Origin: an uncultured Clostridia bacterium
Lineage (GTDB): Bacteria; Bacillota; Peptococcia; Peptococcales; Peptococcaceae
Length of the DNA: 56,979 nt
Assembly (NCBI GenBank): GCA_944391625.1
Contig: CALXUG010000013.1
Coordinates: 1-56,979 of the forward strand
Direction of reading: 5' to 3'
Shown here one piece after another: positions 1 to 56,979 of this stretch (position 1 is its first letter; each line of letters begins with the position of its first letter). The notes under the pieces were generated by a model. The model saw nothing but the letters and a program-made list of their open reading frames with translations. It was not told where the DNA came from and did not search any database. A program made the position numbers and the translations under genes.

Positions 1-28
1 AAAGTCTACCCTTAAAACCAGCAAATCA

Positions 29-640
29 TTACAAATTTTTTTGTGCAGTTTGCTCCTGTCCCCATTTTAAAAAGGTGCTGTGAACAATGCCCAGTTCTCT
101 GGCTGCCGCCCGCGCAGTAATCTCTTTTTTGCAAAATTTAGCCCAGAGCGGATAAAAAGCGTCCGGTACAGGCATTTTTTCTCTTCCGAACCGAACGCCT
201 CGCGCCTTGGCCGCTGCAATGCCTTCTGCCTGCCGCTGGCGGATAGCTTCCCGTTCTAATTGGGCTACATAACAGAGGATTTGCAGTACCAAATCTGTGA
301 TGAAAGCGCCGGTCAGATCTTCTGCTTTTTGCCGGGTGTCCAGCAATGGCATATCCAACACTACCACATCAGTTTGTTTCTCTTTGGTGATAAATCGCCA
401 CTGTTCCTGTATTTCACTGTAATTACGTCCCAGTCGGTCAATAGATTTGACTGCCAGCACATCGCCGGGCTGCAGTTTTTTCAGCAGCCGCTGATATTGC
501 GGGCGGTCAAAATCTTTTCCGCTGAGTTTGTCCAGATAGATGGTTTTCTCCGGCACGCCGAATTGGCGCATGGCCAAAAGCTGCCGATCCTCGCACTGGT
601 CTTTGGTGGATACTCGGATATAACCGTACAAATTTCCCAT
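29..640 (-). CDS. Serine recombinase (resolvase/invertase family)
   Basis: A 203-residue site-specific recombinase. The N-terminal catalytic domain has the motif YGYIRVSTKDQ with the likely nucleophile Ser11, then SIDRLGRN near residues 66-73 and the long helix LEREAIRQRQ near 129-138. A short C-terminal Hin-like helix-turn-helix (ITARAAARELGI) would read DNA. I start at the ATG at 640 because a GAGGAGG-type ribosome site lies just upstream (648-654 on the plus strand) and the family normally begins right before the YxRVS motif; the reading frame itself continues to 748. Such enzymes resolve cointegrates, invert segments or integrate small elements. No transposase is adjacent; the phased repeat array at 947-1043 could be its target, which is inference. 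Confidence 0.93.
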   Translation of the reverse strand: MGNLYGYIRVSTKDQCEDRQLLAMRQFGVPEKTIYLDKLSGKDFDRPQYQRLLKKLQPGDVLAVKSIDRLGRNYSEIQEQWRFITKEKQTDVVVLDMPLLDTRQKAEDLTGAFITDLVLQILCYVAQLEREAIRQRQAEGIAAAKARGVRFGREKMPVPDAFYPLWAKFCKKEITARAAARELGIVHSTFLKWGQEQTAQKNL

Positions 641-827
641 AGTGAAGCCTCCTCTAGTATCGTATTGTGGTTTGGAATGCATTTTTGCCGACAGGCCGTC
701 GTTGGCATGGGTCTGTGTTTTAAGATGATGGAGAAGTGTCTGAGCCAATTGTGAATGGGTTTGCGGTAAAGACTGCGGCAGTGTAATTATATAAAAAATT
801 CACTATATAAAGGAAATTATCAAAAAT

Positions 828-871
828 CGTCTGTCCGGTTGTGAAACTTCACAATCGGCAGGCGTTTTTTT
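828..871. terminator. Stem-loop with T-run
   Basis: Arms at about 828-845 and 848-864 pair (with some G-U), and seven T follow on the plus strand at 865-871; the other strand also has a short T-rich run. No gene obviously ends here on either strand, so it may insulate the recombinase from the module to its right. Confidence 0.55.
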
Positions 872-946
872 GTATCTTGGTTAAATTGTTTTAATAAAAT
901 GCACACAAACCCTATTGGTTGACAGAAAAACTTTTTTGCTATCTTG

Positions 947-1043
947 GTTATTTTGTATAAAGGCAGTTATTTTGGGCAGATCTTGGTTATTTTGCAAAAT
1001 AACTAAGGTTTTCTGAAAATAACCAGGCAGTGGGCAAATTAAC
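947..1043. promoter_or_regulatory. Six phased half-sites in dyad symmetry
   Basis: The half-site GTTATTTTG occurs at 947-955, 966-974 and 986-994, and its complement occurs at 995-1003 (CAAAATAAC), 1015-1023 (GAAAATAAC) and 1035-1043 (CAAATTAAC). Start-to-start spacing is 19 or 20 bp throughout, about two helical turns, so all six lie on one DNA face. The array is symmetric about position 995; the two inner sites join into a perfect 18-bp palindrome (986-1003). Four of the six extend to GGTTATTTTG or its complement. A weaker outlier is at 880-888. It lies between the recombinase and the DUF1659 operon. Cooperative operator or recombination site are both possible. Confidence 0.75.
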
Positions 1044-1048
1044 CTGCT

Positions 1049-1078
1049 TTGTGCAATGGGGCCTGTTTCCGGTACAAT
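1049..1078 (+). promoter_or_regulatory. Possible promoter of the DUF1659 operon
   Basis: TACAAT at 1073-1078 resembles a -10 box; TTGTGC at 1049-1054 is a weak -35 at an 18-bp spacing. It begins a few bases after the phased array, which would place the array directly upstream of RNA polymerase. Confidence 0.35.
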
Positions 1079-1179
1079 ATAGTCAAGGTAAGGGCCTGCC
1101 TGAAGCAAGACATCGCGATGAAGTAACCATACAAACAGTGAAATTTATGAAAATGATGATTAGATGAGGAGAGGATTTT

Positions 1180-1374
1180 ATGGATAAGATGGAATCAGAA
1201 GGACGCATTATTTACGGAAACGATACAGAAAAGCTGGGTACTAAGAGTATCAAGCATTTTAAGCCGGATGCAACTGACGGTGAGATTGCCGCGGCGCTGA
1301 CCATTGTGGGCGGACTGCAGAAGAAGCCTGTATTAGAATATCGGCGTGTAGATGTACGGCAGATTACTGTGTAA
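1180..1374 (+). CDS. DUF1659-type small protein
   Basis: A 64-residue protein recognised as DUF1659 from its pattern: a short beta start, a conserved KSIKHFKPDATDGEI stretch about residues 22-36, then a helix IAAALTIVGGLQKKP and a terminal strand VRQITV. The function of the family is unknown. A GAGGAGAGG ribosome site precedes the ATG. It is the first gene of a compact four-gene plus-strand set with DUF2922, a holin-like protein and an amidase, a pairing seen in other Bacillota genomes. The 62-bp gap to the next gene contains a small hairpin (CAGCCTG/CAGGCTG, near 1393-1412). Confidence 0.8.
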   Translation: MDKMESEGRIIYGNDTEKLGTKSIKHFKPDATDGEIAAALTIVGGLQKKPVLEYRRVDVRQITV

Positions 1375-1442
1375 GGAAACCAGAACCAGGGCAGCCTGTT
1401 ATGGGCAGGCTGTCCGCATACAATAAGAGAGGGGTTATGATT

Positions 1443-1682
1443 ATGCCAGAAACCAATATTAAAACACAAAGAAAGCTGAATATTCATTTATCCAGCGATG
1501 CCAATACCAAAACAACATTAAGCACCGATGATCCGCTGGACAATTTGGATGCAGAAACTGTATCTGCAGCGGCGGAATCGCTGGTAGCCAAAGCTATTTT
1601 GAATGACAGCAAGGGAAATCTGCTGACTACTGTGGTTGGCGCAGACCTTGTGGAAATTACAACACAAACCTTATTTGGCTGA
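1443..1682 (+). CDS. DUF2922-type small protein
   Basis: A 79-residue protein of the DUF2922 type: an N-terminal strand (KLNIHLSSDANTKTTLS), the conserved DDPLDNLDAETV turn, a helix, and a final strand (GADLVEITTQTLF). No enzymatic role is known for the family. I prefer the ATG at 1443 because AGAGAGGGG (1426-1434) is then 8 bases away; the ATG at 1437 sits too close to it. It follows the DUF1659 gene and precedes the holin-like gene, so the four genes probably share a message. Confidence 0.8.
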   Translation: MPETNIKTQRKLNIHLSSDANTKTTLSTDDPLDNLDAETVSAAAESLVAKAILNDSKGNLLTTVVGADLVEITTQTLFG

Positions 1683-1754
1683 TAAAAAGGGACAGGCCGC
1701 TCTGCCGGGAGCGGGGCGGCTTTGTTCTGCTAATGGCCGGAAAGGAGCAGAATT

Positions 1755-1949
1755 ATGAAAAAGGAGCAAATTGCAGTGCTGGTGCGTACAGCGGTGTTAT
1801 TTCTGGCATTGCTGAATCAGCTGCTGATGGTGTTCGGATACAGTATTTTGCCCATATCGGAGCAGGAGCTGAGCGAGTTGCTGACAGCATTGTTCACAGC
1901 CATGGCGGCTATGTGGGCCTGGTGGAAGGATAATAGCTGGATACCATGA
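1755..1949 (+). CDS. Holin-like small membrane protein
   Basis: A 64-residue protein with a hydrophobic segment at about residues 6-33 (a transmembrane helix or hairpin), a polar turn ISEQELSELL, and a second hydrophobic stretch LLTALFTAMAAMWAWW ending in KDNSW. This order matches small phage-type (SPP1-like) holins, although the polar tail usually found after the NSW region is missing, making it shorter than usual. AAAGGAG precedes the ATG. It sits directly before an amidase gene, the classical holin-endolysin order. No phage structural genes are nearby, so it may be a domesticated or remnant lysis module. Confidence 0.75.
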   Translation: MKKEQIAVLVRTAVLFLALLNQLLMVFGYSILPISEQELSELLTALFTAMAAMWAWWKDNSWIP

Positions 1950-2015
1950 GAGCAGAAACGGAGCGATCGCTATTAATTGCAGCGATGCAAATGTGGAGAT
2001 AAGGAGGAAGCAAAG

Positions 2016-2888
2016 ATGCAGCAGACGAGAGATAAACGTATATTTATTGCAGTAGGACATGGCGGAAAGGACCCCGGCGCAGTGAGCCCGGATGGGTTGA
2101 TTGTGGAGGCGCAGTGCAATTGGATTGTGGCCAAAGCTATGCAGGGTGATTTGCAGCGGCACGGGTTTCAGGTGAAGTTATCCAGAGGGGAGGATGAGGA
2201 TGATCCATTAAAAAAGCAGATTGCTGAGTGCAATGCCTATGATCCTGATTTGGCGGTGGCAGTGCATACCAATGCCGGAGGCGGCAGCGGTTTTGAAGTA
2301 TTTTATCAGTCAAAAAGCGGCTGGAGCAATCTGAAGATTTCTGAAAAGCTGGCCAAGAAGTTTCATAATGAGGTGCAGCAGTTTTTTCCGGGCGGCAGCC
2401 GCGGTGTCAAAACCAGAACCGATTTGGGCTGGCTCAATCAGGTAGCAGCGCCGGCCATCCTGTGTGAAAATTTTTTTGTAGATGGGCCGAAAGCCAGCTG
2501 GTATGCCAATCCGGAGCGGCTGCATGTGTTGGGTAAGGTGTATGCCAGAGCGGTTTTGAAATTTTATGACATTACCTATAATCCGGATATGCCGCAGACA
2601 GTTCGGTATTCCGTATTTGAAAAAGACCGTATCCGTCGGGATTACACTGCACCGGGCTTTTTGGTGGATGGGCACTGGTATTTGCAGATAAAAACAATGG
2701 GAAAAAATCATGGCTTATCTGTCAGTTGGGACAAAACAGCCAATCATATCAATTTTTATGATAGTCAATACTATACAGAGCAGCCATCTGCCAACGGATT
2801 GCTCTGCATTGACAATTTTTCCAGCAGAGAGGAGGCGCTGCTGGCAGGGGTGAGCGCAGAAGCTCTGGCTGCTTTGTGGCAGGAATAG
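2016..2888 (+). CDS. N-acetylmuramoyl-L-alanine amidase (Amidase_3)
   Basis: A 290-residue zinc amidase that would cut the amide bond between muramic acid and the stem peptide of peptidoglycan. The zinc and catalytic residues are visible: His15 in AVGHGGKDPGA, Glu31, His84 in AVHTNAGGG and Glu151 in ILCENFF. Residues from about 200 to 290 form an extra C-terminal region, perhaps for wall binding. There is no signal peptide, which fits export through the holin-like protein encoded just before it. I chose the ATG at 2016 because AAGGAGG lies at 2001-2007; the frame is open from 1977. Confidence 0.92.
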   Translation: MQQTRDKRIFIAVGHGGKDPGAVSPDGLIVEAQCNWIVAKAMQGDLQRHGFQVKLSRGEDEDDPLKKQIAECNAYDPDLAVAVHTNAGGGSGFEVFYQSKSGWSNLKISEKLAKKFHNEVQQFFPGGSRGVKTRTDLGWLNQVAAPAILCENFFVDGPKASWYANPERLHVLGKVYARAVLKFYDITYNPDMPQTVRYSVFEKDRIRRDYTAPGFLVDGHWYLQIKTMGKNHGLSVSWDKTANHINFYDSQYYTEQPSANGLLCIDNFSSREEALLAGVSAEALAALWQE

Positions 2889-2956
2889 AATGATAGGAAT
2901 CCTTTTTTGTTATGCCGCTGATAAAAGGAATCAATGTATCATACAAGGAATGGTAG

Positions 2957-2984
2957 TTGGATTCTATGCAGAGTGTGCTATAAT
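2957..2984 (+). promoter_or_regulatory. Sigma-A-type promoter for the RarD gene
   Basis: TTGGAT at 2957-2962, a 16-bp spacer and a perfect TATAAT at 2979-2984, 47 bases before the RarD-type start codon. Confidence 0.6.
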
Positions 2985-3031
2985 AATAACTTGTGGTAAA
3001 TTATTATTAAACAAAAAAGGAAGCGAAAGAA

Positions 3032-3988
3032 ATGAATTATGGATATTTGGCTGCGGCGTCAGCCTATATCATCTGGGGGCTGCTGCCGATTTTTTGGAAG
3101 TTGTTGGCGCAGCTCCCGGCAATGTATATTTTAAGTGCCCGTATTGTGTACTCGTTTTTCTTCTGTATTGGGTTGGTGCTGCTGAAAAAGAACTGGCCGC
3201 AGATAAAGGCGGAGTTAAAGCAGCCCGGCCGTATGGCGCGCATTGGGCTGGCCTCGGCGTTGGTGACGCTAAACTGGGGCGTGTATATCTGGGCGGTGAA
3301 TATGAATCATATTGTAGATGCCAGTATGGGATATTATCTCAATCCGTTGATTGTAATTTTGTTCAGCACTTGTTTTTTCAAGGAAAAGCTGACGCTGTGG
3401 GAATGGGTTGCTATGATGCTGGCGGCTGTGGGCGTATTGATTATGATTTTGCGTTTTGGTCAGGTGCCGTGGATTGCCTTGACTCTGGCGTTTAGTTTTG
3501 CCTCTTATGGCGCCATCAAAAAAACATTGCAGCTGGATGGGCTGACTTCTCTGACGCTGGAAACAGCTTGTATGTTTCCTATTTTTCTGATAGCGCTGTT
3601 TTTTATGGAAGGTCAGGGACAAGGGGCGGTGCCGTATGGATGGGCAATGGTGCTGCTGACTGTGGCCAGTGGTGTGGTAACGGCGATTCCGCTCCTGCTG
3701 TACGGTATGGCAGTAAAAAATATTCCGTTTTCTACAGTGGGATTTTTCCAGTATATTTCACCTACCATTAGTTTGGTTTTGGGCGTTGTGCTTTATGGCG
3801 AAAGCTTTACCATAGAAGATTTCATGGTATTTGTGTTTATCTGGATGGGGCTGGCGGTATATTTGTGCAGCAGTTTGCATCAGATGTGGACTGTTCATCA
3901 GCAAAATTTGCTGACAGCGGTGAAGGCGCAGCAGGAAAACCGAAAAAAATGCCCGCAAAAAGAAGAAAATATTTTGATTTCACACTAA
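3032..3988 (+). CDS. rarD: RarD-type EamA permease
   Basis: A 318-residue inner-membrane protein with about ten hydrophobic helices in two EamA repeats. The start (ASAYIIWGLLPIFWK) and the segment NWGVYIWAVN are typical of the RarD branch (chloramphenicol-sensitivity protein family). Members are drug/metabolite-superfamily transporters, but the substrate is not settled. The tail after about residue 290 is polar and basic. It has its own promoter at 2957-2984 and is not obviously joined to the amidase upstream or the transketolase downstream. Confidence 0.88.
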   Translation: MNYGYLAAASAYIIWGLLPIFWKLLAQLPAMYILSARIVYSFFFCIGLVLLKKNWPQIKAELKQPGRMARIGLASALVTLNWGVYIWAVNMNHIVDASMGYYLNPLIVILFSTCFFKEKLTLWEWVAMMLAAVGVLIMILRFGQVPWIALTLAFSFASYGAIKKTLQLDGLTSLTLETACMFPIFLIALFFMEGQGQGAVPYGWAMVLLTVASGVVTAIPLLLYGMAVKNIPFSTVGFFQYISPTISLVLGVVLYGESFTIEDFMVFVFIWMGLAVYLCSSLHQMWTVHQQNLLTAVKAQQENRKKCPQKEENILISH

Positions 3989-4117
3989 ACAACTTATTAG
4001 AATGATGGTATAATGTTATCGTATCAAATAATCGATGACGGCATTGTTCTGTTGGTGGGGCTGTACATGGCAGTCCGGCAGCGAATGATGCTCACAATGC
4101 ATTAGGAGGATATGTCA

Positions 4118-4927
4118 GTGAATGAACAGATGCTGAAAGAACAGGCAAGAAAAATCAGAAAAGACATTGTTGCCATGATTGGTCAGGCAAAATCGGGCCA
4201 TCCGGGCGGCTCTCTGTCAGCGGCTGAGATTGTAACCTATCTTTATTTTGAAGAAATGAAAATTGATCCGGCAAATCCAAAATGGGAAGAACGGGACCGT
4301 TTTGTATTGTCGAAAGGCCATGCTGCGCCTGTATTGTATGCGGCTCTGGCTAATAAAGGATATTTTCCTGTAGAGGAATTATCTACTCTGCGTAAAATCG
4401 GTTCCCATTTGCAGGGCCATCCGGATATGAACAAGGTTCCGGGGGTAGATATGTCTACAGGCTCGCTGGGCACAGGTATCTCGGCTGCTGTCGGCATGGC
4501 GCTGGCGCTGCAGATGGATCAGAAAGATAATTATGTATATGCGCTGCTGGGCGACGGCGAACTGCAGGAAGGTCAGGTATGGGAAGCTGCTATGGCGGCA
4601 GGTCAGTATCAACTGGATCATCTGATTGCTTTTGTGGATAACAATGGCTTGCAGATTGACGGTAATATTGACGATGTGATGTCCCCCAATCCGGTGGATC
4701 AAAAATTTGCGGCCTTTGGCTGGCATGTGCAGGTAATTGATGGTCATGATTTCCGGCAGATTGCAGACGCTGTGGCAGCTGCTAAAGCGGAACAGGGAAA
4801 ACCAAGTGTGATTATTGCCAAAACCGTAAAAGGCAAGGGTGTATCGTATATGGAAAACCAGGCTGGCTGGCATGGCAGCGCGCCCAGTGAAGAACAGGTT
4901 GCGCAGGCAATGTCAGAATTGAACTAA
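4118..4927 (+). CDS. Transketolase, N-terminal (TPP-binding) subunit
   Basis: About 269 residues forming the pyrophosphate-binding half of a split transketolase of the non-oxidative pentose phosphate pathway. Visible motifs are [13 protein letters not shown] near the start, [14 protein letters not shown], and the thiamine-diphosphate motif [13 protein letters not shown] followed by DNN. AGGAGG at 4104-4109 is 8 bases from the GTG at 4118 but only 2 from the ATG at 4112, so I chose GTG. A TATAAT at 4009-4014 may be the promoter. The next gene, 19 bases on, encodes the other half; the two must act as one enzyme. Confidence 0.93.
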
Positions 4928-4946
4928 TTGGAGGAGGAACAGAAAC

Positions 4947-5882
4947 ATGGCAAATATTGCAACACGGGACGCCTACGGTCAGGCTTTGGCTGAGCTGGGC
5001 GCATTGAATGACAAGGTTGTCGTACTGGATGCCGACCTGTCCAAATCTACAAAAACAAATGATTTTAAGAAGGTATTTCCGGAACGGTTTTTTAATATGG
5101 GAATTGCAGAGCAAAATTTGTTGGGGACGGCTGCCGGTTTTGCTGCGGCGGGAAAGATTCCTTTTGCCAGCAGTTTTGCAGTGTTTGCGGTAGGACGTGC
5201 TTATGATCAGATTCGCAATTCTATCGCTTATCCCAAATTGAATGTGAAAATTGCTGCTACTCATGCCGGTTTGACAGTTGGGGAGGATGGCGGTTCTCAT
5301 CAGATGCTGGAAGATATTGCTTTGATGCGGGCATTGCCGAATATGACTGTGATTGTACCGGCAGATGGTGTGGAAACCAAGCAGGTGATTATGGCTGCTG
5401 CTGCATATGATGGTCCGGTTTATATTCGTTTGGGCCGCCCGAAAGTGCCTGTATTGTTTGATGAAACCTATCAGTTTGAGATCGGCAAAGGTGTTGTGCT
5501 GAAAGACGGCGCTGATGTGACTCTGGTTGCTACCGGCATTATGGTAAGCAAGGCGATGGAAGCGGCGGAAGCGCTGGCGGCTGATGGAATTTCTGCTGCA
5601 GTGGTAAATATCAGCACCATTAAACCGCTGGATCAGCAGCTGATTATAGAAATGGCGCAGAAAACAGGGGCAATGGTTACCTGTGAAGAACACAATATTT
5701 ACGGCGGATTGGGCAGTGCAGTGGCAGAGGTTTTGGTGGAACATTGTCCTGTGCCGATGGCTCGTGTTGGTGTGGAAGACAGCTTTGGGGAATCTGGTTT
5801 GCCGGATCAGCTGTTGGAGAAATACGGGTTGACAGCTGCCAATATTGCAGATAAAGCAAAAGCTGTTATCAGCAGAAAATAA
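4947..5882 (+). CDS. Transketolase, C-terminal subunit
   Basis: A 311-residue partner of the preceding gene. It holds the pyrimidine-binding domain (about residues 1-165; motifs FPERFFNMGIAEQN, with the Glu that activates thiamine diphosphate, and THAGLTVGEDGGSHQ) and the C-terminal transketolase domain (about 185-305; motif EEHNIYGGLGSAV). Split transketolases of this kind are common in anaerobic Bacillota and archaea. GGAGGAGGAAC precedes the ATG, and a U-tailed terminator follows at 5944-5981, so the two genes form one short operon. Confidence 0.94.
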   Translation: MANIATRDAYGQALAELGALNDKVVVLDADLSKSTKTNDFKKVFPERFFNMGIAEQNLLGTAAGFAAAGKIPFASSFAVFAVGRAYDQIRNSIAYPKLNVKIAATHAGLTVGEDGGSHQMLEDIALMRALPNMTVIVPADGVETKQVIMAAAAYDGPVYIRLGRPKVPVLFDETYQFEIGKGVVLKDGADVTLVATGIMVSKAMEAAEALAADGISAAVVNISTIKPLDQQLIIEMAQKTGAMVTCEEHNIYGGLGSAVAEVLVEHCPVPMARVGVEDSFGESGLPDQLLEKYGLTAANIADKAKAVISRK

Positions 5883-5943
5883 GAAATTTTGAAATTGATT
5901 GAACATTTAGAATAAAAGGGTGAAGAAAAGCCCTGAAAAAAGG

Positions 5944-5981
5944 GACTTCCGGCTCGAAAAATGGGTTGGGAGTCTTTTTTT
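5944..5981 (+). terminator. Terminator of the transketolase operon
   Basis: GACTTCC at 5944-5950 pairs with GGGAGTC at 5968-5974 and is followed by an unbroken T-run to 5981. Confidence 0.7.
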
Positions 5982-6060
5982 GTGCAAAGAGATTATCCTT
6001 CTGGTGGTTTGTGAGAAGTGTTGTTGCCCATGGGGCAGTGGGATTCGTCTATGGTTTGTC

Positions 6061-6200
6061 GGACAATATCTGTTGCAGCGTCCACACGCTGCTCTGGACA
6101 TTTCTTGGTCTGTCCATCTTAGTCAGACTTCGTCTGCCACGATTGGGACAGCCTGCAGAAATCTCCATCCAGAGGTGGACTTTCTGCAAAGATGTTGCCC
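6061..6200. repeat. Hairpin repeat, type a, copy 1
   Basis: A 140-bp element that folds end to end. The outer arms 6061-6078 and 6184-6200 pair, then GTCCAC/GTGGAC, CTCTGGA/TCCAGAG, ATTTC/GAAAT and CTGTCC/GGACAG, up to an apical CAGAC-TTC-GTCTG at 6124-6136 (GAA triloop on the other strand). The copy at 7860-7999 is about 95 percent identical by eye and in the same orientation; the similarity runs on to about 6232. A fragment of the same right flank lies at 5984-6030. No open reading frame inside looks real. Confidence 0.85.
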
Positions 6201-6288
6201 TCCTGGTGGTTTGGAGAGGTGTTGTTGATTGGATAGTTGGTTACTGTTTGGTGCATAATAAAAAAGTGAATTGTGCGTTTTGCAATCG

Positions 6289-6342
6289 AAATCAATCAAA
6301 AAAACAATCGTAAAATTTTACGATTGTTTTTTTGATTGATTT
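6289..6342. repeat. 54-bp perfect palindrome
   Basis: Positions 6289-6315 are the exact reverse complement of 6316-6342, with no spacer. The core CAATCGTAAAA/TTTTACGATTG is bordered by A7 and T7 tracts and AAATCAATC/GATTGATTT ends, so it can act as a bidirectional terminator. Its right half also holds a possible -35 box (TTGTTT, 6324-6329) 17 bp before TATAAT at 6347-6352, so it overlaps the promoter of the next gene. Confidence 0.85.
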
Positions 6343-6376
6343 TGCATATAATATATGCAATGAGACGGGAAAGGAT

Positions 6377-7639
6377 ATGGAGCGTATGGGTGAAAGCAGA
6401 ACGATGGAGTTTAAGGAAACGATTACGAATACGTTTTTAAAAACGGTGAGTGCGTTTTCAAATTACGATGGCGGGGTAATTCTTTTTGGCATTGATGATA
6501 ATGGTCATGTAAAAGGGTTGCCAGACGTAAAGCAATCCTGCTTGGATATTGAAAATAAAATTAATGACAGTATTTCTCCGCAGCCTAATTATGCGCTTGA
6601 AATACAAAATAGCGGTCAAACCATAAAACTTACTGTAAAAAGTGGTGTTCAGAAGCCGTATTTATATAAATCAAAGGCATACAAGCGAAACGATACGGCA
6701 ACGATAGAGGTAGATACGCTGGAATTTTCAAGACTTGTTTTGGAGGGAAAAAATATTAAGTTTGAAGAGTTACCGTATAAAGAACAGGATTTATCTTTTG
6801 AAACGTTGCATCGCAAGTTAAAAGAACGTATTCAAATTGAAACATTTAATCAGGATATCTTAAAAACATTGAATTTATATGACAATGTCAATGGGTATAA
6901 TCATGCGGCTGGTCTTTTGGCGGATAAGAATGATTTTCCGGGAATTGATATGGTGAAATTTGGTGAGACTATCAGCATGATTGAAAAGAGAGCAACATTT
7001 GATCATATGTCGTTGTTAGATGTATATGAGAAATCAATAGAGGTGTTTAGGGATTATTACCAATATGAAATAATACAGGGTGCTGATAGAAAAAAGATGG
7101 AAAAAATACCGGAAGCTGCATTTCGAGAGGCTATTGCAAATGCTTTGATTCATAGAGTCTGGGATGTGGAATCACAAATTAGAGTGTTGATGTTTGATGA
7201 CAGGATAGAAGTTATTTCTCCCGGAGGGTTGCCGTCCGGAATAACGGAAGAGGAGTATTTATCAGGTAAAATTTCTGTTTTGAGGAATAGAAATCTTGCG
7301 AATGTATTTTATAGATTGGGATTTGTGGAGATATTCGGAACGGGAATTACAAGAATCAAACAACTCTATGAAGAGGGATTAAAAAATCCTGATTTTGAGG
7401 TGTCGGAGAATACAATTAAGATTGTGCTTCCGATTTTTGAAAAGAACCTAAACTTAACGGAAGACGAGAGAACCATATATAAACTTTTAAGCAGGACGGT
7501 GCGGAAATCGATTCGTGAAATTGCACCGTATGCACCTTTTGGCAAATCAAAGACAACACAGTTATTGAAAGACATGGGGCAAAAGGGTGTGGTAATGGTG
7601 GAAGGCAAGGGCAGGGGCACTAAGTATATGATAAAATAG
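6377..7639 (+). CDS. AlbA_2/Schlafen-type ATP-binding regulator
   Basis: A 420-residue protein. The first 120 residues show the AlbA_2 (divergent AAA/Schlafen-like) pattern: ESRTMEFKE, then FSNYDGGVILFGIDDNG. The middle (about 230-345) has features of an HATPase_c_4 domain (REAIANALIHRVW, RIEVISPGGLPSG, NRNLANVFYRLGFVEIFGTGI). The end is a winged-helix segment (IREIAPYAPFGKSKTTQLLKDM). Such proteins are usually annotated as putative transcriptional regulators; the ligand is unknown. It uses more AT-rich codons than its neighbours and lies between two direct copies of a hairpin repeat, which suggests acquisition. ATG 6377 and ATG 6386 are both possible starts. Confidence 0.88.
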   Translation: MERMGESRTMEFKETITNTFLKTVSAFSNYDGGVILFGIDDNGHVKGLPDVKQSCLDIENKINDSISPQPNYALEIQNSGQTIKLTVKSGVQKPYLYKSKAYKRNDTATIEVDTLEFSRLVLEGKNIKFEELPYKEQDLSFETLHRKLKERIQIETFNQDILKTLNLYDNVNGYNHAAGLLADKNDFPGIDMVKFGETISMIEKRATFDHMSLLDVYEKSIEVFRDYYQYEIIQGADRKKMEKIPEAAFREAIANALIHRVWDVESQIRVLMFDDRIEVISPGGLPSGITEEEYLSGKISVLRNRNLANVFYRLGFVEIFGTGITRIKQLYEEGLKNPDFEVSENTIKIVLPIFEKNLNLTEDERTIYKLLSRTVRKSIREIAPYAPFGKSKTTQLLKDMGQKGVVMVEGKGRGTKYMIK

Positions 7640-7709
7640 TAAATTGCTTTGGTTTTAAATCAGTTTTTCTAATTATAAATTTTAAAAATGCAAATGATAC
7701 AGCATATCT

Positions 7710-7752
7710 AGTGGTTATGTAGCGACTCAAACGCTATATAACCACTTTTTTT
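7710..7752 (+). terminator. Terminator after the AlbA_2 gene
   Basis: AGTGGTTATGTAGCG (7710-7724) pairs with CGCTATATAACCACT (7732-7746), followed by a T-run to 7752. Confidence 0.85.
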
Positions 7753-7859
7753 GTGCATGTAAAAAAGTATAGATTTCCTTACAATACATTAAGTATACCG
7801 CTACATATTTTCCACTGTCAATTACTAATTAACCCGATTATTTAAAATCATAGTCTGCC

Positions 7860-7999
7860 GGACAATATCTGTTGCAGCGTCCACGCGCTGCTCTGGACAT
7901 TTCCTGGTCTGTCCATCTTAGTCAGACTGCGTCTGCCACGATTGGGACAGCCTGCAGAAATCTCCATCCAGAGGTGGACTTTCTGCAAAGATATTGTTC
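7860..7999. repeat. Hairpin repeat, type a, copy 2
   Basis: A near copy of 6061-6200 in the same orientation. The outer arms are 7860-7877 and 7983-7999. The apical hairpin at 7923-7935 is CAGAC-TGC-GTCTG, so the triloop on the other strand is GCA instead of GAA. Similar sequence extends to about 8034. The two copies bracket the AlbA_2 gene with its palindrome and terminator. Confidence 0.85.
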
Positions 8000-8082
8000 T
8001 TCCTGGTAGTTTGGAGAAATGCTGTTGATTGGGTATTGCGTGTGCAATATGGCTTTGTTTTTCATTGGCAGTTAAATGCCGC

Positions 8083-8130
8083 GAAAAAAGGACTTCTCTC
8101 TCATTCATTTGAGGGAAAAGTCCTTTTTCT
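8083..8130. terminator. Terminator after the RsiV-like gene
   Basis: GAAAAAAGGACTT pairs with AAGTCCTTTTTC across a loop of about 20 bases. Both strands end in T-runs; in minus direction it ends the sigma/anti-sigma operon. Confidence 0.8.
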
Positions 8131-8164
8131 TTGTTGGGGCTTGTTTTACAGTCCCTTTTTGGTT

Positions 8165-9037
8165 CTATTTGGAGATAATTTCAAATTCCTGCTGTCCCAT
8201 AAAGCCCGGTGCAACTGTATATGGCTCAAAGACAATGACGGGATTGCCTGCCTGATTGATATAAAATGCGGTTGCGGCATCGATGGTGGAAAATCCGCCC
8301 TGGTCAGCAGTAAAATAGGAAAGGGTGTCATCTGCTGCTGTCCGTTCCTGCATTTGTTGTTGGATGCTGGCGTTGGCAATGGCAATGTAGTCGTCGCCCA
8401 GGATATCCTGCAAGGTAATCTGGTGATTGGTCTGTAAATCAATATTGTAATAATAATGGTCGGTGTAAGCGTTGCTCCAGTTATCAATGGAGGTAATGAC
8501 AAAGGACAGATACCGGTCGTTCTGGCAGGTGATGTTGTAATCAATGTTGACCTGCAGATTGCGCTGCTGCCATTCTTCCATGGTGCCGCCGGTGGCCAGA
8601 AAGGCTTCTTTGTAGTCATCCAGCCGCTGCTGCGCTTCTGCTGTATGCTGGGCTACAAATTGTTCAATCTGGGCGTTGATGGATTGGGACAGCGCGCTGC
8701 TGCCGTCCACCGCTGGTTGATTGACAGAGATGGTGTTGTTGTCTGTTTGGCTGAACCAGGTTTGTACGGTACAAACGCGGGTGATGGTGCCCAGCAGTGG
8801 AATATGCTCTACTGCCTGCGCAATGGAAGGATTCACATTCAGGATTGTCAAACAGGCAACCAGACAGGTTGCGGCAATGGCGGAAAGGGAACGATAGAAT
8901 GTTTTTTTGGGCGCAGCCGGTTTCTGATAAGGATGTTGTGCAATGACCTGCTCCAGTTTTGCATTTAATTGGGGCGGCACAGGGATTTGTTCATATTGCT
9001 GACGAGCCTGCTGTAAACGAGTTTGGTCGATTTTCAT
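8165..9037 (-). CDS. rsiV: RsiV-type anti-sigma factor (DUF3298)
   Basis: A 290-residue membrane-anchored protein: cytoplasmic N-terminus of about 48 residues, one transmembrane helix (about 50-68, LSAIAATCLVACLTILNV), and a large outer domain with the DUF3298 pattern at the end (ITLQDILGDDY, AFYINQAGNPVIVF). In Bacillus subtilis RsiV holds the ECF factor SigV until lysozyme binds its outer domain and proteolysis frees it. Its start overlaps the stop of the sigma gene by 4 bases, the usual coupled arrangement. Whether lysozyme is the signal here is inference. Confidence 0.85.
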   Translation of the reverse strand: MKIDQTRLQQARQQYEQIPVPPQLNAKLEQVIAQHPYQKPAAPKKTFYRSLSAIAATCLVACLTILNVNPSIAQAVEHIPLLGTITRVCTVQTWFSQTDNNTISVNQPAVDGSSALSQSINAQIEQFVAQHTAEAQQRLDDYKEAFLATGGTMEEWQQRNLQVNIDYNITCQNDRYLSFVITSIDNWSNAYTDHYYYNIDLQTNHQITLQDILGDDYIAIANASIQQQMQERTAADDTLSYFTADQGGFSTIDAATAFYINQAGNPVIVFEPYTVAPGFMGQQEFEIISK

Positions 9038-9522
9038 GGCGTGTCCTCCTTTAAGATAAGAGATAATTTTTTTAATCCGCTGTAAAGGCGGGATTTTACT
9101 GTGTTTTCGTTAATCTGTGTTACTTCTGCGATTTGGCGAAGGGTCATGTCCTCAAAGTAATGTAGCAGGATGATGGTTTTGATATTGGGCGGCAACTGCA
9201 GGATTGCCTGATATAAATCGAGATAATCGGCCTGGCTGGATAATGGGTCATGGTGGTCTTCTTCCAAAAAGTCTTCTGCAATGATTTCTTTTTTGTTGCG
9301 GCGCAGAAAATCAAGGCTTTCATTGATTAAAATTCGATAGAACCATGTTTTTAAGTATTGGGGTTCTCTGATTGTATGATATTTTTCCAACGCTTTGCAG
9401 GCGGCGCTCTGCACGATGTCCATGGCGTTTTCCGGATTGTGGCAATAGCTGTAGGCTACGCGGTAGAAATGTTGTTGATCCGCTAAAAGAAAGGCGGTCA
9501 GTTGTTGATAAAGTTGCTGCAC
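9034..9522 (-). CDS. sigV: ECF-type RNA polymerase sigma factor
   Basis: About 162 residues. Region 2 is seen as DIVQSAACKALEKYHTI and TWFYRILINESLDFLRR; region 4 as LPPNIKTIILLHYFEDMTLRQIA and NENTVKSRLYSGLKKL. I start at the GTG at 9522 because GAGGTGA lies 6 bases upstream. The ATG at 9552 has no ribosome site and overlaps a TATAAT (9559-9554 on the minus strand) that would place transcription start after it. A possible ECF self-promoter (CCAAC, 17 bp, CATCTA) lies between about 9594 and 9565. The partner anti-sigma gene overlaps it. Confidence 0.9.
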   Translation of the reverse strand: MQQLYQQLTAFLLADQQHFYRVAYSYCHNPENAMDIVQSAACKALEKYHTIREPQYLKTWFYRILINESLDFLRRNKKEIIAEDFLEEDHHDPLSSQADYLDLYQAILQLPPNIKTIILLHYFEDMTLRQIAEVTQINENTVKSRLYSGLKKLSLILKEDTP

Positions 9523-9628
9523 GAAATTCACCTCAGTTGGTAGTTTGTTCATTATTATAATATATTAGATGGGCAGCAACAGAGAAAAGTTGGAAATAAA
9601 TTTTTTTTGAAAAGATTTTTTGAGAAAA

Positions 9629-9657
9629 CTGACATCTGTAAGTTCATATGCTATAAT
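9629..9657 (+). promoter_or_regulatory. Promoter of the yhbY-proBA-nadD cluster
   Basis: CTGACA (9629-9634), a 17-bp spacer and a perfect TATAAT (9652-9657), with A/T tracts upstream. It is 38 bases before the first start codon of a long run of plus-strand genes. Confidence 0.8.
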
Positions 9658-9695
9658 AAAATATTAGAAATTTTAGCGGGAGGATGAAGTCACAT

Positions 9696-9866
9696 ATGGG
9701 TAAAAATGTTTATGCAGCGCCTCGTAAGGGCCCTGCCGGAAAATGGGTAGAGTCTGCGGGGGAAAAAACGTTTGTGAAGGATCAGCAGCAATCCAGACAG
9801 GCTCGTTTGCAGAGCCTGGCCGCGCAATATAAAAAGAATGTGAATAAAAATAAGGGGAATTCATAA
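9696..9866 (+). CDS. Small basic hypothetical protein
   Basis: A 56-residue lysine- and arginine-rich protein (start MGKNVYAAPRKGPAGKW, end NVNKNKGNS), with no hydrophobic segment. I do not recognise it. It is the first gene behind a strong promoter and stops one base before the yhbY start, so it is very likely real and co-expressed with an RNA-binding protein. GGGAGG at 9678-9683 is 12 bases before this ATG; the in-frame ATG at 9684 touches the ribosome site and is unlikely. The basic composition would fit binding to RNA or ribosomes, which is only a guess. Confidence 0.65.
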   Translation: MGKNVYAAPRKGPAGKWVESAGEKTFVKDQQQSRQARLQSLAAQYKKNVNKNKGNS

Positions 9867-9867
9867 G

Positions 9868-10164
9868 ATGTTAAATGGAAAAGAAAAACGGTTTTTAAGA
9901 AGTTTGGCCAATACCATGGAGCCTATTGTGCAGGTTGGTAAGGGCAGTGTAACAGAAAGTGTTCTGCACAGCTTGAATGAGGCGCTGGACGCCAGAGAGC
10001 TGGTAAAAATTAAAGTATTGAAAAATTGTCTGGATGAAGTGGACGAGGTGGCGCAGGCATTGGCAGAGCAAAGCGGCGCTGAGCTGGTGCAGGTGATTGG
10101 CCGCAATGTGGTGCTGTATCGCCGTCATCCCAAAAAGCCGGTTATTGAATTACCAAAAAAATAG
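9868..10164 (+). CDS. yhbY: YhbY family RNA-binding protein
   Basis: A 98-residue single CRM (CRS1-YhbY) domain. Typical segments are LRSLANTMEPIVQVGKGSVTES, here with the conserved GKG loop, and ALDARELVKIKVLKN. The family binds ribosome precursors and takes part in assembly of the large subunit. In Bacillus subtilis its homologue (yqeI) sits immediately before nadD and yqeK; here proB and proA lie between them. The start is one base after the upstream small gene. Confidence 0.95.
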   Translation: MLNGKEKRFLRSLANTMEPIVQVGKGSVTESVLHSLNEALDARELVKIKVLKNCLDEVDEVAQALAEQSGAELVQVIGRNVVLYRRHPKKPVIELPKK

Positions 10165-10178
10165 GATGTGTGACAGTG

Positions 10179-11315
10179 ATGGGGCGTGAAGCATATAAGG
10201 CGTTGGTAGAACATGCGCAAAAAATTGTGGTAAAAGTAGGCACCAGTACGCTGACTCATAAAAACGGAAAATTGAATCTGGAGCAAATTGAACGGTTGGT
10301 GCGGCAGTTATCTGATTTGCGCAATCAGGGAAAAGATGTGGTGCTTGTCAGCTCCGGCGCTATTGGTGCCGGTATGGGCAAACTTAATCTGGAGCAGCGG
10401 CCCAAAACAATTCCGGAAAAGCAGGCTGTGGCAGCGGTAGGACAGGGTATTTTGCTGCACATCTATGAAAAAATGTTTTCCGAATATGGGCAGGCAACGG
10501 CGCAGCTGCTTTTGACCAAGGCAGATCTGGAACATCGGCAGCGTTTTTTAAATGGCAGAAATACGCTGCTGACGTTATTGAAATTCGGCGTGATTCCCAT
10601 TGTCAATGAAAATGATACAGTGGCGTTTGAAGAAATCAAATTTGGCGATAACGACACCCTGGCAGCATTGGTAGGCACTTTGATTGATGCCGACCTGATT
10701 TTGCTGTTAACGGATATTGATGGTTTTTATGATGGAGATCCGCGCAAAAATAAAAATGCCAAACGGATTTCTGTTGTGGAAACCATTAATGAAGAAATTG
10801 AAGGACTGGCGGGCAATGTAGGCAGTAAGTTCGGCTCCGGCGGTATGATTACAAAAATCACAGCCGCCCGCATTGCGGTAAATGCCGGCATTCCGCTGAT
10901 GATCGGCCACGGCGCAGAGGATAACATCATCCGCAGATTGACCAGCGGAGAAGATGTGGGCACGTTGTTTTTGCCGGTGGATATGAAGCCTCATTTGCGG
11001 AAGAGCTGGATTGCCTTTGGTTCTCATGTGGGTGGAAGGATCATCATTGACGACGGAGCCAAAGAGGCGCTGCTTCATAAAGGAAAAAGCCTGCTGCCCA
11101 GCGGGGTTACTGCTGTGGAAGGTGATTTTTCGGCGGGCGCTGTGGTGCAGATTGTAGATTTGCAGGGCAGGGAATTTGCCAGAGGTATTACCAATTACAG
11201 CTGGATAGAGTTAAATCGAATCAAAGGACAAAAGTGTAAGGATATCTGTTCTATTTTGGGTTATAAAGATTATGATGAAGTCATACACAGGGATAATTTG
11301 TCTCTTGTGTTATAG
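10179..11315 (+). CDS. proB: Glutamate 5-kinase
   Basis: About 378 residues. It makes gamma-glutamyl phosphate in the first step of proline synthesis. The amino-acid kinase domain (about 1-260) shows VVKVGTSTLTH, LVSSGAIGAGMGKL, NENDTVAFEEIKFGDNDTL and the LLTDIDGFY turn; the last 110 residues are the PUA domain typical of the long form. The start is uncertain: GTG 10170, GTG 10176 and ATG 10179 are all in frame near a weak AGGA; I list the ATG. proA follows 12 bases later, so the two are co-expressed. Confidence 0.95.
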   Translation: MGREAYKALVEHAQKIVVKVGTSTLTHKNGKLNLEQIERLVRQLSDLRNQGKDVVLVSSGAIGAGMGKLNLEQRPKTIPEKQAVAAVGQGILLHIYEKMFSEYGQATAQLLLTKADLEHRQRFLNGRNTLLTLLKFGVIPIVNENDTVAFEEIKFGDNDTLAALVGTLIDADLILLLTDIDGFYDGDPRKNKNAKRISVVETINEEIEGLAGNVGSKFGSGGMITKITAARIAVNAGIPLMIGHGAEDNIIRRLTSGEDVGTLFLPVDMKPHLRKSWIAFGSHVGGRIIIDDGAKEALLHKGKSLLPSGVTAVEGDFSAGAVVQIVDLQGREFARGITNYSWIELNRIKGQKCKDICSILGYKDYDEVIHRDNLSLVL

Positions 11316-11327
11316 GAGGCGACATGC

Positions 11328-12575
11328 ATGAATGAACTGCAGGAAAAAGGATATCTGGCCAAGGAAGCCAGTTATCAGTTGGCAATTATGACAACCGAAC
11401 AGAAGAACAAGGGCTTGTTGGCTATGGCAGACGGGCTGGAGCAAGCTATGCAGGAGATTTTGGCTGCCAATGAAGAGGATATGCAGCGCGCCAGAGAAAA
11501 AGGTCAGCCGCAGGCATTTTTGGACAGACTTTTGCTGACAGAAAGCCGCGTAAAGGATATGGCTGACGGATTGCGGGCTGTGGCAGATCTGCCTGATCCG
11601 GTAGGTCATGTAGAAGAAATGTGGCTGAATAAAGATGATTTGCAGATTGGCAAGATTGCTGTGCCATTGGGTGTTATTGGTATGATTTATGAAGCCCGTC
11701 CCAATGTGACAGCTGATGCGGCGGCGTTGTGTCTGAAATCGGGCAATGCGGTTTTATTGCGCGGCAGCGGGGATGCCATCTGTTCCAATTTGAAAATTGC
11801 AGCGGTGCTGAGCCAGGCGGCAGAAGCAGCAGGTATTCCCAAAGGTGCCATTCAGTTGGTTGCGGATACCAGTCGGGAAACGGTCAATGAAATGATGCGC
11901 CTGAATCAATATTTGGATGTGTTGATTCCCCGCGGCGGTGCAGGGCTGATTCAAAATGTGGTAAAAAATGCGACTGTACCGGTGATTGAAACCGGTGTAG
12001 GCAATTGTCATATTTATGTGGATGAAACTGCCGATTTGGATATGGCGGTAGAGATTATTTTAAATGGGAAGGTGCAGCGCCCCGGTGTGTGCAATGCTAC
12101 CGAATCGTTGCTGGTGCATCGGTCGGTTGCTGCTCAGCTGCTGCCTGCGGCGGCGGAAAAATTGCTGCAGGCCGGTGTGGAACTGCGCGGCTGTCCGGAA
12201 ACCATGCAGTATGTTTCTCAAAGTAAGGCTGCTACCGAAGAAGATTATGCCACAGAGTTCCATGGCTTGGTTCTTTCTGTAAAGGTAGTGGACAGCATTG
12301 AGGAAGCCATTCTGCACATTCGCCGTTACGGCACCCGACATTCGGAAGTGATTGTGACCAATCGTTATGACCATGCCCGTCAGTTCCAGCAGATGGTGGA
12401 TGCTGCTGTTGTGTATGTCAATGCGTCCAGCCGATTCAGCGATGGGTTCCAGTTTGGCTTTGGCGCCGAAATCGGCATCAGCACGCAAAAGCTGCATGCT
12501 CGCGGCCCTATGGGGCTAAAAGAGCTGACCAGCTATAAATATATTGTCAATGGAAACGGACAGATTCGCAAATGA
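11328..12575 (+). CDS. proA: Glutamate-5-semialdehyde dehydrogenase
   Basis: A 415-residue NADPH-dependent gamma-glutamyl phosphate reductase, second step of proline synthesis. The catalytic cysteine is Cys255 in RPGVCNATESLLVH; other family marks are GVIGMIYEARPNVT, the GNAVLLRGSGDAI loop and the end segment ARGPMGLKELTSYKY. An AGGAGG ribosome site lies 8 bases before the ATG. It overlaps the next gene by 4 bases, so expression of proline and NAD genes is translationally linked. Confidence 0.96.
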   Translation: MNELQEKGYLAKEASYQLAIMTTEQKNKGLLAMADGLEQAMQEILAANEEDMQRAREKGQPQAFLDRLLLTESRVKDMADGLRAVADLPDPVGHVEEMWLNKDDLQIGKIAVPLGVIGMIYEARPNVTADAAALCLKSGNAVLLRGSGDAICSNLKIAAVLSQAAEAAGIPKGAIQLVADTSRETVNEMMRLNQYLDVLIPRGGAGLIQNVVKNATVPVIETGVGNCHIYVDETADLDMAVEIILNGKVQRPGVCNATESLLVHRSVAAQLLPAAAEKLLQAGVELRGCPETMQYVSQSKAATEEDYATEFHGLVLSVKVVDSIEEAILHIRRYGTRHSEVIVTNRYDHARQFQQMVDAAVVYVNASSRFSDGFQFGFGAEIGISTQKLHARGPMGLKELTSYKYIVNGNGQIRK

Positions 12576-13744
12576 GAAAAATAGGGTTATTGGGCGGTAC
12601 GTTTGATCCGGTGCATTTTGGTCATCTGCGTTTGGCTGAACAGTGCCAGCAGAAGTTAGATCTGGAGGAGATCTGGTTTATTCCCGCTGCCCATCCGCCT
12701 CATAAGGACTGGAAGATCAGTCCTTATGAAAAACGGAGAAAGTGGCTTGCGCAGGCATTGGAAGGAAACAACACCTATCGCATTTTGGACATAGAGCAAG
12801 AGCGGGAAGGAAAGTCGTATACGGTGCACACGTTAAAGGCGCTGCATAAGGCAGAGCCTGACTGTGAGTTTTATTTTCTGACCGGTGCAGATTCGCTGAC
12901 TTATTTGGATCACTGGCACCATTGGGAAGAAATTTTGGATTTGTGCCATTTTGTGGCTACCACCCGTCCGGGGTATGGCAGCAGTATACCGGAACGATTG
13001 CAGAAAGAGGCAAAGCAGCACAAGGACGGTATACTTTGCCTGGAAATTGATGCCTTAAATATTTCATCTACAGAGGTGCGGAAGCAGATTGCGCTGCAGC
13101 ATGATATCAGCCAATTGGTGCCGGAAAAAATTATCGATGAGGTGAAACATAGTATGGAAATAAAGGTGGAAGGCTATAAAGAGCTGCTGAAAACACGGCT
13201 GTCGGTAAAACGGTATACCCATTCGGTAGGGGTAGCCAATACGGCGGCCAAGTTGGCCGGTATGTTTAACGGCAACATTGCGCAGGCCTATCTGGCCGGA
13301 TTATTGCATGATTATGCCAGAGAAGTGCCCAACAGCGAACTGCTGGAGCTGGCGGTGGAGCATAATCTGGTGCAGGATTCGGTGGAATTATTGCAGCCCA
13401 ATTTGCTGCACGGCGCGGTAGGCGCCTGGATGCTGCAGGAGCAGGGCATTGTAGAGGATGAAGCCGTTTTAAACGCCATACGCTGGCATACAACGGGGCA
13501 TCCCGATATGGATCAGCTGGCCCGCATTATTTATATTGCCGATTATATTGAACCGGAGCGGAAGTTTCCCGGTGTGGAAGCGTTGCGCACCATTGCCCAT
13601 CGTGATTTAGATTTGGGGGTTCTGGCCGGTTTGGATCATACCATCAGCTTTTTGATTCAAAAAAATGGGTTTCTGCATCCATTGTCGGTGGCTGCCAGAA
13701 ATCGTTTGCTGGAAGAAAAAATAGAAGACCGGCATGGGAATTAA
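12572..13744 (+). CDS. nadD: Fused nicotinate-mononucleotide adenylyltransferase and YqeK HD hydrolase
   Basis: A 390-residue fusion. Residues 1 to about 195 are NadD, which joins NaMN and ATP in NAD synthesis: GGTFDPVHFGHL at the start and ISSTEVRKQI near the end. From about residue 198 a YqeK-type HD domain follows: HSVGVANTAAKLA, His246-Asp247 in LLHDYAREVP, LLHGAVGAWM, IRWHTTGH and YIADYIEPER. YqeK-type enzymes split diadenosine tetraphosphate symmetrically. In Bacillus subtilis these are two adjacent genes; here one unbroken frame spans both. Confidence 0.93.
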   Translation: MRKIGLLGGTFDPVHFGHLRLAEQCQQKLDLEEIWFIPAAHPPHKDWKISPYEKRRKWLAQALEGNNTYRILDIEQEREGKSYTVHTLKALHKAEPDCEFYFLTGADSLTYLDHWHHWEEILDLCHFVATTRPGYGSSIPERLQKEAKQHKDGILCLEIDALNISSTEVRKQIALQHDISQLVPEKIIDEVKHSMEIKVEGYKELLKTRLSVKRYTHSVGVANTAAKLAGMFNGNIAQAYLAGLLHDYAREVPNSELLELAVEHNLVQDSVELLQPNLLHGAVGAWMLQEQGIVEDEAVLNAIRWHTTGHPDMDQLARIIYIADYIEPERKFPGVEALRTIAHRDLDLGVLAGLDHTISFLIQKNGFLHPLSVAARNRLLEEKIEDRHGN

Positions 13745-13822
13745 ATAGTAGTATATTGGTAAAAACAGTTTTTTACAGCAATTGCATGTATAAATTAATA
13801 ACAGAAAAAACGGAGGATTTTC

Positions 13823-14182
13823 ATGGAAGGATTACAGTTCGTAACAGAGATTGTTAAAGCATTAGACGAAAAAAAAGCAATGGATATCAAAGTATTGGAT
13901 ATTCACGGACAAACGGGCATTGCCGATTATTTTGTCATTTGCAACGGAACCAGCACACCGCACACCAAAGCGCTGTCCGATTTTGTAGAGGAAAAAATTG
14001 AAAAAACACTGGATGAACGGATTCTGCGTCGGGAAGGCTATCAGGGCGGCGGTTGGATTCTGCTGGACTATGGAATGGTTATTGTACAGATTTTTAAACC
14101 GGAAGAACGGGCCTATTACAATCTGGAAAAATTGTGGGGCGACAGTCCGGAAGTGGACATCACGCCCATGATTGGAGAATAG
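13823..14182 (+). CDS. rsfS: Ribosome silencing factor
   Basis: A 119-residue RsfS/DUF143 protein that binds the large ribosomal subunit and blocks subunit joining when nutrients are short. Typical segments are DIKVLDIHGQTGIADYFVICNGTS and the end GWILLDYGMVIVQIF. GGAGG precedes the ATG. It follows nadD-yqeK and overlaps the next gene's ribosome site, the same order as yqeL in Bacillus subtilis. Confidence 0.95.
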   Translation: MEGLQFVTEIVKALDEKKAMDIKVLDIHGQTGIADYFVICNGTSTPHTKALSDFVEEKIEKTLDERILRREGYQGGGWILLDYGMVIVQIFKPEERAYYNLEKLWGDSPEVDITPMIGE

Positions 14183-14183
14183 T

Positions 14184-15011
14184 ATGTCCTACCAAGCATT
14201 GGCGGCTGTATATGACTTGCTGATGGAAGATATTGATTATCAGCAGTGGGCCGATTATATACACAGCCTATTGGAAGAACAGCATTGTCCCGGTAAACGC
14301 TTGTTAGATTTGGGCTGTGGGACAGGCAGCATCACCATGCTGCTAGCGCAGAAGGGATACCGCATAACCGCTGTTGATTTATCGGCAGATATGCTGGCGC
14401 AGGCGCAGCGTAAAAATCAGGTGCTCAACTTGCCCATTCGGTGGGAGCAGCAGGATATGACAGAACTGCTGCTGGAAGATGATGAAGGAGAACCGCTGGT
14501 GTTCGATGGCGTTATTGCTACATTTGATGCGGTGAATTATATTACCGATGCGGAACAGCTGCAGCATTTGCTGCAAAGCCTGGAGTTTATGATGGCTGAT
14601 GACGGGATACTGATCTTTGATATACAGACGCCCTATAAGCTGCGGGAGTATCTGGGCGACAATATTTTTACACTGCATCATCCACAGGTCGAATATATGT
14701 GGGAAAATCATTTTGATCAAGAAGAACAGATTTGCCAGATGGATATCACCTTCTTTTTAAAGCAGGATAATGGCCTATATCAGCGGGTTACCGAGTTCCA
14801 CAGGGAGAAAGTTTATGAACCGGATTTGCTGCGGATGTGGCTGGATTTATACGGTTTTGAAGTGATTGCTGTGTATGGGGAATTGTCCCGCCAGCCGGTG
14901 GGGGAACAAGACCATCGGGCTGTATTTGTGGCGCGGCATCGCTCCTGGGAGGAACAGATTGGCCAGGCAGATGCCCTTGAAGATGATGATATGTCATTTT
15001 GTGAAGTATAA
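14184..15011 (+). CDS. YqeM-type SAM-dependent methyltransferase
   Basis: A 275-residue class I methyltransferase. Motif I is LLDLGCGTGSITMLLAQKG (about residues 42-60), followed by the acidic loop TAVDLSADML and the FDGVIATFDAVNYI segment. The substrate is not known. The position right after rsfS matches yqeM in Bacillus subtilis. I start at 14184 because TTGGAGAA is 6 bases upstream; the start lies past the stop of rsfS by one base. Confidence 0.88.
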   Translation: MSYQALAAVYDLLMEDIDYQQWADYIHSLLEEQHCPGKRLLDLGCGTGSITMLLAQKGYRITAVDLSADMLAQAQRKNQVLNLPIRWEQQDMTELLLEDDEGEPLVFDGVIATFDAVNYITDAEQLQHLLQSLEFMMADDGILIFDIQTPYKLREYLGDNIFTLHHPQVEYMWENHFDQEEQICQMDITFFLKQDNGLYQRVTEFHREKVYEPDLLRMWLDLYGFEVIAVYGELSRQPVGEQDHRAVFVARHRSWEEQIGQADALEDDDMSFCEV

Positions 15012-15067
15012 TTTTTGAACACGATCAATAAAGAAACAGATGGATCGTTTGAGGAGAGGAAGCAACG

Positions 15068-15844
15068 GTGCAGATTGCGTTTTTTGATTCCGGCATTGGA
15101 GGTCTGACGGTGCTGCATCAAGCCAGACGGAAAATGCCGCAGGAAAATTTTCTGTATTATGCAGATACCGATCATGTTCCGTATGGAAGAAAGACAAAGG
15201 ATGAGATCCGGCGTTATGTGCAGGAAGCGGTGGATTTTATTGCGCAGCAGGATGTAAAAGCATTGGTGGTAGCCTGCAACACCGCCACCAGCGTGGCCAT
15301 TCAGGCGCTGCGGGCGCGATACAGCTTTCCCATTTTTGGTATGGAACCGGCGGTAAAGCCGGCGGTCAATGACACCAGCTGTACCAAGCGGATTTTGGTA
15401 ACGGCCACACCGGTGACCATTCGGGAGGAAAAGCTGCAGAATCTGCTGCATCAGGTGGATCAGCATCATCAGGTAGATTTGCTGCCGCTGCCCAAATTGG
15501 TAGAATTTGCAGAATCAGATGTATTTGATGATGGACAGGCCGAAGCCTATCTGCGACAAGTGCTGGCTCCCTTTGATCTGAATCGGTACTGCACTGTGGT
15601 TTTGGGCTGCACCCACTTTAATTATTTTAAAAACAGCTTTCATAAGATTTTGCCGGAAGACATTGCCATGATCGACGGCAGCGCCGGAACCGTCAACAAC
15701 CTGTATCATGTGCTGGAAGAACAGGGGTTATTAGAAGAACAGGACGGAAGGGTGCAGTATTACACATCCGGTCGTTCTGCCGAGCAGTTGCGGCCTAAGT
15801 ATGAACAATTATTGCTGCGCCTGGATGAAATGCTCACATATTAG
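15068..15844 (+). CDS. murI: Glutamate racemase
   Basis: A 258-residue enzyme giving D-glutamate for peptidoglycan. Both catalytic cysteines are in context: Cys70 in VVACNTATSVAI and Cys181 in LGCTHFNYF. The start FFDSGIGGLTVLHQ is standard. The start codon is GTG, behind an AGGAGAGGA ribosome site. It follows yqeM by 56 bases. Confidence 0.95.
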   Translation: MQIAFFDSGIGGLTVLHQARRKMPQENFLYYADTDHVPYGRKTKDEIRRYVQEAVDFIAQQDVKALVVACNTATSVAIQALRARYSFPIFGMEPAVKPAVNDTSCTKRILVTATPVTIREEKLQNLLHQVDQHHQVDLLPLPKLVEFAESDVFDDGQAEAYLRQVLAPFDLNRYCTVVLGCTHFNYFKNSFHKILPEDIAMIDGSAGTVNNLYHVLEEQGLLEEQDGRVQYYTSGRSAEQLRPKYEQLLLRLDEMLTY

Positions 15845-15869
15845 GGCTTTGGGAAAAGGAGTGAGAACG

Positions 15870-16109
15870 ATGTTTCATTTTTGGAAAAGTGCAAAAGTAT
15901 ATGCCCAACGGGCAACGGTGATGGATTTTGGTCTGCTGAAGATCTGCTTGTGCGCACTGGGCATTGTGCTGGGCGTTACCGTACCGCGCAAAAAGAAAGT
16001 GCAGACAGGCATTTTGGCCAGCGGTGTGTTTGTGGCCACCTGCTTGCCGCTGATGAATAAATTTTTAGATATTTCTGATGAATTGGCCGCTGCCGAACAG
16101 GAAAAATAA
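15870..16109 (+). CDS. Small membrane protein
   Basis: A 79-residue protein with two hydrophobic segments (about residues 25-40 and 48-63) separated by a basic loop PRKKKVQ. It resembles the small proteins often annotated in Clostridia as a phosphate-ABC permease-like protein, but no function is established. AAAAGGAGTGAG precedes the ATG at 15870. It directly follows murI and ends at a terminator that is one of a duplicated pair. Confidence 0.7.
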   Translation: MFHFWKSAKVYAQRATVMDFGLLKICLCALGIVLGVTVPRKKKVQTGILASGVFVATCLPLMNKFLDISDELAAAEQEK

Positions 16110-16110
16110 A

Positions 16111-16168
16111 TAGCGATAACAATATATGCAGTATCAATGCTTTTGAGGCATCGGTGCTGCATTTTTTA
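16111..16168 (+). terminator. Terminator, first copy of a duplicated pair
   Basis: ATGCAGTATC and GGTGCTGCAT form the outer stem, with ATGC/GCAT inside, then a T-run. The whole segment recurs with four base changes at 18049-18107, in direct orientation. Confidence 0.85.
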
Positions 16169-16349
16169 TTGAACTTTTTGCGCAGTTTGGTGCAGAATAA
16201 AATCAAATGGAGAGAACCGGGGGTAAGAAAACTTTTATATTGATAAGTCGGCAGTATGATTTTTACACGATAATAAAATGAGCAATTTCAACATTTGATA
16301 ATGCAGCTGCGGGAAATTTTTTGTACAATGTAAACAAGAGGTGATACTG

Positions 16350-16940
16350 ATGATGACCGAAAAACTGACCATGCTGCAGCAGACGCTGGAGCGGTTTGCA
16401 GGCTATGCCATGCCGGCCGAACTAAAGGAACAATTGAAGAACATGGCGCAGGAACGTCACTATGCCAAAGATACCACATTGCTCTCCGTGGAAGAACTGC
16501 CGCAGGAAATCTACTATATTTGCAAAGGGCTGTGCCGCAGCTATTATCTGGATAAAGACGGCAATGATGTAACACGGTTTTTTATTTTAGAAGGGGATTT
16601 TTGTTTTACCGAAGTGCAGATTTTATCACAAAAATCGGATTTGTGCATCGAAACGCTGGAAGATTGCGACGGCTTGGCCTTTCAGATTGGGGATTTGGAG
16701 CTGCTGCAGGATTGGGTTTTTATGAAAGATGCGTATATTGAAGCGTTAAAGAGTAATCTGCGCTATAAGCTGCGCAGGGAAAGCAGTTTTCTGCTGGGTT
16801 CTGCTACAGAACGATATCTGGAATTTCAGCTGCGGTATCCGGGATTGGAGCAGCGTGTCCGGCAAAGCCAGCTGGCTTCTTATCTGGGCATTACGCCCAC
16901 CTCGTTAAGCCGCATTCGCAGAACGCTGCGGAAAAACTAA
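16350..16940 (+). CDS. Crp/Fnr-type regulator
   Basis: A 196-residue regulator with an N-terminal cyclic-nucleotide-binding-like beta barrel (TLLSVEELPQEIYYICKGLCRSYY, ILEGDFCFTE) and a short C-terminal helix-turn-helix (QSQLASYLGITPTSLSRIRRTL). There is no cysteine cluster like that of Fnr, so oxygen sensing is not indicated. AGAGGTGAT precedes the ATG. It is followed after 38 bases by a TauE-like permease gene, its probable target or partner. Confidence 0.88.
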   Translation: MMTEKLTMLQQTLERFAGYAMPAELKEQLKNMAQERHYAKDTTLLSVEELPQEIYYICKGLCRSYYLDKDGNDVTRFFILEGDFCFTEVQILSQKSDLCIETLEDCDGLAFQIGDLELLQDWVFMKDAYIEALKSNLRYKLRRESSFLLGSATERYLEFQLRYPGLEQRVRQSQLASYLGITPTSLSRIRRTLRKN

Positions 16941-16978
16941 AAATATACTACATACAGAAAGAGGGAGGATGATAGGTT

Positions 16979-17689
16979 ATGTTAGAGCAGGCCTTATTTT
17001 TACTGATTTTCTTTTTATCCAATACCATTATGACTGTAACCGGATTTGCGGGCACTATGCTGGCTATGCCTGCATCTATTTTGCTGCTGGGTGTGGAGGA
17101 TGCCCGTTTTATTTTAAATGTGACAGCGATTTTATCCTGTGTGTTTATTGCGGTGCAGCAATGGAAATATGCCAATAAAAAAGAGCTGAAAAAAATTCTG
17201 CTGATTATGGTGGCAGGTATGTTGGTGGGAACGGTGCTGTACCGCATCATCCCTATGAGCTTTTTGCTGCCGGCCTATGGTGTCATCATCGTGCTGACCG
17301 CTCTGAAACGGCTCTTTTTGCCGCAAACGACCTCTCTGCCCCAGTGGGTGTGTTTGTTGGTGCTGGTGGCAGCCGGTATTATACACGGCATGTTTGTGTC
17401 CGGCGGGGCGCTGCTGGTGCTGTATGCCACACTGATGCTGCAGGATAAATCCGAATTTCGCGCTACCATTGCAGCCACGTGGGCAGTGCTGGATCCAACC
17501 TTTTTTGTTTTGAACTTTGACCTGGCCCTTTGGAATACCCAAAATATCATTTTGATTGGCTTGTGTATCATACCGCTGATATTATCGGTCTATATCGGCA
17601 ACTGGCTGCACAATAAAATCAATGAAGCCTATTTTATGAAGCTGACCTATGTGCTGCTGATTGCTTCCGGGTTGTCGATTATTTTGTAA
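16979..17689 (+). CDS. TauE/SafE-type (UPF0721) membrane permease
   Basis: A 236-residue protein with about eight hydrophobic helices in two similar halves. The first helix contains the TGFAGTMLAMP pattern and the second half HGMFVSGGALLVLYA, both typical of the TauE/SafE family of anion (often sulfite or sulfonate) permeases. The substrate here is not known. GGGAGGATGATAGG precedes the start codon. It lies in an islet with a Crp-like regulator and a small membrane protein between two copies of one terminator. Confidence 0.87.
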   Translation: MLEQALFLLIFFLSNTIMTVTGFAGTMLAMPASILLLGVEDARFILNVTAILSCVFIAVQQWKYANKKELKKILLIMVAGMLVGTVLYRIIPMSFLLPAYGVIIVLTALKRLFLPQTTSLPQWVCLLVLVAAGIIHGMFVSGGALLVLYATLMLQDKSEFRATIAATWAVLDPTFFVLNFDLALWNTQNIILIGLCIIPLILSVYIGNWLHNKINEAYFMKLTYVLLIASGLSIIL

Positions 17690-17841
17690 GCTGTTTGCGG
17701 AAAAATTAAAAATTTGATAAACTAAAAATAGAAAGAATTGTTTAGAAAGATTTCTTTAGAAAAATTTCGATGGCCATTTCTAATTTAATAACGATTTTAT
17801 AAAAATGTTTATGTTTTTGGTGCAGAAGGAGATGAAAGCGC

Positions 17842-18051
17842 ATGAAAAAAGTTCTTCTTGGTCTAATCATTGTTGTTTCTTTGATTCTAATTGTTGTTCA
17901 TTTTTTACCTGAAATCTCTAGTCTTGGTTCCAGTTTTTCCTACGTACTTTTTTACGATGCCCATTTTTTTCAAATGTTGAAATTGGTGTTCATCGTGATT
18001 CTGGTGATTTTATTAGTTATGTATTGGAAATTATATATAAAGAAGAAATAG
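17842..18051 (+). CDS. Small two-helix membrane protein
   Basis: A 69-residue protein with hydrophobic segments at about residues 4-23 and 46-64 and a KKK tail. Not recognised. AGAAGGAGAT precedes its ATG. Its TAG stop is the first three bases of the second terminator copy, so the duplication junction falls exactly on the stop codon. Codon use is more AT-rich than that of murI or proA. Confidence 0.6.
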   Translation: MKKVLLGLIIVVSLILIVVHFLPEISSLGSSFSYVLFYDAHFFQMLKLVFIVILVILLVMYWKLYIKKK

Positions 18052-18107
18052 CGGTAACAATATATGCAGTATCGATACTTTTGGGGCATCGGTGCTGCAT
18101 TTTTTTA
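18049..18107 (+). terminator. Terminator, second copy of a duplicated pair
   Basis: Differs from 16111-16168 at four positions and in T-run length. Stem and loop are kept (the base changes fall in the loop side or keep pairing). Confidence 0.85.
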
Positions 18108-18161
18108 TGCTATAATACTGATAATGATAAAAGATAGGTTCAAATTTGAGGAGGAACATAC

Positions 18162-18722
18162 ATGGAGTTGATACAGTACCCACAACAATATTCTGATGAA
18201 GAAATTGCCAAAAAAATTGTTGCTTTGGAGAAGACTGCATGGGGTGATAGTTGCAGCGATACAGTTTTTCCGTCAGCCCCTCAAACGTATTTAACTTCGT
18301 TTGTTTTCATGGAAAACAATATGGCAATTTGCCACGTAGGAATCAGAAAATGCCATTTGGATCACAAAAATGAAATATATACAGCTTACGGTTTAAGTGA
18401 AGTGGTAACCCATCCCTGTTATAGGAACAGAGGTCTGGCTTCTTATGTTATAGGTGAAGCTTTAAAGTTTATTTGCGCTCAGAAACCTGACATTAGTATT
18501 TTTACTTGCGCGAAAGAAAAAGTCAACTTTTACACAAGATGTGGTTGGGAAGTTATGCAGAGTTCCTGTTTGGTAGGGGGAACAAAAGAGAAACCGTTTC
18601 GCAGTGACAGTTTAGGGCTGATAACTCTGATGCAGTTTATTTCTGCAAAGAGCAATCAGCATAAAGATGACTTTCAAAATACGGATATAATATTGGAGTT
18701 AGGAGAAGATCAACTTTGGTAG
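18162..18722 (+). CDS. GNAT family acetyltransferase
   Basis: A 186-residue protein with the acetyl-CoA binding pattern VVTHPCYRNRGLASYVIGEAL at about residues 86-106, and FYTRCGWEVMQ after it, which is the usual GNAT order. The acceptor substrate is unknown. GAGGAGG precedes the ATG. It is a single gene with a shared terminator at 18787-18823. Confidence 0.85.
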   Translation: MELIQYPQQYSDEEIAKKIVALEKTAWGDSCSDTVFPSAPQTYLTSFVFMENNMAICHVGIRKCHLDHKNEIYTAYGLSEVVTHPCYRNRGLASYVIGEALKFICAQKPDISIFTCAKEKVNFYTRCGWEVMQSSCLVGGTKEKPFRSDSLGLITLMQFISAKSNQHKDDFQNTDIILELGEDQLW

Positions 18723-18786
18723 ATCCCGATTTTTGAATCTTGCTTTTCAGGGTGGCAAGTAATATAAACGCTCCAATCATTGCGGA

Positions 18787-18823
18787 AAAGAGGAATGGTG
18801 CTGTTGATACCATTCCTCTTTTT
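18787..18823. terminator. Bidirectional terminator
   Basis: AAAAGAGGAATGGT and ACCATTCCTCTTTT pair perfectly with T-runs on both strands. It lies between the convergent GNAT and semialdehyde dehydrogenase genes. Confidence 0.9.
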
Positions 18824-18874
18824 ATAAACATATTCAAAATAAAAATATTTGCAAGATATAGTCAGAAAACTATT

Positions 18875-20338
18875 TTACGCTTCGTTCGGTCCGTAATAAC
18901 GGATGGTGGCGGCTTTCCGTTTGGTAAAGAATTCTACGCAATCGCTGATCTGCGCTTTATACTGTCCGCCCAATAAGGAGCCTTTGGTGCCGCCAAAAGG
19001 CAGGTATGGCATGGAGGCAGGAACGCCTACGTTCACGCCCAGCATACCCGAATTGGTGTGCCGCAAAAAGTCCTGTGCGATGATGGCGGTTTCGGTAAAG
19101 ATGCAGCCGCCGTTGCCGTATTCGGATTCGTTGATAATGTCGATGCCTTCTTGGTAGGATTTGGCTTTTATCAAAGTAACAACCGGGCCGAAGATTTCTT
19201 CTTTGGCAACGCGCATATCTTTGGTAACGCCTTCTAAGATAGTAGGGGCGACAAAGAACCCATTTTTATTTTTTTCCGGCAGTTCTGGATTTCGTCCATC
19301 CAGCAATAAGGAGCAGCCTTCCTGCAAGCCGATTTCGATATAATTGTGGATGCGTTCTACCGATTGACGGGAGATAACAGGCCCCATGTAAGCAGCTTCG
19401 TCGCAGGCATCGCCCACTGCAACACCTTTTGCTACATCGAGCATGATAGCTTTTACTTTATCGTAGATTTCTTCTTCTACCAGTACATTGGCAGCAGCCA
19501 TACATCTTTGACCGGCGGCGCCGAAGCAGGCATTTTTAAAGTTGTCGGCAAAGCCTGCCAGATTGGCATCTTTGGCAACAATCATGGTATTTTTGGCTCC
19601 GGCCAGCACCATGGCTTTTTTGTTGGTTTTGGCGCAGCCTTCTGCCACAATCTGCCCAACCTTGGTGGAACCAACAAAGGCCATTGCCTGAATATGGGCA
19701 CTGTTCAGCATATGCTCTACAACAGGACGGTCGCCGTTGATCAGGTTGAATACCCCTTTGGGCAGTCCCATTTCATCTAAAATTTCAGCAATTACCTGCA
19801 TAAACATTGGAGATTGCTCGGACGCTTTGTAAACCAGTGTATTGCCGCAGCCCAGAGCGAAGGGAACAAACCAGCCGAATACCAGAGATGGGAAATTGAA
19901 TGGAGCCAGGCCGCCAACTACACCGATGGGCTCTCTGGTGATTTCGCCGTCCATAAAGGCGTTGATAGCAATTTTATCGCCGCGCAGCAGCAAAGGAAGA
20001 CCACAGGCGGTTTCGGTCAGTTGAATGCCTCTGTCTACTTCGGCGCGGGCATCGGCAATGTGTTTGGCCTGGTCGGTAGAAATCAGCTGCGCCAGTTCTT
20101 CTTTGCGGTTTACCAGGGCATCGCGCAGTTTAAACAGATAGCCCATACGATTGGGCAATGGCACGTCTTTCCAGGTTTTAAAGGCTTCTGCTGCCGCCTG
20201 GATGGCTTCTTCCACTTTGTCGTCGGTTGTAACCGGAACCTGGGCGATGACTTCACCGGTGGAAGGATTGTATACATCAATGTATGATCCTGTACCGTCC
20301 ACCCATTGGCCATTGATGTAATCTTTTAACTGTTTCAT
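18875..20338 (-). CDS. mmsA: CoA-acylating methylmalonate-semialdehyde dehydrogenase
   Basis: A 487-residue aldehyde dehydrogenase of the MmsA/IolA branch. The catalytic residue is Cys279 in FGAAGQRCMAAANVL; the branch is shown by GGLAPFNFPSLV and LPFGGTKGSLLGG. Enzymes of this branch turn malonate or methylmalonate semialdehyde into acetyl- or propionyl-CoA in valine, inositol or beta-alanine breakdown. No other gene of those pathways is nearby; the amino-acid permeases downstream on the same strand may supply a substrate, which is inference. A strong GGAGG site precedes the ATG. Confidence 0.9.
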   Translation of the reverse strand: MKQLKDYINGQWVDGTGSYIDVYNPSTGEVIAQVPVTTDDKVEEAIQAAAEAFKTWKDVPLPNRMGYLFKLRDALVNRKEELAQLISTDQAKHIADARAEVDRGIQLTETACGLPLLLRGDKIAINAFMDGEITREPIGVVGGLAPFNFPSLVFGWFVPFALGCGNTLVYKASEQSPMFMQVIAEILDEMGLPKGVFNLINGDRPVVEHMLNSAHIQAMAFVGSTKVGQIVAEGCAKTNKKAMVLAGAKNTMIVAKDANLAGFADNFKNACFGAAGQRCMAAANVLVEEEIYDKVKAIMLDVAKGVAVGDACDEAAYMGPVISRQSVERIHNYIEIGLQEGCSLLLDGRNPELPEKNKNGFFVAPTILEGVTKDMRVAKEEIFGPVVTLIKAKSYQEGIDIINESEYGNGGCIFTETAIIAQDFLRHTNSGMLGVNVGVPASMPYLPFGGTKGSLLGGQYKAQISDCVEFFTKRKAATIRYYGPNEA

Positions 20339-20704
20339 AGAAAAACCTCCTTGAAAAATATAAAATAAAGCATTGATACCGTTATGTGGATATCAGTGTA
20401 TGGTTCTCTGAAAATTATTTATTATAGTAAGTATTTATCATGTGCTTATAGTAGCATTTTGTGAGTATATTGTCAATTTTCAGAACATCAGATGATCGTG
20501 TAAATTTACTGTAGAAAAGATAAAGACGAACCTATCCTAAGGTACAATTAGCTTTCTGTTCGCATATATCTTTCATGCCATCTGCAACAGATATTGTTCG
20601 ACAGATCTTCGGTGTTCTTCCCACACAACCGAAGTTATGTATCACGATTTTCAGATGAAACTTTACACTATCAGCATCATATCAGGTGGATTCTGGCTAA
20701 TTAG

Positions 20705-20785
20705 CAACGGCTCAAATATACCGATGGCAATAAAACCATGGTGATATTGTATGATGGGGAGGAAGTAGGTATGTGTATCCAGTAA
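20705..20785 (+). pseudogene. Short coding remnant
   Basis: A 26-codon open stretch ending in TAA reads like the C-terminal end of a real protein (YTDGNKTMVILYDGEEVG). Just upstream the frame is closed by a TAG, and no start or ribosome site is visible. A fragment of the type a repeat (near 20579-20602) lies before it. The 20339-20800 gap otherwise holds nothing I can identify. Confidence 0.3.
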
Positions 20786-20800
20786 AAAAGCAGCAAAATA

Positions 20801-20836
20801 AAAAACAGCAAAGCCGCAGTGGACTTTGCTGTTTTT
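20801..20836 (-). terminator. Terminator after the first APC permease
   Basis: AAAAACAGCAAAG (20801-20813) pairs with CTTTGCTGTTTTT (20824-20836); in minus direction it ends the permease gene. Confidence 0.9.
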
Positions 20837-20855
20837 AAAGGGTTAAAAGGGGGAA

Positions 20856-22415
20856 TTATTTTTTGTGAGTTTCACTATAAATTTCTTGTTCTACCATGTC
20901 AACTTCACAGTCGATAACAGGGCTGCAATCTTCAACAGCTGCCAGTTCGGCAGGTGTTAAACCGGATGTATCGCCCAAAATCAGATAACCAACCATACCA
21001 TGGGAGGTTTGTCTGAACCGTTTCATAGCTACGCTGTAGAAAATAGCGCCTAACAATACCCATACAGCCAATGCGCCCCAGCAAGGACGGCTCAGGAATG
21101 CAGGCATACCCGGAATTACCATCAGAGCGATGATACCCAAAGAAACCAGAGCACCGGCTGCAGCCATAGCAGGAGAAATATCATCGTCAGATTTTGGTTT
21201 TAAACCTTTGGTCAGTACCATATAAGCGCCTGCGCAGGTAAAGAAGTAACCAACCCCAGTACCAACAGCAGCCATGTCAACAACCCAGTTCAATACTTCA
21301 CGGCCAAAGAATGGTGCGATGGTGCAAACACCCATTACAAATAAGATACCATTGGAAGGTGTTTTGTAAACAGGGTGGATATAAGCAAAGAATTTAGGCA
21401 GCATTCTGGCACGAGCCATACCAAACATCAGACGGCTGGAGGACATGTAGAATCCGTTCATACCAGTAAACATACCGCACAATACAGCGATAACAACAAA
21501 GGCAAGACCAAAGCCGCCCAGCGCCTGTTTGATCATAGCGCCGGTTCTCCAGGATTCAGGCTGACCAGCGGCATTTTTCAAGTCTACCATTTCCATCCAA
21601 GGAATAACGGCAGCGGTAACAACAGCCAATGCAGCATAAATCAGAGCGCCAACCCCGATTGCACTGAAAATCAGCATAAAGGTTTTGTTGGCCGGGAAGT
21701 TAAATTCTTCCGCTGCCTGTGGGATACAGTCAAAACCAACAAATAAGAACGGAGCCATAGCAATAATCAGGATAACCCCTTTGAGGAAGGAAACATTGTA
21801 TTCTCCCGATGCAGGAGTCAGGTTTTCCATTTTGAAGCTGCCGGTAAACATAGTACCAAACACAATCAGCAGTACAGCTGCGCATAAGAGAATACACATA
21901 AACAGCTGCGCATTACCGGCAGATTTTACACCGCGGTAGTTGATGATACCGAATACCCAGATCATAATGACCGATACGGCAATTTCACCGGCATAAACCG
22001 GCCATCCGGCAATGGTCCAAAGATATCCAACCTGTAACAGACCAGGCGTTAAAATACTGAATAATACCGGAATTGCTGTTGCGTTCAGCGCAACGATAGC
22101 AAAGTAACCAAGGGAGAGCATCCAACCGCAGATATAAGAAGCAGTAGGACCAAATCCAACATAGGCATAGGCAAATTCACCGCCGGCAACAGGGAATTTT
22201 GCAATCATATAAGCATAACTAAAACCAACTACCAGCATCAAAGCGCCGCCTAATAAGAAACCAATTGTCAAAGGCAGAGGACCGCCGGCTTTGACCATCC
22301 AGTTAGGAGACTGAATAAAAGCACCCCAACCGATAATAGAGCCCAGGGCAACTGCCCAGATATTTGCAGGATTTAATGTTTTTTCAAGTTCAACACGTTC
22401 ATGTTTTTCAGCCAT
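20856..22415 (-). CDS. APC family amino-acid permease, paralogue 1
   Basis: A 519-residue transporter with about twelve hydrophobic helices. The first helix has the APC signature GSIIGWGAFIQSPNW, and a second conserved segment is FPVAGGEFAYAYVGFG. The polar C-terminal tail (about 45 residues) starts near MVGYLILGDTSGLTPAEL. It probably exchanges or imports an amino acid, but the substrate cannot be read from the sequence. It is nearly identical along its whole length to the gene at 23139-24698, about nine residues in ten by eye. A separate terminator and a long leader suggest it is expressed alone. Confidence 0.92.
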   Translation of the reverse strand: MAEKHERVELEKTLNPANIWAVALGSIIGWGAFIQSPNWMVKAGGPLPLTIGFLLGGALMLVVGFSYAYMIAKFPVAGGEFAYAYVGFGPTASYICGWMLSLGYFAIVALNATAIPVLFSILTPGLLQVGYLWTIAGWPVYAGEIAVSVIMIWVFGIINYRGVKSAGNAQLFMCILLCAAVLLIVFGTMFTGSFKMENLTPASGEYNVSFLKGVILIIAMAPFLFVGFDCIPQAAEEFNFPANKTFMLIFSAIGVGALIYAALAVVTAAVIPWMEMVDLKNAAGQPESWRTGAMIKQALGGFGLAFVVIAVLCGMFTGMNGFYMSSSRLMFGMARARMLPKFFAYIHPVYKTPSNGILFVMGVCTIAPFFGREVLNWVVDMAAVGTGVGYFFTCAGAYMVLTKGLKPKSDDDISPAMAAAGALVSLGIIALMVIPGMPAFLSRPCWGALAVWVLLGAIFYSVAMKRFRQTSHGMVGYLILGDTSGLTPAELAAVEDCSPVIDCEVDMVEQEIYSETHKK

Positions 22416-23057
22416 AATGTTTCGCCTCCATTAATAACAAATCAACAGAATAATAACAATCGAATAAAGCAAAGCGTAAAACTAAAGAATAAAACTAAAA
22501 TTAAGGACTTTTACTGAATCCAGAACAAGCAGAACAAGGATGTATAAAATAAGATATGAAGTTAGGTCAGGTTCTGCACATTCAGATTATTCATCATGGG
22601 ACTGGTCTGTATGGGTGCCCCTCCTTTTGCAGCATAGATTTGCAGTCAAACCATGATGCGTCATAGTCATGCTATGACAAAAAGCTAAAAAATATAATCA
22701 AATTAAAGATGTTAAATTTTTTAGCAGGTTCACATGTAGTTAATTTTTTTTATACTGTTCATAATTGCAAAAATAAAAGTTGTTGTTATGAAAAGTTTTT
22801 TTTATTGCAGAACTCATTATAAATAGTCGAAGTTGAATTACAATGGGCTACAACACAATAATTGATAGGCTGAAATACATACAATGCTGATAGGATATAG
22901 AGGAAATAGGCAATATAAGCGGAATTTTTATAAAATAATTGAAAAAATTTTTTTATAAAATAAATGGAGAAAAAATGCAGTTCTATTTCTTTTATGAAAT
23001 ATATTTGGAGAAAAAGATAGTATTTTTTAATCAGTTGTAAAAAGATACAGAGAAACC
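22416..23057. other. Long AT-rich leader region without genes
   Basis: This gap upstream of permease 1 holds a 19-bp palindrome (22660-22678) and an AAAGGAGGGG sequence on the minus strand (near 22617-22627) that is not followed by a good start codon at normal distance. A short minus-strand frame of about eleven codons near 22560-22595 could be a leader peptide, but I cannot support it. The rest is AT-rich with nothing identified. Confidence 0.4.
22660..22678. promoter_or_regulatory. Palindromic operator-like site
   Basis: GTCATAG and CTATGAC arms flank a 5-bp centre. It lies about 245 bases upstream of permease 1 and is absent from the leader of its near twin, so it may give that copy its own control. 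Confidence 0.4.
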
Positions 23058-23092
23058 AAAAAGCCGTCTGCAGCGTGGCAGGCGGCTTTTTT
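23058..23092 (-). terminator. Terminator after the second APC permease
   Basis: AAAAAGCCGTCTGC pairs with GCAGGCGGCTTTTTT (one G-U), loop of six bases. Confidence 0.9.
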
Positions 23093-23138
23093 GCATTAAA
23101 ATCTTATTAATATTTTGTTTAGATTTTGCGAAAATCAA

Positions 23139-24698
23139 TTATTTTTTGTGAGTTTCATTATAAATTTCCTGTTCGATCATATCAACTTCACAGTCAACAA
23201 CAGGGCTGCAATCTTCAACTGCTTCTAATTCGGCAGGTGTTAAACCGGATGTATCGCCCAAAATCAGATAACCAACCATACCATGAGAGGTCTGTTTGAA
23301 CCGTTTCATAGCTACACCGTAGAAAATGACACCCAACAGTACCCATACACCCAATGCGCACCAGCAAGGACGGCTCAGGAATGCAGGCATACCCGGAATT
23401 ACCATCAGAGCGATGATGCCCAGAGAAATCAGAGCGCCGGCTCCAGCCATAAATGGAGAAATGTCATCGTCAGATTTTGGTTTCAAACCTTTGGTCAGTA
23501 CCATATAAGCGCCTGCGCAGGTAAAGAAGTAACCAACCCCAGTACCAACAGCAGCCATGTCAACAACCCAGTTCAATACTTCACGGCCAAAGAATGGAGC
23601 AATACTGCACACGATCATTACAAATAAGATATTGTTGGAAGGTGTTTTATAAACAGGGTGAATATAAGCAAAGAATTTAGGCAGCATTCTGGCACGAGCC
23701 ATACCAAACAGCAGACGGCTGGAGGATAAATAGAACCCGTTAATACCAGTGAACATACCAGCTAATACAGCTACAACAACGAATGCGATACCGATACCGC
23801 CCAACGCCTGTTTGATCATAGCGCCGGTTCTCCAGGATTCAGGCTGACCAGCAGCGTTGGTCAGATTTACCATTTCCATCCAAGGAATAACAGCAGCAGT
23901 TACCAGTGCCAGTGCGGCATAAATCAGAGCGCCGATTCCAATTGCGCTGAAAATCAGCATAAATGTTTTGTTAGGTGGGAAGTTAAATTCTTCCGCTGCC
24001 TGCGGTATACAGTCAAAACCAACAAATAAGAATGGAGCCATAGCAACGATCAGAATAATCCCTTTCAGCAGAGAAACATTATACTGACCAGATGCAGGAG
24101 ACAGGTTTTCTATTCTGAAGTTACCGGTAAACATGGTACCGAATACAATCAGCAGTACAGCTGCGCATAATAAAATACATAAGAATAACTGTACATTACC
24201 AGTAGATTTTACACCGCGATAGTTAACAAAGCCCAGTATCCAGATTAAGGCTACTGATACGGCAATTTCACCGGCATAAACCGGCCATCCGGCAATGGTC
24301 CATAAATGACCGACCTGCAGCAAACCAGGTGTTAAGATACTGAATAATACCGGTACAGCTGTTGCATTTAAGGCAACGATACCAAAATAACCGATGGATA
24401 ACATCCAACCGCAGATATAAGAAGCAGTAGGACCAAATCCAACATAGGCATAGGCAAATTCACCGCCGGCAACAGGGAATTTTGCGATCATGTAAGCATA
24501 GCTGACGCCAACTACCAGCATCAAAGCGCCGCCCAATAAGAAACCAATTGTCAAAGGCAGAGGACCGCCGGCTTTTACCATCCAGTTTGGAGCCTGAATA
24601 AAGGCGCCCCAACCGATAATAGAGCCCAGGGCAACTGCCCAGATATTTGCAGGGTTTAATGTTTTTTCAAGTTCAACACGTTCATGTTTTTCAGCCAT
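23139..24698 (-). CDS. APC family amino-acid permease, paralogue 2
   Basis: A 519-residue permease of the same length and layout as the gene at 20856-22415, with substitutions scattered mostly inside helices (for example GVSYAY for GFSYAY, and IQAPNW for IQSPNW). The C-terminal tail is equally conserved (EQEIYNETHKK against EQEIYSETHKK), so both tails are under selection. The pair is a tandem duplication in which both copies are intact and each has its own terminator and leader, suggesting different regulation more than different substrates. The substrate is unknown. Confidence 0.92.
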   Translation of the reverse strand: MAEKHERVELEKTLNPANIWAVALGSIIGWGAFIQAPNWMVKAGGPLPLTIGFLLGGALMLVVGVSYAYMIAKFPVAGGEFAYAYVGFGPTASYICGWMLSIGYFGIVALNATAVPVLFSILTPGLLQVGHLWTIAGWPVYAGEIAVSVALIWILGFVNYRGVKSTGNVQLFLCILLCAAVLLIVFGTMFTGNFRIENLSPASGQYNVSLLKGIILIVAMAPFLFVGFDCIPQAAEEFNFPPNKTFMLIFSAIGIGALIYAALALVTAAVIPWMEMVNLTNAAGQPESWRTGAMIKQALGGIGIAFVVVAVLAGMFTGINGFYLSSSRLLFGMARARMLPKFFAYIHPVYKTPSNNILFVMIVCSIAPFFGREVLNWVVDMAAVGTGVGYFFTCAGAYMVLTKGLKPKSDDDISPFMAGAGALISLGIIALMVIPGMPAFLSRPCWCALGVWVLLGVIFYGVAMKRFKQTSHGMVGYLILGDTSGLTPAELEAVEDCSPVVDCEVDMIEQEIYNETHKK

Positions 24699-25489
24699 AA
24701 AGCTTCGCCTCCATTACATAAGTTAAAACTAAAATATTAAGTCAGATACACAAAATATAATAGGATAAAAAATAAGTACTGCTATATATATGTTTATATT
24801 TGATACAGCTATGTCGATACGAACAATACTCCTTTTTTGACAAGATTATAAACTGGAATCAAATATACATATAAAACAAAAGAAACAAAATAATGTATGT
24901 ACTGTTTTGTCATATTGATGTGCATGGTGTAAAAGATTTAAACGTATATGAAGTGTAATATATAAACATACAGTCTTAATTCAAAATTTATAAGGCTTAA
25001 TGTAAGGGATTCTTTTTTATAGCTAAAAAACAAAAGCGTTTTTTAGTTATACGCAAGTTAAAATCCGTATTTGGATGTTGAACAAATTGACTGAATTATA
25101 AAAATGTACAAAAAATATAAATAAAAATTTATAGAATATATTAACGAACTCTTGTTAAAATTATAACATTGCATAATGAAAAATGTAAAGAAAAAACATA
25201 AAATAAATTAATAAAATGTTTAAACGAAATTATGCTTAAATTCAATTTTTTTAGGCTTTGGCATAAAAACTATAGGTCTGATAAACTAAATAAAATGGGT
25301 GAAACAAAGTATTATAGTTTCAATAGAATTAAACATCTAAAATGCGCGTGTTGCCAAAGCTGAACGTGTGTATAAAAAAATGACTTGGAATCATCTTTCC
25401 TCAATTACTGAGAGAGCAATTTCTTTACAGAAAGTCCATCTACGGATGGGGATTTCTGCCGACTGTCAGCAATCTGTTCTCGGCAACAA
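24699..25489. other. AT-rich gap with half a hairpin repeat
   Basis: Very AT-rich and without a convincing gene. At about 25408-25455 lies the left half of the type a repeat (compare 27858-27896 and the reverse complement of 6155-6200), cut off before its apical part. Nothing else was identified. Confidence 0.55.
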
Positions 25490-25523
25490 AAAACTGCTGA
25501 CAGATAATTCTGCCAGCAGTTTT
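25490..25523 (-). terminator. Terminator after the third APC permease
   Basis: AAAACTGCTG (25490-25499) pairs with CAGCAGTTTT (25514-25523). In minus direction a T-run follows. Confidence 0.85.
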
Positions 25524-25595
25524 AATAATGCAATTTATTCAATGCTATAGATTACATGATCATTTTTCATGTAAGATTCATACAAACCGGAATGA

Positions 25596-27038
25596 TTATT
25601 CCTGGCAGATGATTGGACAAGTAGCATCTTTTACGCCTTTGTCATGCAAAATGGTATCCATATCTTCATCATTGGACAAATATTTTTTACGCATGAAGAA
25701 GAAGAAGATAATGCCCATAACGGTCCAGGCTGCCAGTGCGATTAAGGACTGTACAGACAGGAACCCTGGCATACCAGGAATCAAGAGCAAGCCCAGGAAG
25801 AACACACCTGCAATTACGCCCAGGCCGCCAATGAAGCTTTGCAGTTTGTCACCGGCTTTCCAAGCCAGTACACAGCAAGCTGCGGTGGTGTAAGTGAAGG
25901 CCAGAGAAGCCCCTACCGATGTCATATCAACGATCCAGTTCAGCACTTCACGGCCAAACCATGGCGCGATCAGTGAAATTGCCATAACAAATAAAATAGA
26001 TTTTTTTGGTGTACCATATTTAGGGTCAATTTCAGCAAATACATTTGGCAGCGCATTTACCTGAGCCATAGCGTACAGCAGGCGGCTTGTGGACAGATAG
26101 AATGCATTCATACCGGAAATTACAGCGCACAGCATGGCCACGCCAACCAGGAACAGGCCGGCTTTCCCCAGTACCATTTCAATAACCATACCGGTTGCCC
26201 AGAATGGATCGGTAGCCAGTAAATCCTGCCATGGCATAACGATGGCAGTGATGGTGTTGATGCAGATGTATAACATTGCTGCAACCAGTACAGCAGAAAT
26301 CATCAGGAACAAAGATTTTTTGGGAGAAAAACTGTATTCTTCCGCAGCCTGCGGGATACAGTCAAAACCGATAAATGCCCAAGGCGTCATGGCCACGACG
26401 GCAAAAATACAAGCAAACGGTGTTTTATTATCTGCAGTCTGGAATGCAGGCATCAGATTAGAAAAATCATGACAGCGGAACAAGATAATTGCTGTAACTA
26501 AAACGATGGAAACAACCAGGAGCAGAGACACAAAGGTCTGTAATGCGCCGGAACCTTTTACCCCCTTGATGTTCAGATAAGCCAGAGCAATCAAGAAGAA
26601 AGATGCAATTAAAATTTCACCGGCATATACATCCCAACCGGCGATAGAGTATAATTTCCCAACCTGAATCGCACCAGGAAATAAGTAACGGCTAATCATA
26701 CCAACAGCTGTTGCATTCAATGGAATCAATGACCAATAGGCTAAAATCAAAGCCCAACCACAGATGAAGCCGTGGACTTTACCGAAAGCAGAGTCTGCAT
26801 ATACAAATTCTCCGCCCGATACCGGAAATTTTTGAATCAAATACCCGTAACTTAAACTAATGAGAATTACGATACTGGCACCGATTAACATACCGATTGC
26901 CATACCCAGCGGTCCTGATTTTGGCAGAAACGCATTCCCCGGCAGCACGAAACAGCCCCATCCAACAATTGCGCCCAGAGCAAGGCCCCATACGTCAATA
27001 GGCCGCAGCTCCTTTTTGAACCCTTGTGTTTCAGACAT
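25596..27038 (-). CDS. APC family amino-acid permease, divergent paralogue
   Basis: A 480-residue permease with about twelve helices, related to but clearly different from the two permeases downstream on the same strand. It shares the helix-1 pattern (GAIVGWGCFVLPGN), the SGGEFVYADSAFG segment and IGFDCIPQAAEEYSF. It has a shorter tail, lacking the GDTSGLTP extension. I start at the ATG at 27038, which has AGGAGG upstream; the frame is open to 27182 but that part is an unlikely protein start. The three permeases in series suggest import of amino acids is important to this organism. Confidence 0.92.
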   Translation of the reverse strand: MSETQGFKKELRPIDVWGLALGAIVGWGCFVLPGNAFLPKSGPLGMAIGMLIGASIVILISLSYGYLIQKFPVSGGEFVYADSAFGKVHGFICGWALILAYWSLIPLNATAVGMISRYLFPGAIQVGKLYSIAGWDVYAGEILIASFFLIALAYLNIKGVKGSGALQTFVSLLLVVSIVLVTAIILFRCHDFSNLMPAFQTADNKTPFACIFAVVAMTPWAFIGFDCIPQAAEEYSFSPKKSLFLMISAVLVAAMLYICINTITAIVMPWQDLLATDPFWATGMVIEMVLGKAGLFLVGVAMLCAVISGMNAFYLSTSRLLYAMAQVNALPNVFAEIDPKYGTPKKSILFVMAISLIAPWFGREVLNWIVDMTSVGASLAFTYTTAACCVLAWKAGDKLQSFIGGLGVIAGVFFLGLLLIPGMPGFLSVQSLIALAAWTVMGIIFFFFMRKKYLSNDEDMDTILHDKGVKDATCPIICQE

Positions 27039-27857
27039 AGAAAATACCTCCTGAAAGAAAGATAATAAAAGTATTTGTATTTCCGTTTCTATAAAAGTAA
27101 AGAGATGATAAAACACAGCATTTTTTATTTGTAAAGTTCCGATGCCGAAATATACTATAGTTTTAATACACCTGTCCGCCATAGAAAGAAATACTTAAAT
27201 TAGTTAAAAGTATAAATAATAATTATTCCACATTGCAACGGTATGATAACTAAGTTTTTTTATGTTGAAGCACACAGGAGTTTGTGACATAGTTTGAGGC
27301 GCGGTATCAGGCGGATTGCAGGGGCCAGCAGCAAAAAAGACAGCTGTTAAAAGGTATTAATGACAGAAATAAAACTGATTGTGCAAATATGTTTTTATGA
27401 TGGCAGCTTTAGAAAAAGTACACAGTTTGTTTGTTCAATCGTTGCAATTTATGAAGAAAATTTATAAAAATTGGCACTGCACACCATAAAAAATGATTAT
27501 ATGCAGTTGTGATGTGTAGAACTATCATTGTTTAGAAAAGATTGGCAGAGGCGGACAACGGCGGACATACAAAACAAGGCAGCTGCCATAAACGGCAACC
27601 GCCCTGTTTTGTAAGTAGTGGGTAATATGCAAAAGAAGACCTGCTGACTTTGCAGCTTGTCCAACATGTTGCATTTACACTGTAAGTATACCACATACTG
27701 TCCAATGTTTACAAGCGTACAATATTTCCTGTAGGGTGAAATATTAGTAATTTATCAGCAGGTAAAAAATTGATGCGGAAATCACAAAAGTTTATCCTTA
27801 TGATACCGCAAACGGTAACAGCAAGCAATGGTTACAATTGTATTTTCTAAAATTGCC
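27039..27857. other. Gap with an isolated hairpin and possible promoter
   Basis: ACAAAACA...GGC and GCC...TGTTTTGT arms at 27569-27580 and 27601-27612, with an inner TGCC/GGCA, form a long hairpin. About 70-140 bases away, on the minus strand, TTGTAA, 18 bp and TATACT (27719 down to 27690) could be a promoter. Together they could make a small RNA of about 110 bases; the lack of a clear T-run is against it. The rest shows nothing. Confidence 0.3.
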
Positions 27858-28005
27858 AAGAGGGCAATCTCTTTGCAGAAAGTCCACCTCTGGATGGACT
27901 GTGGCAAACGTATTTTATGGAGCTGGACGAAGTCCAAAGCGACAAAAATACGTGCAGCTACTGTCCAGAGCAGCGTGTGGACGCTGCAACAGATATTGTC
28001 CTCTT
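27858..28005. repeat. Hairpin repeat, type a, copy 3 (different inner arm)
   Basis: The outer 38-40 bp on each side match copies 1 and 2 in inverted orientation, with ends AAGAGGGCAAT and ATTGTCCTCTT. The inner part differs: ACGTATTTT pairs with AAAATACGT, and the tip is TGGAC-GAA-GTCCA at 27924-27936 in the context GGAGC...AAGCGA. That tip context is shared with the element at 33119-33266. Confidence 0.85.
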
Positions 28006-28030
28006 GATTACAAGTTTCCCCAAAAAAGCG

Positions 28031-28075
28031 ACAGGCGGTATTTTTCAGAATAGAACCATGAAAAATACCGCCTGT
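28031..28075. terminator. Strong hairpin terminator
   Basis: ACAGGCGGTATTTTTC pairs perfectly with GAAAAATACCGCCTGT; T-rich sequence follows on both strands. It lies just past the stop codon of the minus-strand gene at 28088. Confidence 0.85.
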
Positions 28076-28087
28076 TTTGAAATGCGG

Positions 28088-28327
28088 TTACTGCATCATC
28101 TTAATCTTGAGCAAAGAAACGCCCTGCATCAAATCATCATTGAATTCACGGCTGACCTGTTTGACCATACGGCTGACTTGAATCATGTACTGCTCCAATA
28201 CTTTGCTGCTTTCCGCCCGGACACGGGGAGAAATCTTACGGATGCGGGCATACTCCCGCAGCAGTTGATAAAATTCGTCCTGATAAGCGTCCAACTTTTG
28301 CTGAAACGCCAGTAGTTCTGGATTCAT
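28088..28327 (-). CDS. Small helical hypothetical protein
   Basis: A 79-residue, largely helical protein with charged heptad-like spacing (LDAYQDEFYQLLREYARI, VLEQYMIQVSRMVKQVSREF) and no membrane segment. Not recognised; the layout is loosely like small YlbF-type helical proteins, but I would not assign it. A good AGGAGG ribosome site and a following strong terminator support it as a real single-gene unit. Confidence 0.65.
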   Translation of the reverse strand: MNPELLAFQQKLDAYQDEFYQLLREYARIRKISPRVRAESSKVLEQYMIQVSRMVKQVSREFNDDLMQGVSLLKIKMMQ

Positions 28328-28488
28328 AAAAATCGCCTCCTAACAATACTACTAGTTACTTTATTCAGAAGACCGAAAAAATATTTCAACTAAATTTTAT
28401 TGTTTGAATTTTATTGTTTTTCGATAAAAATTCATTGACAAACAATAATCGCTTCTTTAAAATGATTTGACAGAGGGAGGAGATGCCT

Positions 28489-28899
28489 GTGTGGAATCAC
28501 TCAAAATCGCTGCTTTTAACTGCCTTGTGGATTCGTCTGGCCCTGGTGGGCTGGCTGCTGATTGCAGCGGCAATGCCCTTTTTTCAATTAGAGCGGGCAA
28601 TGTTGGTATTATTCTATATTGTGTTTTTACCGGTATTGGCTGCATTATACGGCATGGAGCGAATGCTGCGCAATATTCAGCAGGGCGTTGTTTTTGCAAA
28701 TGCAAACGTGGCATATCTGCGGCTGATATCCTGGGCCTGTTTTTTTTCCGCAGTCTTTTTGCTGGTGGGCGCCTGTCTTTGGCCGGTTTTGATTTTAGCG
28801 GCAGGCTGCACTGGTTTCTTAGGCTTATTTGTGCGAGTGATCAAAAACATGTTGACAGAAGCAATCATGATAAAAGAAGAAAATGATTTTACCATTTAA
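28489..28899 (+). CDS. DUF2975-type membrane protein
   Basis: About 136 residues with four hydrophobic segments (near 13-32, 39-58, 80-100, 102-120). The layout and its pairing with a small Xre-type regulator downstream fit the DUF2975 family, whose role is unknown. GGGAGGAG at 28475-28482 leaves only two bases before the ATG at 28483 but eight before the in-frame GTG at 28489, so GTG is the likely start. The same message probably continues into the Xre, trmK and Nif3 genes. Confidence 0.75.
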   Translation: MWNHSKSLLLTALWIRLALVGWLLIAAAMPFFQLERAMLVLFYIVFLPVLAALYGMERMLRNIQQGVVFANANVAYLRLISWACFFSAVFLLVGACLWPVLILAAGCTGFLGLFVRVIKNMLTEAIMIKEENDFTI

Positions 28900-28984
28900 A
28901 ATTATTTGTGAGAAAGCATACAGCAGCAAAGGCTTTGCTCAAAAACTTCTGCCGATGGGCAGTTATGGAGAAAGGGGCGGTGAT

Positions 28985-29191
28985 ATGCCGATTGTAGTAA
29001 ATCTGGATGTGATGATGGCCAAGCGAAAAATGTCGTCCGGAGAATTGGCCGAGCGGATTGGCATTACACCGGCCAATTTGTCAATATTAAAAAATAATAA
29101 AGCCAAAGCTATCCGCTTTTCTACATTAGAAGAAATTTGCAAAGCGCTGAATTGCCAGCCGGCGGATATTTTGGCTTATGAGGAGGAATAA
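28985..29191 (+). CDS. Xre/Cro-type small DNA-binding protein
   Basis: A 68-residue HTH_3/HTH_26 protein, almost only the DNA-binding domain: MMAKRKMSSGELAERIGITPANLSILKNN, ending in FSTLEEICKALNCQPADIL. YozG-like regulators of this size often sit next to DUF2975 genes, as here, and probably control them. The start is the ATG at 28985 after AAAGGGG; the upstream open frame overlaps the preceding gene and is not protein-like. trmK begins 3 bases after its stop. Confidence 0.88.
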   Translation: MPIVVNLDVMMAKRKMSSGELAERIGITPANLSILKNNKAKAIRFSTLEEICKALNCQPADILAYEEE

Positions 29192-29194
29192 CCT

Positions 29195-29905
29195 ATGATT
29201 CATTTATCGCAACGGCTGCAGGCCATTGCCGATTTTGTGCCCCAAGGAGCAGCTGTGGCCGATATCGGTACCGACCATGGTTTTTTGCCTTGCTATCTGG
29301 CGCAGCAGCAGCGAGCCGACAAACTGATTGCCTGCGATGTGAATGCCCAGCCTTTGGCATTGGCGCAGAAAAATATTGAAGACTACAACCTGCAGGAACA
29401 GGTGCAGACCCGGTTGGGAAACGGTTTGACCGTATTGCAGCCCGGTGAAGTGACAGTGGTCACCATCGCCGGTATGGGCGGCAGTTTAATGCTGGATATT
29501 CTGGATGCAGCGCCGGCAGTGGTGGATCGGCTGCAGCGCATTATCTTGCAGCCCAATGTGGGCGCAGAAGCTGTGCGCATCTGGGCGGAAAAAAATCGTT
29601 GGCAAGTAGTAGATGAAGCCTTGGTGCGGGAAAACGACAGATTTTCTGTCATCATTGCGCTGGAGCCGGGACGGGGAACGCCCATGAGCGCAGTGGAGCT
29701 TTATCTGGGCCCTGTGCTGCTGAAGCAGCGCCATCCGCTGTTAGGTCTGTATATCAGTGAGGAATGGGAAAAAGCGCAGCGGATTTTAGAGCAGCTGAAA
29801 CGCAGCGACAGCGAAGACAGTCAAAACAAGATAACATTATTGGAACGAAAATGGAAAGATATCAATGGGGTGATGAAATGTCGATTGGGTGCCAGTCTTT
29901 TATAA
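29195..29905 (+). CDS. trmK: tRNA (adenine-22-N1)-methyltransferase
   Basis: A 236-residue SAM-dependent enzyme that methylates A22 of tRNA in Bacillota. The SAM motif is VADIGTDHGFLPCYLAQ near residues 21-37, and the family mark TIAGMGGSLM follows near 89-98. GAGGAGG precedes the ATG. As in Bacillus subtilis (yqfN-yqfO), it is followed by the Nif3 gene, whose start lies inside its end by 28 bases. Confidence 0.93.
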   Translation: MIHLSQRLQAIADFVPQGAAVADIGTDHGFLPCYLAQQQRADKLIACDVNAQPLALAQKNIEDYNLQEQVQTRLGNGLTVLQPGEVTVVTIAGMGGSLMLDILDAAPAVVDRLQRIILQPNVGAEAVRIWAEKNRWQVVDEALVRENDRFSVIIALEPGRGTPMSAVELYLGPVLLKQRHPLLGLYISEEWEKAQRILEQLKRSDSEDSQNKITLLERKWKDINGVMKCRLGASLL

Positions 29906-30990
29906 AACAAATGGAGCAGTGGGCGCCGCTGCAATATGCTGAGGAATGGGACAACCCAGGATTACAGGTTGGACGGAGAGAGAAAACATTAAATAAAATC
30001 ATGGTTGCGCTCACACCGGGAGAAGCAGCGGTAGACGCAGCCATTCAGGCGGGAGCAGATATGCTTTTTACCCACCATCCGCTGATTTTTAAGCCGGTAA
30101 AACAAATTAACAGCGATACAGCCACAGGGCGCATCTTATTAAAGCTGATTCAGCATGATATCAATTTATATTGCGCTCATACCAATCTGGACATTGCCAA
30201 CGGCGGTGTCAACGATGTGCTGGCCAAGGCGCTGCAATTGCAGGATATTCAGCCGCTGGCCGATCTGGTGCAGGAAGTATTTTATTACAAAGTTGTAGTC
30301 TATGTGCCGGTGGGTTATGAAGAAGCGGTGCGGCAGGCTATGTGTAATGCCGGTGCCGGCTGCACCGGCGGTTACAGCACCTGCACATTCCAGGCGCGGG
30401 GCACAGGCACCTTCCTGCCGGGAGAAAATACCAATCCCTTTATCGGTGAAGCAGGACGATTGGAATATGCCGATGAATACCGGCTGGAAACCATTGTGCC
30501 GCAGCCGTTGCTGCATGCTGTCATTGCTGCTATGAAACAGGCGCATCCCTATGAAGAAGTGGGATACGATGTGTTCCGGTTAGAAAATGACGGCCCAATG
30601 CGCGGGATTGGACGGGTTGGACAATTGAAAGCGCCTGTAACCTTAGAGCAGTTTTTGGCATTTACAGGTCAGCAGCTGCAGTGCGATTATCTGACCTATC
30701 AGGGCGATTTGCAGAAGCCTGTGCAGCGTGTTGCGCTGTGCGGTGGCAGCGGTATCTCTTATCTGAAAGCTGCCAAAAAAGCAGGCGCTGATGTGTATGT
30801 AACCGGCGATATGAAATATCATGATGCTCAGCTGGCCAGCGAACTGGGCATCAGCGTGGTAGATGCAGGACACTTTGGCACAGAACGGCTGATTACGCAG
30901 GCCATGGCAGAATTTGCCCGTCAGCAGGGTGCAGAGGCGGTGGTCTTTGAGGAACAGGATTATCTGCATCACTGGGTGCGGACTTGTTAA
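29878..30990 (+). CDS. Nif3-like dinuclear metal protein (YqfO type)
   Basis: A 370-residue protein of the long Nif3 type, with metal-binding His motifs FTHHPLIFKPVKQI near the start, AHTNLDIANGGVND, and GHFGTERLI near the end. The middle (about 130-230) is the CutA/PII-like insert found in YqfO. The family is often annotated as GTP cyclohydrolase I type 2 but its true role is not settled. GGGGTGATGAA precedes the ATG at 29878. Hairpin repeats begin within 20 bases of its stop codon. Confidence 0.92.
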   Translation: MSIGCQSFIKQMEQWAPLQYAEEWDNPGLQVGRREKTLNKIMVALTPGEAAVDAAIQAGADMLFTHHPLIFKPVKQINSDTATGRILLKLIQHDINLYCAHTNLDIANGGVNDVLAKALQLQDIQPLADLVQEVFYYKVVVYVPVGYEEAVRQAMCNAGAGCTGGYSTCTFQARGTGTFLPGENTNPFIGEAGRLEYADEYRLETIVPQPLLHAVIAAMKQAHPYEEVGYDVFRLENDGPMRGIGRVGQLKAPVTLEQFLAFTGQQLQCDYLTYQGDLQKPVQRVALCGGSGISYLKAAKKAGADVYVTGDMKYHDAQLASELGISVVDAGHFGTERLITQAMAEFARQQGAEAVVFEEQDYLHHWVRTC

Positions 30991-31009
30991 AATTCCGTAT
31001 TACTGCGTT

Positions 31010-31067
31010 GTTTGAAAATTGGTTTGCTCGCGTACCGTAAGTACGCCACGCTGCACAAATTTTCAAG
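31010..31067. repeat. Hairpin repeat, type f, copy 1
   Basis: TTTGAAAATT pairs with AATTTTCAA, with GCGTAC-GTACGC at the tip. A second copy at 32754-32811 has compensating changes in the outer arm (TTTGGAAATTTGC/GCAAATTTCCAA). Confidence 0.8.
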
Positions 31068-31140
31068 CCGCCTTGTACTACGAAATTTTTCCTGCGTCCA
31101 GCTCGGATAAAACAATCTGCGTTGCTGACCATCCAAATTC

Positions 31141-31347
31141 AGAATTTTGGCAAAGGATAGGCCAGCCTTATGCACGCAACCTAGGGAGATGTTTTGTTGC
31201 CATTGTCGAGATTGAAACGGACAGATGCGCAGTCTGTCTAACCGAACTGGACGTAGTCCATAGTGAGGCAGACATACAAGCAAATGTCCGGTGAACGAGG
31301 GCAGGCAACAAACAATCTCCCGACAATGGAACATTGCGAAAAAAATT
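31141..31347. repeat. Hairpin repeat, type b, copy 1 (207-bp direct repeat)
   Basis: Identical, base for base, to 31489-31695. It folds through GGGAGAT/ATCTCCC, TTTTGTTGCC/GGCAACAAA, CGGACA/TGTCCG and GTCTGTC/GGCAGAC to a tip TGGAC-GTA-GTCCA at 31248-31260. A cut-down copy of the type c hairpin precedes it from about 31090. Confidence 0.9.
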
Positions 31348-31379
31348 ATTTAGTGTGAAAGATTACATGGTCGGCTATC

Positions 31380-31695
31380 CTACCTTTGCCTATCCTTCAG
31401 TGCTTCGGACACCAACTTGTTTGTTTCTTTCGCTATGGACTACGTCCAGCTCAATGAAAACAAACTGCGTTGCTGACCGCCGCAATTCAGAATTTTGGCA
31501 AAGGATAGGCCAGCCTTATGCACGCAACCTAGGGAGATGTTTTGTTGCCATTGTCGAGATTGAAACGGACAGATGCGCAGTCTGTCTAACCGAACTGGAC
31601 GTAGTCCATAGTGAGGCAGACATACAAGCAAATGTCCGGTGAACGAGGGCAGGCAACAAACAATCTCCCGACAATGGAACATTGCGAAAAAAATT
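31380..31695. repeat. Hairpin repeats, types c and b, copy 2
   Basis: First hairpin: GCCTATCCTT near 31388 pairs with AAGGATAGGC near 31501, inside it GTTTGTTT pairs with AAACAAAC, and the tip is TGGAC-TAC-GTCCA at 31436-31448 (the GTA tip on the other strand). Second hairpin: the 207-bp copy 31489-31695 with its tip at 31596-31608. The arms of the first and the start of the second overlap, so only one can form at a time at the junction. Confidence 0.88.
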
Positions 31696-31710
31696 GTTTC
31701 ACGTGAAACA
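31695..31710. other. parS centromere site
   Basis: A perfect 16-bp copy of the ParB/Spo0J-binding palindrome TGTTTCACGTGAAACA. Such sites cluster around the replication origin and load ParB and condensin. It lies at the right edge of the second type b hairpin, 40 bases before an ABC binding-protein gene. The matching position after the first copy (near 31348) has a degenerate version. Confidence 0.9.
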
Positions 31711-31749
31711 ATCATAATAACCAAAAATATCATTTTCAGGGAGAGTACA

Positions 31750-32730
31750 ATGAACAAGAACAACTTAAAAAAATTGATCTCAGCGGCTGTGCTGGGTATG
31801 GTGGTATTAACCGGTTGCGGTGCCAATGATGCAGCACCGCAGGAAGAAACAGCAGAACCGCTGCGTGTGGGAATGCTGCGCGTGGATGACAGCTTCCCCT
31901 TCTATGTAGCAGAAAAAGAGGGACTGTTTGAAAAACACAATGTTAGTGTGGAATTGAAAGAATTCAGCAATGCCCGCGACCAATCCACTGCCCTGCAGGG
32001 CGGTGAACTGGATGTGCTGATGACCGATCCGGTGGTGACAGCCTTATCCATTAAAGGCGGCACCGATATCCGCATCGTAGCTATGGCGCTGGGCGCTGTA
32101 CCGGAAGAAGGCCGATTCATGGTAGTGTCTGCGCCGGAAAGTGGCATCACTGCTCCTGAACAGCTGGCAGGCAAAAAAATCGCCATCTCTACCAACACCA
32201 TGATGGACTATCTGGTAGAACAGTATGAAACCGTACTGGGACTGGATAAAGCGGCTATTGATACTGTAAACATGCCGGATTTAATGCTGCGCGCCACCAC
32301 TTTGCTGGAAGGCAAAGATATTGATGCAGCCATTCTGCCCGATCCGCTGGCTTCTTTTGCGGTTATGAACGGCGCCAACGTGGTAATCGACGATACCCAG
32401 CTGGATGTTAATCTGTCCCAGTCGGTCATTGCCATTACCGAAGAAGCCATCACCGGCAATGAAGCTCAGGTAGCTGCGCTTATGGACGCTTACAAAGAAG
32501 CGATCGAAATGATTAACCAAAATCCGGAAGCCTATCGTGATTACGCGCTGGAATGCACCAACGTGCCGGAAGGTGTGACCGAAAGCTACAAGACTCCAAC
32601 CTTCACTGCCAACAGTATTCCAAGCCAAGCTGACATTGCGCAGATTAACGACTGGATGGTAGAGCGTGGTTTGCTGGAGGAGGCGTATGGGTATGAGGAA
32701 ATGGTAGATAATAGTTTTGTTGTGGACTAG
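31750..32730 (+). CDS. ABC transporter substrate-binding lipoprotein (NMT1/SsuA type)
   Basis: A 326-residue lipoprotein: lysine-rich signal peptide, lipobox VLTGC with Cys23, then a type II binding fold. RVDDSFPFYVAEKEGLF, GELDVLMTDPVVTALSIKGG and EQLAGKKIAISTNTM are the usual segments of the nitrate/sulfonate/pyrimidine-precursor group. The substrate cannot be told. The ATG at 31750 has AGGGAGAG upstream; the longer frame runs back through parS and the repeats and is rejected. Its ATPase and permease lie 617 bases downstream, beyond a block of hairpin repeats. Confidence 0.9.
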   Translation: MNKNNLKKLISAAVLGMVVLTGCGANDAAPQEETAEPLRVGMLRVDDSFPFYVAEKEGLFEKHNVSVELKEFSNARDQSTALQGGELDVLMTDPVVTALSIKGGTDIRIVAMALGAVPEEGRFMVVSAPESGITAPEQLAGKKIAISTNTMMDYLVEQYETVLGLDKAAIDTVNMPDLMLRATTLLEGKDIDAAILPDPLASFAVMNGANVVIDDTQLDVNLSQSVIAITEEAITGNEAQVAALMDAYKEAIEMINQNPEAYRDYALECTNVPEGVTESYKTPTFTANSIPSQADIAQINDWMVERGLLEEAYGYEEMVDNSFVVD

Positions 32731-32753
32731 CTCTTTTTCCACATAACTGCGTT

Positions 32754-32811
32754 GTTTGGAAATTTGCTTACTCGCGTACCATAAGTACGCCACGCTACGC
32801 AAATTTCCAAG
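32754..32811. repeat. Hairpin repeat, type f, copy 2
   Basis: TTTGGAAATTTGC pairs with GCAAATTTCCAA and GCGTAC with GTACGC. It begins 24 bases after the binding-protein stop codon. A 22-bp sequence, GTCCATTGTAGATGG and on, at 32861-32882 recurs near 33081-33103. Confidence 0.8.
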
Positions 32812-32931
32812 CCGCCTTGTTCTGTGCGGACACAGAAAAGCGTGTCACGAAAATTTCTGCGTCCATTGTAGATGGAAAACTAGCAGTGTGCATGATATTG
32901 CGCCTGTTAGTTTTGCTATTCCTCAGTAATC

Positions 32932-33003
32932 CGGACGCCAACTGGATTGTTCCCCTCGGTTTGGACTTTGTCCACCTCGGTGGTACAATCTGTGTTGGTG
33001 TCC
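32932..33003. repeat. Hairpin repeat, type e, copy 1
   Basis: GGAC-CCAAC pairs with GTTGG-GTCC, then GGATTGT with ACAATCT, up to TGGAC-TTT-GTCCA. A shorter, decayed relative is at 41908-41960. Between the type f copy and this element (32812-32931) I see only the 22-bp repeat. Confidence 0.75.
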
Positions 33004-33118
33004 GTCTTAATTCGGAATTTATGCAAAATCAACAGGCTGCATGGGTAGAAATAGAGAAACATGTGCTATGATAATGGCAGTGTCCTTTGTAGATGGAAAA
33101 CTAGTAAATGATATGAAA

Positions 33119-33266
33119 ACATCTGCTATTTTTGTCTAAATTCTGACATCGGGATGGACCATTGCGCAGGCTGTCTAATGGAGCTGGACAGAATGTCCAA
33201 AGCGAAATAGACTGGCAAGCAATGGTCCAGATGCCGCTGGCAGAAGTGACAATAGATAGCAGATGT
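33119..33266. repeat. Hairpin repeat, type d
   Basis: 148 bp with terminal inverted repeats ACATCTGCTAT / ATAGCAGATGT, inner arms GGGATGGACCATTGC / GCAATGGTCCAGATGCC and GTCTA/TAGAC, and a tip GGACA-GAA-TGTCC at 33186-33198. The sequence around the tip (ATGGAGCT before, AAAGCGA after) matches the tip of the type a element at 27858-28005, although the arms are unrelated. Confidence 0.85.
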
Positions 33267-33346
33267 TGTTTTGCGTAACATTGATGATAAACATTGATTT
33301 GTACATAACAGGAAAAGAGAATGGATAGGAATGGGAGAGGTGACAT

Positions 33347-34105
33347 ATGTTACAGGTAAAGGATGTGGTTTTGCAGTACAGCAAGCCGGAGGGTGGTTTA
33401 CAAACTGTGCTGGACCATGTGGATTTGCATATTCAGCCCGGGGAGCGCTGGGCGGTGATTGGGCCATCGGGCTGCGGCAAAAGCTCGCTGCTCCATTTAT
33501 TGGCGGGGTTGCAGCAGCCAAACAGCGGACAGGTGCTGTATCAAAATCAATTGCTGCAGCGTCCCCATGGAGAAATCAGCGTCATTTTGCAGGAGTACGG
33601 TTTATTTCCCTGGAAAACGGTGGAGCAGAATATAGCGTTGCCTTTGCTGCTGCAAAAACAGGCAAAAGCAGAGATTCAGCAGCGCACTGCGCAGTTGATG
33701 GAGCAGCTGCAATTGGCAGAGCACCGCAAAAAATATCCGGCGCAATTGTCCGGCGGGCAGCGGCAGCGGGTTGCCATTGCCCGGGCACTGATTGCCCAGC
33801 CTAAGGTATTGCTGATGGACGAGCCTTTTTCCGCATTGGATGCGTTGACGCGGGAAGTTATGCAGAATATGGTGTTGGATTTGTGCCAACAGCAGCAGCT
33901 GACCTTGGTCATGGTAACCCATAATATTGAGGAAGCTATCTTTTTAGGACAGAAAATTGCTGTTTTTTCCGACAACAGCGGTAAGCTGAGCCGAATTGCC
34001 GAAAATGAGCACAGTGGGCAGCCAGCCTATCGTTTTACAGAAGAATTTTATCAGTATTGTAATTTACTGCGCAGCTGGATTGGAGGTTGGCCTGATGAAA
34101 AGTAA
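33347..34105 (+). CDS. ABC transporter ATP-binding protein (SsuB/TauB type)
   Basis: A 252-residue ATPase with Walker A GPSGCGKS (39-46), Q-loop Gln81 in ILQEYGLFPWKTV, signature LSGGQ (133-137), Walker B LLMDE (154-158) and switch His191. FPWKT after the Q-loop is typical of the nitrate/taurine/sulfonate/pyrimidine group, matching the binding protein upstream. GGAGAGGTGA precedes the ATG. It overlaps the permease gene by 11 bases. Confidence 0.93.
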   Translation: MLQVKDVVLQYSKPEGGLQTVLDHVDLHIQPGERWAVIGPSGCGKSSLLHLLAGLQQPNSGQVLYQNQLLQRPHGEISVILQEYGLFPWKTVEQNIALPLLLQKQAKAEIQQRTAQLMEQLQLAEHRKKYPAQLSGGQRQRVAIARALIAQPKVLLMDEPFSALDALTREVMQNMVLDLCQQQQLTLVMVTHNIEEAIFLGQKIAVFSDNSGKLSRIAENEHSGQPAYRFTEEFYQYCNLLRSWIGGWPDEK

Positions 34106-34838
34106 AGTGATGAACGGTCTGTTGGGCTTTGTGCTGGTGCTGTTGTTGTGGCAGGCGGGCAGCATGGCGCTGCAAAAACCATTTTTGCCCGCGCCGGGCG
34201 CTTCTTTTGCGGCATTCTTCCAATTTTTATTTTATGGTGAGATGGGAAAGCATTTTTTGATTAGCACATGCCGCATTATCAGCAGTATTTTGCTGGCAGC
34301 TGTGCTTGCCATACCAATCGGCCTGGCTATGGGCCGCATCCATTGGGTGGGACGTTTGCTCAACCCGGTTGTGTATTTGCTGTATCCGTTGCCCAAGGTG
34401 GTCTTTTTGCCCATTATTGTGGTGTTGATGGGACTGGGAAACGGCCCTAAGATTTTTTTGATCACCTTGGTTATCTTTTTTCAAATTGTAGTGGTGACCA
34501 GGGATGCTGCCGGCAATATTCCGCAGGCCAGCATACAATCTATGCGTTCTCTTAATGCAACACCCTGGCAGATGCTGCGGCATCTAATTTTGCCCAGCTG
34601 TTTGCCGCAGATTTTAACTTCACTGCGCATCACGTTGGGAACCGCCATTGCCATTTTATTTTTTGCAGAAACCTTTGCGTCCTTTGACGGATTGGGCTAT
34701 TTCATTTTAGATGGCATGGAAACCAGAGAGTACACAGCCATGTATGCGGGCATCATTGGATTGGCCTTGCTGGGCTTGTGTCTGTACTGGCTGGTAGATG
34801 TGCTGGAAAGCCGTTGGTGCCGCTGGCAGAAGAAGTAG
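34095..34838 (+). CDS. ABC transporter permease (SsuC/TauC type)
   Basis: A 247-residue inner-membrane protein with six or so helices and the BPD_transp_1 coupling segment (SMRSLNATPWQMLRHLILPSCLPQI, with EAA-like pattern). It belongs with the ATPase just before it; the start lies inside the ATPase end, and TTGGAGG is upstream. A strong terminator closes the operon at 34867-34916. Confidence 0.93.
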   Translation: MKSKVMNGLLGFVLVLLLWQAGSMALQKPFLPAPGASFAAFFQFLFYGEMGKHFLISTCRIISSILLAAVLAIPIGLAMGRIHWVGRLLNPVVYLLYPLPKVVFLPIIVVLMGLGNGPKIFLITLVIFFQIVVVTRDAAGNIPQASIQSMRSLNATPWQMLRHLILPSCLPQILTSLRITLGTAIAILFFAETFASFDGLGYFILDGMETREYTAMYAGIIGLALLGLCLYWLVDVLESRWCRWQKK

Positions 34839-34866
34839 AAGATGAGTTATAATGTCCGTGAAAATG

Positions 34867-34916
34867 AAATCCCTTGTATATTAAAATGGTCCGCATTTTA
34901 AATATACAAGGGATTT
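34867..34916. terminator. Long bidirectional terminator
   Basis: A stem of about 22 pairs (AAATCCCTTG... with ...CAAGGGATTT) with loop GTCCG, between the convergent permease and LysR genes. Confidence 0.92.
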
Positions 34917-34937
34917 TTAGTGGGAATTATTTATTGT

Positions 34938-35852
34938 TTATGTGTGATGAGAGTAATCATTTTCTTGTAAAACTTTTTTCAATAATTGTAGAAATAGATG
35001 ATTTCCTTGTAAATCTTTGAAACTATTACTTTCGATATATCCAATATAAATGGTTAAATCTACATCATGAATTGGTAAAGCATGAATTCTTTCTGATTCA
35101 ATATAAGCATCATGATAGATCGTAAAATGTGGAAAAAAAGCAACATAGGGACTTTTAGAAATTAGACGGCGCATAGATTCTGTGTTGTCAACACGTAAAG
35201 CAATTTCCGGTTTTCCATGTTGAGAGATCATTCTTGTTAAAATATCATCTTCTTTTTCATATTCTGTTTTATAGGCAATATGTGGGCAAGACAGTGCTTC
35301 TGCAATGGTAATAGAGTCATAATGATAAAATGGTGATTTTTCTCCGACAAAAAGATAGTAGGAATCCATAAATAATTCATAGTATGTCAGATTGGGGTAT
35401 TGAAACGGTGTATTATTGAAAACAATTCCTAAATCAGAATGCCCAAGCTGTACATCTTGTATAATAGTTGATTGTTCACTGGTTGCAATATTAACTTGCA
35501 ACGGGATATGATTTTCTTCAATGTCAAATATAATATCAGCTAAAACAGTATCAACAAGTGATGGCATCGCAGATATATTTAAAAGAAATTTATTACTGGA
35601 CTCATTGGCGCATAAATGAATTTCATCCATTAAAGAAAAAATCTGTTTGCTTTTCTCAGCAATCATTAAACCGGTTTTTGTTGCTTGAATTCCCTTATGT
35701 GTTCTTTTTAGTAAAGATGTATTCAGTTCTTTTTCTAGCCTGGTAATGGCAGAACTAAATGTGGATTGTGAAATATAATTTTCCCTTGCTGCGATTGAAA
35801 TAGAACCAAATTTAATGGCTTCGGTTAAATAGTAAAGTTGTTCTAATTTCAT
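34938..35852 (-). CDS. LysR-type regulator
   Basis: A 304-residue regulator with an N-terminal winged helix (MKLEQLYYLTEAIKFGSISIAARENYISQSTFSSAI region) and a periplasmic-binding-like effector domain. I start at the ATG at 35852; the frame extends to a TTG at 35864 but the family begins at MKLEQL. It is the last gene after the ureohydrolase and symporter genes on the same strand, in an AT-rich block, and probably responds to their substrate. Confidence 0.9.
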   Translation of the reverse strand: MKLEQLYYLTEAIKFGSISIAARENYISQSTFSSAITRLEKELNTSLLKRTHKGIQATKTGLMIAEKSKQIFSLMDEIHLCANESSNKFLLNISAMPSLVDTVLADIIFDIEENHIPLQVNIATSEQSTIIQDVQLGHSDLGIVFNNTPFQYPNLTYYELFMDSYYLFVGEKSPFYHYDSITIAEALSCPHIAYKTEYEKEDDILTRMISQHGKPEIALRVDNTESMRRLISKSPYVAFFPHFTIYHDAYIESERIHALPIHDVDLTIYIGYIESNSFKDLQGNHLFLQLLKKVLQENDYSHHT

Positions 35853-35947
35853 GAAAAACACCAACTTTGTAGAATAGAATAAAGTAGAAACAATAAAGAA
35901 CTGGTTATTGTTTCTACTTTAAAAAGGTTTATCCTGTTTTTATTACG

Positions 35948-37360
35948 TTATTTTATACAAAAATTTGTTGAAGTAGCAGATAATTTTTCTTCCCATTCTT
36001 TTGCTTGCTGTTCTGGTGTTGGTTTTGTACAAAGACTAACAGCAATCAAGGTAATAGCAGAGGTTGCAATACCAGCTAAGATTGGAATAGGAGAAGATGT
36101 ACCAAAGAATAACATGACAATTAAGATAACGATAGTGCTGGTGATCATAGAAGCAATGGCTCCTTGCCAGTTAGCCCGTTTCCAGAAGAAACCGGCTACC
36201 ACAGGAATGAAAATACTACCTGAAAGAATGGCATAAGCGATATCTAAAGCGGTTAATACATCGCCTATGATAACAGCAATGAACATAACAGCAAGACCAA
36301 TGACAACAACAACGACACGACTAAAATGAAGTGACTTATTTTTTAAGTGCAATATATCATTGACGATGAGTGTAGAAGATGCAATAACCGTACCAGAGAT
36401 TGTAGACATAAATGCTGAAATGATACCTGCAAAAACAATACCAACAAATCCGTTGGGAACAACCGCGATAGCAACTTCAGATAAAGCATTTTGCGGATCA
36501 ATATTAGGTAGCAGAACCATTGCAATCATACCGGCCAAACACATAGCCGCCGCCCATAAAATTGTGTAAAAACCGGCAAGGATGGTTCCTTTTTTTGCAA
36601 CGGTACAGTTTTTGGCGGTGAATACACGCTGCCAAATATCTTGTCCAATCATTAACCCAAGTGTGAAAAGAACAAACCAGGAAAAAATTCTAACACCACC
36701 AACTGCAAATGGATCAAAATATGATTCGGGCAAAGATGTTTGTAATCCAGAAATACCACCAGCTTTGATTAAGCCGCTTGGGATTAAGATAAAGAAAATA
36801 GAGATGGTCATTAAAATGAATTGAATGGTATCTGTGATGTTAATAGAAATCATGCCACCTAATAAGGTGTATAATAAACAAATTGCAGAAACGAAAATAA
36901 TAGAAGTTGTTAAAGACCAACCAAAAATTGTTTGTACGCAAGCCCCCAAGGCAATAGTATTGGTTACGGCAACCATGATTGTATAAAAAGCTGAAATGAT
37001 AGAGCTAAGCCATTGGGCTTTAGAGTCATAGCGTAGTTTTAACATCTCACCAATCGTTAAAATGCGTAAATTAGAAAGTTTGGAAGACAATAAAAATCCC
37101 AAAGCTAAGACACCAATCCCAAACATGGTTACCATCCACATGCCGGAAATTCCAAATTGGTATCCTTTTGTTGCCTGCCCAAAGGTAGCGCCGCCGCCGA
37201 TAACAACTGTTGCAATACAAGCAACAAAGATTGGTAAGGGTAAGTTGCGTCCTGAAACAAGATAGTCATCATTATTTTTTGCTTTTTTCATGCCGATAAT
37301 ACCGGCAATTACCATAAGACCAAGATAACATACGATAATCGTGTAGTCTATTGTTCCCAT
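35948..37360 (-). CDS. Sodium:solute symporter (SSS family)
   Basis: A 470-residue membrane protein with about thirteen helices. Family marks are the start GLMVIAGIIGMKKAKNNDDYLVSGR, GGGATFGQATKGY, GLMIGQDIWQRVF and AGIISAFMSTISG. The substrate is not known; its gene starts 13 bases after the ureohydrolase stop and has AGGAGG, so a guanidino compound or polyamine is a reasonable guess. Codons are AT-rich like those of both neighbours. Confidence 0.9.
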   Translation of the reverse strand: MGTIDYTIIVCYLGLMVIAGIIGMKKAKNNDDYLVSGRNLPLPIFVACIATVVIGGGATFGQATKGYQFGISGMWMVTMFGIGVLALGFLLSSKLSNLRILTIGEMLKLRYDSKAQWLSSIISAFYTIMVAVTNTIALGACVQTIFGWSLTTSIIFVSAICLLYTLLGGMISINITDTIQFILMTISIFFILIPSGLIKAGGISGLQTSLPESYFDPFAVGGVRIFSWFVLFTLGLMIGQDIWQRVFTAKNCTVAKKGTILAGFYTILWAAAMCLAGMIAMVLLPNIDPQNALSEVAIAVVPNGFVGIVFAGIISAFMSTISGTVIASSTLIVNDILHLKNKSLHFSRVVVVVIGLAVMFIAVIIGDVLTALDIAYAILSGSIFIPVVAGFFWKRANWQGAIASMITSTIVILIVMLFFGTSSPIPILAGIATSAITLIAVSLCTKPTPEQQAKEWEEKLSATSTNFCIK

Positions 37361-37373
37361 AAATCAATACCTC

Positions 37374-38324
37374 CTAGCTGGATCTCTTTTTATCTGCCAA
37401 TAAACCGATAAAGTCAAAAATAATACCAGACGCTGCATAACTGGTAATCATACCAGGAGAGTCAGCAGCAGGCAAAACTTCTACTAAGTCACAACCTACA
37501 ATGTTAGCTCCCTTTAGTCCTTTCAAAACCAATTTTTGTGCTTCAAATGTATTGAAACCACAAATTTCAGGAGTTCCTGTACCTGGTGCATAAGCTGCAT
37601 CTAAAAAGTCAATATCGAATGTTACAAATACAGGATGACCAGCAGTTTTTTCTTGTATTTTTTTTATTACATAATCAAACCCAGATTCGCGAATATCCCA
37701 GTTACTCAAAATTTCAATGCCGTGTGATAAAGCAAAGTCAAACTGATCGGCACTATATAAAGGACCGCGTAAACCGATTTGTAATGAACTTTCTGGAATA
37801 ATTAAGCCTTCCTCAACCGCACGTCGGAATGTAGAACCATGGCAATAAGGTTTTCCAAAATACAGATCTGTAGTATCACTGTGCGAATCAAAATGAATTA
37901 AGGATACAGGACCGTACTTTTTAGTAATCGAACGTAATTCTGCTAGTGTAATAGAGTGATCACCGCCTAAACAAATTGGGATAACATTGGCATCCATAAC
38001 AGGCTGTAAAGCAGATTCTATAGATGCATAAGTTTCCTCAATATAGCCAGGTATGATTGGCAAATCACCGTAATCAATACCATAACAGTAATCTACTGTG
38101 TTTATTTTTAATACCGGATGATAGGGTTTCAAAATAGCAGATGCTTCGCGGATTGTTTGTGGACCAAAGCGACTGCCGGTAGCAAATGTAGAACCTGTAT
38201 CAAAAGGGACACCGATAATTGCGAAATCTACATCTGTTAACTCTGTACTATATGGTAAACGCATAAATGTTTTAATTCCCGAAAATCGTGGAGAGTTTAG
38301 AGAATTGATATATTGTTTTTTCAT
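37374..38324 (-). CDS. Ureohydrolase (agmatinase family)
   Basis: A 316-residue manganese enzyme that would cut urea from a guanidino compound. All metal ligands are seen: His123 in GGDHSIT, Asp146, His148 and Asp150 in FDSHSD, Asp237 and Asp239 in TFDIDFLD. The family contains agmatinase, guanidinobutyrase and guanidinopropionase, which differ in loops I cannot judge, so the substrate is open. AAAGGAA precedes the ATG. It is the first gene of the ureohydrolase-symporter-LysR set. Confidence 0.88.
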   Translation of the reverse strand: MKKQYINSLNSPRFSGIKTFMRLPYSTELTDVDFAIIGVPFDTGSTFATGSRFGPQTIREASAILKPYHPVLKINTVDYCYGIDYGDLPIIPGYIEETYASIESALQPVMDANVIPICLGGDHSITLAELRSITKKYGPVSLIHFDSHSDTTDLYFGKPYCHGSTFRRAVEEGLIIPESSLQIGLRGPLYSADQFDFALSHGIEILSNWDIRESGFDYVIKKIQEKTAGHPVFVTFDIDFLDAAYAPGTGTPEICGFNTFEAQKLVLKGLKGANIVGCDLVEVLPAADSPGMITSYAASGIIFDFIGLLADKKRSS

Positions 38325-38604
38325 AAATAAAATTCCTTTCTGCTTGCTGTCCTTTGCAATAAATAGGCGTTATTAGGATATCCTTTAGCTATATGATAAT
38401 ATAAATAAATTTTATTGGGAAGCGTTGCTTTTGGATGGGGCTATCGAATAAAACGAAAGTTATAATAAATAGCTTTTGCTTTATGTATCTAGTTGTAGTT
38501 ACTTTTCCCACCTCTTTCCTTTCATAGAAATGGCATGCGCGCAGCATACTAGCAATAGAAGAAATTGTTTCTATTATTTGCAGATGCAAGGGGAGGACAA
38601 AAAC

Positions 38605-40230
38605 ATGAGTAACCAAATTTGGAGTTTGTTTGGCGTGGTGCAGATTTTTTTCGCCATTGTCATTGGGCTTTATTTTTTGAATTTGCTGCGGGGACAGCGC
38701 AGCAGCAAGCAAACGGTGCATGTACATTCAGAGCAGGAACAGAAAAAGCTGGAGGATTTGCGCCGTATTCATCTGACAGAGCCGTTGACAGCCAAAACCA
38801 GGCCGGATTCTTTTACCGATGTGATTGGGCAGGAAGAAGGCATCAAAGCGCTGCGAGCTGCGATGTGCGGTCCCAATCCGCAGCATGTTATTATTTATGG
38901 GCCGCCCGGTGTGGGAAAAACAACTGTGGCGCGATTAATCTTGGAGGAAGCCAAGCGTATGCCGGACAGTCCTTTTGCCGACGATGCCAAATTCATTGAG
39001 GTGGACGGCGCGACGTCCCGCTTTGATGAACGGGGGATTGCCGATCCATTAATCGGCTCGGTACATGATCCCATTTATCAGGGCGCCGGCGCCATGGGAA
39101 CGGCGGGGATTCCGCAGCCAAAGCCGGGTGCAGTAACCAAGGCTCATGGCGGCGTGCTGTATATTGATGAAATCGGTGAGCTGCATCCCATGCAGATGAA
39201 CAAGCTGCTGAAGGTGCTGGAGGATAGAAAAGTTTTGCTGGAGAGTGCATATTACAGCGCAGATAACGAAAAAATCCCCAGCCATATTCACGATATTTTT
39301 ACCAATGGCCTGCCTGCTGACTTTCGCCTGATTGCAGCCACAACCCGACAGCCCAATGAGATACCGGCTGCCATTCGCTCCCGTTGTCTGGAGATCTATT
39401 TCCGTAATTTATTGCCGGAAGAAATTATTTCGGTGGCCGGCAGAGCGGCGCAACGATTGGAAATGCCTATTGATCAGCGCGCTTTGGAGCTAATCAGCGA
39501 TTATGCCGCTAATGGTCGGGAAGCGGTGAATATGGTGCAGATTGCAGCAGGGATGGCGGTGACAGAAAAACGGCAGGAGATCAGCCGCGAAGATATTGAA
39601 TGGGTGATTAACAGCTGTCATTATACCCCCAGACCGCACAGTACCATTGCTGCGCAGCCCCATATTGGACTGGTCAACGGGTTGGCTGTATGCGGCCCCA
39701 ATATGGGCATTGTCAGCGGGGTAGAAGTGGCGGTTAGTCCTGCAGAAGCGGAAAAAGGCGTATTGAATGTGACCGGCATTGTGGAAGAAGAAGAATTGCC
39801 CGGCGGCAATGGACAAAAGGTGCGGCGCAAAAGCATGGCGCGCTGCTCGGTGGAAAATGTGCGCACCGCTTTAAAAACTGTACTGCATGTGGATGTAGAC
39901 CGATATGATATTCATGTCAATTTTCCTGGCGGAACGCCCATTGACGGACCATCGGCGGGAATTACCATTGCTACTGCGGTGTATTCGGCAATTTGTAAAA
40001 AGCCGGTGGACCATCAGCTGGCCATGACCGGAGAAATCTCTATTCGCGGCAAGGTGCTGCCGGTGGGCGGTACACCGGCCAAGGTAGAGGCTGCGCGGCA
40101 GGCCGGTTTGCGGCGGGTTTTGATTCCGCAGCAAAACTGGCAGGATTCTTTCACCCATGTGCAGGATCTGGAAGTGATTCCAGTGGATGAGCTGCAGCAG
40201 GTTGTGGAATTGGCAGTGTTAGAAGGCTAA
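38605..40230 (+). CDS. lonB: Membrane-anchored ATP-dependent protease LonB
   Basis: A 541-residue LonB protease. A single N-terminal membrane helix (about 5-28) is followed by an AAA domain with Walker A GPPGVGKT (99-106) and YIDEIGEL, then the Lon protease domain with the catalytic pair Ser450 (DGPSAG) and Lys493 (GGTPAK). It lacks the long N-terminal domain of LonA. In Bacillus subtilis it is made in the forespore and is next to lonA; here six genes separate them. GGGAGGA precedes the ATG at 38605; the upstream open frame is not protein-like. Confidence 0.94.
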
Positions 40231-40334
40231 GCTGGTTTTGGATAGCATAGCTGCTCCGTTGCATTTTAGTTTACTTGCTCAAAAAACCTTTGTGCGGTGA
40301 AATAGCACATGAAATATTGGCAGTGTTCTCAAAT

Positions 40335-40377
40335 AAAAACATCACTGTATAGTCTTTTTCTATACGGTGATGTTTTT
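40335..40377. terminator. Bidirectional terminator
   Basis: AAAAACATCACTGTATAG pairs with CTATACGGTGATGTTTTT. It lies between lonB and the convergent HxlR-type gene. Confidence 0.92.
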
Positions 40378-40380
40378 GCG

Positions 40381-40728
40381 TTATAGTGTCCAATCATTTG
40401 GAATGTGTTCATGTCCCCATTTACAGAATAGTTGAAGGATCGGCATTAAAGAATTTCCTACGTCAGATAGACTGTATTCAACTTTTGGAGGAACCTGCGG
40501 ATACTCTTTGCGGATAATAATTCCATCAGTTTCTAATTCCTTTAATTGATTTGAAAGCATTTTATGCGTTACATTTCCCAAAGCTCGTTTTAATTCACTA
40601 TATCGCAGTGTTTTCTTTTTCCATAGCCAAAATAAAATATGCATTTTCCATTTTCCATCTACCAGAGAAATTGCATAGGCAAAGGGACGGACATCAACTT
40701 CTTTGCAGAAAAATTCTTCGTGTTCCAA
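40381..40728 (-). CDS. HxlR-type winged-helix regulator
   Basis: A 115-residue protein of the HxlR family: an early cysteine (FFCKEVDV), the GKWKMHILFWLW helix, RYSELKRALGNVTHKMLSNQLKELE recognition helices and the wing VEYSLSDVG. Such regulators often sense electrophiles or redox changes and control the divergent enzyme gene, here an Old Yellow Enzyme type oxidoreductase. The start appears to be TTG at 40728, with AGGAGA upstream. A palindrome at 40749-40761 is a candidate operator. Confidence 0.9.
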   Translation of the reverse strand: MEHEEFFCKEVDVRPFAYAISLVDGKWKMHILFWLWKKKTLRYSELKRALGNVTHKMLSNQLKELETDGIIIRKEYPQVPPKVEYSLSDVGNSLMPILQLFCKWGHEHIPNDWTL

Positions 40729-40748
40729 TTTATAATGCTCTCCTTTTT

Positions 40749-40761
40749 GATAGTATCTATC
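40749..40761. promoter_or_regulatory. Candidate HxlR operator
   Basis: GATAG-TAT-CTATC, 21 bases upstream of the HxlR start, in the 112-bp divergent intergenic region. TATACT at about 40800 may be the -10 of the oxidoreductase gene. Confidence 0.45.
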
Positions 40762-40840
40762 TCAAAAGTGCGTTCTGTTTCTATTGAATATACCATGTTA
40801 TACTTACAGATGTCCAGAAAAAATATAATGGGGTGAAAAT

Positions 40841-41860
40841 ATGAGCTTATTAAACACAAGTATAAAAATTAAGAATATGGAACTGAAAAACCGTCTTATT
40901 ATGCCGCCAATGGCAATATCCAAAGCTGATAAGAATGGGAAAGTCACATCAAAAACTTTAGAATATTATGCAGAAAAATCTGCTGGTGGGTATATCGGCT
41001 TAATTATTGCTGAGCACAGTTATATCAGTCCAGAAGGGAAAGCAGGTAAGGGGCAGTTATCTATTTCGGATGATAGCGATATTGATGGATTAAAAGAAAT
41101 CGTGTCGATCGTTCATAAAAATGGTATAAAAATCATGGCACAGATTAGTCATGCCGGCGCGGCAACAATGTCTGATATAACAGGATTAGAACAGCTTAGC
41201 GCCAGTGCTGTTAAAATGCCAAAGGGCAGCTTGACAGCTCCGAGTGGAAATCTGTTAATGCCATCACCAAAGGAAATGGATAAAACAGACATTAAAAAAA
41301 TTACAGATAGTTTTAAAAAGGCAGCGTTAAGAGCAAAAGCTGCCGGTTTTGATGGGGTAGAGATACATTCTGCGCATGGTTATTTGCTTAATCAATTTTA
41401 TTCTCCATTAACGAATAAACGAACAGATGAATACACTGGGAGTACGATTGATGGACGAATAAAGTTGCATTTGGAAATCATTCAAGCTATTCGTGAAGTG
41501 GTGGGAAACGATTATCCCCTTGCCTTACGATTAGGGGCTTGTGATTACATGGCAGGCGGAAGCACAATTGAGGACAGTATCATTGCTGCACAAGCATTTG
41601 AAAAAGCCGGAATTGATTTTATAGATATATCCGGTGGTTTTTGTGGCTATATAAATCCAACATCCCATAAACCGGGATATTTTGCAGAACTGTCAAAAGC
41701 CATTAAAGATACTGTTTCTATTCCTGTTGTGTTAACTGGAGGTATTGTTGATGCAGAAACTGCCGAAATGCTTTTGGAGCAGGAAAAAGCGGATCTTATT
41801 GGAGTCGGTAGAGCCATTTTAAAAGACAGCGAGTGGGCGAAGAGAGCTATGTGGGCATAA
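40841..41860 (+). CDS. Old Yellow Enzyme type NADH:flavin oxidoreductase
   Basis: A 339-residue FMN-binding TIM barrel. Marks are LKNRLIMPPMAISKA at the start, the AQISHAGAA loop, GFDGVEIHSAHGYLLNQFYSPLTNKRTDEY, and GVGRAILKD near the end. There is no C-terminal iron-sulfur or second flavin domain, so it is the short, YqjM-like form, which typically reduces activated alkenes. It is divergent from an HxlR regulator, and both may answer electrophilic stress. Confidence 0.92.
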   Translation: MSLLNTSIKIKNMELKNRLIMPPMAISKADKNGKVTSKTLEYYAEKSAGGYIGLIIAEHSYISPEGKAGKGQLSISDDSDIDGLKEIVSIVHKNGIKIMAQISHAGAATMSDITGLEQLSASAVKMPKGSLTAPSGNLLMPSPKEMDKTDIKKITDSFKKAALRAKAAGFDGVEIHSAHGYLLNQFYSPLTNKRTDEYTGSTIDGRIKLHLEIIQAIREVVGNDYPLALRLGACDYMAGGSTIEDSIIAAQAFEKAGIDFIDISGGFCGYINPTSHKPGYFAELSKAIKDTVSIPVVLTGGIVDAETAEMLLEQEKADLIGVGRAILKDSEWAKRAMWA

Positions 41861-41907
41861 CAGTAAATTCAGCCGGAGCAGCGAAACGATTAGTAATAAA
41901 ATAATAC

Positions 41908-41960
41908 GCAGATTGTATCATTGGTTTGAATTTCATTCACATCGGTCGGTACAATCTGCG
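41908..41960. repeat. Hairpin repeat, type e, decayed copy
   Basis: CGCAGATTGTA (41908-41918) pairs with TACAATCTGCG (41950-41960). The inner sequence aligns with 32945-32995 but the tip hairpin has decayed. It could serve as a terminator for the oxidoreductase gene. Confidence 0.6.
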
Positions 41961-42059
41961 TTGTTGTATATCTTGCTTCAGAATATTATGCAAATCAATA
42001 GGTTCTGTCAATGGTTCCCTGCGTTTCTAACAGCGTGATGCTGCCGTTTTGCAAGCAGG

Positions 42060-42998
42060 TTACTCCAATACCGGGTGTAAATTACCGCTGCCGCTGCTGC
42101 CACTGCTGTTCTTTTTACTGGACCAATGGGAAGCGATAGGTTGATTGCTGGCAAAGGTCATGCCGTCTTTGCTGGTTACGACCAGATAAATTTCATAGAG
42201 AATCTGGTCTTTCCGGTCTAAATAATCGGAGAAGTCGGCCTGATAATGCAGCGGACTGTCTTCGTTGATGGACGCGGCAGCAACAACGTCACCTTCCGGG
42301 ATTTTTCCGGCTTCCATTTGTGCAGTTGGAGCAGGCGCTGCTTGCTCAGCAGCGGATTCCGGTGTGCGGCTGTTTATTATCTCCATAGCACCGCCATCTG
42401 CAACGATACATTCAACTTTGGCAATGTCTTTTGCCTGAAGGGGCAGCGTTGCTTGCTGTGGCGTCAGGTAGATGTCCAGCTTTGTGTCTTCCCAGCCGCA
42501 GTCCAGCGGAATGGTCAGATATTGCAGCGGATATTCCTCCTGCAGAGCTTCCTGACGCACACCATTGGCCGATTGGATGATCAAAGACGGTTGGATGGGT
42601 TCCACCGGGTCAATGAGCAATGTGGCCTGATGATCGGCATCCATGGTCTGCTGGTAAGTTTTGCCGTTGGCAGTGATGCGGGCGATTAATGTTTCATTGT
42701 TTTTTAATTCTTTGGGTATGGCCTGTATGGTGACAGCCAGCTGTTTGCCCTGTAGGCCATAGTCCAGGGACGTTTTGGAAAAAAGACTGGCCTGCTTGGT
42801 CAGCAGTTCCTGGATGGTGTGTTCTTGTCCCGATATAGTGCTGTTTACGCTTCGCACATCATTGCGCAAGCTTTGGATGTTATTTTGTGTATCCTCCTGC
42901 AGATGATTTACATCCTGCTGCAATTGATAGAGCTGAAAGGAATTCAGTGCCAGCATCCCTACCACACAAATGACTGCGATTTTTCCTTTGTGATCCAT
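42060..42998 (-). CDS. Membrane-anchored hypothetical protein with coiled coil
   Basis: A 312-residue protein with one N-terminal helix (about 7-23), a coiled-coil stretch (about 25-70, LQQDVNHLQEDTQNNIQSL), a beta-rich middle, an alanine/proline/glutamine linker near 225-240 and a Ser/Gly-rich end (SSGSSGSG). It is probably exposed outside the membrane. I do not recognise a family. GGGGGGAA precedes the ATG. It is a single gene between accessory genes on the same strand. Confidence 0.75.
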   Translation of the reverse strand: MDHKGKIAVICVVGMLALNSFQLYQLQQDVNHLQEDTQNNIQSLRNDVRSVNSTISGQEHTIQELLTKQASLFSKTSLDYGLQGKQLAVTIQAIPKELKNNETLIARITANGKTYQQTMDADHQATLLIDPVEPIQPSLIIQSANGVRQEALQEEYPLQYLTIPLDCGWEDTKLDIYLTPQQATLPLQAKDIAKVECIVADGGAMEIINSRTPESAAEQAAPAPTAQMEAGKIPEGDVVAAASINEDSPLHYQADFSDYLDRKDQILYEIYLVVTSKDGMTFASNQPIASHWSSKKNSSGSSGSGNLHPVLE

Positions 42999-43156
42999 AA
43001 AAATTCCCCCCTGTAAAAACGATGGTTAAGAATCATAACTAATTTTATGATAACATATTCAAGGGTGTTTGTCTTTTTATTTTTATGGTAGTTGTTTGGA
43101 TAGCAATTGTTTATTATTGACTGCTCCGGCTGGGTTTGCTGTACAAGTTACTGTAT

Positions 43157-44014
43157 CTACTTATTTGCTAAATTTATGTAATGTTTATATAAAGCAGAAA
43201 ACCGGCTGGTGTGTTTCCTTTTCCATGGCTTCTGCTTTCCGCAAAAGTGCAGAAAAACTGTATTCTGCATGATCCAGTCCATATCACATTGTCCTTCACT
43301 TTTCACTAAGTACGCAGAAAAATATCGTGCGTCATAGTTCCAAACACTATCATTTACCTGTAGTGTATCTGTGCCGTACAAAATATTAAATACATCTTGG
43401 TCTGGTAAAAGCAACAGTTCTGTCTCTTCCTTTACACAATTAAAAATGTCTTCCGATTTTATAAGTTTTCGGGCTTTTTCTAAATCCATAAGCAGGACAC
43501 CGGTATTAAAATAATCATGCTCCGTTCCCAACCGCACATTATTCACATCTTTAATGATTTCAAAGATACTGCTGTGGGATGCTGCCGCAAAGGAATAATT
43601 TTCCAACGGCATTTCCCATAGTGGACGTACCGAATTGATAACCAGTATATCTGGGTCAAGATACAATACACGTTCCAATTCATTTGGAAGCATAAGCGGC
43701 GCCATCATGCGGTAATACATTTCTTGCGGATATTGCTTGGAAACCGGAGCGTTTTTGAACAATTCCCTGTCGACCTCTATGGCTGTCAAGATTATCTTCT
43801 GTTTACTACAATACTCTGTCATGACAAATAAATCTTCTTGAGGGATTGCACTATGCAGAAGCCAAATATGAAATATTTCCATAGGATTGCTGATGGCCAA
43901 TGATTTAATCATTACCCGAAATGGATTGATATAATTTTTATCAAAGGTAACCAGAATGTGGATTTCGTTATCTGCAATTTTTTCAGACGATAAATGTCTA
44001 TTCGTTTTCAGCAT
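43157..44014 (-). CDS. Family 8 glycosyltransferase
   Basis: About 285 residues of a GT8 (LgtC-like) retaining glycosyltransferase: ILVTFDKNYINPF at the start, then PQEMYYRMMAPLMLP, the DxD metal motif in RVLYLDPDILVIN, and YFNTGVLLMDLEKAR. It would add a hexose to a surface glycan. It ends with FLHFCGKQKPWK, the usual family end. Start is ambiguous between GTG 44026 and ATG 44014. It begins 17 bases after the AI-2E gene. Confidence 0.88.
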   Translation of the reverse strand: MLKTNRHLSSEKIADNEIHILVTFDKNYINPFRVMIKSLAISNPMEIFHIWLLHSAIPQEDLFVMTEYCSKQKIILTAIEVDRELFKNAPVSKQYPQEMYYRMMAPLMLPNELERVLYLDPDILVINSVRPLWEMPLENYSFAAASHSSIFEIIKDVNNVRLGTEHDYFNTGVLLMDLEKARKLIKSEDIFNCVKEETELLLLPDQDVFNILYGTDTLQVNDSVWNYDARYFSAYLVKSEGQCDMDWIMQNTVFLHFCGKQKPWKRKHTSRFSALYKHYINLANK

Positions 44015-44031
44015 TATTATTTTCACCTTTC

Positions 44032-45156
44032 TTAAACTATCATAACTTTTCGTTTTTTCAGTCTATTATCCGCATCCTCTTTGATGATTTGAATAATCAC
44101 AGCGGTAAGCGGAATAAAGAAAATGATACCAAGTATGCCAAAGAGTTTGCCGCCAATCATAGCCGCAATTAGTGTATATAATGGGGGCAGCCCAACAGAG
44201 CTCCCCACCACACGGGGATAGATAAATTGGTTTTCCATAAACTGAACTACAAGATATATAATCAAGCAGCGGACAGCCATAGTGGGGTCAATCACCAATG
44301 AAAGGAATACGCTGATTGCGCAGGAGATAAATGCCCCCACATACGGAATAATGGCACAAATTGCTGTTAAAGCACCAACAAGACTGCCATAGGGCAGTTT
44401 GAAAATTGTAAAGGCAAGAAACATCAGTGTCCCAAGTATCAGTGCTTCTGTACATTGTCCCGATAAAAATTTTGTAAATGCTTGTGTAAACATACGGCAG
44501 AATCGAACAATATTTTCAGCCCAGTTTGACTTCAAATAAGCACACACTAATTTTTTTGTGTGTCTACACAAACGTTTCTTACCTAAAATGATATATATGG
44601 AAATGATCAGTGCAAAGGCAGCGGTAATAATCACATTAACAGTAGAAGATAGTGCGTCGGCTACATTTGCCAGCATAGCATCTATTCCTGCCGACAAGTC
44701 TTGCGCCATATTTTCAATATCAATTCCTACCAATGCCTCTTCCAGCCATGCAGTGTCCTCAGCATAATGATTCAAATAGTCTATCCACATGGGAACATGA
44801 AACTGCAGTTGTACATACAGACTTTTTGCAGAGCGGACAAGTTCAGGTATCAGTAAAGTTAAAACAAGTACAAACGCAAAAAGAATACCAATGAAAGCGC
44901 ATATGAAACTCATAATATGCACCGCTTTATCGGACGGTTGTTTTTTTGCTTTCTTAAATCGGTTGGACATCCATTTTTCTATTCCGTTTACAGGTACATT
45001 GATAAATATTGCTAAAATTGCTCCTGCAATAATTGGAAGAATGAGCCGAAATATTTCCCTTAAAAATTCAAAAACTGTTGACAAATGAAACAGCATTGCG
45101 AATAGGCTGATTCCTGTAATGATAAGTAGTAAATTTTGTTTCATTTTTTTATCCAT
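44032..45156 (-). CDS. AI-2E family transporter
   Basis: A 374-residue membrane protein with about eight helices. The beginning (FLREIFRLILPIIAGAILAIFINVPVNGIEKWM region) and the end (YPRVVGSSVGLPPLYTLIAAMIGGKLFGILGIIFFIPL region) are typical. Family members act in export of various small solutes or ions, so the name does not prove autoinducer export. AAAGGAA is 8 bases before the ATG at 45156. A MarR regulator is 103 bases upstream on the same strand. Confidence 0.9.
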   Translation of the reverse strand: MDKKMKQNLLLIITGISLFAMLFHLSTVFEFLREIFRLILPIIAGAILAIFINVPVNGIEKWMSNRFKKAKKQPSDKAVHIMSFICAFIGILFAFVLVLTLLIPELVRSAKSLYVQLQFHVPMWIDYLNHYAEDTAWLEEALVGIDIENMAQDLSAGIDAMLANVADALSSTVNVIITAAFALIISIYIILGKKRLCRHTKKLVCAYLKSNWAENIVRFCRMFTQAFTKFLSGQCTEALILGTLMFLAFTIFKLPYGSLVGALTAICAIIPYVGAFISCAISVFLSLVIDPTMAVRCLIIYLVVQFMENQFIYPRVVGSSVGLPPLYTLIAAMIGGKLFGILGIIFFIPLTAVIIQIIKEDADNRLKKRKVMIV

Positions 45157-45259
45157 AAGCACATTCCTTTCTGTTATCGTCTGTCGGCTTTCTATTGCTT
45201 TTGTGTTGCCATAGCATCATCATAAAGTTCCAAATAAAGATCCAATAGAAAAACTGTTA

Positions 45260-45709
45260 TCAGGCTTCTGTATCATCTATTTCTTCCTTTAAGATTGATA
45301 TAAATTTTCCAAGTGACACAATGCAGGCATTAAGTTCTTCAGGACTCAATCGGACGATTGCCCGTAGTTCTGCATCATAAACAGGCATAATCATTTTTTC
45401 TCCATATAGTTTTCCATTTTCCGTCAGACGGATATTTTTTCGATTTCTTGTGCCAGGAATCACTTCAAGCGTGGCAAAGTTTTTTTGTACCATATTAGAA
45501 ATAATGGTATTAACCGTCTGCTTTGATAGTGACCAGAGATTGCAAATATCCTGTTGCGAATATTCCCCCTCCAAAGCAATTAAGGTGTACCAAATCCAAA
45601 ATTCATTTTCTGAAATTCCCGTATGGCTTACGGCTCTGCGATAAACTCCGTCTAATTCTTTTAATTGTTGAAGTATCATTTCAAGTTGTTCTTTCATTTT
45701 TTTGCTCAT
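45260..45709 (-). CDS. MarR-type regulator
   Basis: A 149-residue winged-helix regulator: ISENEFWIWYTLIALEGEYSQQDICNLWSLSKQTVNTIISNM with the recognition helix, then the wing VIPGTRNRKNIRLTENGKLY. The promoter and two operator palindromes lie just upstream (45727-45780), so it very probably represses itself together with the AI-2E transporter and perhaps the glycosyltransferase behind it. Confidence 0.93.
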   Translation of the reverse strand: MSKKMKEQLEMILQQLKELDGVYRRAVSHTGISENEFWIWYTLIALEGEYSQQDICNLWSLSKQTVNTIISNMVQKNFATLEVIPGTRNRKNIRLTENGKLYGEKMIMPVYDAELRAIVRLSPEELNACIVSLGKFISILKEEIDDTEA

Positions 45710-45726
45710 ACAGCACCTCCCAGCAT

Positions 45727-45780
45727 AAGTGTCCTATTTAGGACTGATGTTATTTTAGTCCTAAATAGGACACTTGTCAA
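45727..45780 (-). promoter_or_regulatory. MarR promoter with paired operators
   Basis: On the minus strand: TTGACA (45780-45775), 17 bp, TAAAAT (45757-45752). GTCCTA-TT-TAGGAC at 45731-45744 and GTCCTA-AA-TAGGAC at 45758-45771 are each palindromes; with their flanks they form one inverted repeat of 19-bp arms (45727-45745 and 45757-45775) and an 11-bp spacer. One operator fills the promoter spacer; the other covers the start of transcription. Confidence 0.85.
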
Positions 45781-45848
45781 TAGGGAAAGCAATAGTTATA
45801 TGTGACAATGGTGAAATCATCTTCGATAATTAGTATTCGTTGTTTCAG
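45777..45848 (-). pseudogene. Response-regulator fragment
   Basis: GGAGG at 45860-45856 is followed 7 bases later by a frame that reads LKQRILIIEDDFTIV, which is the first strand and acidic pair of a response-regulator receiver domain, and stops after 23 codons inside the MarR promoter. The rest of the gene is gone. The remainder of 45849-46165 shows no gene. Confidence 0.55.
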
Positions 45849-46165
45849 AAAGATACCTCCCTGACACTTCATTATACTGTATCAGAGAGGTTCAGATTGT
45901 CCGATTGAGTGCGGAATGGAGATTGTTTATCTGTCAAAATCTTTTGTATTCTTTTATTGGATATGGGCACTTGTCATGACCATAAAATACATGGGCAAGA
46001 AAAAGGAGTTTTTTAGTCGATTGGTGAAATAAACAGAGAAAAACAGTTCCAATTTCGATGATTTTGTACGAAAAAGGCAGAAAAATTCATATTTTTGTTG
46101 CATATTTTGTCAAAAATCGTTAAACTGGAGTTTACGTAAAATGATGAGAGATAAGAGGGATTTGT

Positions 46166-48556
46166 ATGACAGATTATATAGAAGAGGAAGTGCTGCAGGA
46201 AGACGGGCAGCAGGAAAAAACATTAGAAGATATTCTTCCCGATGAAGTGCCGGAAGCGGCAGTAATTCCATTGCGTGGTATGTTAATTTTTCCAAATACG
46301 GAAAGCCACTTGGATTTGGGACGGAAATTTTCCATTCAGGCTGCTCAGGAGAGTGTCCGCAATCATGCAGAGGTATTGCTGGCTGTGCAGAAAAATGCCA
46401 GTTCCAATTTGCCGGAGAGCGATGATTTGTATGACATTGCGGTGATGGCTAAAATCAAGAGAACCATCAATTTGCCCACAGAGGGTATGCGGGTGCTGGT
46501 GACAGGTTTGTATCCGGTTAAAGTGCATGAATACCAGATTGATGAAGAAATGATACGGGCTACCTATGAAACATTGCCGGAACCTGTATATGATGAAGAA
46601 AGTCTGGAAGTAAAGGTTCGCGCATTGCGGCATCAGTTTGAAGGATATCTGAAACGGAGCAGCCGTATTGGCGGAGAGCAGCTGAATCAGATTATGGATG
46701 CCAGGCCGCTGACGCGCCAGTTAGATCAGATGTGCAGCTTTTTAAACGTCAGCTTGGAAGAACGGTATGAACTGCTGGCGCAGCAGGATGTGGAGGCGCG
46801 GATTGACCGAATGCTGGAGCTGATTATCCGGGAAAGCAGCTTTGCCGAACTGGAACGGGAGCTGGGCGAAAAGGTAAAGGCGCAGGTGGATAAAAGCCAG
46901 CGGGAATACTATTTGCGGGAAAAAATGAAAGTAATCAGTGATGAACTGGGGGAAGGGGAAAGCCGATCCGAAGAGATTCACGCATTTAAAGAAAAATTGG
47001 AGAGTTTGCAGCTGGACGAGGCTGTTCATCAGAAGATTGAAAAAAGCATCAATCAGCTTTTGAAAATCAGCAGTATGTCTCCTGAATATTCGGTGCTGCG
47101 CAATTATGTAGAAACCGTTTTGGATTTACCATGGAACCGTTACAGTGAGGATTGTCTGGATATTAAGTATGCAGAAGAAATTTTAAACAGAGATCATTAT
47201 GGTTTGGAAAAAGTAAAAGAGCGTATTCTGGAATCGCTGGCTGTGCGGCAGATGCGCAATGATAATAAAGGTTCCATTCTTTGTCTGGTAGGCCCTCCCG
47301 GGGTGGGCAAAACTTCTTTGGCCCATTCCATCGCCGAAGCGCTCAACCGCAAATATGTGCGGATTTCTCTGGGCGGCGTGCGTGACGAGGCGGAAATCCG
47401 CGGGCATCGGCGCACCTATGTGGGCGCTATGCCGGGACGGATTATTCGCGGCATGGTGGAAGCCGGTACAGCCAATCCGGTATTTTTGATGGATGAAATT
47501 GATAAAATGACCACCGATTTCCGCGGCGACCCATCTTCTGCTTTGTTAGAGGTTTTGGATCCTGCGCAGAATAGCACATTCAGCGATCATTTTGTTGAAT
47601 TGCCCTTTGATTTGTCCCATGTGTTATTTATTACCACAGCCAATTCGCTGCAGACCATTTCTCAGCCATTACTGGACAGAATGGAAGTTATTGAGATATC
47701 CAGCTATATCGAGGACGAAAAGGTGCAGATTGCCCAGCGGTATTTATTGCCAAAACAATTGAAAGAGCATGGTTTGGATGAAAAACAGATGTATATTTCA
47801 GCCAATACCCTTCTGCAGATTGTGCGCGATTATACCCGAGAAGCCGGTGTGCGTAATCTGGAACGGCAGCTGGCTACCATTTGCCGAAAAGCGACCCGTG
47901 AAATTCTGGAAAAAAACAAAAAACGGGTAAGAATCGATTTGCACAATCTGGAACGGTATCTGGGCAAACCAAAATATTTGCGCAATTTGGAAGATTTGCA
48001 GGATGAAGTGGGCAAGGTAACCGGTATGGCCTGGACATCGGTAGGCGGGGAAACGCTGAACATTGAAGTCAATACATTCCCTGGTAAGAGTGAACTGCTG
48101 CTGACAGGGCAGATGGGCGATGTGATGACGGAATCTGCCCGTCTGGGCTTGAGTTATATCCGCAGCATTGGCGACAGCTTGCAGATCGCGCCGGAATTTT
48201 TTGATAAACACAGTATCCATATTCATATTCCGGAAGGCGCTACGCCAAAAGACGGTCCTTCAGCGGGGATATCCATGGCAACTGCGGTGATTTCTGCCAT
48301 TACCAAACGGCCTGTGCATAAAGAATTTGCCATGACTGGAGAGTTGACTCTGCGCGGCAAGGTGCTGCCGGTGGGCGGTATTCGGGAAAAAGTGCTGGCA
48401 GCCTACAGAGCGGGATGCAGCAAAATTATTCTGCCGCAGAACAATTTGAAAGATATTGAAGAAATTCCTCTGGATATTCAAAAACAGCTGGAATTTTATC
48501 CGGTGCAGACGTTACAGCAGGTATTGGAATTGGCTCTGGTGGAGGTAACAGTATGA
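46166..48556 (+). CDS. lon: ATP-dependent protease Lon
   Basis: A 796-residue LonA: N-terminal LON substrate-binding domain (about 30-230, [22 protein letters not shown]), coiled-coil linker, AAA domain with Walker A GPPGVGKT (376-383) and FLMDEIDKM, and the protease domain with Ser699 (DGPSAG) and Lys742 (GGIREK). It degrades damaged and regulatory proteins in the cytoplasm. AAGAGGGA precedes the ATG. Its stop overlaps the start of engB by 4 bases. Confidence 0.96.
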
Positions 48557-49155
48557 TTATAAAAAATGCCGAGTTTGTCATCAGTGCCGTCGGTCCCAAG
48601 CAGTATCCCAGCGATAATCTGCCGGAAATTGCTTTGGCAGGACGTTCCAATGTGGGCAAATCCTCTCTGATTAATAAATTTATCAATCGGAAGAATCTTG
48701 CCCGCACCAGCAGTAAACCGGGAAAAACCCAGACGCTGAATTATTATCGGATTAACAACGATGTGTTCTATTTTGTAGATTTGCCCGGCTATGGATTTGC
48801 CCAGGTCAGTCAGTCTATTAAGGAAAAATGGGGCAGATTTATTGATGATTATTTAACCAAGCGCGAAACTTTAACCGGTGTAATTCAATTAGTAGACTTG
48901 CGTCATCCACCCAGTAAGGACGATATTGCTATGTATGACTGGCTGATGCATATGCATCATGATGTGTTGGTGGTGGCCACCAAATGCGATAAAATATCCA
49001 AAGGCCAGTGGCAGAAGCATGTCAAACAGGTGCGGGAAGGGTTAAAAGCAGATAAAAGCCAGCAGATTCTGGTGTTTTCTGCCGAGACCGGACAAGGCCT
49101 GGAAGAATTGCATCAGTGGGTAGAAGCCCATATTACCAGAGACGTTATTGAATAA
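48553..49155 (+). CDS. engB: Ribosome biogenesis GTPase EngB/YsxC
   Basis: A 200-residue GTPase for large-subunit assembly. G1 is GRSNVGKS (30-37), G3 DLPGYG, G4 TKCDK. The lon-engB order is the standard one in Bacillota. The 4-base overlap with lon means coupled translation. A terminator follows at 49177-49220. Confidence 0.96.
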
Positions 49156-49176
49156 AAGAGAAATAAAAACGAAATC

Positions 49177-49220
49177 AGAGCAGTTTGTGATGCGAGAGTG
49201 CATTGCGGACTGCTCTTTTT
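49177..49220 (+). terminator. Terminator, first copy of an identical 44-bp pair
   Basis: GAGCAGT pairs with ACTGCTC, with GATGC/GCATT inside, then five T. The same 44 bases occur at 50003-50046 in direct orientation. Confidence 0.92.
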
Positions 49221-49296
49221 GCTTTATATAATTTGTTGGATGGTATTGCTCATAGTATGTATCATAACCGTAAAAAGTATGGTATTTTATAAAGTT

Positions 49297-49356
49297 TTTA
49301 AGGTTTAACCTGAAAAACTATTTGTAATGGGGAAGTTTTTTGGGTTAAACCTTAAA
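49297..49356. promoter_or_regulatory. Inverted repeat upstream of the GNAT gene
   Basis: TTTAAGGTTTAACC (49297-49310) and GGTTAAACCTTAAA (49343-49356) are exact reverse complements separated by 32 bp; each half is itself nearly palindromic (GGTTTAACC). The layout fits two operators bound by a dimer each. Confidence 0.6.
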
Positions 49357-49396
49357 TATCTGAGCAATAATTACTTTGGTTTTTATCCAAATGAGA

Positions 49397-49996
49397 ATGG
49401 AGTATATTCAATTAAATATATTAGAATTGCTTGAAATTTACGGAGAGGAACAGTTGCAAGAACGCCTCTCTTCTTTTGTGTGTCCCAAAAATAGAGATGT
49501 TGAGGATTTTATACAACATAAGGCGATAGAGTTTGCTAAACAGCGAGTAGCAATTTCTCATTTAGTTTTCTCCATGACAACGCCTCCTGTTTTAGTGGGG
49601 TATTTTACATTAGCAAATAAGTTTATTTCTATTACAGGTACTGTATTAAGTAAAACATTACAGAGAAAAATATTGAAGTTTTCGCAATATGACAAAGAAT
49701 TAGAACGGTATATTGTTTCTATGCCATTAATTGCTCAATTAGGAAAAAATTTTGCTCCAGAGGCTAAAGAGATGATTACAGGAAAAACACTTTTAAATAT
49801 GGCATGTGATAAAATACAGGAAGCCCAATTTATTATTGGAGGAAAGGCAGCTTATATAGAATGTGCAAATAATGAAAAATTATATGCGTTTTATACAGAT
49901 TCTCAATTTGTTTCGTTTGGACAACGGAAATGTGATAAAGATGAATTGGTAGAAGAATCTATTTTAGTGCAAATGTTAAAATATTTTAAAAATTAA
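49397..49996 (+). CDS. GNAT-like acetyltransferase, AT-rich islet gene
   Basis: About 199 residues. The beginning (ILELLEIYGEEQLQERLSSFVCPKNRDVEDFI) and the segments VGYFTLANKF, LIAQLGKNF and GGKAAYIECANNEKLYAFY match a widespread Bacillota family of GNAT-fold proteins often met in mobile DNA. The substrate is unknown; toxin-like GNAT proteins exist but nothing here proves that role. Codon use is far more AT-rich than in lon or engB. ATG 49391 and 49397 are both possible and neither has a good ribosome site. It lies alone between two identical terminators. Confidence 0.8.
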   Translation: MEYIQLNILELLEIYGEEQLQERLSSFVCPKNRDVEDFIQHKAIEFAKQRVAISHLVFSMTTPPVLVGYFTLANKFISITGTVLSKTLQRKILKFSQYDKELERYIVSMPLIAQLGKNFAPEAKEMITGKTLLNMACDKIQEAQFIIGGKAAYIECANNEKLYAFYTDSQFVSFGQRKCDKDELVEESILVQMLKYFKN

Positions 49997-50002
49997 TTCA
50001 AC

Positions 50003-50046
50003 AGAGCAGTTTGTGATGCGAGAGTGCATTGCGGACTGCTCTTTTT
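50003..50046 (+). terminator. Terminator, second copy of an identical 44-bp pair
   Basis: Identical to 49177-49220. It starts seven bases after the GNAT stop codon. Confidence 0.92.
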
Positions 50047-50149
50047 ATTTTTCTGAAAATTTTGCTGTGTTTCCCTCTTTACTTTGCTGCTTTAGTGTGA
50101 TAAAATACTAAACAGATTAACAACGAAATTGAAGTTGGAGGAGAAACGT

Positions 50150-50971
50150 ATGAAAAAGAAAATTGCAAAAGTATTGGCTCTTGGTTTGGTAGTAGGTATG
50201 GCGTTGACCGGTTGCGGCGGCAGTGATGATGCAGATAAAAATGCAGATCAGGCAGCAACTGATGGCGAAGCTATGGTGTATGCAGTAGAAACCGGTTCTG
50301 CCGGTGAAGCTGCTGCAATAGAAAAAGGTTTACAGTACAACTCTGTAGGTTCCCAGAGTGATGCGCTGATGGAAGTTGCTTCCGGCACTTCTGATGCAGC
50401 CATTATTGACCTGCTGATGGCCGGCGCTATGATTGGTGAAGGCACAAGCTATCCGGATATGATCTATACCGATGCCCTGACCACTGAAGAATATGGTGTT
50501 GGCTGCCGTAAAGGTTCCGACCTGGCTTCTTACATCAATGCAGTATTTGCTGAAAGCTATGCCGATGGTTCCATGCAGGAAATCGCTACCCAGTATGGCG
50601 TGCAGGAATCTCTGGTAGAACAGCAGGCTGCAGAATTTGTAGCCAATGAACCAGACAGCGATGTGGCTTACATTCAGGAAAAAGGTACTTTAATCGTAGG
50701 TATCACAGAATTTGAACCAATGGATTACAAAGATGAAAACGGTCAGTGGATCGGTTTTGATGCTGACATGGCCAAAAAGGTTGCTGAAAAATTAGGCGTA
50801 GAAGTTGAATTTGTTGTTATCGACTGGGATAACAAAATTATGGAACTGGATTCCAAAAACATTGACGTAGTATGGAACGGTATGACTTTGACACCGGAAG
50901 TAACCGAATCTATGGAATGCACCAATGCTTACTGCAACAATGCACAGGTTGTTGTAGTACCAGCTGAATAA
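50150..50971 (+). CDS. Amino-acid ABC binding lipoprotein with permuted lobes
   Basis: A 273-residue lipoprotein: signal peptide, lipobox ALTGC with Cys22, then two halves of an SBP_bac_3 fold in the wrong order. Residues about 43-155 (VYAVETGSAGEAA, GTSDAAIIDLLMAG, YGVGCRKGSDLASYIN) are the part that is normally C-terminal. Residues about 179-272 (GTLIVGITEFEPMDY, WIGFDADMAKKVAEKLG, IDVVWNGMTLTPE, AQVVVVPAE) are normally the mature N-terminus. A linker of about 25 residues joins them. The frame is clean and the gene has a perfect GGAGGAG site and its ABC partners downstream, so it looks functional. Confidence 0.9.
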   Translation: MKKKIAKVLALGLVVGMALTGCGGSDDADKNADQAATDGEAMVYAVETGSAGEAAAIEKGLQYNSVGSQSDALMEVASGTSDAAIIDLLMAGAMIGEGTSYPDMIYTDALTTEEYGVGCRKGSDLASYINAVFAESYADGSMQEIATQYGVQESLVEQQAAEFVANEPDSDVAYIQEKGTLIVGITEFEPMDYKDENGQWIGFDADMAKKVAEKLGVEVEFVVIDWDNKIMELDSKNIDVVWNGMTLTPEVTESMECTNAYCNNAQVVVVPAE

Positions 50972-50973
50972 TA

Positions 50974-51030
50974 GATAGCGCTGCTATCTGAGAAGAAGGG
51001 GCTGTTGCTCTCCATGCGGCAGCTCTTTTC
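50974..51030 (+). terminator. Two hairpins between binding protein and permease
   Basis: GATAGC-GCT-GCTATC at 50974-50988 and a weaker GGGCTGTTGC/GCGGCAGCTC hairpin (about 50998-51024) with a T-rich end. A partial terminator here would give more binding protein than permease. Confidence 0.5.
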
Positions 51031-51092
51031 TTTGTGGCAGGGTATCTCATCCTGTCAGATACATATTTTCAAGTTTTAAGGGAGAAGTAATT

Positions 51093-51749
51093 ATGTTTTG
51101 GACTGTAACGCAAGCATTGCTTAGCGGTTTGGCAACTACCTTTCAAATTTTCATATTAACGCTTTTATTTTCTCTGCCTTTGGGTTTAGTCATTGCTTTG
51201 GCATCTATGAGCAAATTTAAGCCGCTGCGTTATCTGATGCAGACCATTGTGTGGATCGTCCGCGGTACGCCGCTGATGCTGCAGTTGATTATTATTTTTT
51301 ATGGCCCCGGTTTATGGTTTGATAATAATATTTGGAGCGGCGGCACTGCAGGCCGTATTACTGCTACAGTTGTGGCCTTTACCATTAACTATGCCTGCTA
51401 TTTCTCTGTTATTTTCCGCGGCGGTATCGAAGGGGTGCCTGTGGGACAGCGGGAAGCCGGCGAAGTGCTGGGTATGACCAAAAGTCAGATTTTCTTTCAG
51501 ATTACCCTGCTGCAGATGGTAAAACGGGTGGTGCCACCGATGTCTAATGAAATTATTACACTGGTGAAAGACACCTCCTTGGCGCGGATTATTTCTGCCT
51601 ATGAATTGACCTTTACCGGCTATTCCTTTGTAAAAGCGGCAGGGATTACCTGGCCGTTGTTCTACACTGGTGTATTCTATCTGATATTTGTAGGCATATT
51701 AACCTTGTTGTTTAACTATATTGAACGCAGACTGGATTATTTCAGATAA
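51093..51749 (+). CDS. Amino-acid ABC transporter permease (HisM family)
   Basis: A 218-residue membrane protein with about five helices. WIVRGTPLMLQLIIIFYG near residue 52 and the coupling segment GQREAGEVLGMTKSQIFFQITLLQ are typical of polar amino-acid permeases; it probably forms a homodimer. GGGAGAAG precedes the ATG. It follows the binding protein and is 13 bases before the ATPase start. Confidence 0.94.
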   Translation: MFWTVTQALLSGLATTFQIFILTLLFSLPLGLVIALASMSKFKPLRYLMQTIVWIVRGTPLMLQLIIIFYGPGLWFDNNIWSGGTAGRITATVVAFTINYACYFSVIFRGGIEGVPVGQREAGEVLGMTKSQIFFQITLLQMVKRVVPPMSNEIITLVKDTSLARIISAYELTFTGYSFVKAAGITWPLFYTGVFYLIFVGILTLLFNYIERRLDYFR

Positions 51750-51762
51750 GGAGCAAGTATCT

Positions 51763-52548
51763 ATGGCGATTTTGGAAGTGAAAAATATTGAAAAACACTT
51801 TGGCAGCACAAAGGTTTTAAAAGATGTCAGCTTTTCGCTGGATGAGGGAAATACTTTGGCCATTATCGGTTCTTCCGGTTCTGGGAAAACAACATTATTG
51901 CGTTGCCTGAACTTTTTGGAGACACCAAATCATGGCAGTATATCGGTAAGAGATACCGTTTTGTTTGATGCAGAGCATCCGGAGCGGGAGCAGGAGAAGG
52001 ATTTGCGCAAGAAACGGCTGCGCTTCGGCATGGTGTTCCAGTCCTTTAATCTGTTTCCCCAGTATACCGCTCTGCAAAATGTGACATTGGCGGAGCAGCT
52101 GCTGGCAAAGGAACGGAAGGATTTCAAACAGAACAAGAAAAAGATTTTTGCAGAAATTGACGAGCACGGCAAAGCATTGCTGGCGCAGATGGGATTGTCA
52201 GAGCGTATGCATCATTATCCCCATCAGCTGTCCGGCGGTCAGCAGCAGCGGGTTGCCATTGCCAGAGCGTTGGCGCTGAGTCCGGATATTTTGTGTTTTG
52301 ATGAACCGACTTCAGCGTTGGATCCGGAGCTGACCGGCGAGGTATTAAAAGTTATCCGCAGTTTAGCGGACAACAAAACAACCATGATTATTGTCACCCA
52401 TGAAATGGCCTTTGCCCGCGATGTAGCCGATCAGATCATCTTTATGGACGGCGGTGTGGTAGTGGAACAAGGGACTGCCAAACAACTCATCGACAATCCG
52501 CAGGAAGAACGGACCAAAAAGTTCCTGGCCCGTTATACCCAGGGATAA
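51763..52548 (+). CDS. Amino-acid ABC transporter ATP-binding protein
   Basis: A 261-residue ATPase: Walker A GSSGSGKT (36-43), Gln93 in VFQSFNLFPQYTAL, LSGGQ (156-160), Walker B ILCFDEP, and His213. The FQSFNLFP pattern marks the GlnQ/HisP group. I start at the ATG at 51763 behind AAGGAGC; the longer frame overlaps the permease. With the two genes before it, it completes one importer. Confidence 0.95.
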   Translation: MAILEVKNIEKHFGSTKVLKDVSFSLDEGNTLAIIGSSGSGKTTLLRCLNFLETPNHGSISVRDTVLFDAEHPEREQEKDLRKKRLRFGMVFQSFNLFPQYTALQNVTLAEQLLAKERKDFKQNKKKIFAEIDEHGKALLAQMGLSERMHHYPHQLSGGQQQRVAIARALALSPDILCFDEPTSALDPELTGEVLKVIRSLADNKTTMIIVTHEMAFARDVADQIIFMDGGVVVEQGTAKQLIDNPQEERTKKFLARYTQG

Positions 52549-52721
52549 TTGCAGTTTCGCTCAAACGGATTTGACTGTAATAGAGGGATACTTTAGGGGA
52601 GCGTTGTCGGCAATATGGTGAAGTTAAGATTTGTATTGCCGCTGCGCATTTTCATTCGGAATATATGGCAAAAGCAACAGGCTGCGCGAATTGGCATCGA
52701 ATAGGAATTGGCGGTGATCGT

Positions 52722-52976
52722 ATGGATGTGCAGCTGCAAATTAATAGCGGCATAGAACCGGACCGTATTATTCATTGGCTGGAGAAGGTGTTGGGTTTGC
52801 ATGCTGTGCAAAAGGGCGTGTATGCGCTGGATGGCTGCACCATTATCTTGCAGCCGTTGCCGCCGGGGGTATTATTAAAGATTCCCCGCACCTTGGTGAC
52901 CTTTGCCGGTGAAGAAACAGTCTGTCAGGATTATCAGCGGCAGTTTCGGCTGCAATTTTTATCTGCCGGCGGTTGA
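52722..52976 (+). CDS. Small hypothetical protein
   Basis: An 84-residue soluble protein (MDVQLQINSGIEPDRIIHWLEKVLG at the beginning, CTIILQPLPPGVLLKIPRTLVTF in the middle). Not recognised. GGCGGTGAT is a modest ribosome site. It follows the ABC operon by 170 bases and precedes two terminators. Codon use is like that of neighbouring genes, which favours it being real. Confidence 0.55.
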   Translation: MDVQLQINSGIEPDRIIHWLEKVLGLHAVQKGVYALDGCTIILQPLPPGVLLKIPRTLVTFAGEETVCQDYQRQFRLQFLSAGG

Positions 52977-53017
52977 GCAGAAAATCTCATAAAAATATAA
53001 AACGTCAGGCAAATACA

Positions 53018-53070
53018 GACGGACCTTGCTAAGTGAAACGGAGAAGCTTCACTTGGTAAGGTCCGTTTTT
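53018..53070 (+). terminator. Terminator
   Basis: ACGGACCTT-GCTAAGTGAA pairs with TTCACTTGGTAAGGTCCGT, then five T. Confidence 0.9.
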
Positions 53071-53135
53071 GGTTTTGTCATAACGTAAGCTGCTGTTATC
53101 CTCAAATTGTTGTAAAATCACAGAAACTTGTTATA

Positions 53136-53181
53136 GAAAAAAGGACTTTTGCTCCAATTTACGAGCACAAAGTCCTTTTTC
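53136..53181. terminator. Bidirectional terminator
   Basis: AAAAAAGGACTTTTGCTC pairs with GAGCACAAAGTCCTTTTT. It ends the minus-strand LysR gene and backs up the terminator before it. Confidence 0.9.
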
Positions 53182-53236
53182 TATTTCCCGGGACAATTGA
53201 TATCTTATTCGTACAGTTTGTAATTTTTTTTTGCGG

Positions 53237-54175
53237 TTATCTTGATGATTTTTGAAAATACTGCAGTGTAAAATCTTTAAATGCTTGTCCCACCGGTGAA
53301 AGCTGGGCATTTTTTGCAGTAATCAGACAGATGTTGCAGTGCATATCCTCTCGAAAAGGAAGCGTGGTGACTCGCTTGGTTGTATCAGCCGCCTGAATTT
53401 GATAGGAACCATGTGTCAGCAGAGAAGAAACGGCAACGCCGTTTCCGGCGGCAATGGCCTGCGCCTGCAGCATGGGATTGGGCGTGGTCAGAGCGATGTT
53501 CACCTCTCCAAAGCGGCGATATAAACGCAGCAGGCAGTTTTCTTCATTGTCTTTGATGTTGATGACCAGAGGGTTTTTGACTAACCTTGACAAAGAAATT
53601 GTTTTCTGCTTTGCCAGTGGAGAATTGCTGCTGATCAGGCAAACAAAAGAATCCTGCTGCAGCGGATAAGCTGTAATGTTGCCCAGATAGGGTTCATAGA
53701 CAAATTGAAATTCCTGATTGGTCAGCAGCGGGACAACTCCAATGGCCGTAGGATGCAGCGCCACCTGTGCTAGGGTATCCAGTGTTTCGTGATGCAGCAG
53801 ACGCAATGTAACATTGGGATACATATTTTGAAATGCGGTAATCAACGGCCCCGTGGTGGTAATGTTGGTCATGGAAGTGCTGTAAAGATATAAAGTACCG
53901 CTCAGTTGGGCATTGTGTTTTAGTTTGGCAATGGCATTGCGGGCCTGATAAAGCTCCGCCACCGATTTTTGCGCCGCCTTCAGCATGATTTTGCCTGCCT
54001 CGGTCAGTTTCACACCTTGGGGGCTGCGAATAAACAGTTCTGCCTCCATCTCATCTTCCAGCTGGCGGATAATTTTGCTGACATTTTGTCGGGAAGTCAG
54101 CAGTTTTTCACTGGCTTTTGTGGTAGAGCCGGTTTCTGCCAGACAAATCAGATATTCCAGATGTTCAAGACGCAT
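53237..54175 (-). CDS. LysR-type regulator
   Basis: A 312-residue regulator with the N-terminal winged helix (LEYLICLAETGSTTKASEKLLTSRQNVSKIIRQLE) and an effector domain (LYLYSTSMTNITTTGPLITAFQ, FVCLISSNSPLAKQ). The GAGGAG site fits the ATG at 54175. It is divergent from the large phosphodiesterase-type gene, 374 bases away, which may be its target; no LysR box was identified with confidence. Confidence 0.92.
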   Translation of the reverse strand: MRLEHLEYLICLAETGSTTKASEKLLTSRQNVSKIIRQLEDEMEAELFIRSPQGVKLTEAGKIMLKAAQKSVAELYQARNAIAKLKHNAQLSGTLYLYSTSMTNITTTGPLITAFQNMYPNVTLRLLHHETLDTLAQVALHPTAIGVVPLLTNQEFQFVYEPYLGNITAYPLQQDSFVCLISSNSPLAKQKTISLSRLVKNPLVINIKDNEENCLLRLYRRFGEVNIALTTPNPMLQAQAIAAGNGVAVSSLLTHGSYQIQAADTTKRVTTLPFREDMHCNICLITAKNAQLSPVGQAFKDFTLQYFQKSSR

Positions 54176-54416
54176 AGACTCACTCCTCTGTGATGCAATG
54201 ATAGTTTTATTTAACTATAGTATCGGCGCAATCAGAAATGTTGTCAACTAATTTGCCATGAATTTTAACAACTATGCAGAAAAAATCTTGAATTTTTATA
54301 AAATTGAAAAATGGCGTAAGAAAGCGGATTGCGGTAACATTGTGAGAAAAAATAAAATAACGCTGTTATTCCAGCTGTAATGAAAAAGGCCGAAAATAGG
54401 GCAATGGTTATCGGTT

Positions 54417-54443
54417 ATACCCGCAACAAATCGTTGCGGGTAT
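54417..54443. terminator. Hairpin in the divergent intergenic region
   Basis: ATACCCGCAAC (54417-54427) pairs perfectly with GTTGCGGGTAT (54433-54443), loop of 5, no T-run. TATAAT at 54492-54497 is a likely -10 of the following gene. The rest of 54176-54549 is AT-rich with nothing else seen. Confidence 0.45.
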
Positions 54444-54549
54444 TTCAATCTGAGAAATAAGCTGTTTATATGCAATCTATAAATGGGATTGTATAATACA
54501 GCCATAAGGAAAACATAAACAAAAACATGATTGAAGGAGCTGTTTCAAA

Positions 54550-56574
54550 ATGGGTAAAAAATATACCGACAAAGTATTATTACTGGGTGTTGACGGATTG
54601 GATCCAAAACTGACATCCAAATTCTTGAAAGAAGGCAAACTGCCTAACATTCAAAAATATGTAGAAGCAGGGGCGCAGAAAGAAGATTTAAAATTAATCT
54701 GCACACCGCCAACCATTACACCACCACTGTGGACCACATTGGCAACCGGCGCGCTGCCTGTTACCCACGGCATCACTTGCTTCTGGAGACAGGACCCTGT
54801 AAAACTGGATACAGCAGGCTATAACTTAGACTCTCGTCTGTGTACTGCTGAAGCACTGTGGAATGTAACTGCCGAAGCAGGCATGAAGACACTGGTATGG
54901 CACTGGCCAGGTTCCAGCTGGCCTCCAACCAGCGACAACCCAAATCTGCATGTTATCGACGGTACACAGCCAGCTGCTGTAAACTCCGGCGTTGCCAAAG
55001 TAGAATCTGAAAAAATTACTGTAGCAAAAGATACCATTACAGAAGTAAAATTCAAACCAGCTGCTGTGAATAACACCGGCGCAGGCTGCGTAATTGAAGA
55101 TATTCCTGAAACCGAAGATACTTTCGATGCCAACAGCGTTTTGGGCGGTTCCATGAGCATGACCAACATCATCCTGAAACAGTCTGACGGGGAAGATGGC
55201 CTGGAAGATATTTCTGCTGACCTGTGCAACTCTCCAATCAAAGATGCTACCGGTTGGGCAGATGCTCCGGAAGGCGCCAAAGAATTCTATGTAGTAACAT
55301 CCGATGGTCTGGTACGCCGTCCTTGCCTGATTTTGAAAAACGAAGAAGGAAAATATGACAGAATTGCTTACTACCACAGCAAAAAAGATGCAGAACCAAT
55401 CGTTGTTCTGAAAAAAGATGAATACAAAGTTGGCATCGTGGATGAATTAATCCACAAAGAAGAAAAAGTAATGGCCAGCCGCAACATGATGGTTATGGAT
55501 ATTGAAGAAGACGGCAGCTATGTTCGTCTGTGGATGAGTAAAGCCTTTGATATTGCCCATGATACGCTGTTCCATCCAAAATCTCTGTACAGACAGATTG
55601 TAGATAACATTGGCTACATTCCGCCAAACCCAACTTTCGGTGGGAAAGATCTGGAAATCATCAATCGTATCGTACTGCCAACTTGGGATGAAGTATGCAA
55701 ATGGCAGGCCAAAGCAATCAACTATCTGATTGACGAAAACGGCTACCAGGTTGTATTCAGCCATATTCACAACGTGGATGCCATGGGTCACTTCTTCTGG
55801 TACTACGGCAAAAACCGTCCTATCATGAACAAAATGGAAGAAGAAGGCTACCAGGATGCCATTGAACAGGTATATTTGCAGACAGACCGTTACCTGGGTC
55901 AGTTCCTGCATCGTTTAGATGAAGGATGGACCATCATGATCTTCTCTGACCATGGTTTATTGACACCGGAAGAAGAAGAAAAACCATTGATCGGTGATGC
56001 ATTCGGCTGCAACGTAAAAGTAATGCAGGAGTTGGGCTTCACCATTCTGAAAAAAGATGAAAACGGCAACGACCTGAAAGAAATCGACTGGGAAAAAACA
56101 AAAGCAGTTGCTACCCGCGGCGGTCAGATTTATATCAACCTGAAAGGCAAATATCCAACCGGTATTGTTGACCCAGAAGATAAATATGAATTGGAACGGG
56201 AAATCATTGACGGTCTGTACAACTACAGATTAAACGGCAAACGGGTTATCGCAGTGGCAATGCGTAACAAAGACGCAATGGTACTGGGCACCGGCGGTCC
56301 GGAATGCGGCGATGTATTGTACTGGTTAGAAGAAGGGGTAAACCGTCTGCATGGCGATGCACTGCCAATGGTAGAAGGCTATAAAGATACTTCTGTAAGC
56401 CCAATCTTTATCGCAGCCGGTAAAGGTTTGAAGAAAGGCTACAACTCTCAGCGTATTATCCGTCAGGCAGATATGGCTCCAACTGTAGCCCATATGCTGG
56501 ATGTGAGAATGCCAAAACAGTGTGAAGGCGCAGTTATCTATCAGATTCTGGAAGATGCTGACTACGTTGACTAA
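54550..56574 (+). CDS. Alkaline-phosphatase-superfamily phosphodiesterase
   Basis: A 674-residue protein of the type I phosphodiesterase/nucleotide pyrophosphatase group. Metal-site motifs are LLLGVDGLDP at the start, PPTITPPLWTTLATGALPVTHGI with the likely nucleophile Thr, FSHIHNVDAMGHFFW, and IFSDHGLLTPEEE; MAPTVAHMLDVRMP is the usual end. It has no signal peptide, so it is probably cytoplasmic. A long insert (about 140-290) separates the first metal half from the second. Codons such as AAC, CTG and GGC are more frequent than in neighbours, suggesting high expression. The substrate is unknown. Confidence 0.88.
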   Translation: MGKKYTDKVLLLGVDGLDPKLTSKFLKEGKLPNIQKYVEAGAQKEDLKLICTPPTITPPLWTTLATGALPVTHGITCFWRQDPVKLDTAGYNLDSRLCTAEALWNVTAEAGMKTLVWHWPGSSWPPTSDNPNLHVIDGTQPAAVNSGVAKVESEKITVAKDTITEVKFKPAAVNNTGAGCVIEDIPETEDTFDANSVLGGSMSMTNIILKQSDGEDGLEDISADLCNSPIKDATGWADAPEGAKEFYVVTSDGLVRRPCLILKNEEGKYDRIAYYHSKKDAEPIVVLKKDEYKVGIVDELIHKEEKVMASRNMMVMDIEEDGSYVRLWMSKAFDIAHDTLFHPKSLYRQIVDNIGYIPPNPTFGGKDLEIINRIVLPTWDEVCKWQAKAINYLIDENGYQVVFSHIHNVDAMGHFFWYYGKNRPIMNKMEEEGYQDAIEQVYLQTDRYLGQFLHRLDEGWTIMIFSDHGLLTPEEEEKPLIGDAFGCNVKVMQELGFTILKKDENGNDLKEIDWEKTKAVATRGGQIYINLKGKYPTGIVDPEDKYELEREIIDGLYNYRLNGKRVIAVAMRNKDAMVLGTGGPECGDVLYWLEEGVNRLHGDALPMVEGYKDTSVSPIFIAAGKGLKKGYNSQRIIRQADMAPTVAHMLDVRMPKQCEGAVIYQILEDADYVD

Positions 56575-56621
56575 TAGAATCGTACAATTACAATTTGAAA
56601 AATTTGATATGTAATATGATT

Positions 56622-56668
56622 GCAAAAAGCAGAGAAACCAACTTATTTGGCTTCTCTGCTTTTGCTTT
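56622..56668. terminator. Terminator after the phosphodiesterase gene
   Basis: GCAAAAAGCAGAGAA-CCAA pairs with TTGG-TTCTCTGCTTTTGC. T-rich on both strands. Confidence 0.9.
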
Positions 56669-56670
56669 TC

Positions 56671-56979
56671 CATTGTTTCGTGTGAAAGATAGTATGGTCG
56701 GCAATCCGATCTTTGTATATCTCTTGTTCAAGGAGTGAGCGGTCGGCTTGTCCTATCTTTGCCTATCCTTCAGTGCGGTGGACACCAACTTGTTTGTTTC
56801 TTTCGCTATGGACTGCGTCCAGCTCAATGAAAACAAACTACGTTGCTGACCGCCGCAATTCAGAATTTTGGCAAAGGATAGGCCAGCCTTATGCCCGCAA
56901 CCCAGGGAGATGTTTTGTTGCCGTTGTCGAGATTGAAACGGACAGATGCGCAGTCTGTCTAGCTGAACTGGACGCAGTC
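56671..56979. repeat. Hairpin repeats, types c and b, copy 3 (cut by window end)
   Basis: Close relative of 31340-31613. It begins with a parS-like TGTTTCGTGTGAAAGA (three differences from parS), contains the type c hairpin with tip TGGAC-TGC-GTCCA at 56809-56821 and enters the type b hairpin, whose tip TGGAC-GCA-GTC reaches the last base. The tip loop is GCA here, GTA in the copies at 31141 and 31489. Confidence 0.85.

What the first reader, a model, noticed from the sequence alone, without database searches (positions are those of the whole stretch)
50150..50971. Circularly permuted amino-acid binding protein
In all ordinary SBP_bac_3 proteins the order is VGITxFxP..GFDxDMAxxVAxxLG..IDxxxxGMTxTxE..VVV, then GSxGE..DAxxxD..GxxxRKGSDL. 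Here the second block (residues 43-155) comes first and the first block (179-272) last, behind a normal lipoprotein signal. The frame is intact, the linker (about residues 156-178) is short and polar, and the matching permease and ATPase follow. The hinge would have to be rebuilt with new chain ends, which could change how ligand closure is signalled.
Basis: partly seen in the sequence, partly recalled or inferred. Interest (0 to 1): 0.76.

Follow-up and report, generated by a model that had tools for sequence, protein, structure and literature searches.

The report
Naturally circularly permuted amino-acid binding protein
This bacterial nutrient-capture protein is built with its two halves in swapped order compared with its normal relatives; the swap is real, conserved in many gut bacteria, derived from a normal gene that other gut bacteria still carry, and it happened more than once, which makes it a natural experiment on how such proteins work and evolve.

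Summary
Window 50150-50971 (+) encodes a 273-aa lipoprotein in which the SBP_bac_3 (PF00497) blocks are in swapped order. It is not an assembly error: at least 80 full-length homologues with the same order (66-82% identity) occur in Lachnospiraceae, Oscillospiraceae and Eubacteriaceae genomes, including isolates, under strong purifying selection. AlphaFold2 gives a confident model (core pLDDT >90, pTM 0.78). Its 19 secondary-structure elements match those of a canonical-order orthologue one to one after rotation; only the connector (two short helices) is missing. Such orthologues (61-73% identical after rotation, same permease/ATPase operon) exist in 41 of 299 sampled Lachnospiraceae genomes, permuted ones in 8, both in none. 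The permuted form is one clade nested inside the canonical one. Junctions fit tandem duplication, fusion and trimming. The cut lies just behind hinge strand 1: both hinge strands remain, but one of two covalent lobe crossings is lost and the lipid tether moves to lobe 2. A second permuted family and a third with another cut site show repeated permutation in these bacteria. A permuted sugar-binding protein (TpMglB-2) is the precedent, so this is a new variant of a known kind. A functional consequence is untested.

The parts
50137..50143 (+). ribosome-binding site GGAGGAG
   Evidence: read from sequence
50150..50971 (+). circularly permuted SBP_bac_3 lipoprotein gene, 273 aa plus stop
50150..50215 (+). 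lipoprotein signal peptide with lipobox LTGC (Cys22)
   Evidence: position conserved in A2
50216..50272 (+). tether, residues 23-41, low complexity, variable in length among homologues (6-55 aa counted from the lipobox Cys to the YAVE motif)
   Evidence: pLDDT < 50
50273..50503 (+). lobe 2 block, residues 42-118 (canonical second block, here first)
50489..50506 (+). hinge strand 2, residues 114-119 (only remaining covalent lobe crossing)
   Evidence: predicted strand E114-119; role inferred from homology with canonical cluster F
50507..50623 (+). C-terminal lobe-1 helices, residues 120-158, ending in the canonical C-terminus motif YGVQxxxxEQ
50624..50659 (+). linker, residues 159-170, joins old C-terminus to old mature N-terminus (11-12 aa in 63 of 72 parsed members)
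50660..50944 (+). N-terminal lobe-1 block, residues 171-265 (canonical first block, here last)
50945..50962 (+). hinge strand 1, residues 266-271 (QVVVVP); the chain ends two residues later
   Evidence: predicted strand E266-271; tails NAQVVVVPAE*
51004..51023 (+). terminator-like hairpin between SBP and permease genes (weak consensus match)
51093..51749 (+). PAAT-type ABC permease
   Evidence: PF00528, HEQRo_perm_3TM; partner adjacent in 106 of 112 permuted loci
51763..52548 (+). ABC ATPase of the polar amino-acid type (best NCBIfam TcyN, below cut-off)

Best explanation
The gene encodes a natural circular permutant of a cluster F (SBP_bac_3) amino-acid-type solute-binding protein, the lipid-anchored binding subunit of the ABC importer encoded just downstream. 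Its ancestor was a canonical-order orthologue. Most likely that gene was tandemly duplicated, the C-terminus of copy 1 was fused in frame to the mature N-terminus of copy 2, and the first lobe-1 block of copy 1 and the lobe-2 part of copy 2 (with the connector after hinge strand 1) were trimmed. The product should fold into the usual two-lobed flytrap with both hinge strands present. Only hinge strand 2 still joins the lobes covalently; hinge strand 1 ends at the new C-terminus. The lipid tether enters at lobe 2 instead of lobe 1. Shown here: block order, conservation, ancestry, junctions, predicted fold. Inferred: ligand binding, transport, duplication route. Ligand unknown: the usual carboxylate-binding Arg is Val/Thr, a change that predates the permutation.
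For: Swapped PF00497 and PDB-sequence matches. Same order in relatives of the genus, a sister genus and at least 80 public genomes, isolates included. dN/dS 0.02-0.08. AF2 core pLDDT >90, pTM 0.78. The canonical orthologue model has the same 19 elements in rotated order plus two connector helices and aligns end to end with solved SBPs (Z 25.4 over 237 residues; GlnH Z 22.9). The permuted model aligns with canonical SBPs closely over lobe 1 only (96 residues, 1.4 A; full-span rows have Z <= 10 at 3-7 A). Canonical-order orthologues 61-73% identical to the window after rotation, up to 78% to other permuted ones. Permuted form one clade (SH-aLRT 97) nested inside canonical; permeases give the same split (98). 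Junction motifs. Tandem SBP arrays in related genomes.
Against: No experimental structure or binding data. Model coordinates and PAE were not available, so the two-lobed assembly rests on pLDDT/pTM and element order, and no permutation-aware superposition was run. No 1.5-copy intermediate of this particular family was found. Tree support is SH-aLRT from short searches only. The lobe crossings were assigned by homology, not measured.
Confidence: 0.93

Rival explanations
1. Assembly or frameshift artefact: two pieces of one canonical gene joined in the wrong order.
Against: Same order and same junctions in at least 80 independently assembled genomes, including isolates such as Roseburia porci and Oscillibacter sp. 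PC13, with a conserved linker and dN/dS 0.02-0.08.
Confidence: 0.01
2. The two halves do not close on each other within one chain but pair between two chains, giving a domain-swapped dimer (the close relative TmArgBP is reported to swap its C-terminal helix; that report is from memory).
For: Loss of one covalent crossing and a 12-aa linker could allow exchange (inference); TmArgBP is the best sequence match with a solved structure.
Against: Confident single-chain AF2 model with all elements; linker length tightly conserved at 11-12.
Confidence: 0.06
3. The permutation arose by fission and fusion (two separate half genes re-fused in the other order) rather than by tandem duplication.
For: General alternative model (PMC3320104); no partial-duplication intermediate of this exact family was found.
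Against: The linker carries the canonical C-terminus (YGVQxxxxEQ) directly before the canonical mature N-terminal motif (DSDxxYI), as head-to-tail fusion predicts; tandem SBP_bac_3 arrays exist in related genomes (L010/L011 double, L177 triple); no split-gene halves were seen in the loci examined.
Confidence: 0.2
4. The permutation is functionally neutral: binding, closure and signalling to the permease are those of the canonical orthologue, and it became fixed by drift with its operon.
For: Same partner type in both forms; 61-78% identity to canonical orthologues with nearly all core residues shared; single origin, then spread as an operon.
Against: Permutation recurs in at least one further SBP_bac_3 family with the same cut site and in a third with another cut, which hints at an advantage or at a permissive site; not decisive.
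Confidence: 0.6

Closest known systems
TpMglB-2 (Tp0684) of Treponema pallidum, 'Type Ic / Cluster Bc' (PMC4990184)
   Same: Natural circular permutant of an ABC-importer SBP, lipid-tethered, relatives in Gram-positive gut bacteria; the paper shows ligand binding and a conformational change for it.
   Different: Sugar-binding cluster B (type I) fold, cut after the third strand of the N lobe, adds a fourth crossing and an insertion, poor similarity in the permuted part. Here cluster F fold, cut right behind hinge strand 1, one covalent crossing fewer, high identity to living canonical orthologues.
Canonical cluster F / SBP_bac_3 proteins (GlnH, HisJ, LAO, TmArgBP) and the canonical-order orthologues L183, L186, L191
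   Same: Sequence, predicted elements, partner permease and ATPase.
   Different: Domain order; the 14-15 aa connector after hinge strand 1 is missing here; tether on lobe 1 in the canonical form, on lobe 2 here. Arg to Val is shared with the close canonical orthologues but not with more distant ones.
GlnPQ of Lactococcus with tandem substrate-binding domains fused to the permease (PMC8025302; PDB 6h30)
   Same: Shows that in-frame tandem SBP_bac_3 arrays exist and function, the kind of intermediate that permutation by duplication needs.
   Different: Canonical order in each domain, not permuted.
Plasmodium PfVFT1 (PDB 5jkq)
   Same: Best VIA-align row for the permuted model (Z 12.2, 142 residues, model 121-266 to chain 29-197), an alignment that spans the permutation junction.
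   Different: Eukaryotic protein of different function, 14% identity; whether it is a permutant was not verified (the structure paper is not held).

Membership tests
SBP_bac_3 (PF00497), cluster F solute-binding protein | profile match above the curated cut-off | tested here: met
   100.3 bits vs 26.4, two stretches
SBP_bac_3 (PF00497), cluster F solute-binding protein | canonical order lobe 1N - lobe 2 - lobe 1C | tested here: not met
   order is lobe 2 - lobe 1C - lobe 1N; hence a permuted descendant, not a canonical member
SBP_bac_3 (PF00497), cluster F solute-binding protein | two-lobed fold with two hinge strands | tested here: inconclusive
   all elements predicted with pLDDT > 90, pTM 0.78 and matched one to one with the canonical orthologue; coordinates and PAE not available
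SBP_bac_3 (PF00497), cluster F solute-binding protein | Arg that binds the ligand carboxylate (HisJ/LAO R77 position, motif TxER) | tested here: not met
   residue 251 is Val in 75 and Thr in 11 of 86 permuted sequences; also Val in all 16 close canonical orthologues, Arg in 6 more distant ones
SBP_bac_3 (PF00497), cluster F solute-binding protein | Asp in lobe 2 that binds the ligand amino group | tested here: met
   Asp87 invariant in 86 permuted and 22 canonical sequences; role taken from HisJ/GlnH knowledge
SBP_bac_3 (PF00497), cluster F solute-binding protein | export signal and cognate PAAT-type permease and ATPase | tested here: met
   lipobox; permease and ATPase
SBP_bac_3 (PF00497), cluster F solute-binding protein | ligand binding with domain closure | not testable with these tools
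   needs purified protein
Type Ic / Cluster Bc SBPs (TpMglB-2) | circularly permuted SBP topology | tested here: met
Type Ic / Cluster Bc SBPs (TpMglB-2) | cluster B (type I) sugar-binding ancestry | tested here: not met
   matches cluster F SBP_bac_3; orthologues are cluster F
Type Ic / Cluster Bc SBPs (TpMglB-2) | cut inside the N lobe after its third strand, with a fourth crossing | tested here: not met
   cut lies behind hinge strand 1 and removes a crossing

The most novel reading that the evidence does not exclude
The permutation is adaptive: cutting the chain behind hinge strand 1 (one covalent crossing instead of two) and moving the membrane tether to lobe 2 changes the open/closed equilibrium or docking geometry, and this is why SBP_bac_3 proteins of Lachnospiraceae and allies were permuted several times independently, at least twice at the same site.
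Probability: 0.22. Interest if true: 0.75.

Novelty: new variant of a known kind. Interest (0 to 1): 0.58.

Why it matters
Natural circular permutation of SBPs was known to me only from one sugar-binding group. Here it occurs in the amino-acid class, repeatedly, in common gut bacteria, with canonical and permuted orthologues up to 78% identical serving the same transporter type, and with tandem-array relatives still present. That allows a direct test of whether SBPs need two covalent hinge crossings for closure and signalling, and of how circular permutation arises. It also means that order-dependent annotation reads such proteins as two partial domains. The cut behind hinge strand 1 is a naturally tolerated site of interest for biosensor design.

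Tried and rejected
T-box or riboswitch clue to the ligand: none found in 17 loci with Rfam. A solved structure of a permuted family member: PDB sequence searches gave only canonical chains in two pieces. The Arg-to-Val change and the conserved Cys residues (119, 257, 262) as consequences of the permutation: rejected, they occur in close canonical orthologues too. The window's tether (DDADKNADQ) as a remnant of the deleted connector (DKADKYQD): not conserved in other members, treated as chance. A 1.5-copy intermediate: three candidate long-ORF regions (L222-L224) held canonical SBPs or SBP-permease fusions. Other SBP_bac_3 genes of the genome: two, both canonical. Short tether as a special feature: some canonical orthologues have equally short tethers. 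Literature: no permuted amino-acid SBP found in the open library; subscription papers were not searchable, and the PfVFT1 structure paper could not be read.

Full report
Observation. The ORF at 50150-50971 (+) is intact, starts with ATG behind GGAGGAG, and encodes a 273-aa lipoprotein. PF00497 matches it at 100.3 bits in two stretches in the wrong order. Against solved canonical proteins, residues 175-270 align with the first about 100 residues and residues 43-141 with residues about 120-218; a 78-member family profile gives 2.7e-22 and 7.4e-10 for the two halves of TmArgBP. The permease and ATPase follow directly.

Not an artefact. In related genomes the same order appears in 5 further genomes of the genus (one of them a fragment at a contig end) and in one sister genus. 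A scan of public genomes returned 80 loci, matched along the whole or nearly the whole permuted query at 66-82% identity, in Lachnospiraceae, Oscillospiraceae and Eubacteriaceae, including isolates (Roseburia porci, Oscillibacter sp. PC13, bacterium 1xD42-87). Close pairs have dN/dS 0.02-0.08.

Structure. AlphaFold2 with 78 permuted sequences gives mean pLDDT 87.5, nearly all of the core above 90, pTM 0.78; only signal and tether are disordered. The model of the canonical-order orthologue L183 (pLDDT 87.6) has the elements H48-55, E57-62, E69-71, H80-91, E95-100, H103-111, E117-123, H126-131, E143-148, [connector H149-154, H158-161], E165-169, H173-180, E184-188, H191-200, E205-209, H210-216, E226-231, E235-241, H247-260, H263-271 (a short strand E139-141 is left out). 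The permuted model has exactly the second ten first (E43-47 to H141-148) and then the first nine (H171-178 to E266-271); only the connector is missing. As a control, the canonical model aligns end to end with solved cluster F proteins (3hv1 Z 25.4, 237 residues; GlnH Z 22.9). The permuted model aligns well only piecewise (lobe 1: 96 residues at 1.4 A; full-span rows have Z of 10 or less at 3-7 A), as expected for a sequential aligner facing a permutation.

Ancestry. Among 299 Lachnospiraceae genomes, 41 hold a canonical-order orthologue (my count of first-block matches at about 1e-50 or better in the listing), 8 the permuted one, none both (only the best 8 candidates per genome were scored). 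After rotation, canonical orthologues are 61-73% identical to the window and up to 78% to another permuted protein. In a tree of rotated sequences the permuted form is one clade (SH-aLRT 97) nested inside canonical sequences. The adjacent permeases show the same split (98), so SBP and permease travelled together. Sequences from the window's own genus fall in several places of the permuted clade, which suggests horizontal transfer.

Junctions. Canonical orthologues end in YGVQAAVIEQ*; permuted ones continue from YGVQxxxxEQ through an 11-12 aa linker into DSDVAYIQ, which matches the canonical mature N-terminus (xDSDxxYI). Canonical proteins read NAQVVVVP-x-DKADKYQDxDSLxDLxFAVEAGSAGE; permuted ones end at NAQVVVVPAE* and begin their domain at VYAVEAGSAGE, so the connector of 14-15 aa is gone. 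This is what tandem duplication, head-to-tail fusion and trimming would leave (model described in PMC3320104).

Not caused by the permutation. The Arg that binds the ligand carboxylate in this family is Val or Thr in all 86 permuted sequences and Val in all 16 close canonical orthologues, Arg in more distant ones; Cys257, Cys262 and, in the sister group, Cys119 are shared with canonical orthologues. The ligand therefore remains unknown; no leader RNA was found.

Recurrence. A second permuted family (L128 and others), cut at the same place, gives junction-spanning matches in about 62 of 299 Lachnospiraceae genomes, in some fused to the permease; 46 sequences were checked one by one. It groups apart from the window family with its own canonical relatives. 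A third arrangement starts at the second hinge strand (L039, L130, L202). In L039 an operon with the third arrangement lies directly upstream of an operon with the window's arrangement. Tandem arrays exist: a double SBP (L010/L011) and three SBPs fused to a permease (L177).

Mechanism. Most likely the protein is the lipid-anchored binding subunit of the adjacent importer and works as a flytrap. Compared with its canonical orthologue, hinge strand 1 is no longer followed by a chain into lobe 2, leaving one covalent crossing, and the tether holds lobe 2 instead of lobe 1. Whether that alters closure or docking is open. Same-partner conservation argues that function is kept; recurrence in other families is a hint, not proof, of an advantage.

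Known versus new. TpMglB-2 (PMC4990184) is a permuted SBP of another structural cluster with a different cut; I found no report of permuted amino-acid SBPs in the open-access library. I rate it a new variant of a known kind.

Noticed in passing
L128:1303-2100 (+) and L139-L168, L178-L181, L207, L208, L211-L215, L218-L221: Second, separate family of circularly permuted SBP_bac_3 proteins with the same cut site, keeping the carboxylate Arg; junction-spanning matches in about 62 of 299 Lachnospiraceae genomes, about 20 of them in ORFs of 500 aa or more; those read are SBP-permease fusions.
   Followed up: partly
L130:1387-2208, L202:693-1598 (-), L039:1448-2311: Third permutation with a different cut: protein starts at the second hinge strand and ends inside lobe 2.
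   Followed up: partly
L039:1448-5374: Two neighbouring ABC operons whose SBPs are permuted in two different ways.
   Followed up: no
L177:913-3831 (-): 973-aa protein with three near-identical canonical SBP_bac_3 domains fused to a permease.
   Followed up: partly
L010:1093-2682 (-), L011:1099-2682 (-): Fused tandem double SBP_bac_3 proteins (about 530 aa) in genomes of the window's class.
   Followed up: partly
L224:1359-6063: A canonical SBP-permease fusion and a permuted SBP-permease fusion lie in the same 6-kb locus.
   Followed up: no
L127:1486-3051: Roseburia porci copy of the second permuted family with an in-frame TAA in the SBP part; the rest is fused to the permease.
   Followed up: no
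window residues 119, 257, 262 (50504-50506, 50918-50920, 50933-50935): Three Cys, nearly invariant in the permuted family, lie in or next to the hinge strands; 257 and mostly 262 predate the permutation. Disulfide or other role unknown.
   Followed up: partly
L077, L079, L080, L085, L098 (permuted); L176, L187 (canonical): Members with an ordinary signal peptide and no lipobox Cys.
   Followed up: no
PDB 5jkq (PfVFT1) against model residues 121-266: Best structural row for the permuted model spans the permutation junction, suggesting that PfVFT1 may also be permuted; not verified.
   Followed up: no
50003-50042 and 51004-51023: Terminator-like hairpins upstream of the SBP gene and between SBP and permease.
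   Followed up: no
49376-49996 and 54550-56574: Neighbouring ORF without a Pfam match, and a type I phosphodiesterase-family protein (PF01663).
   Followed up: no
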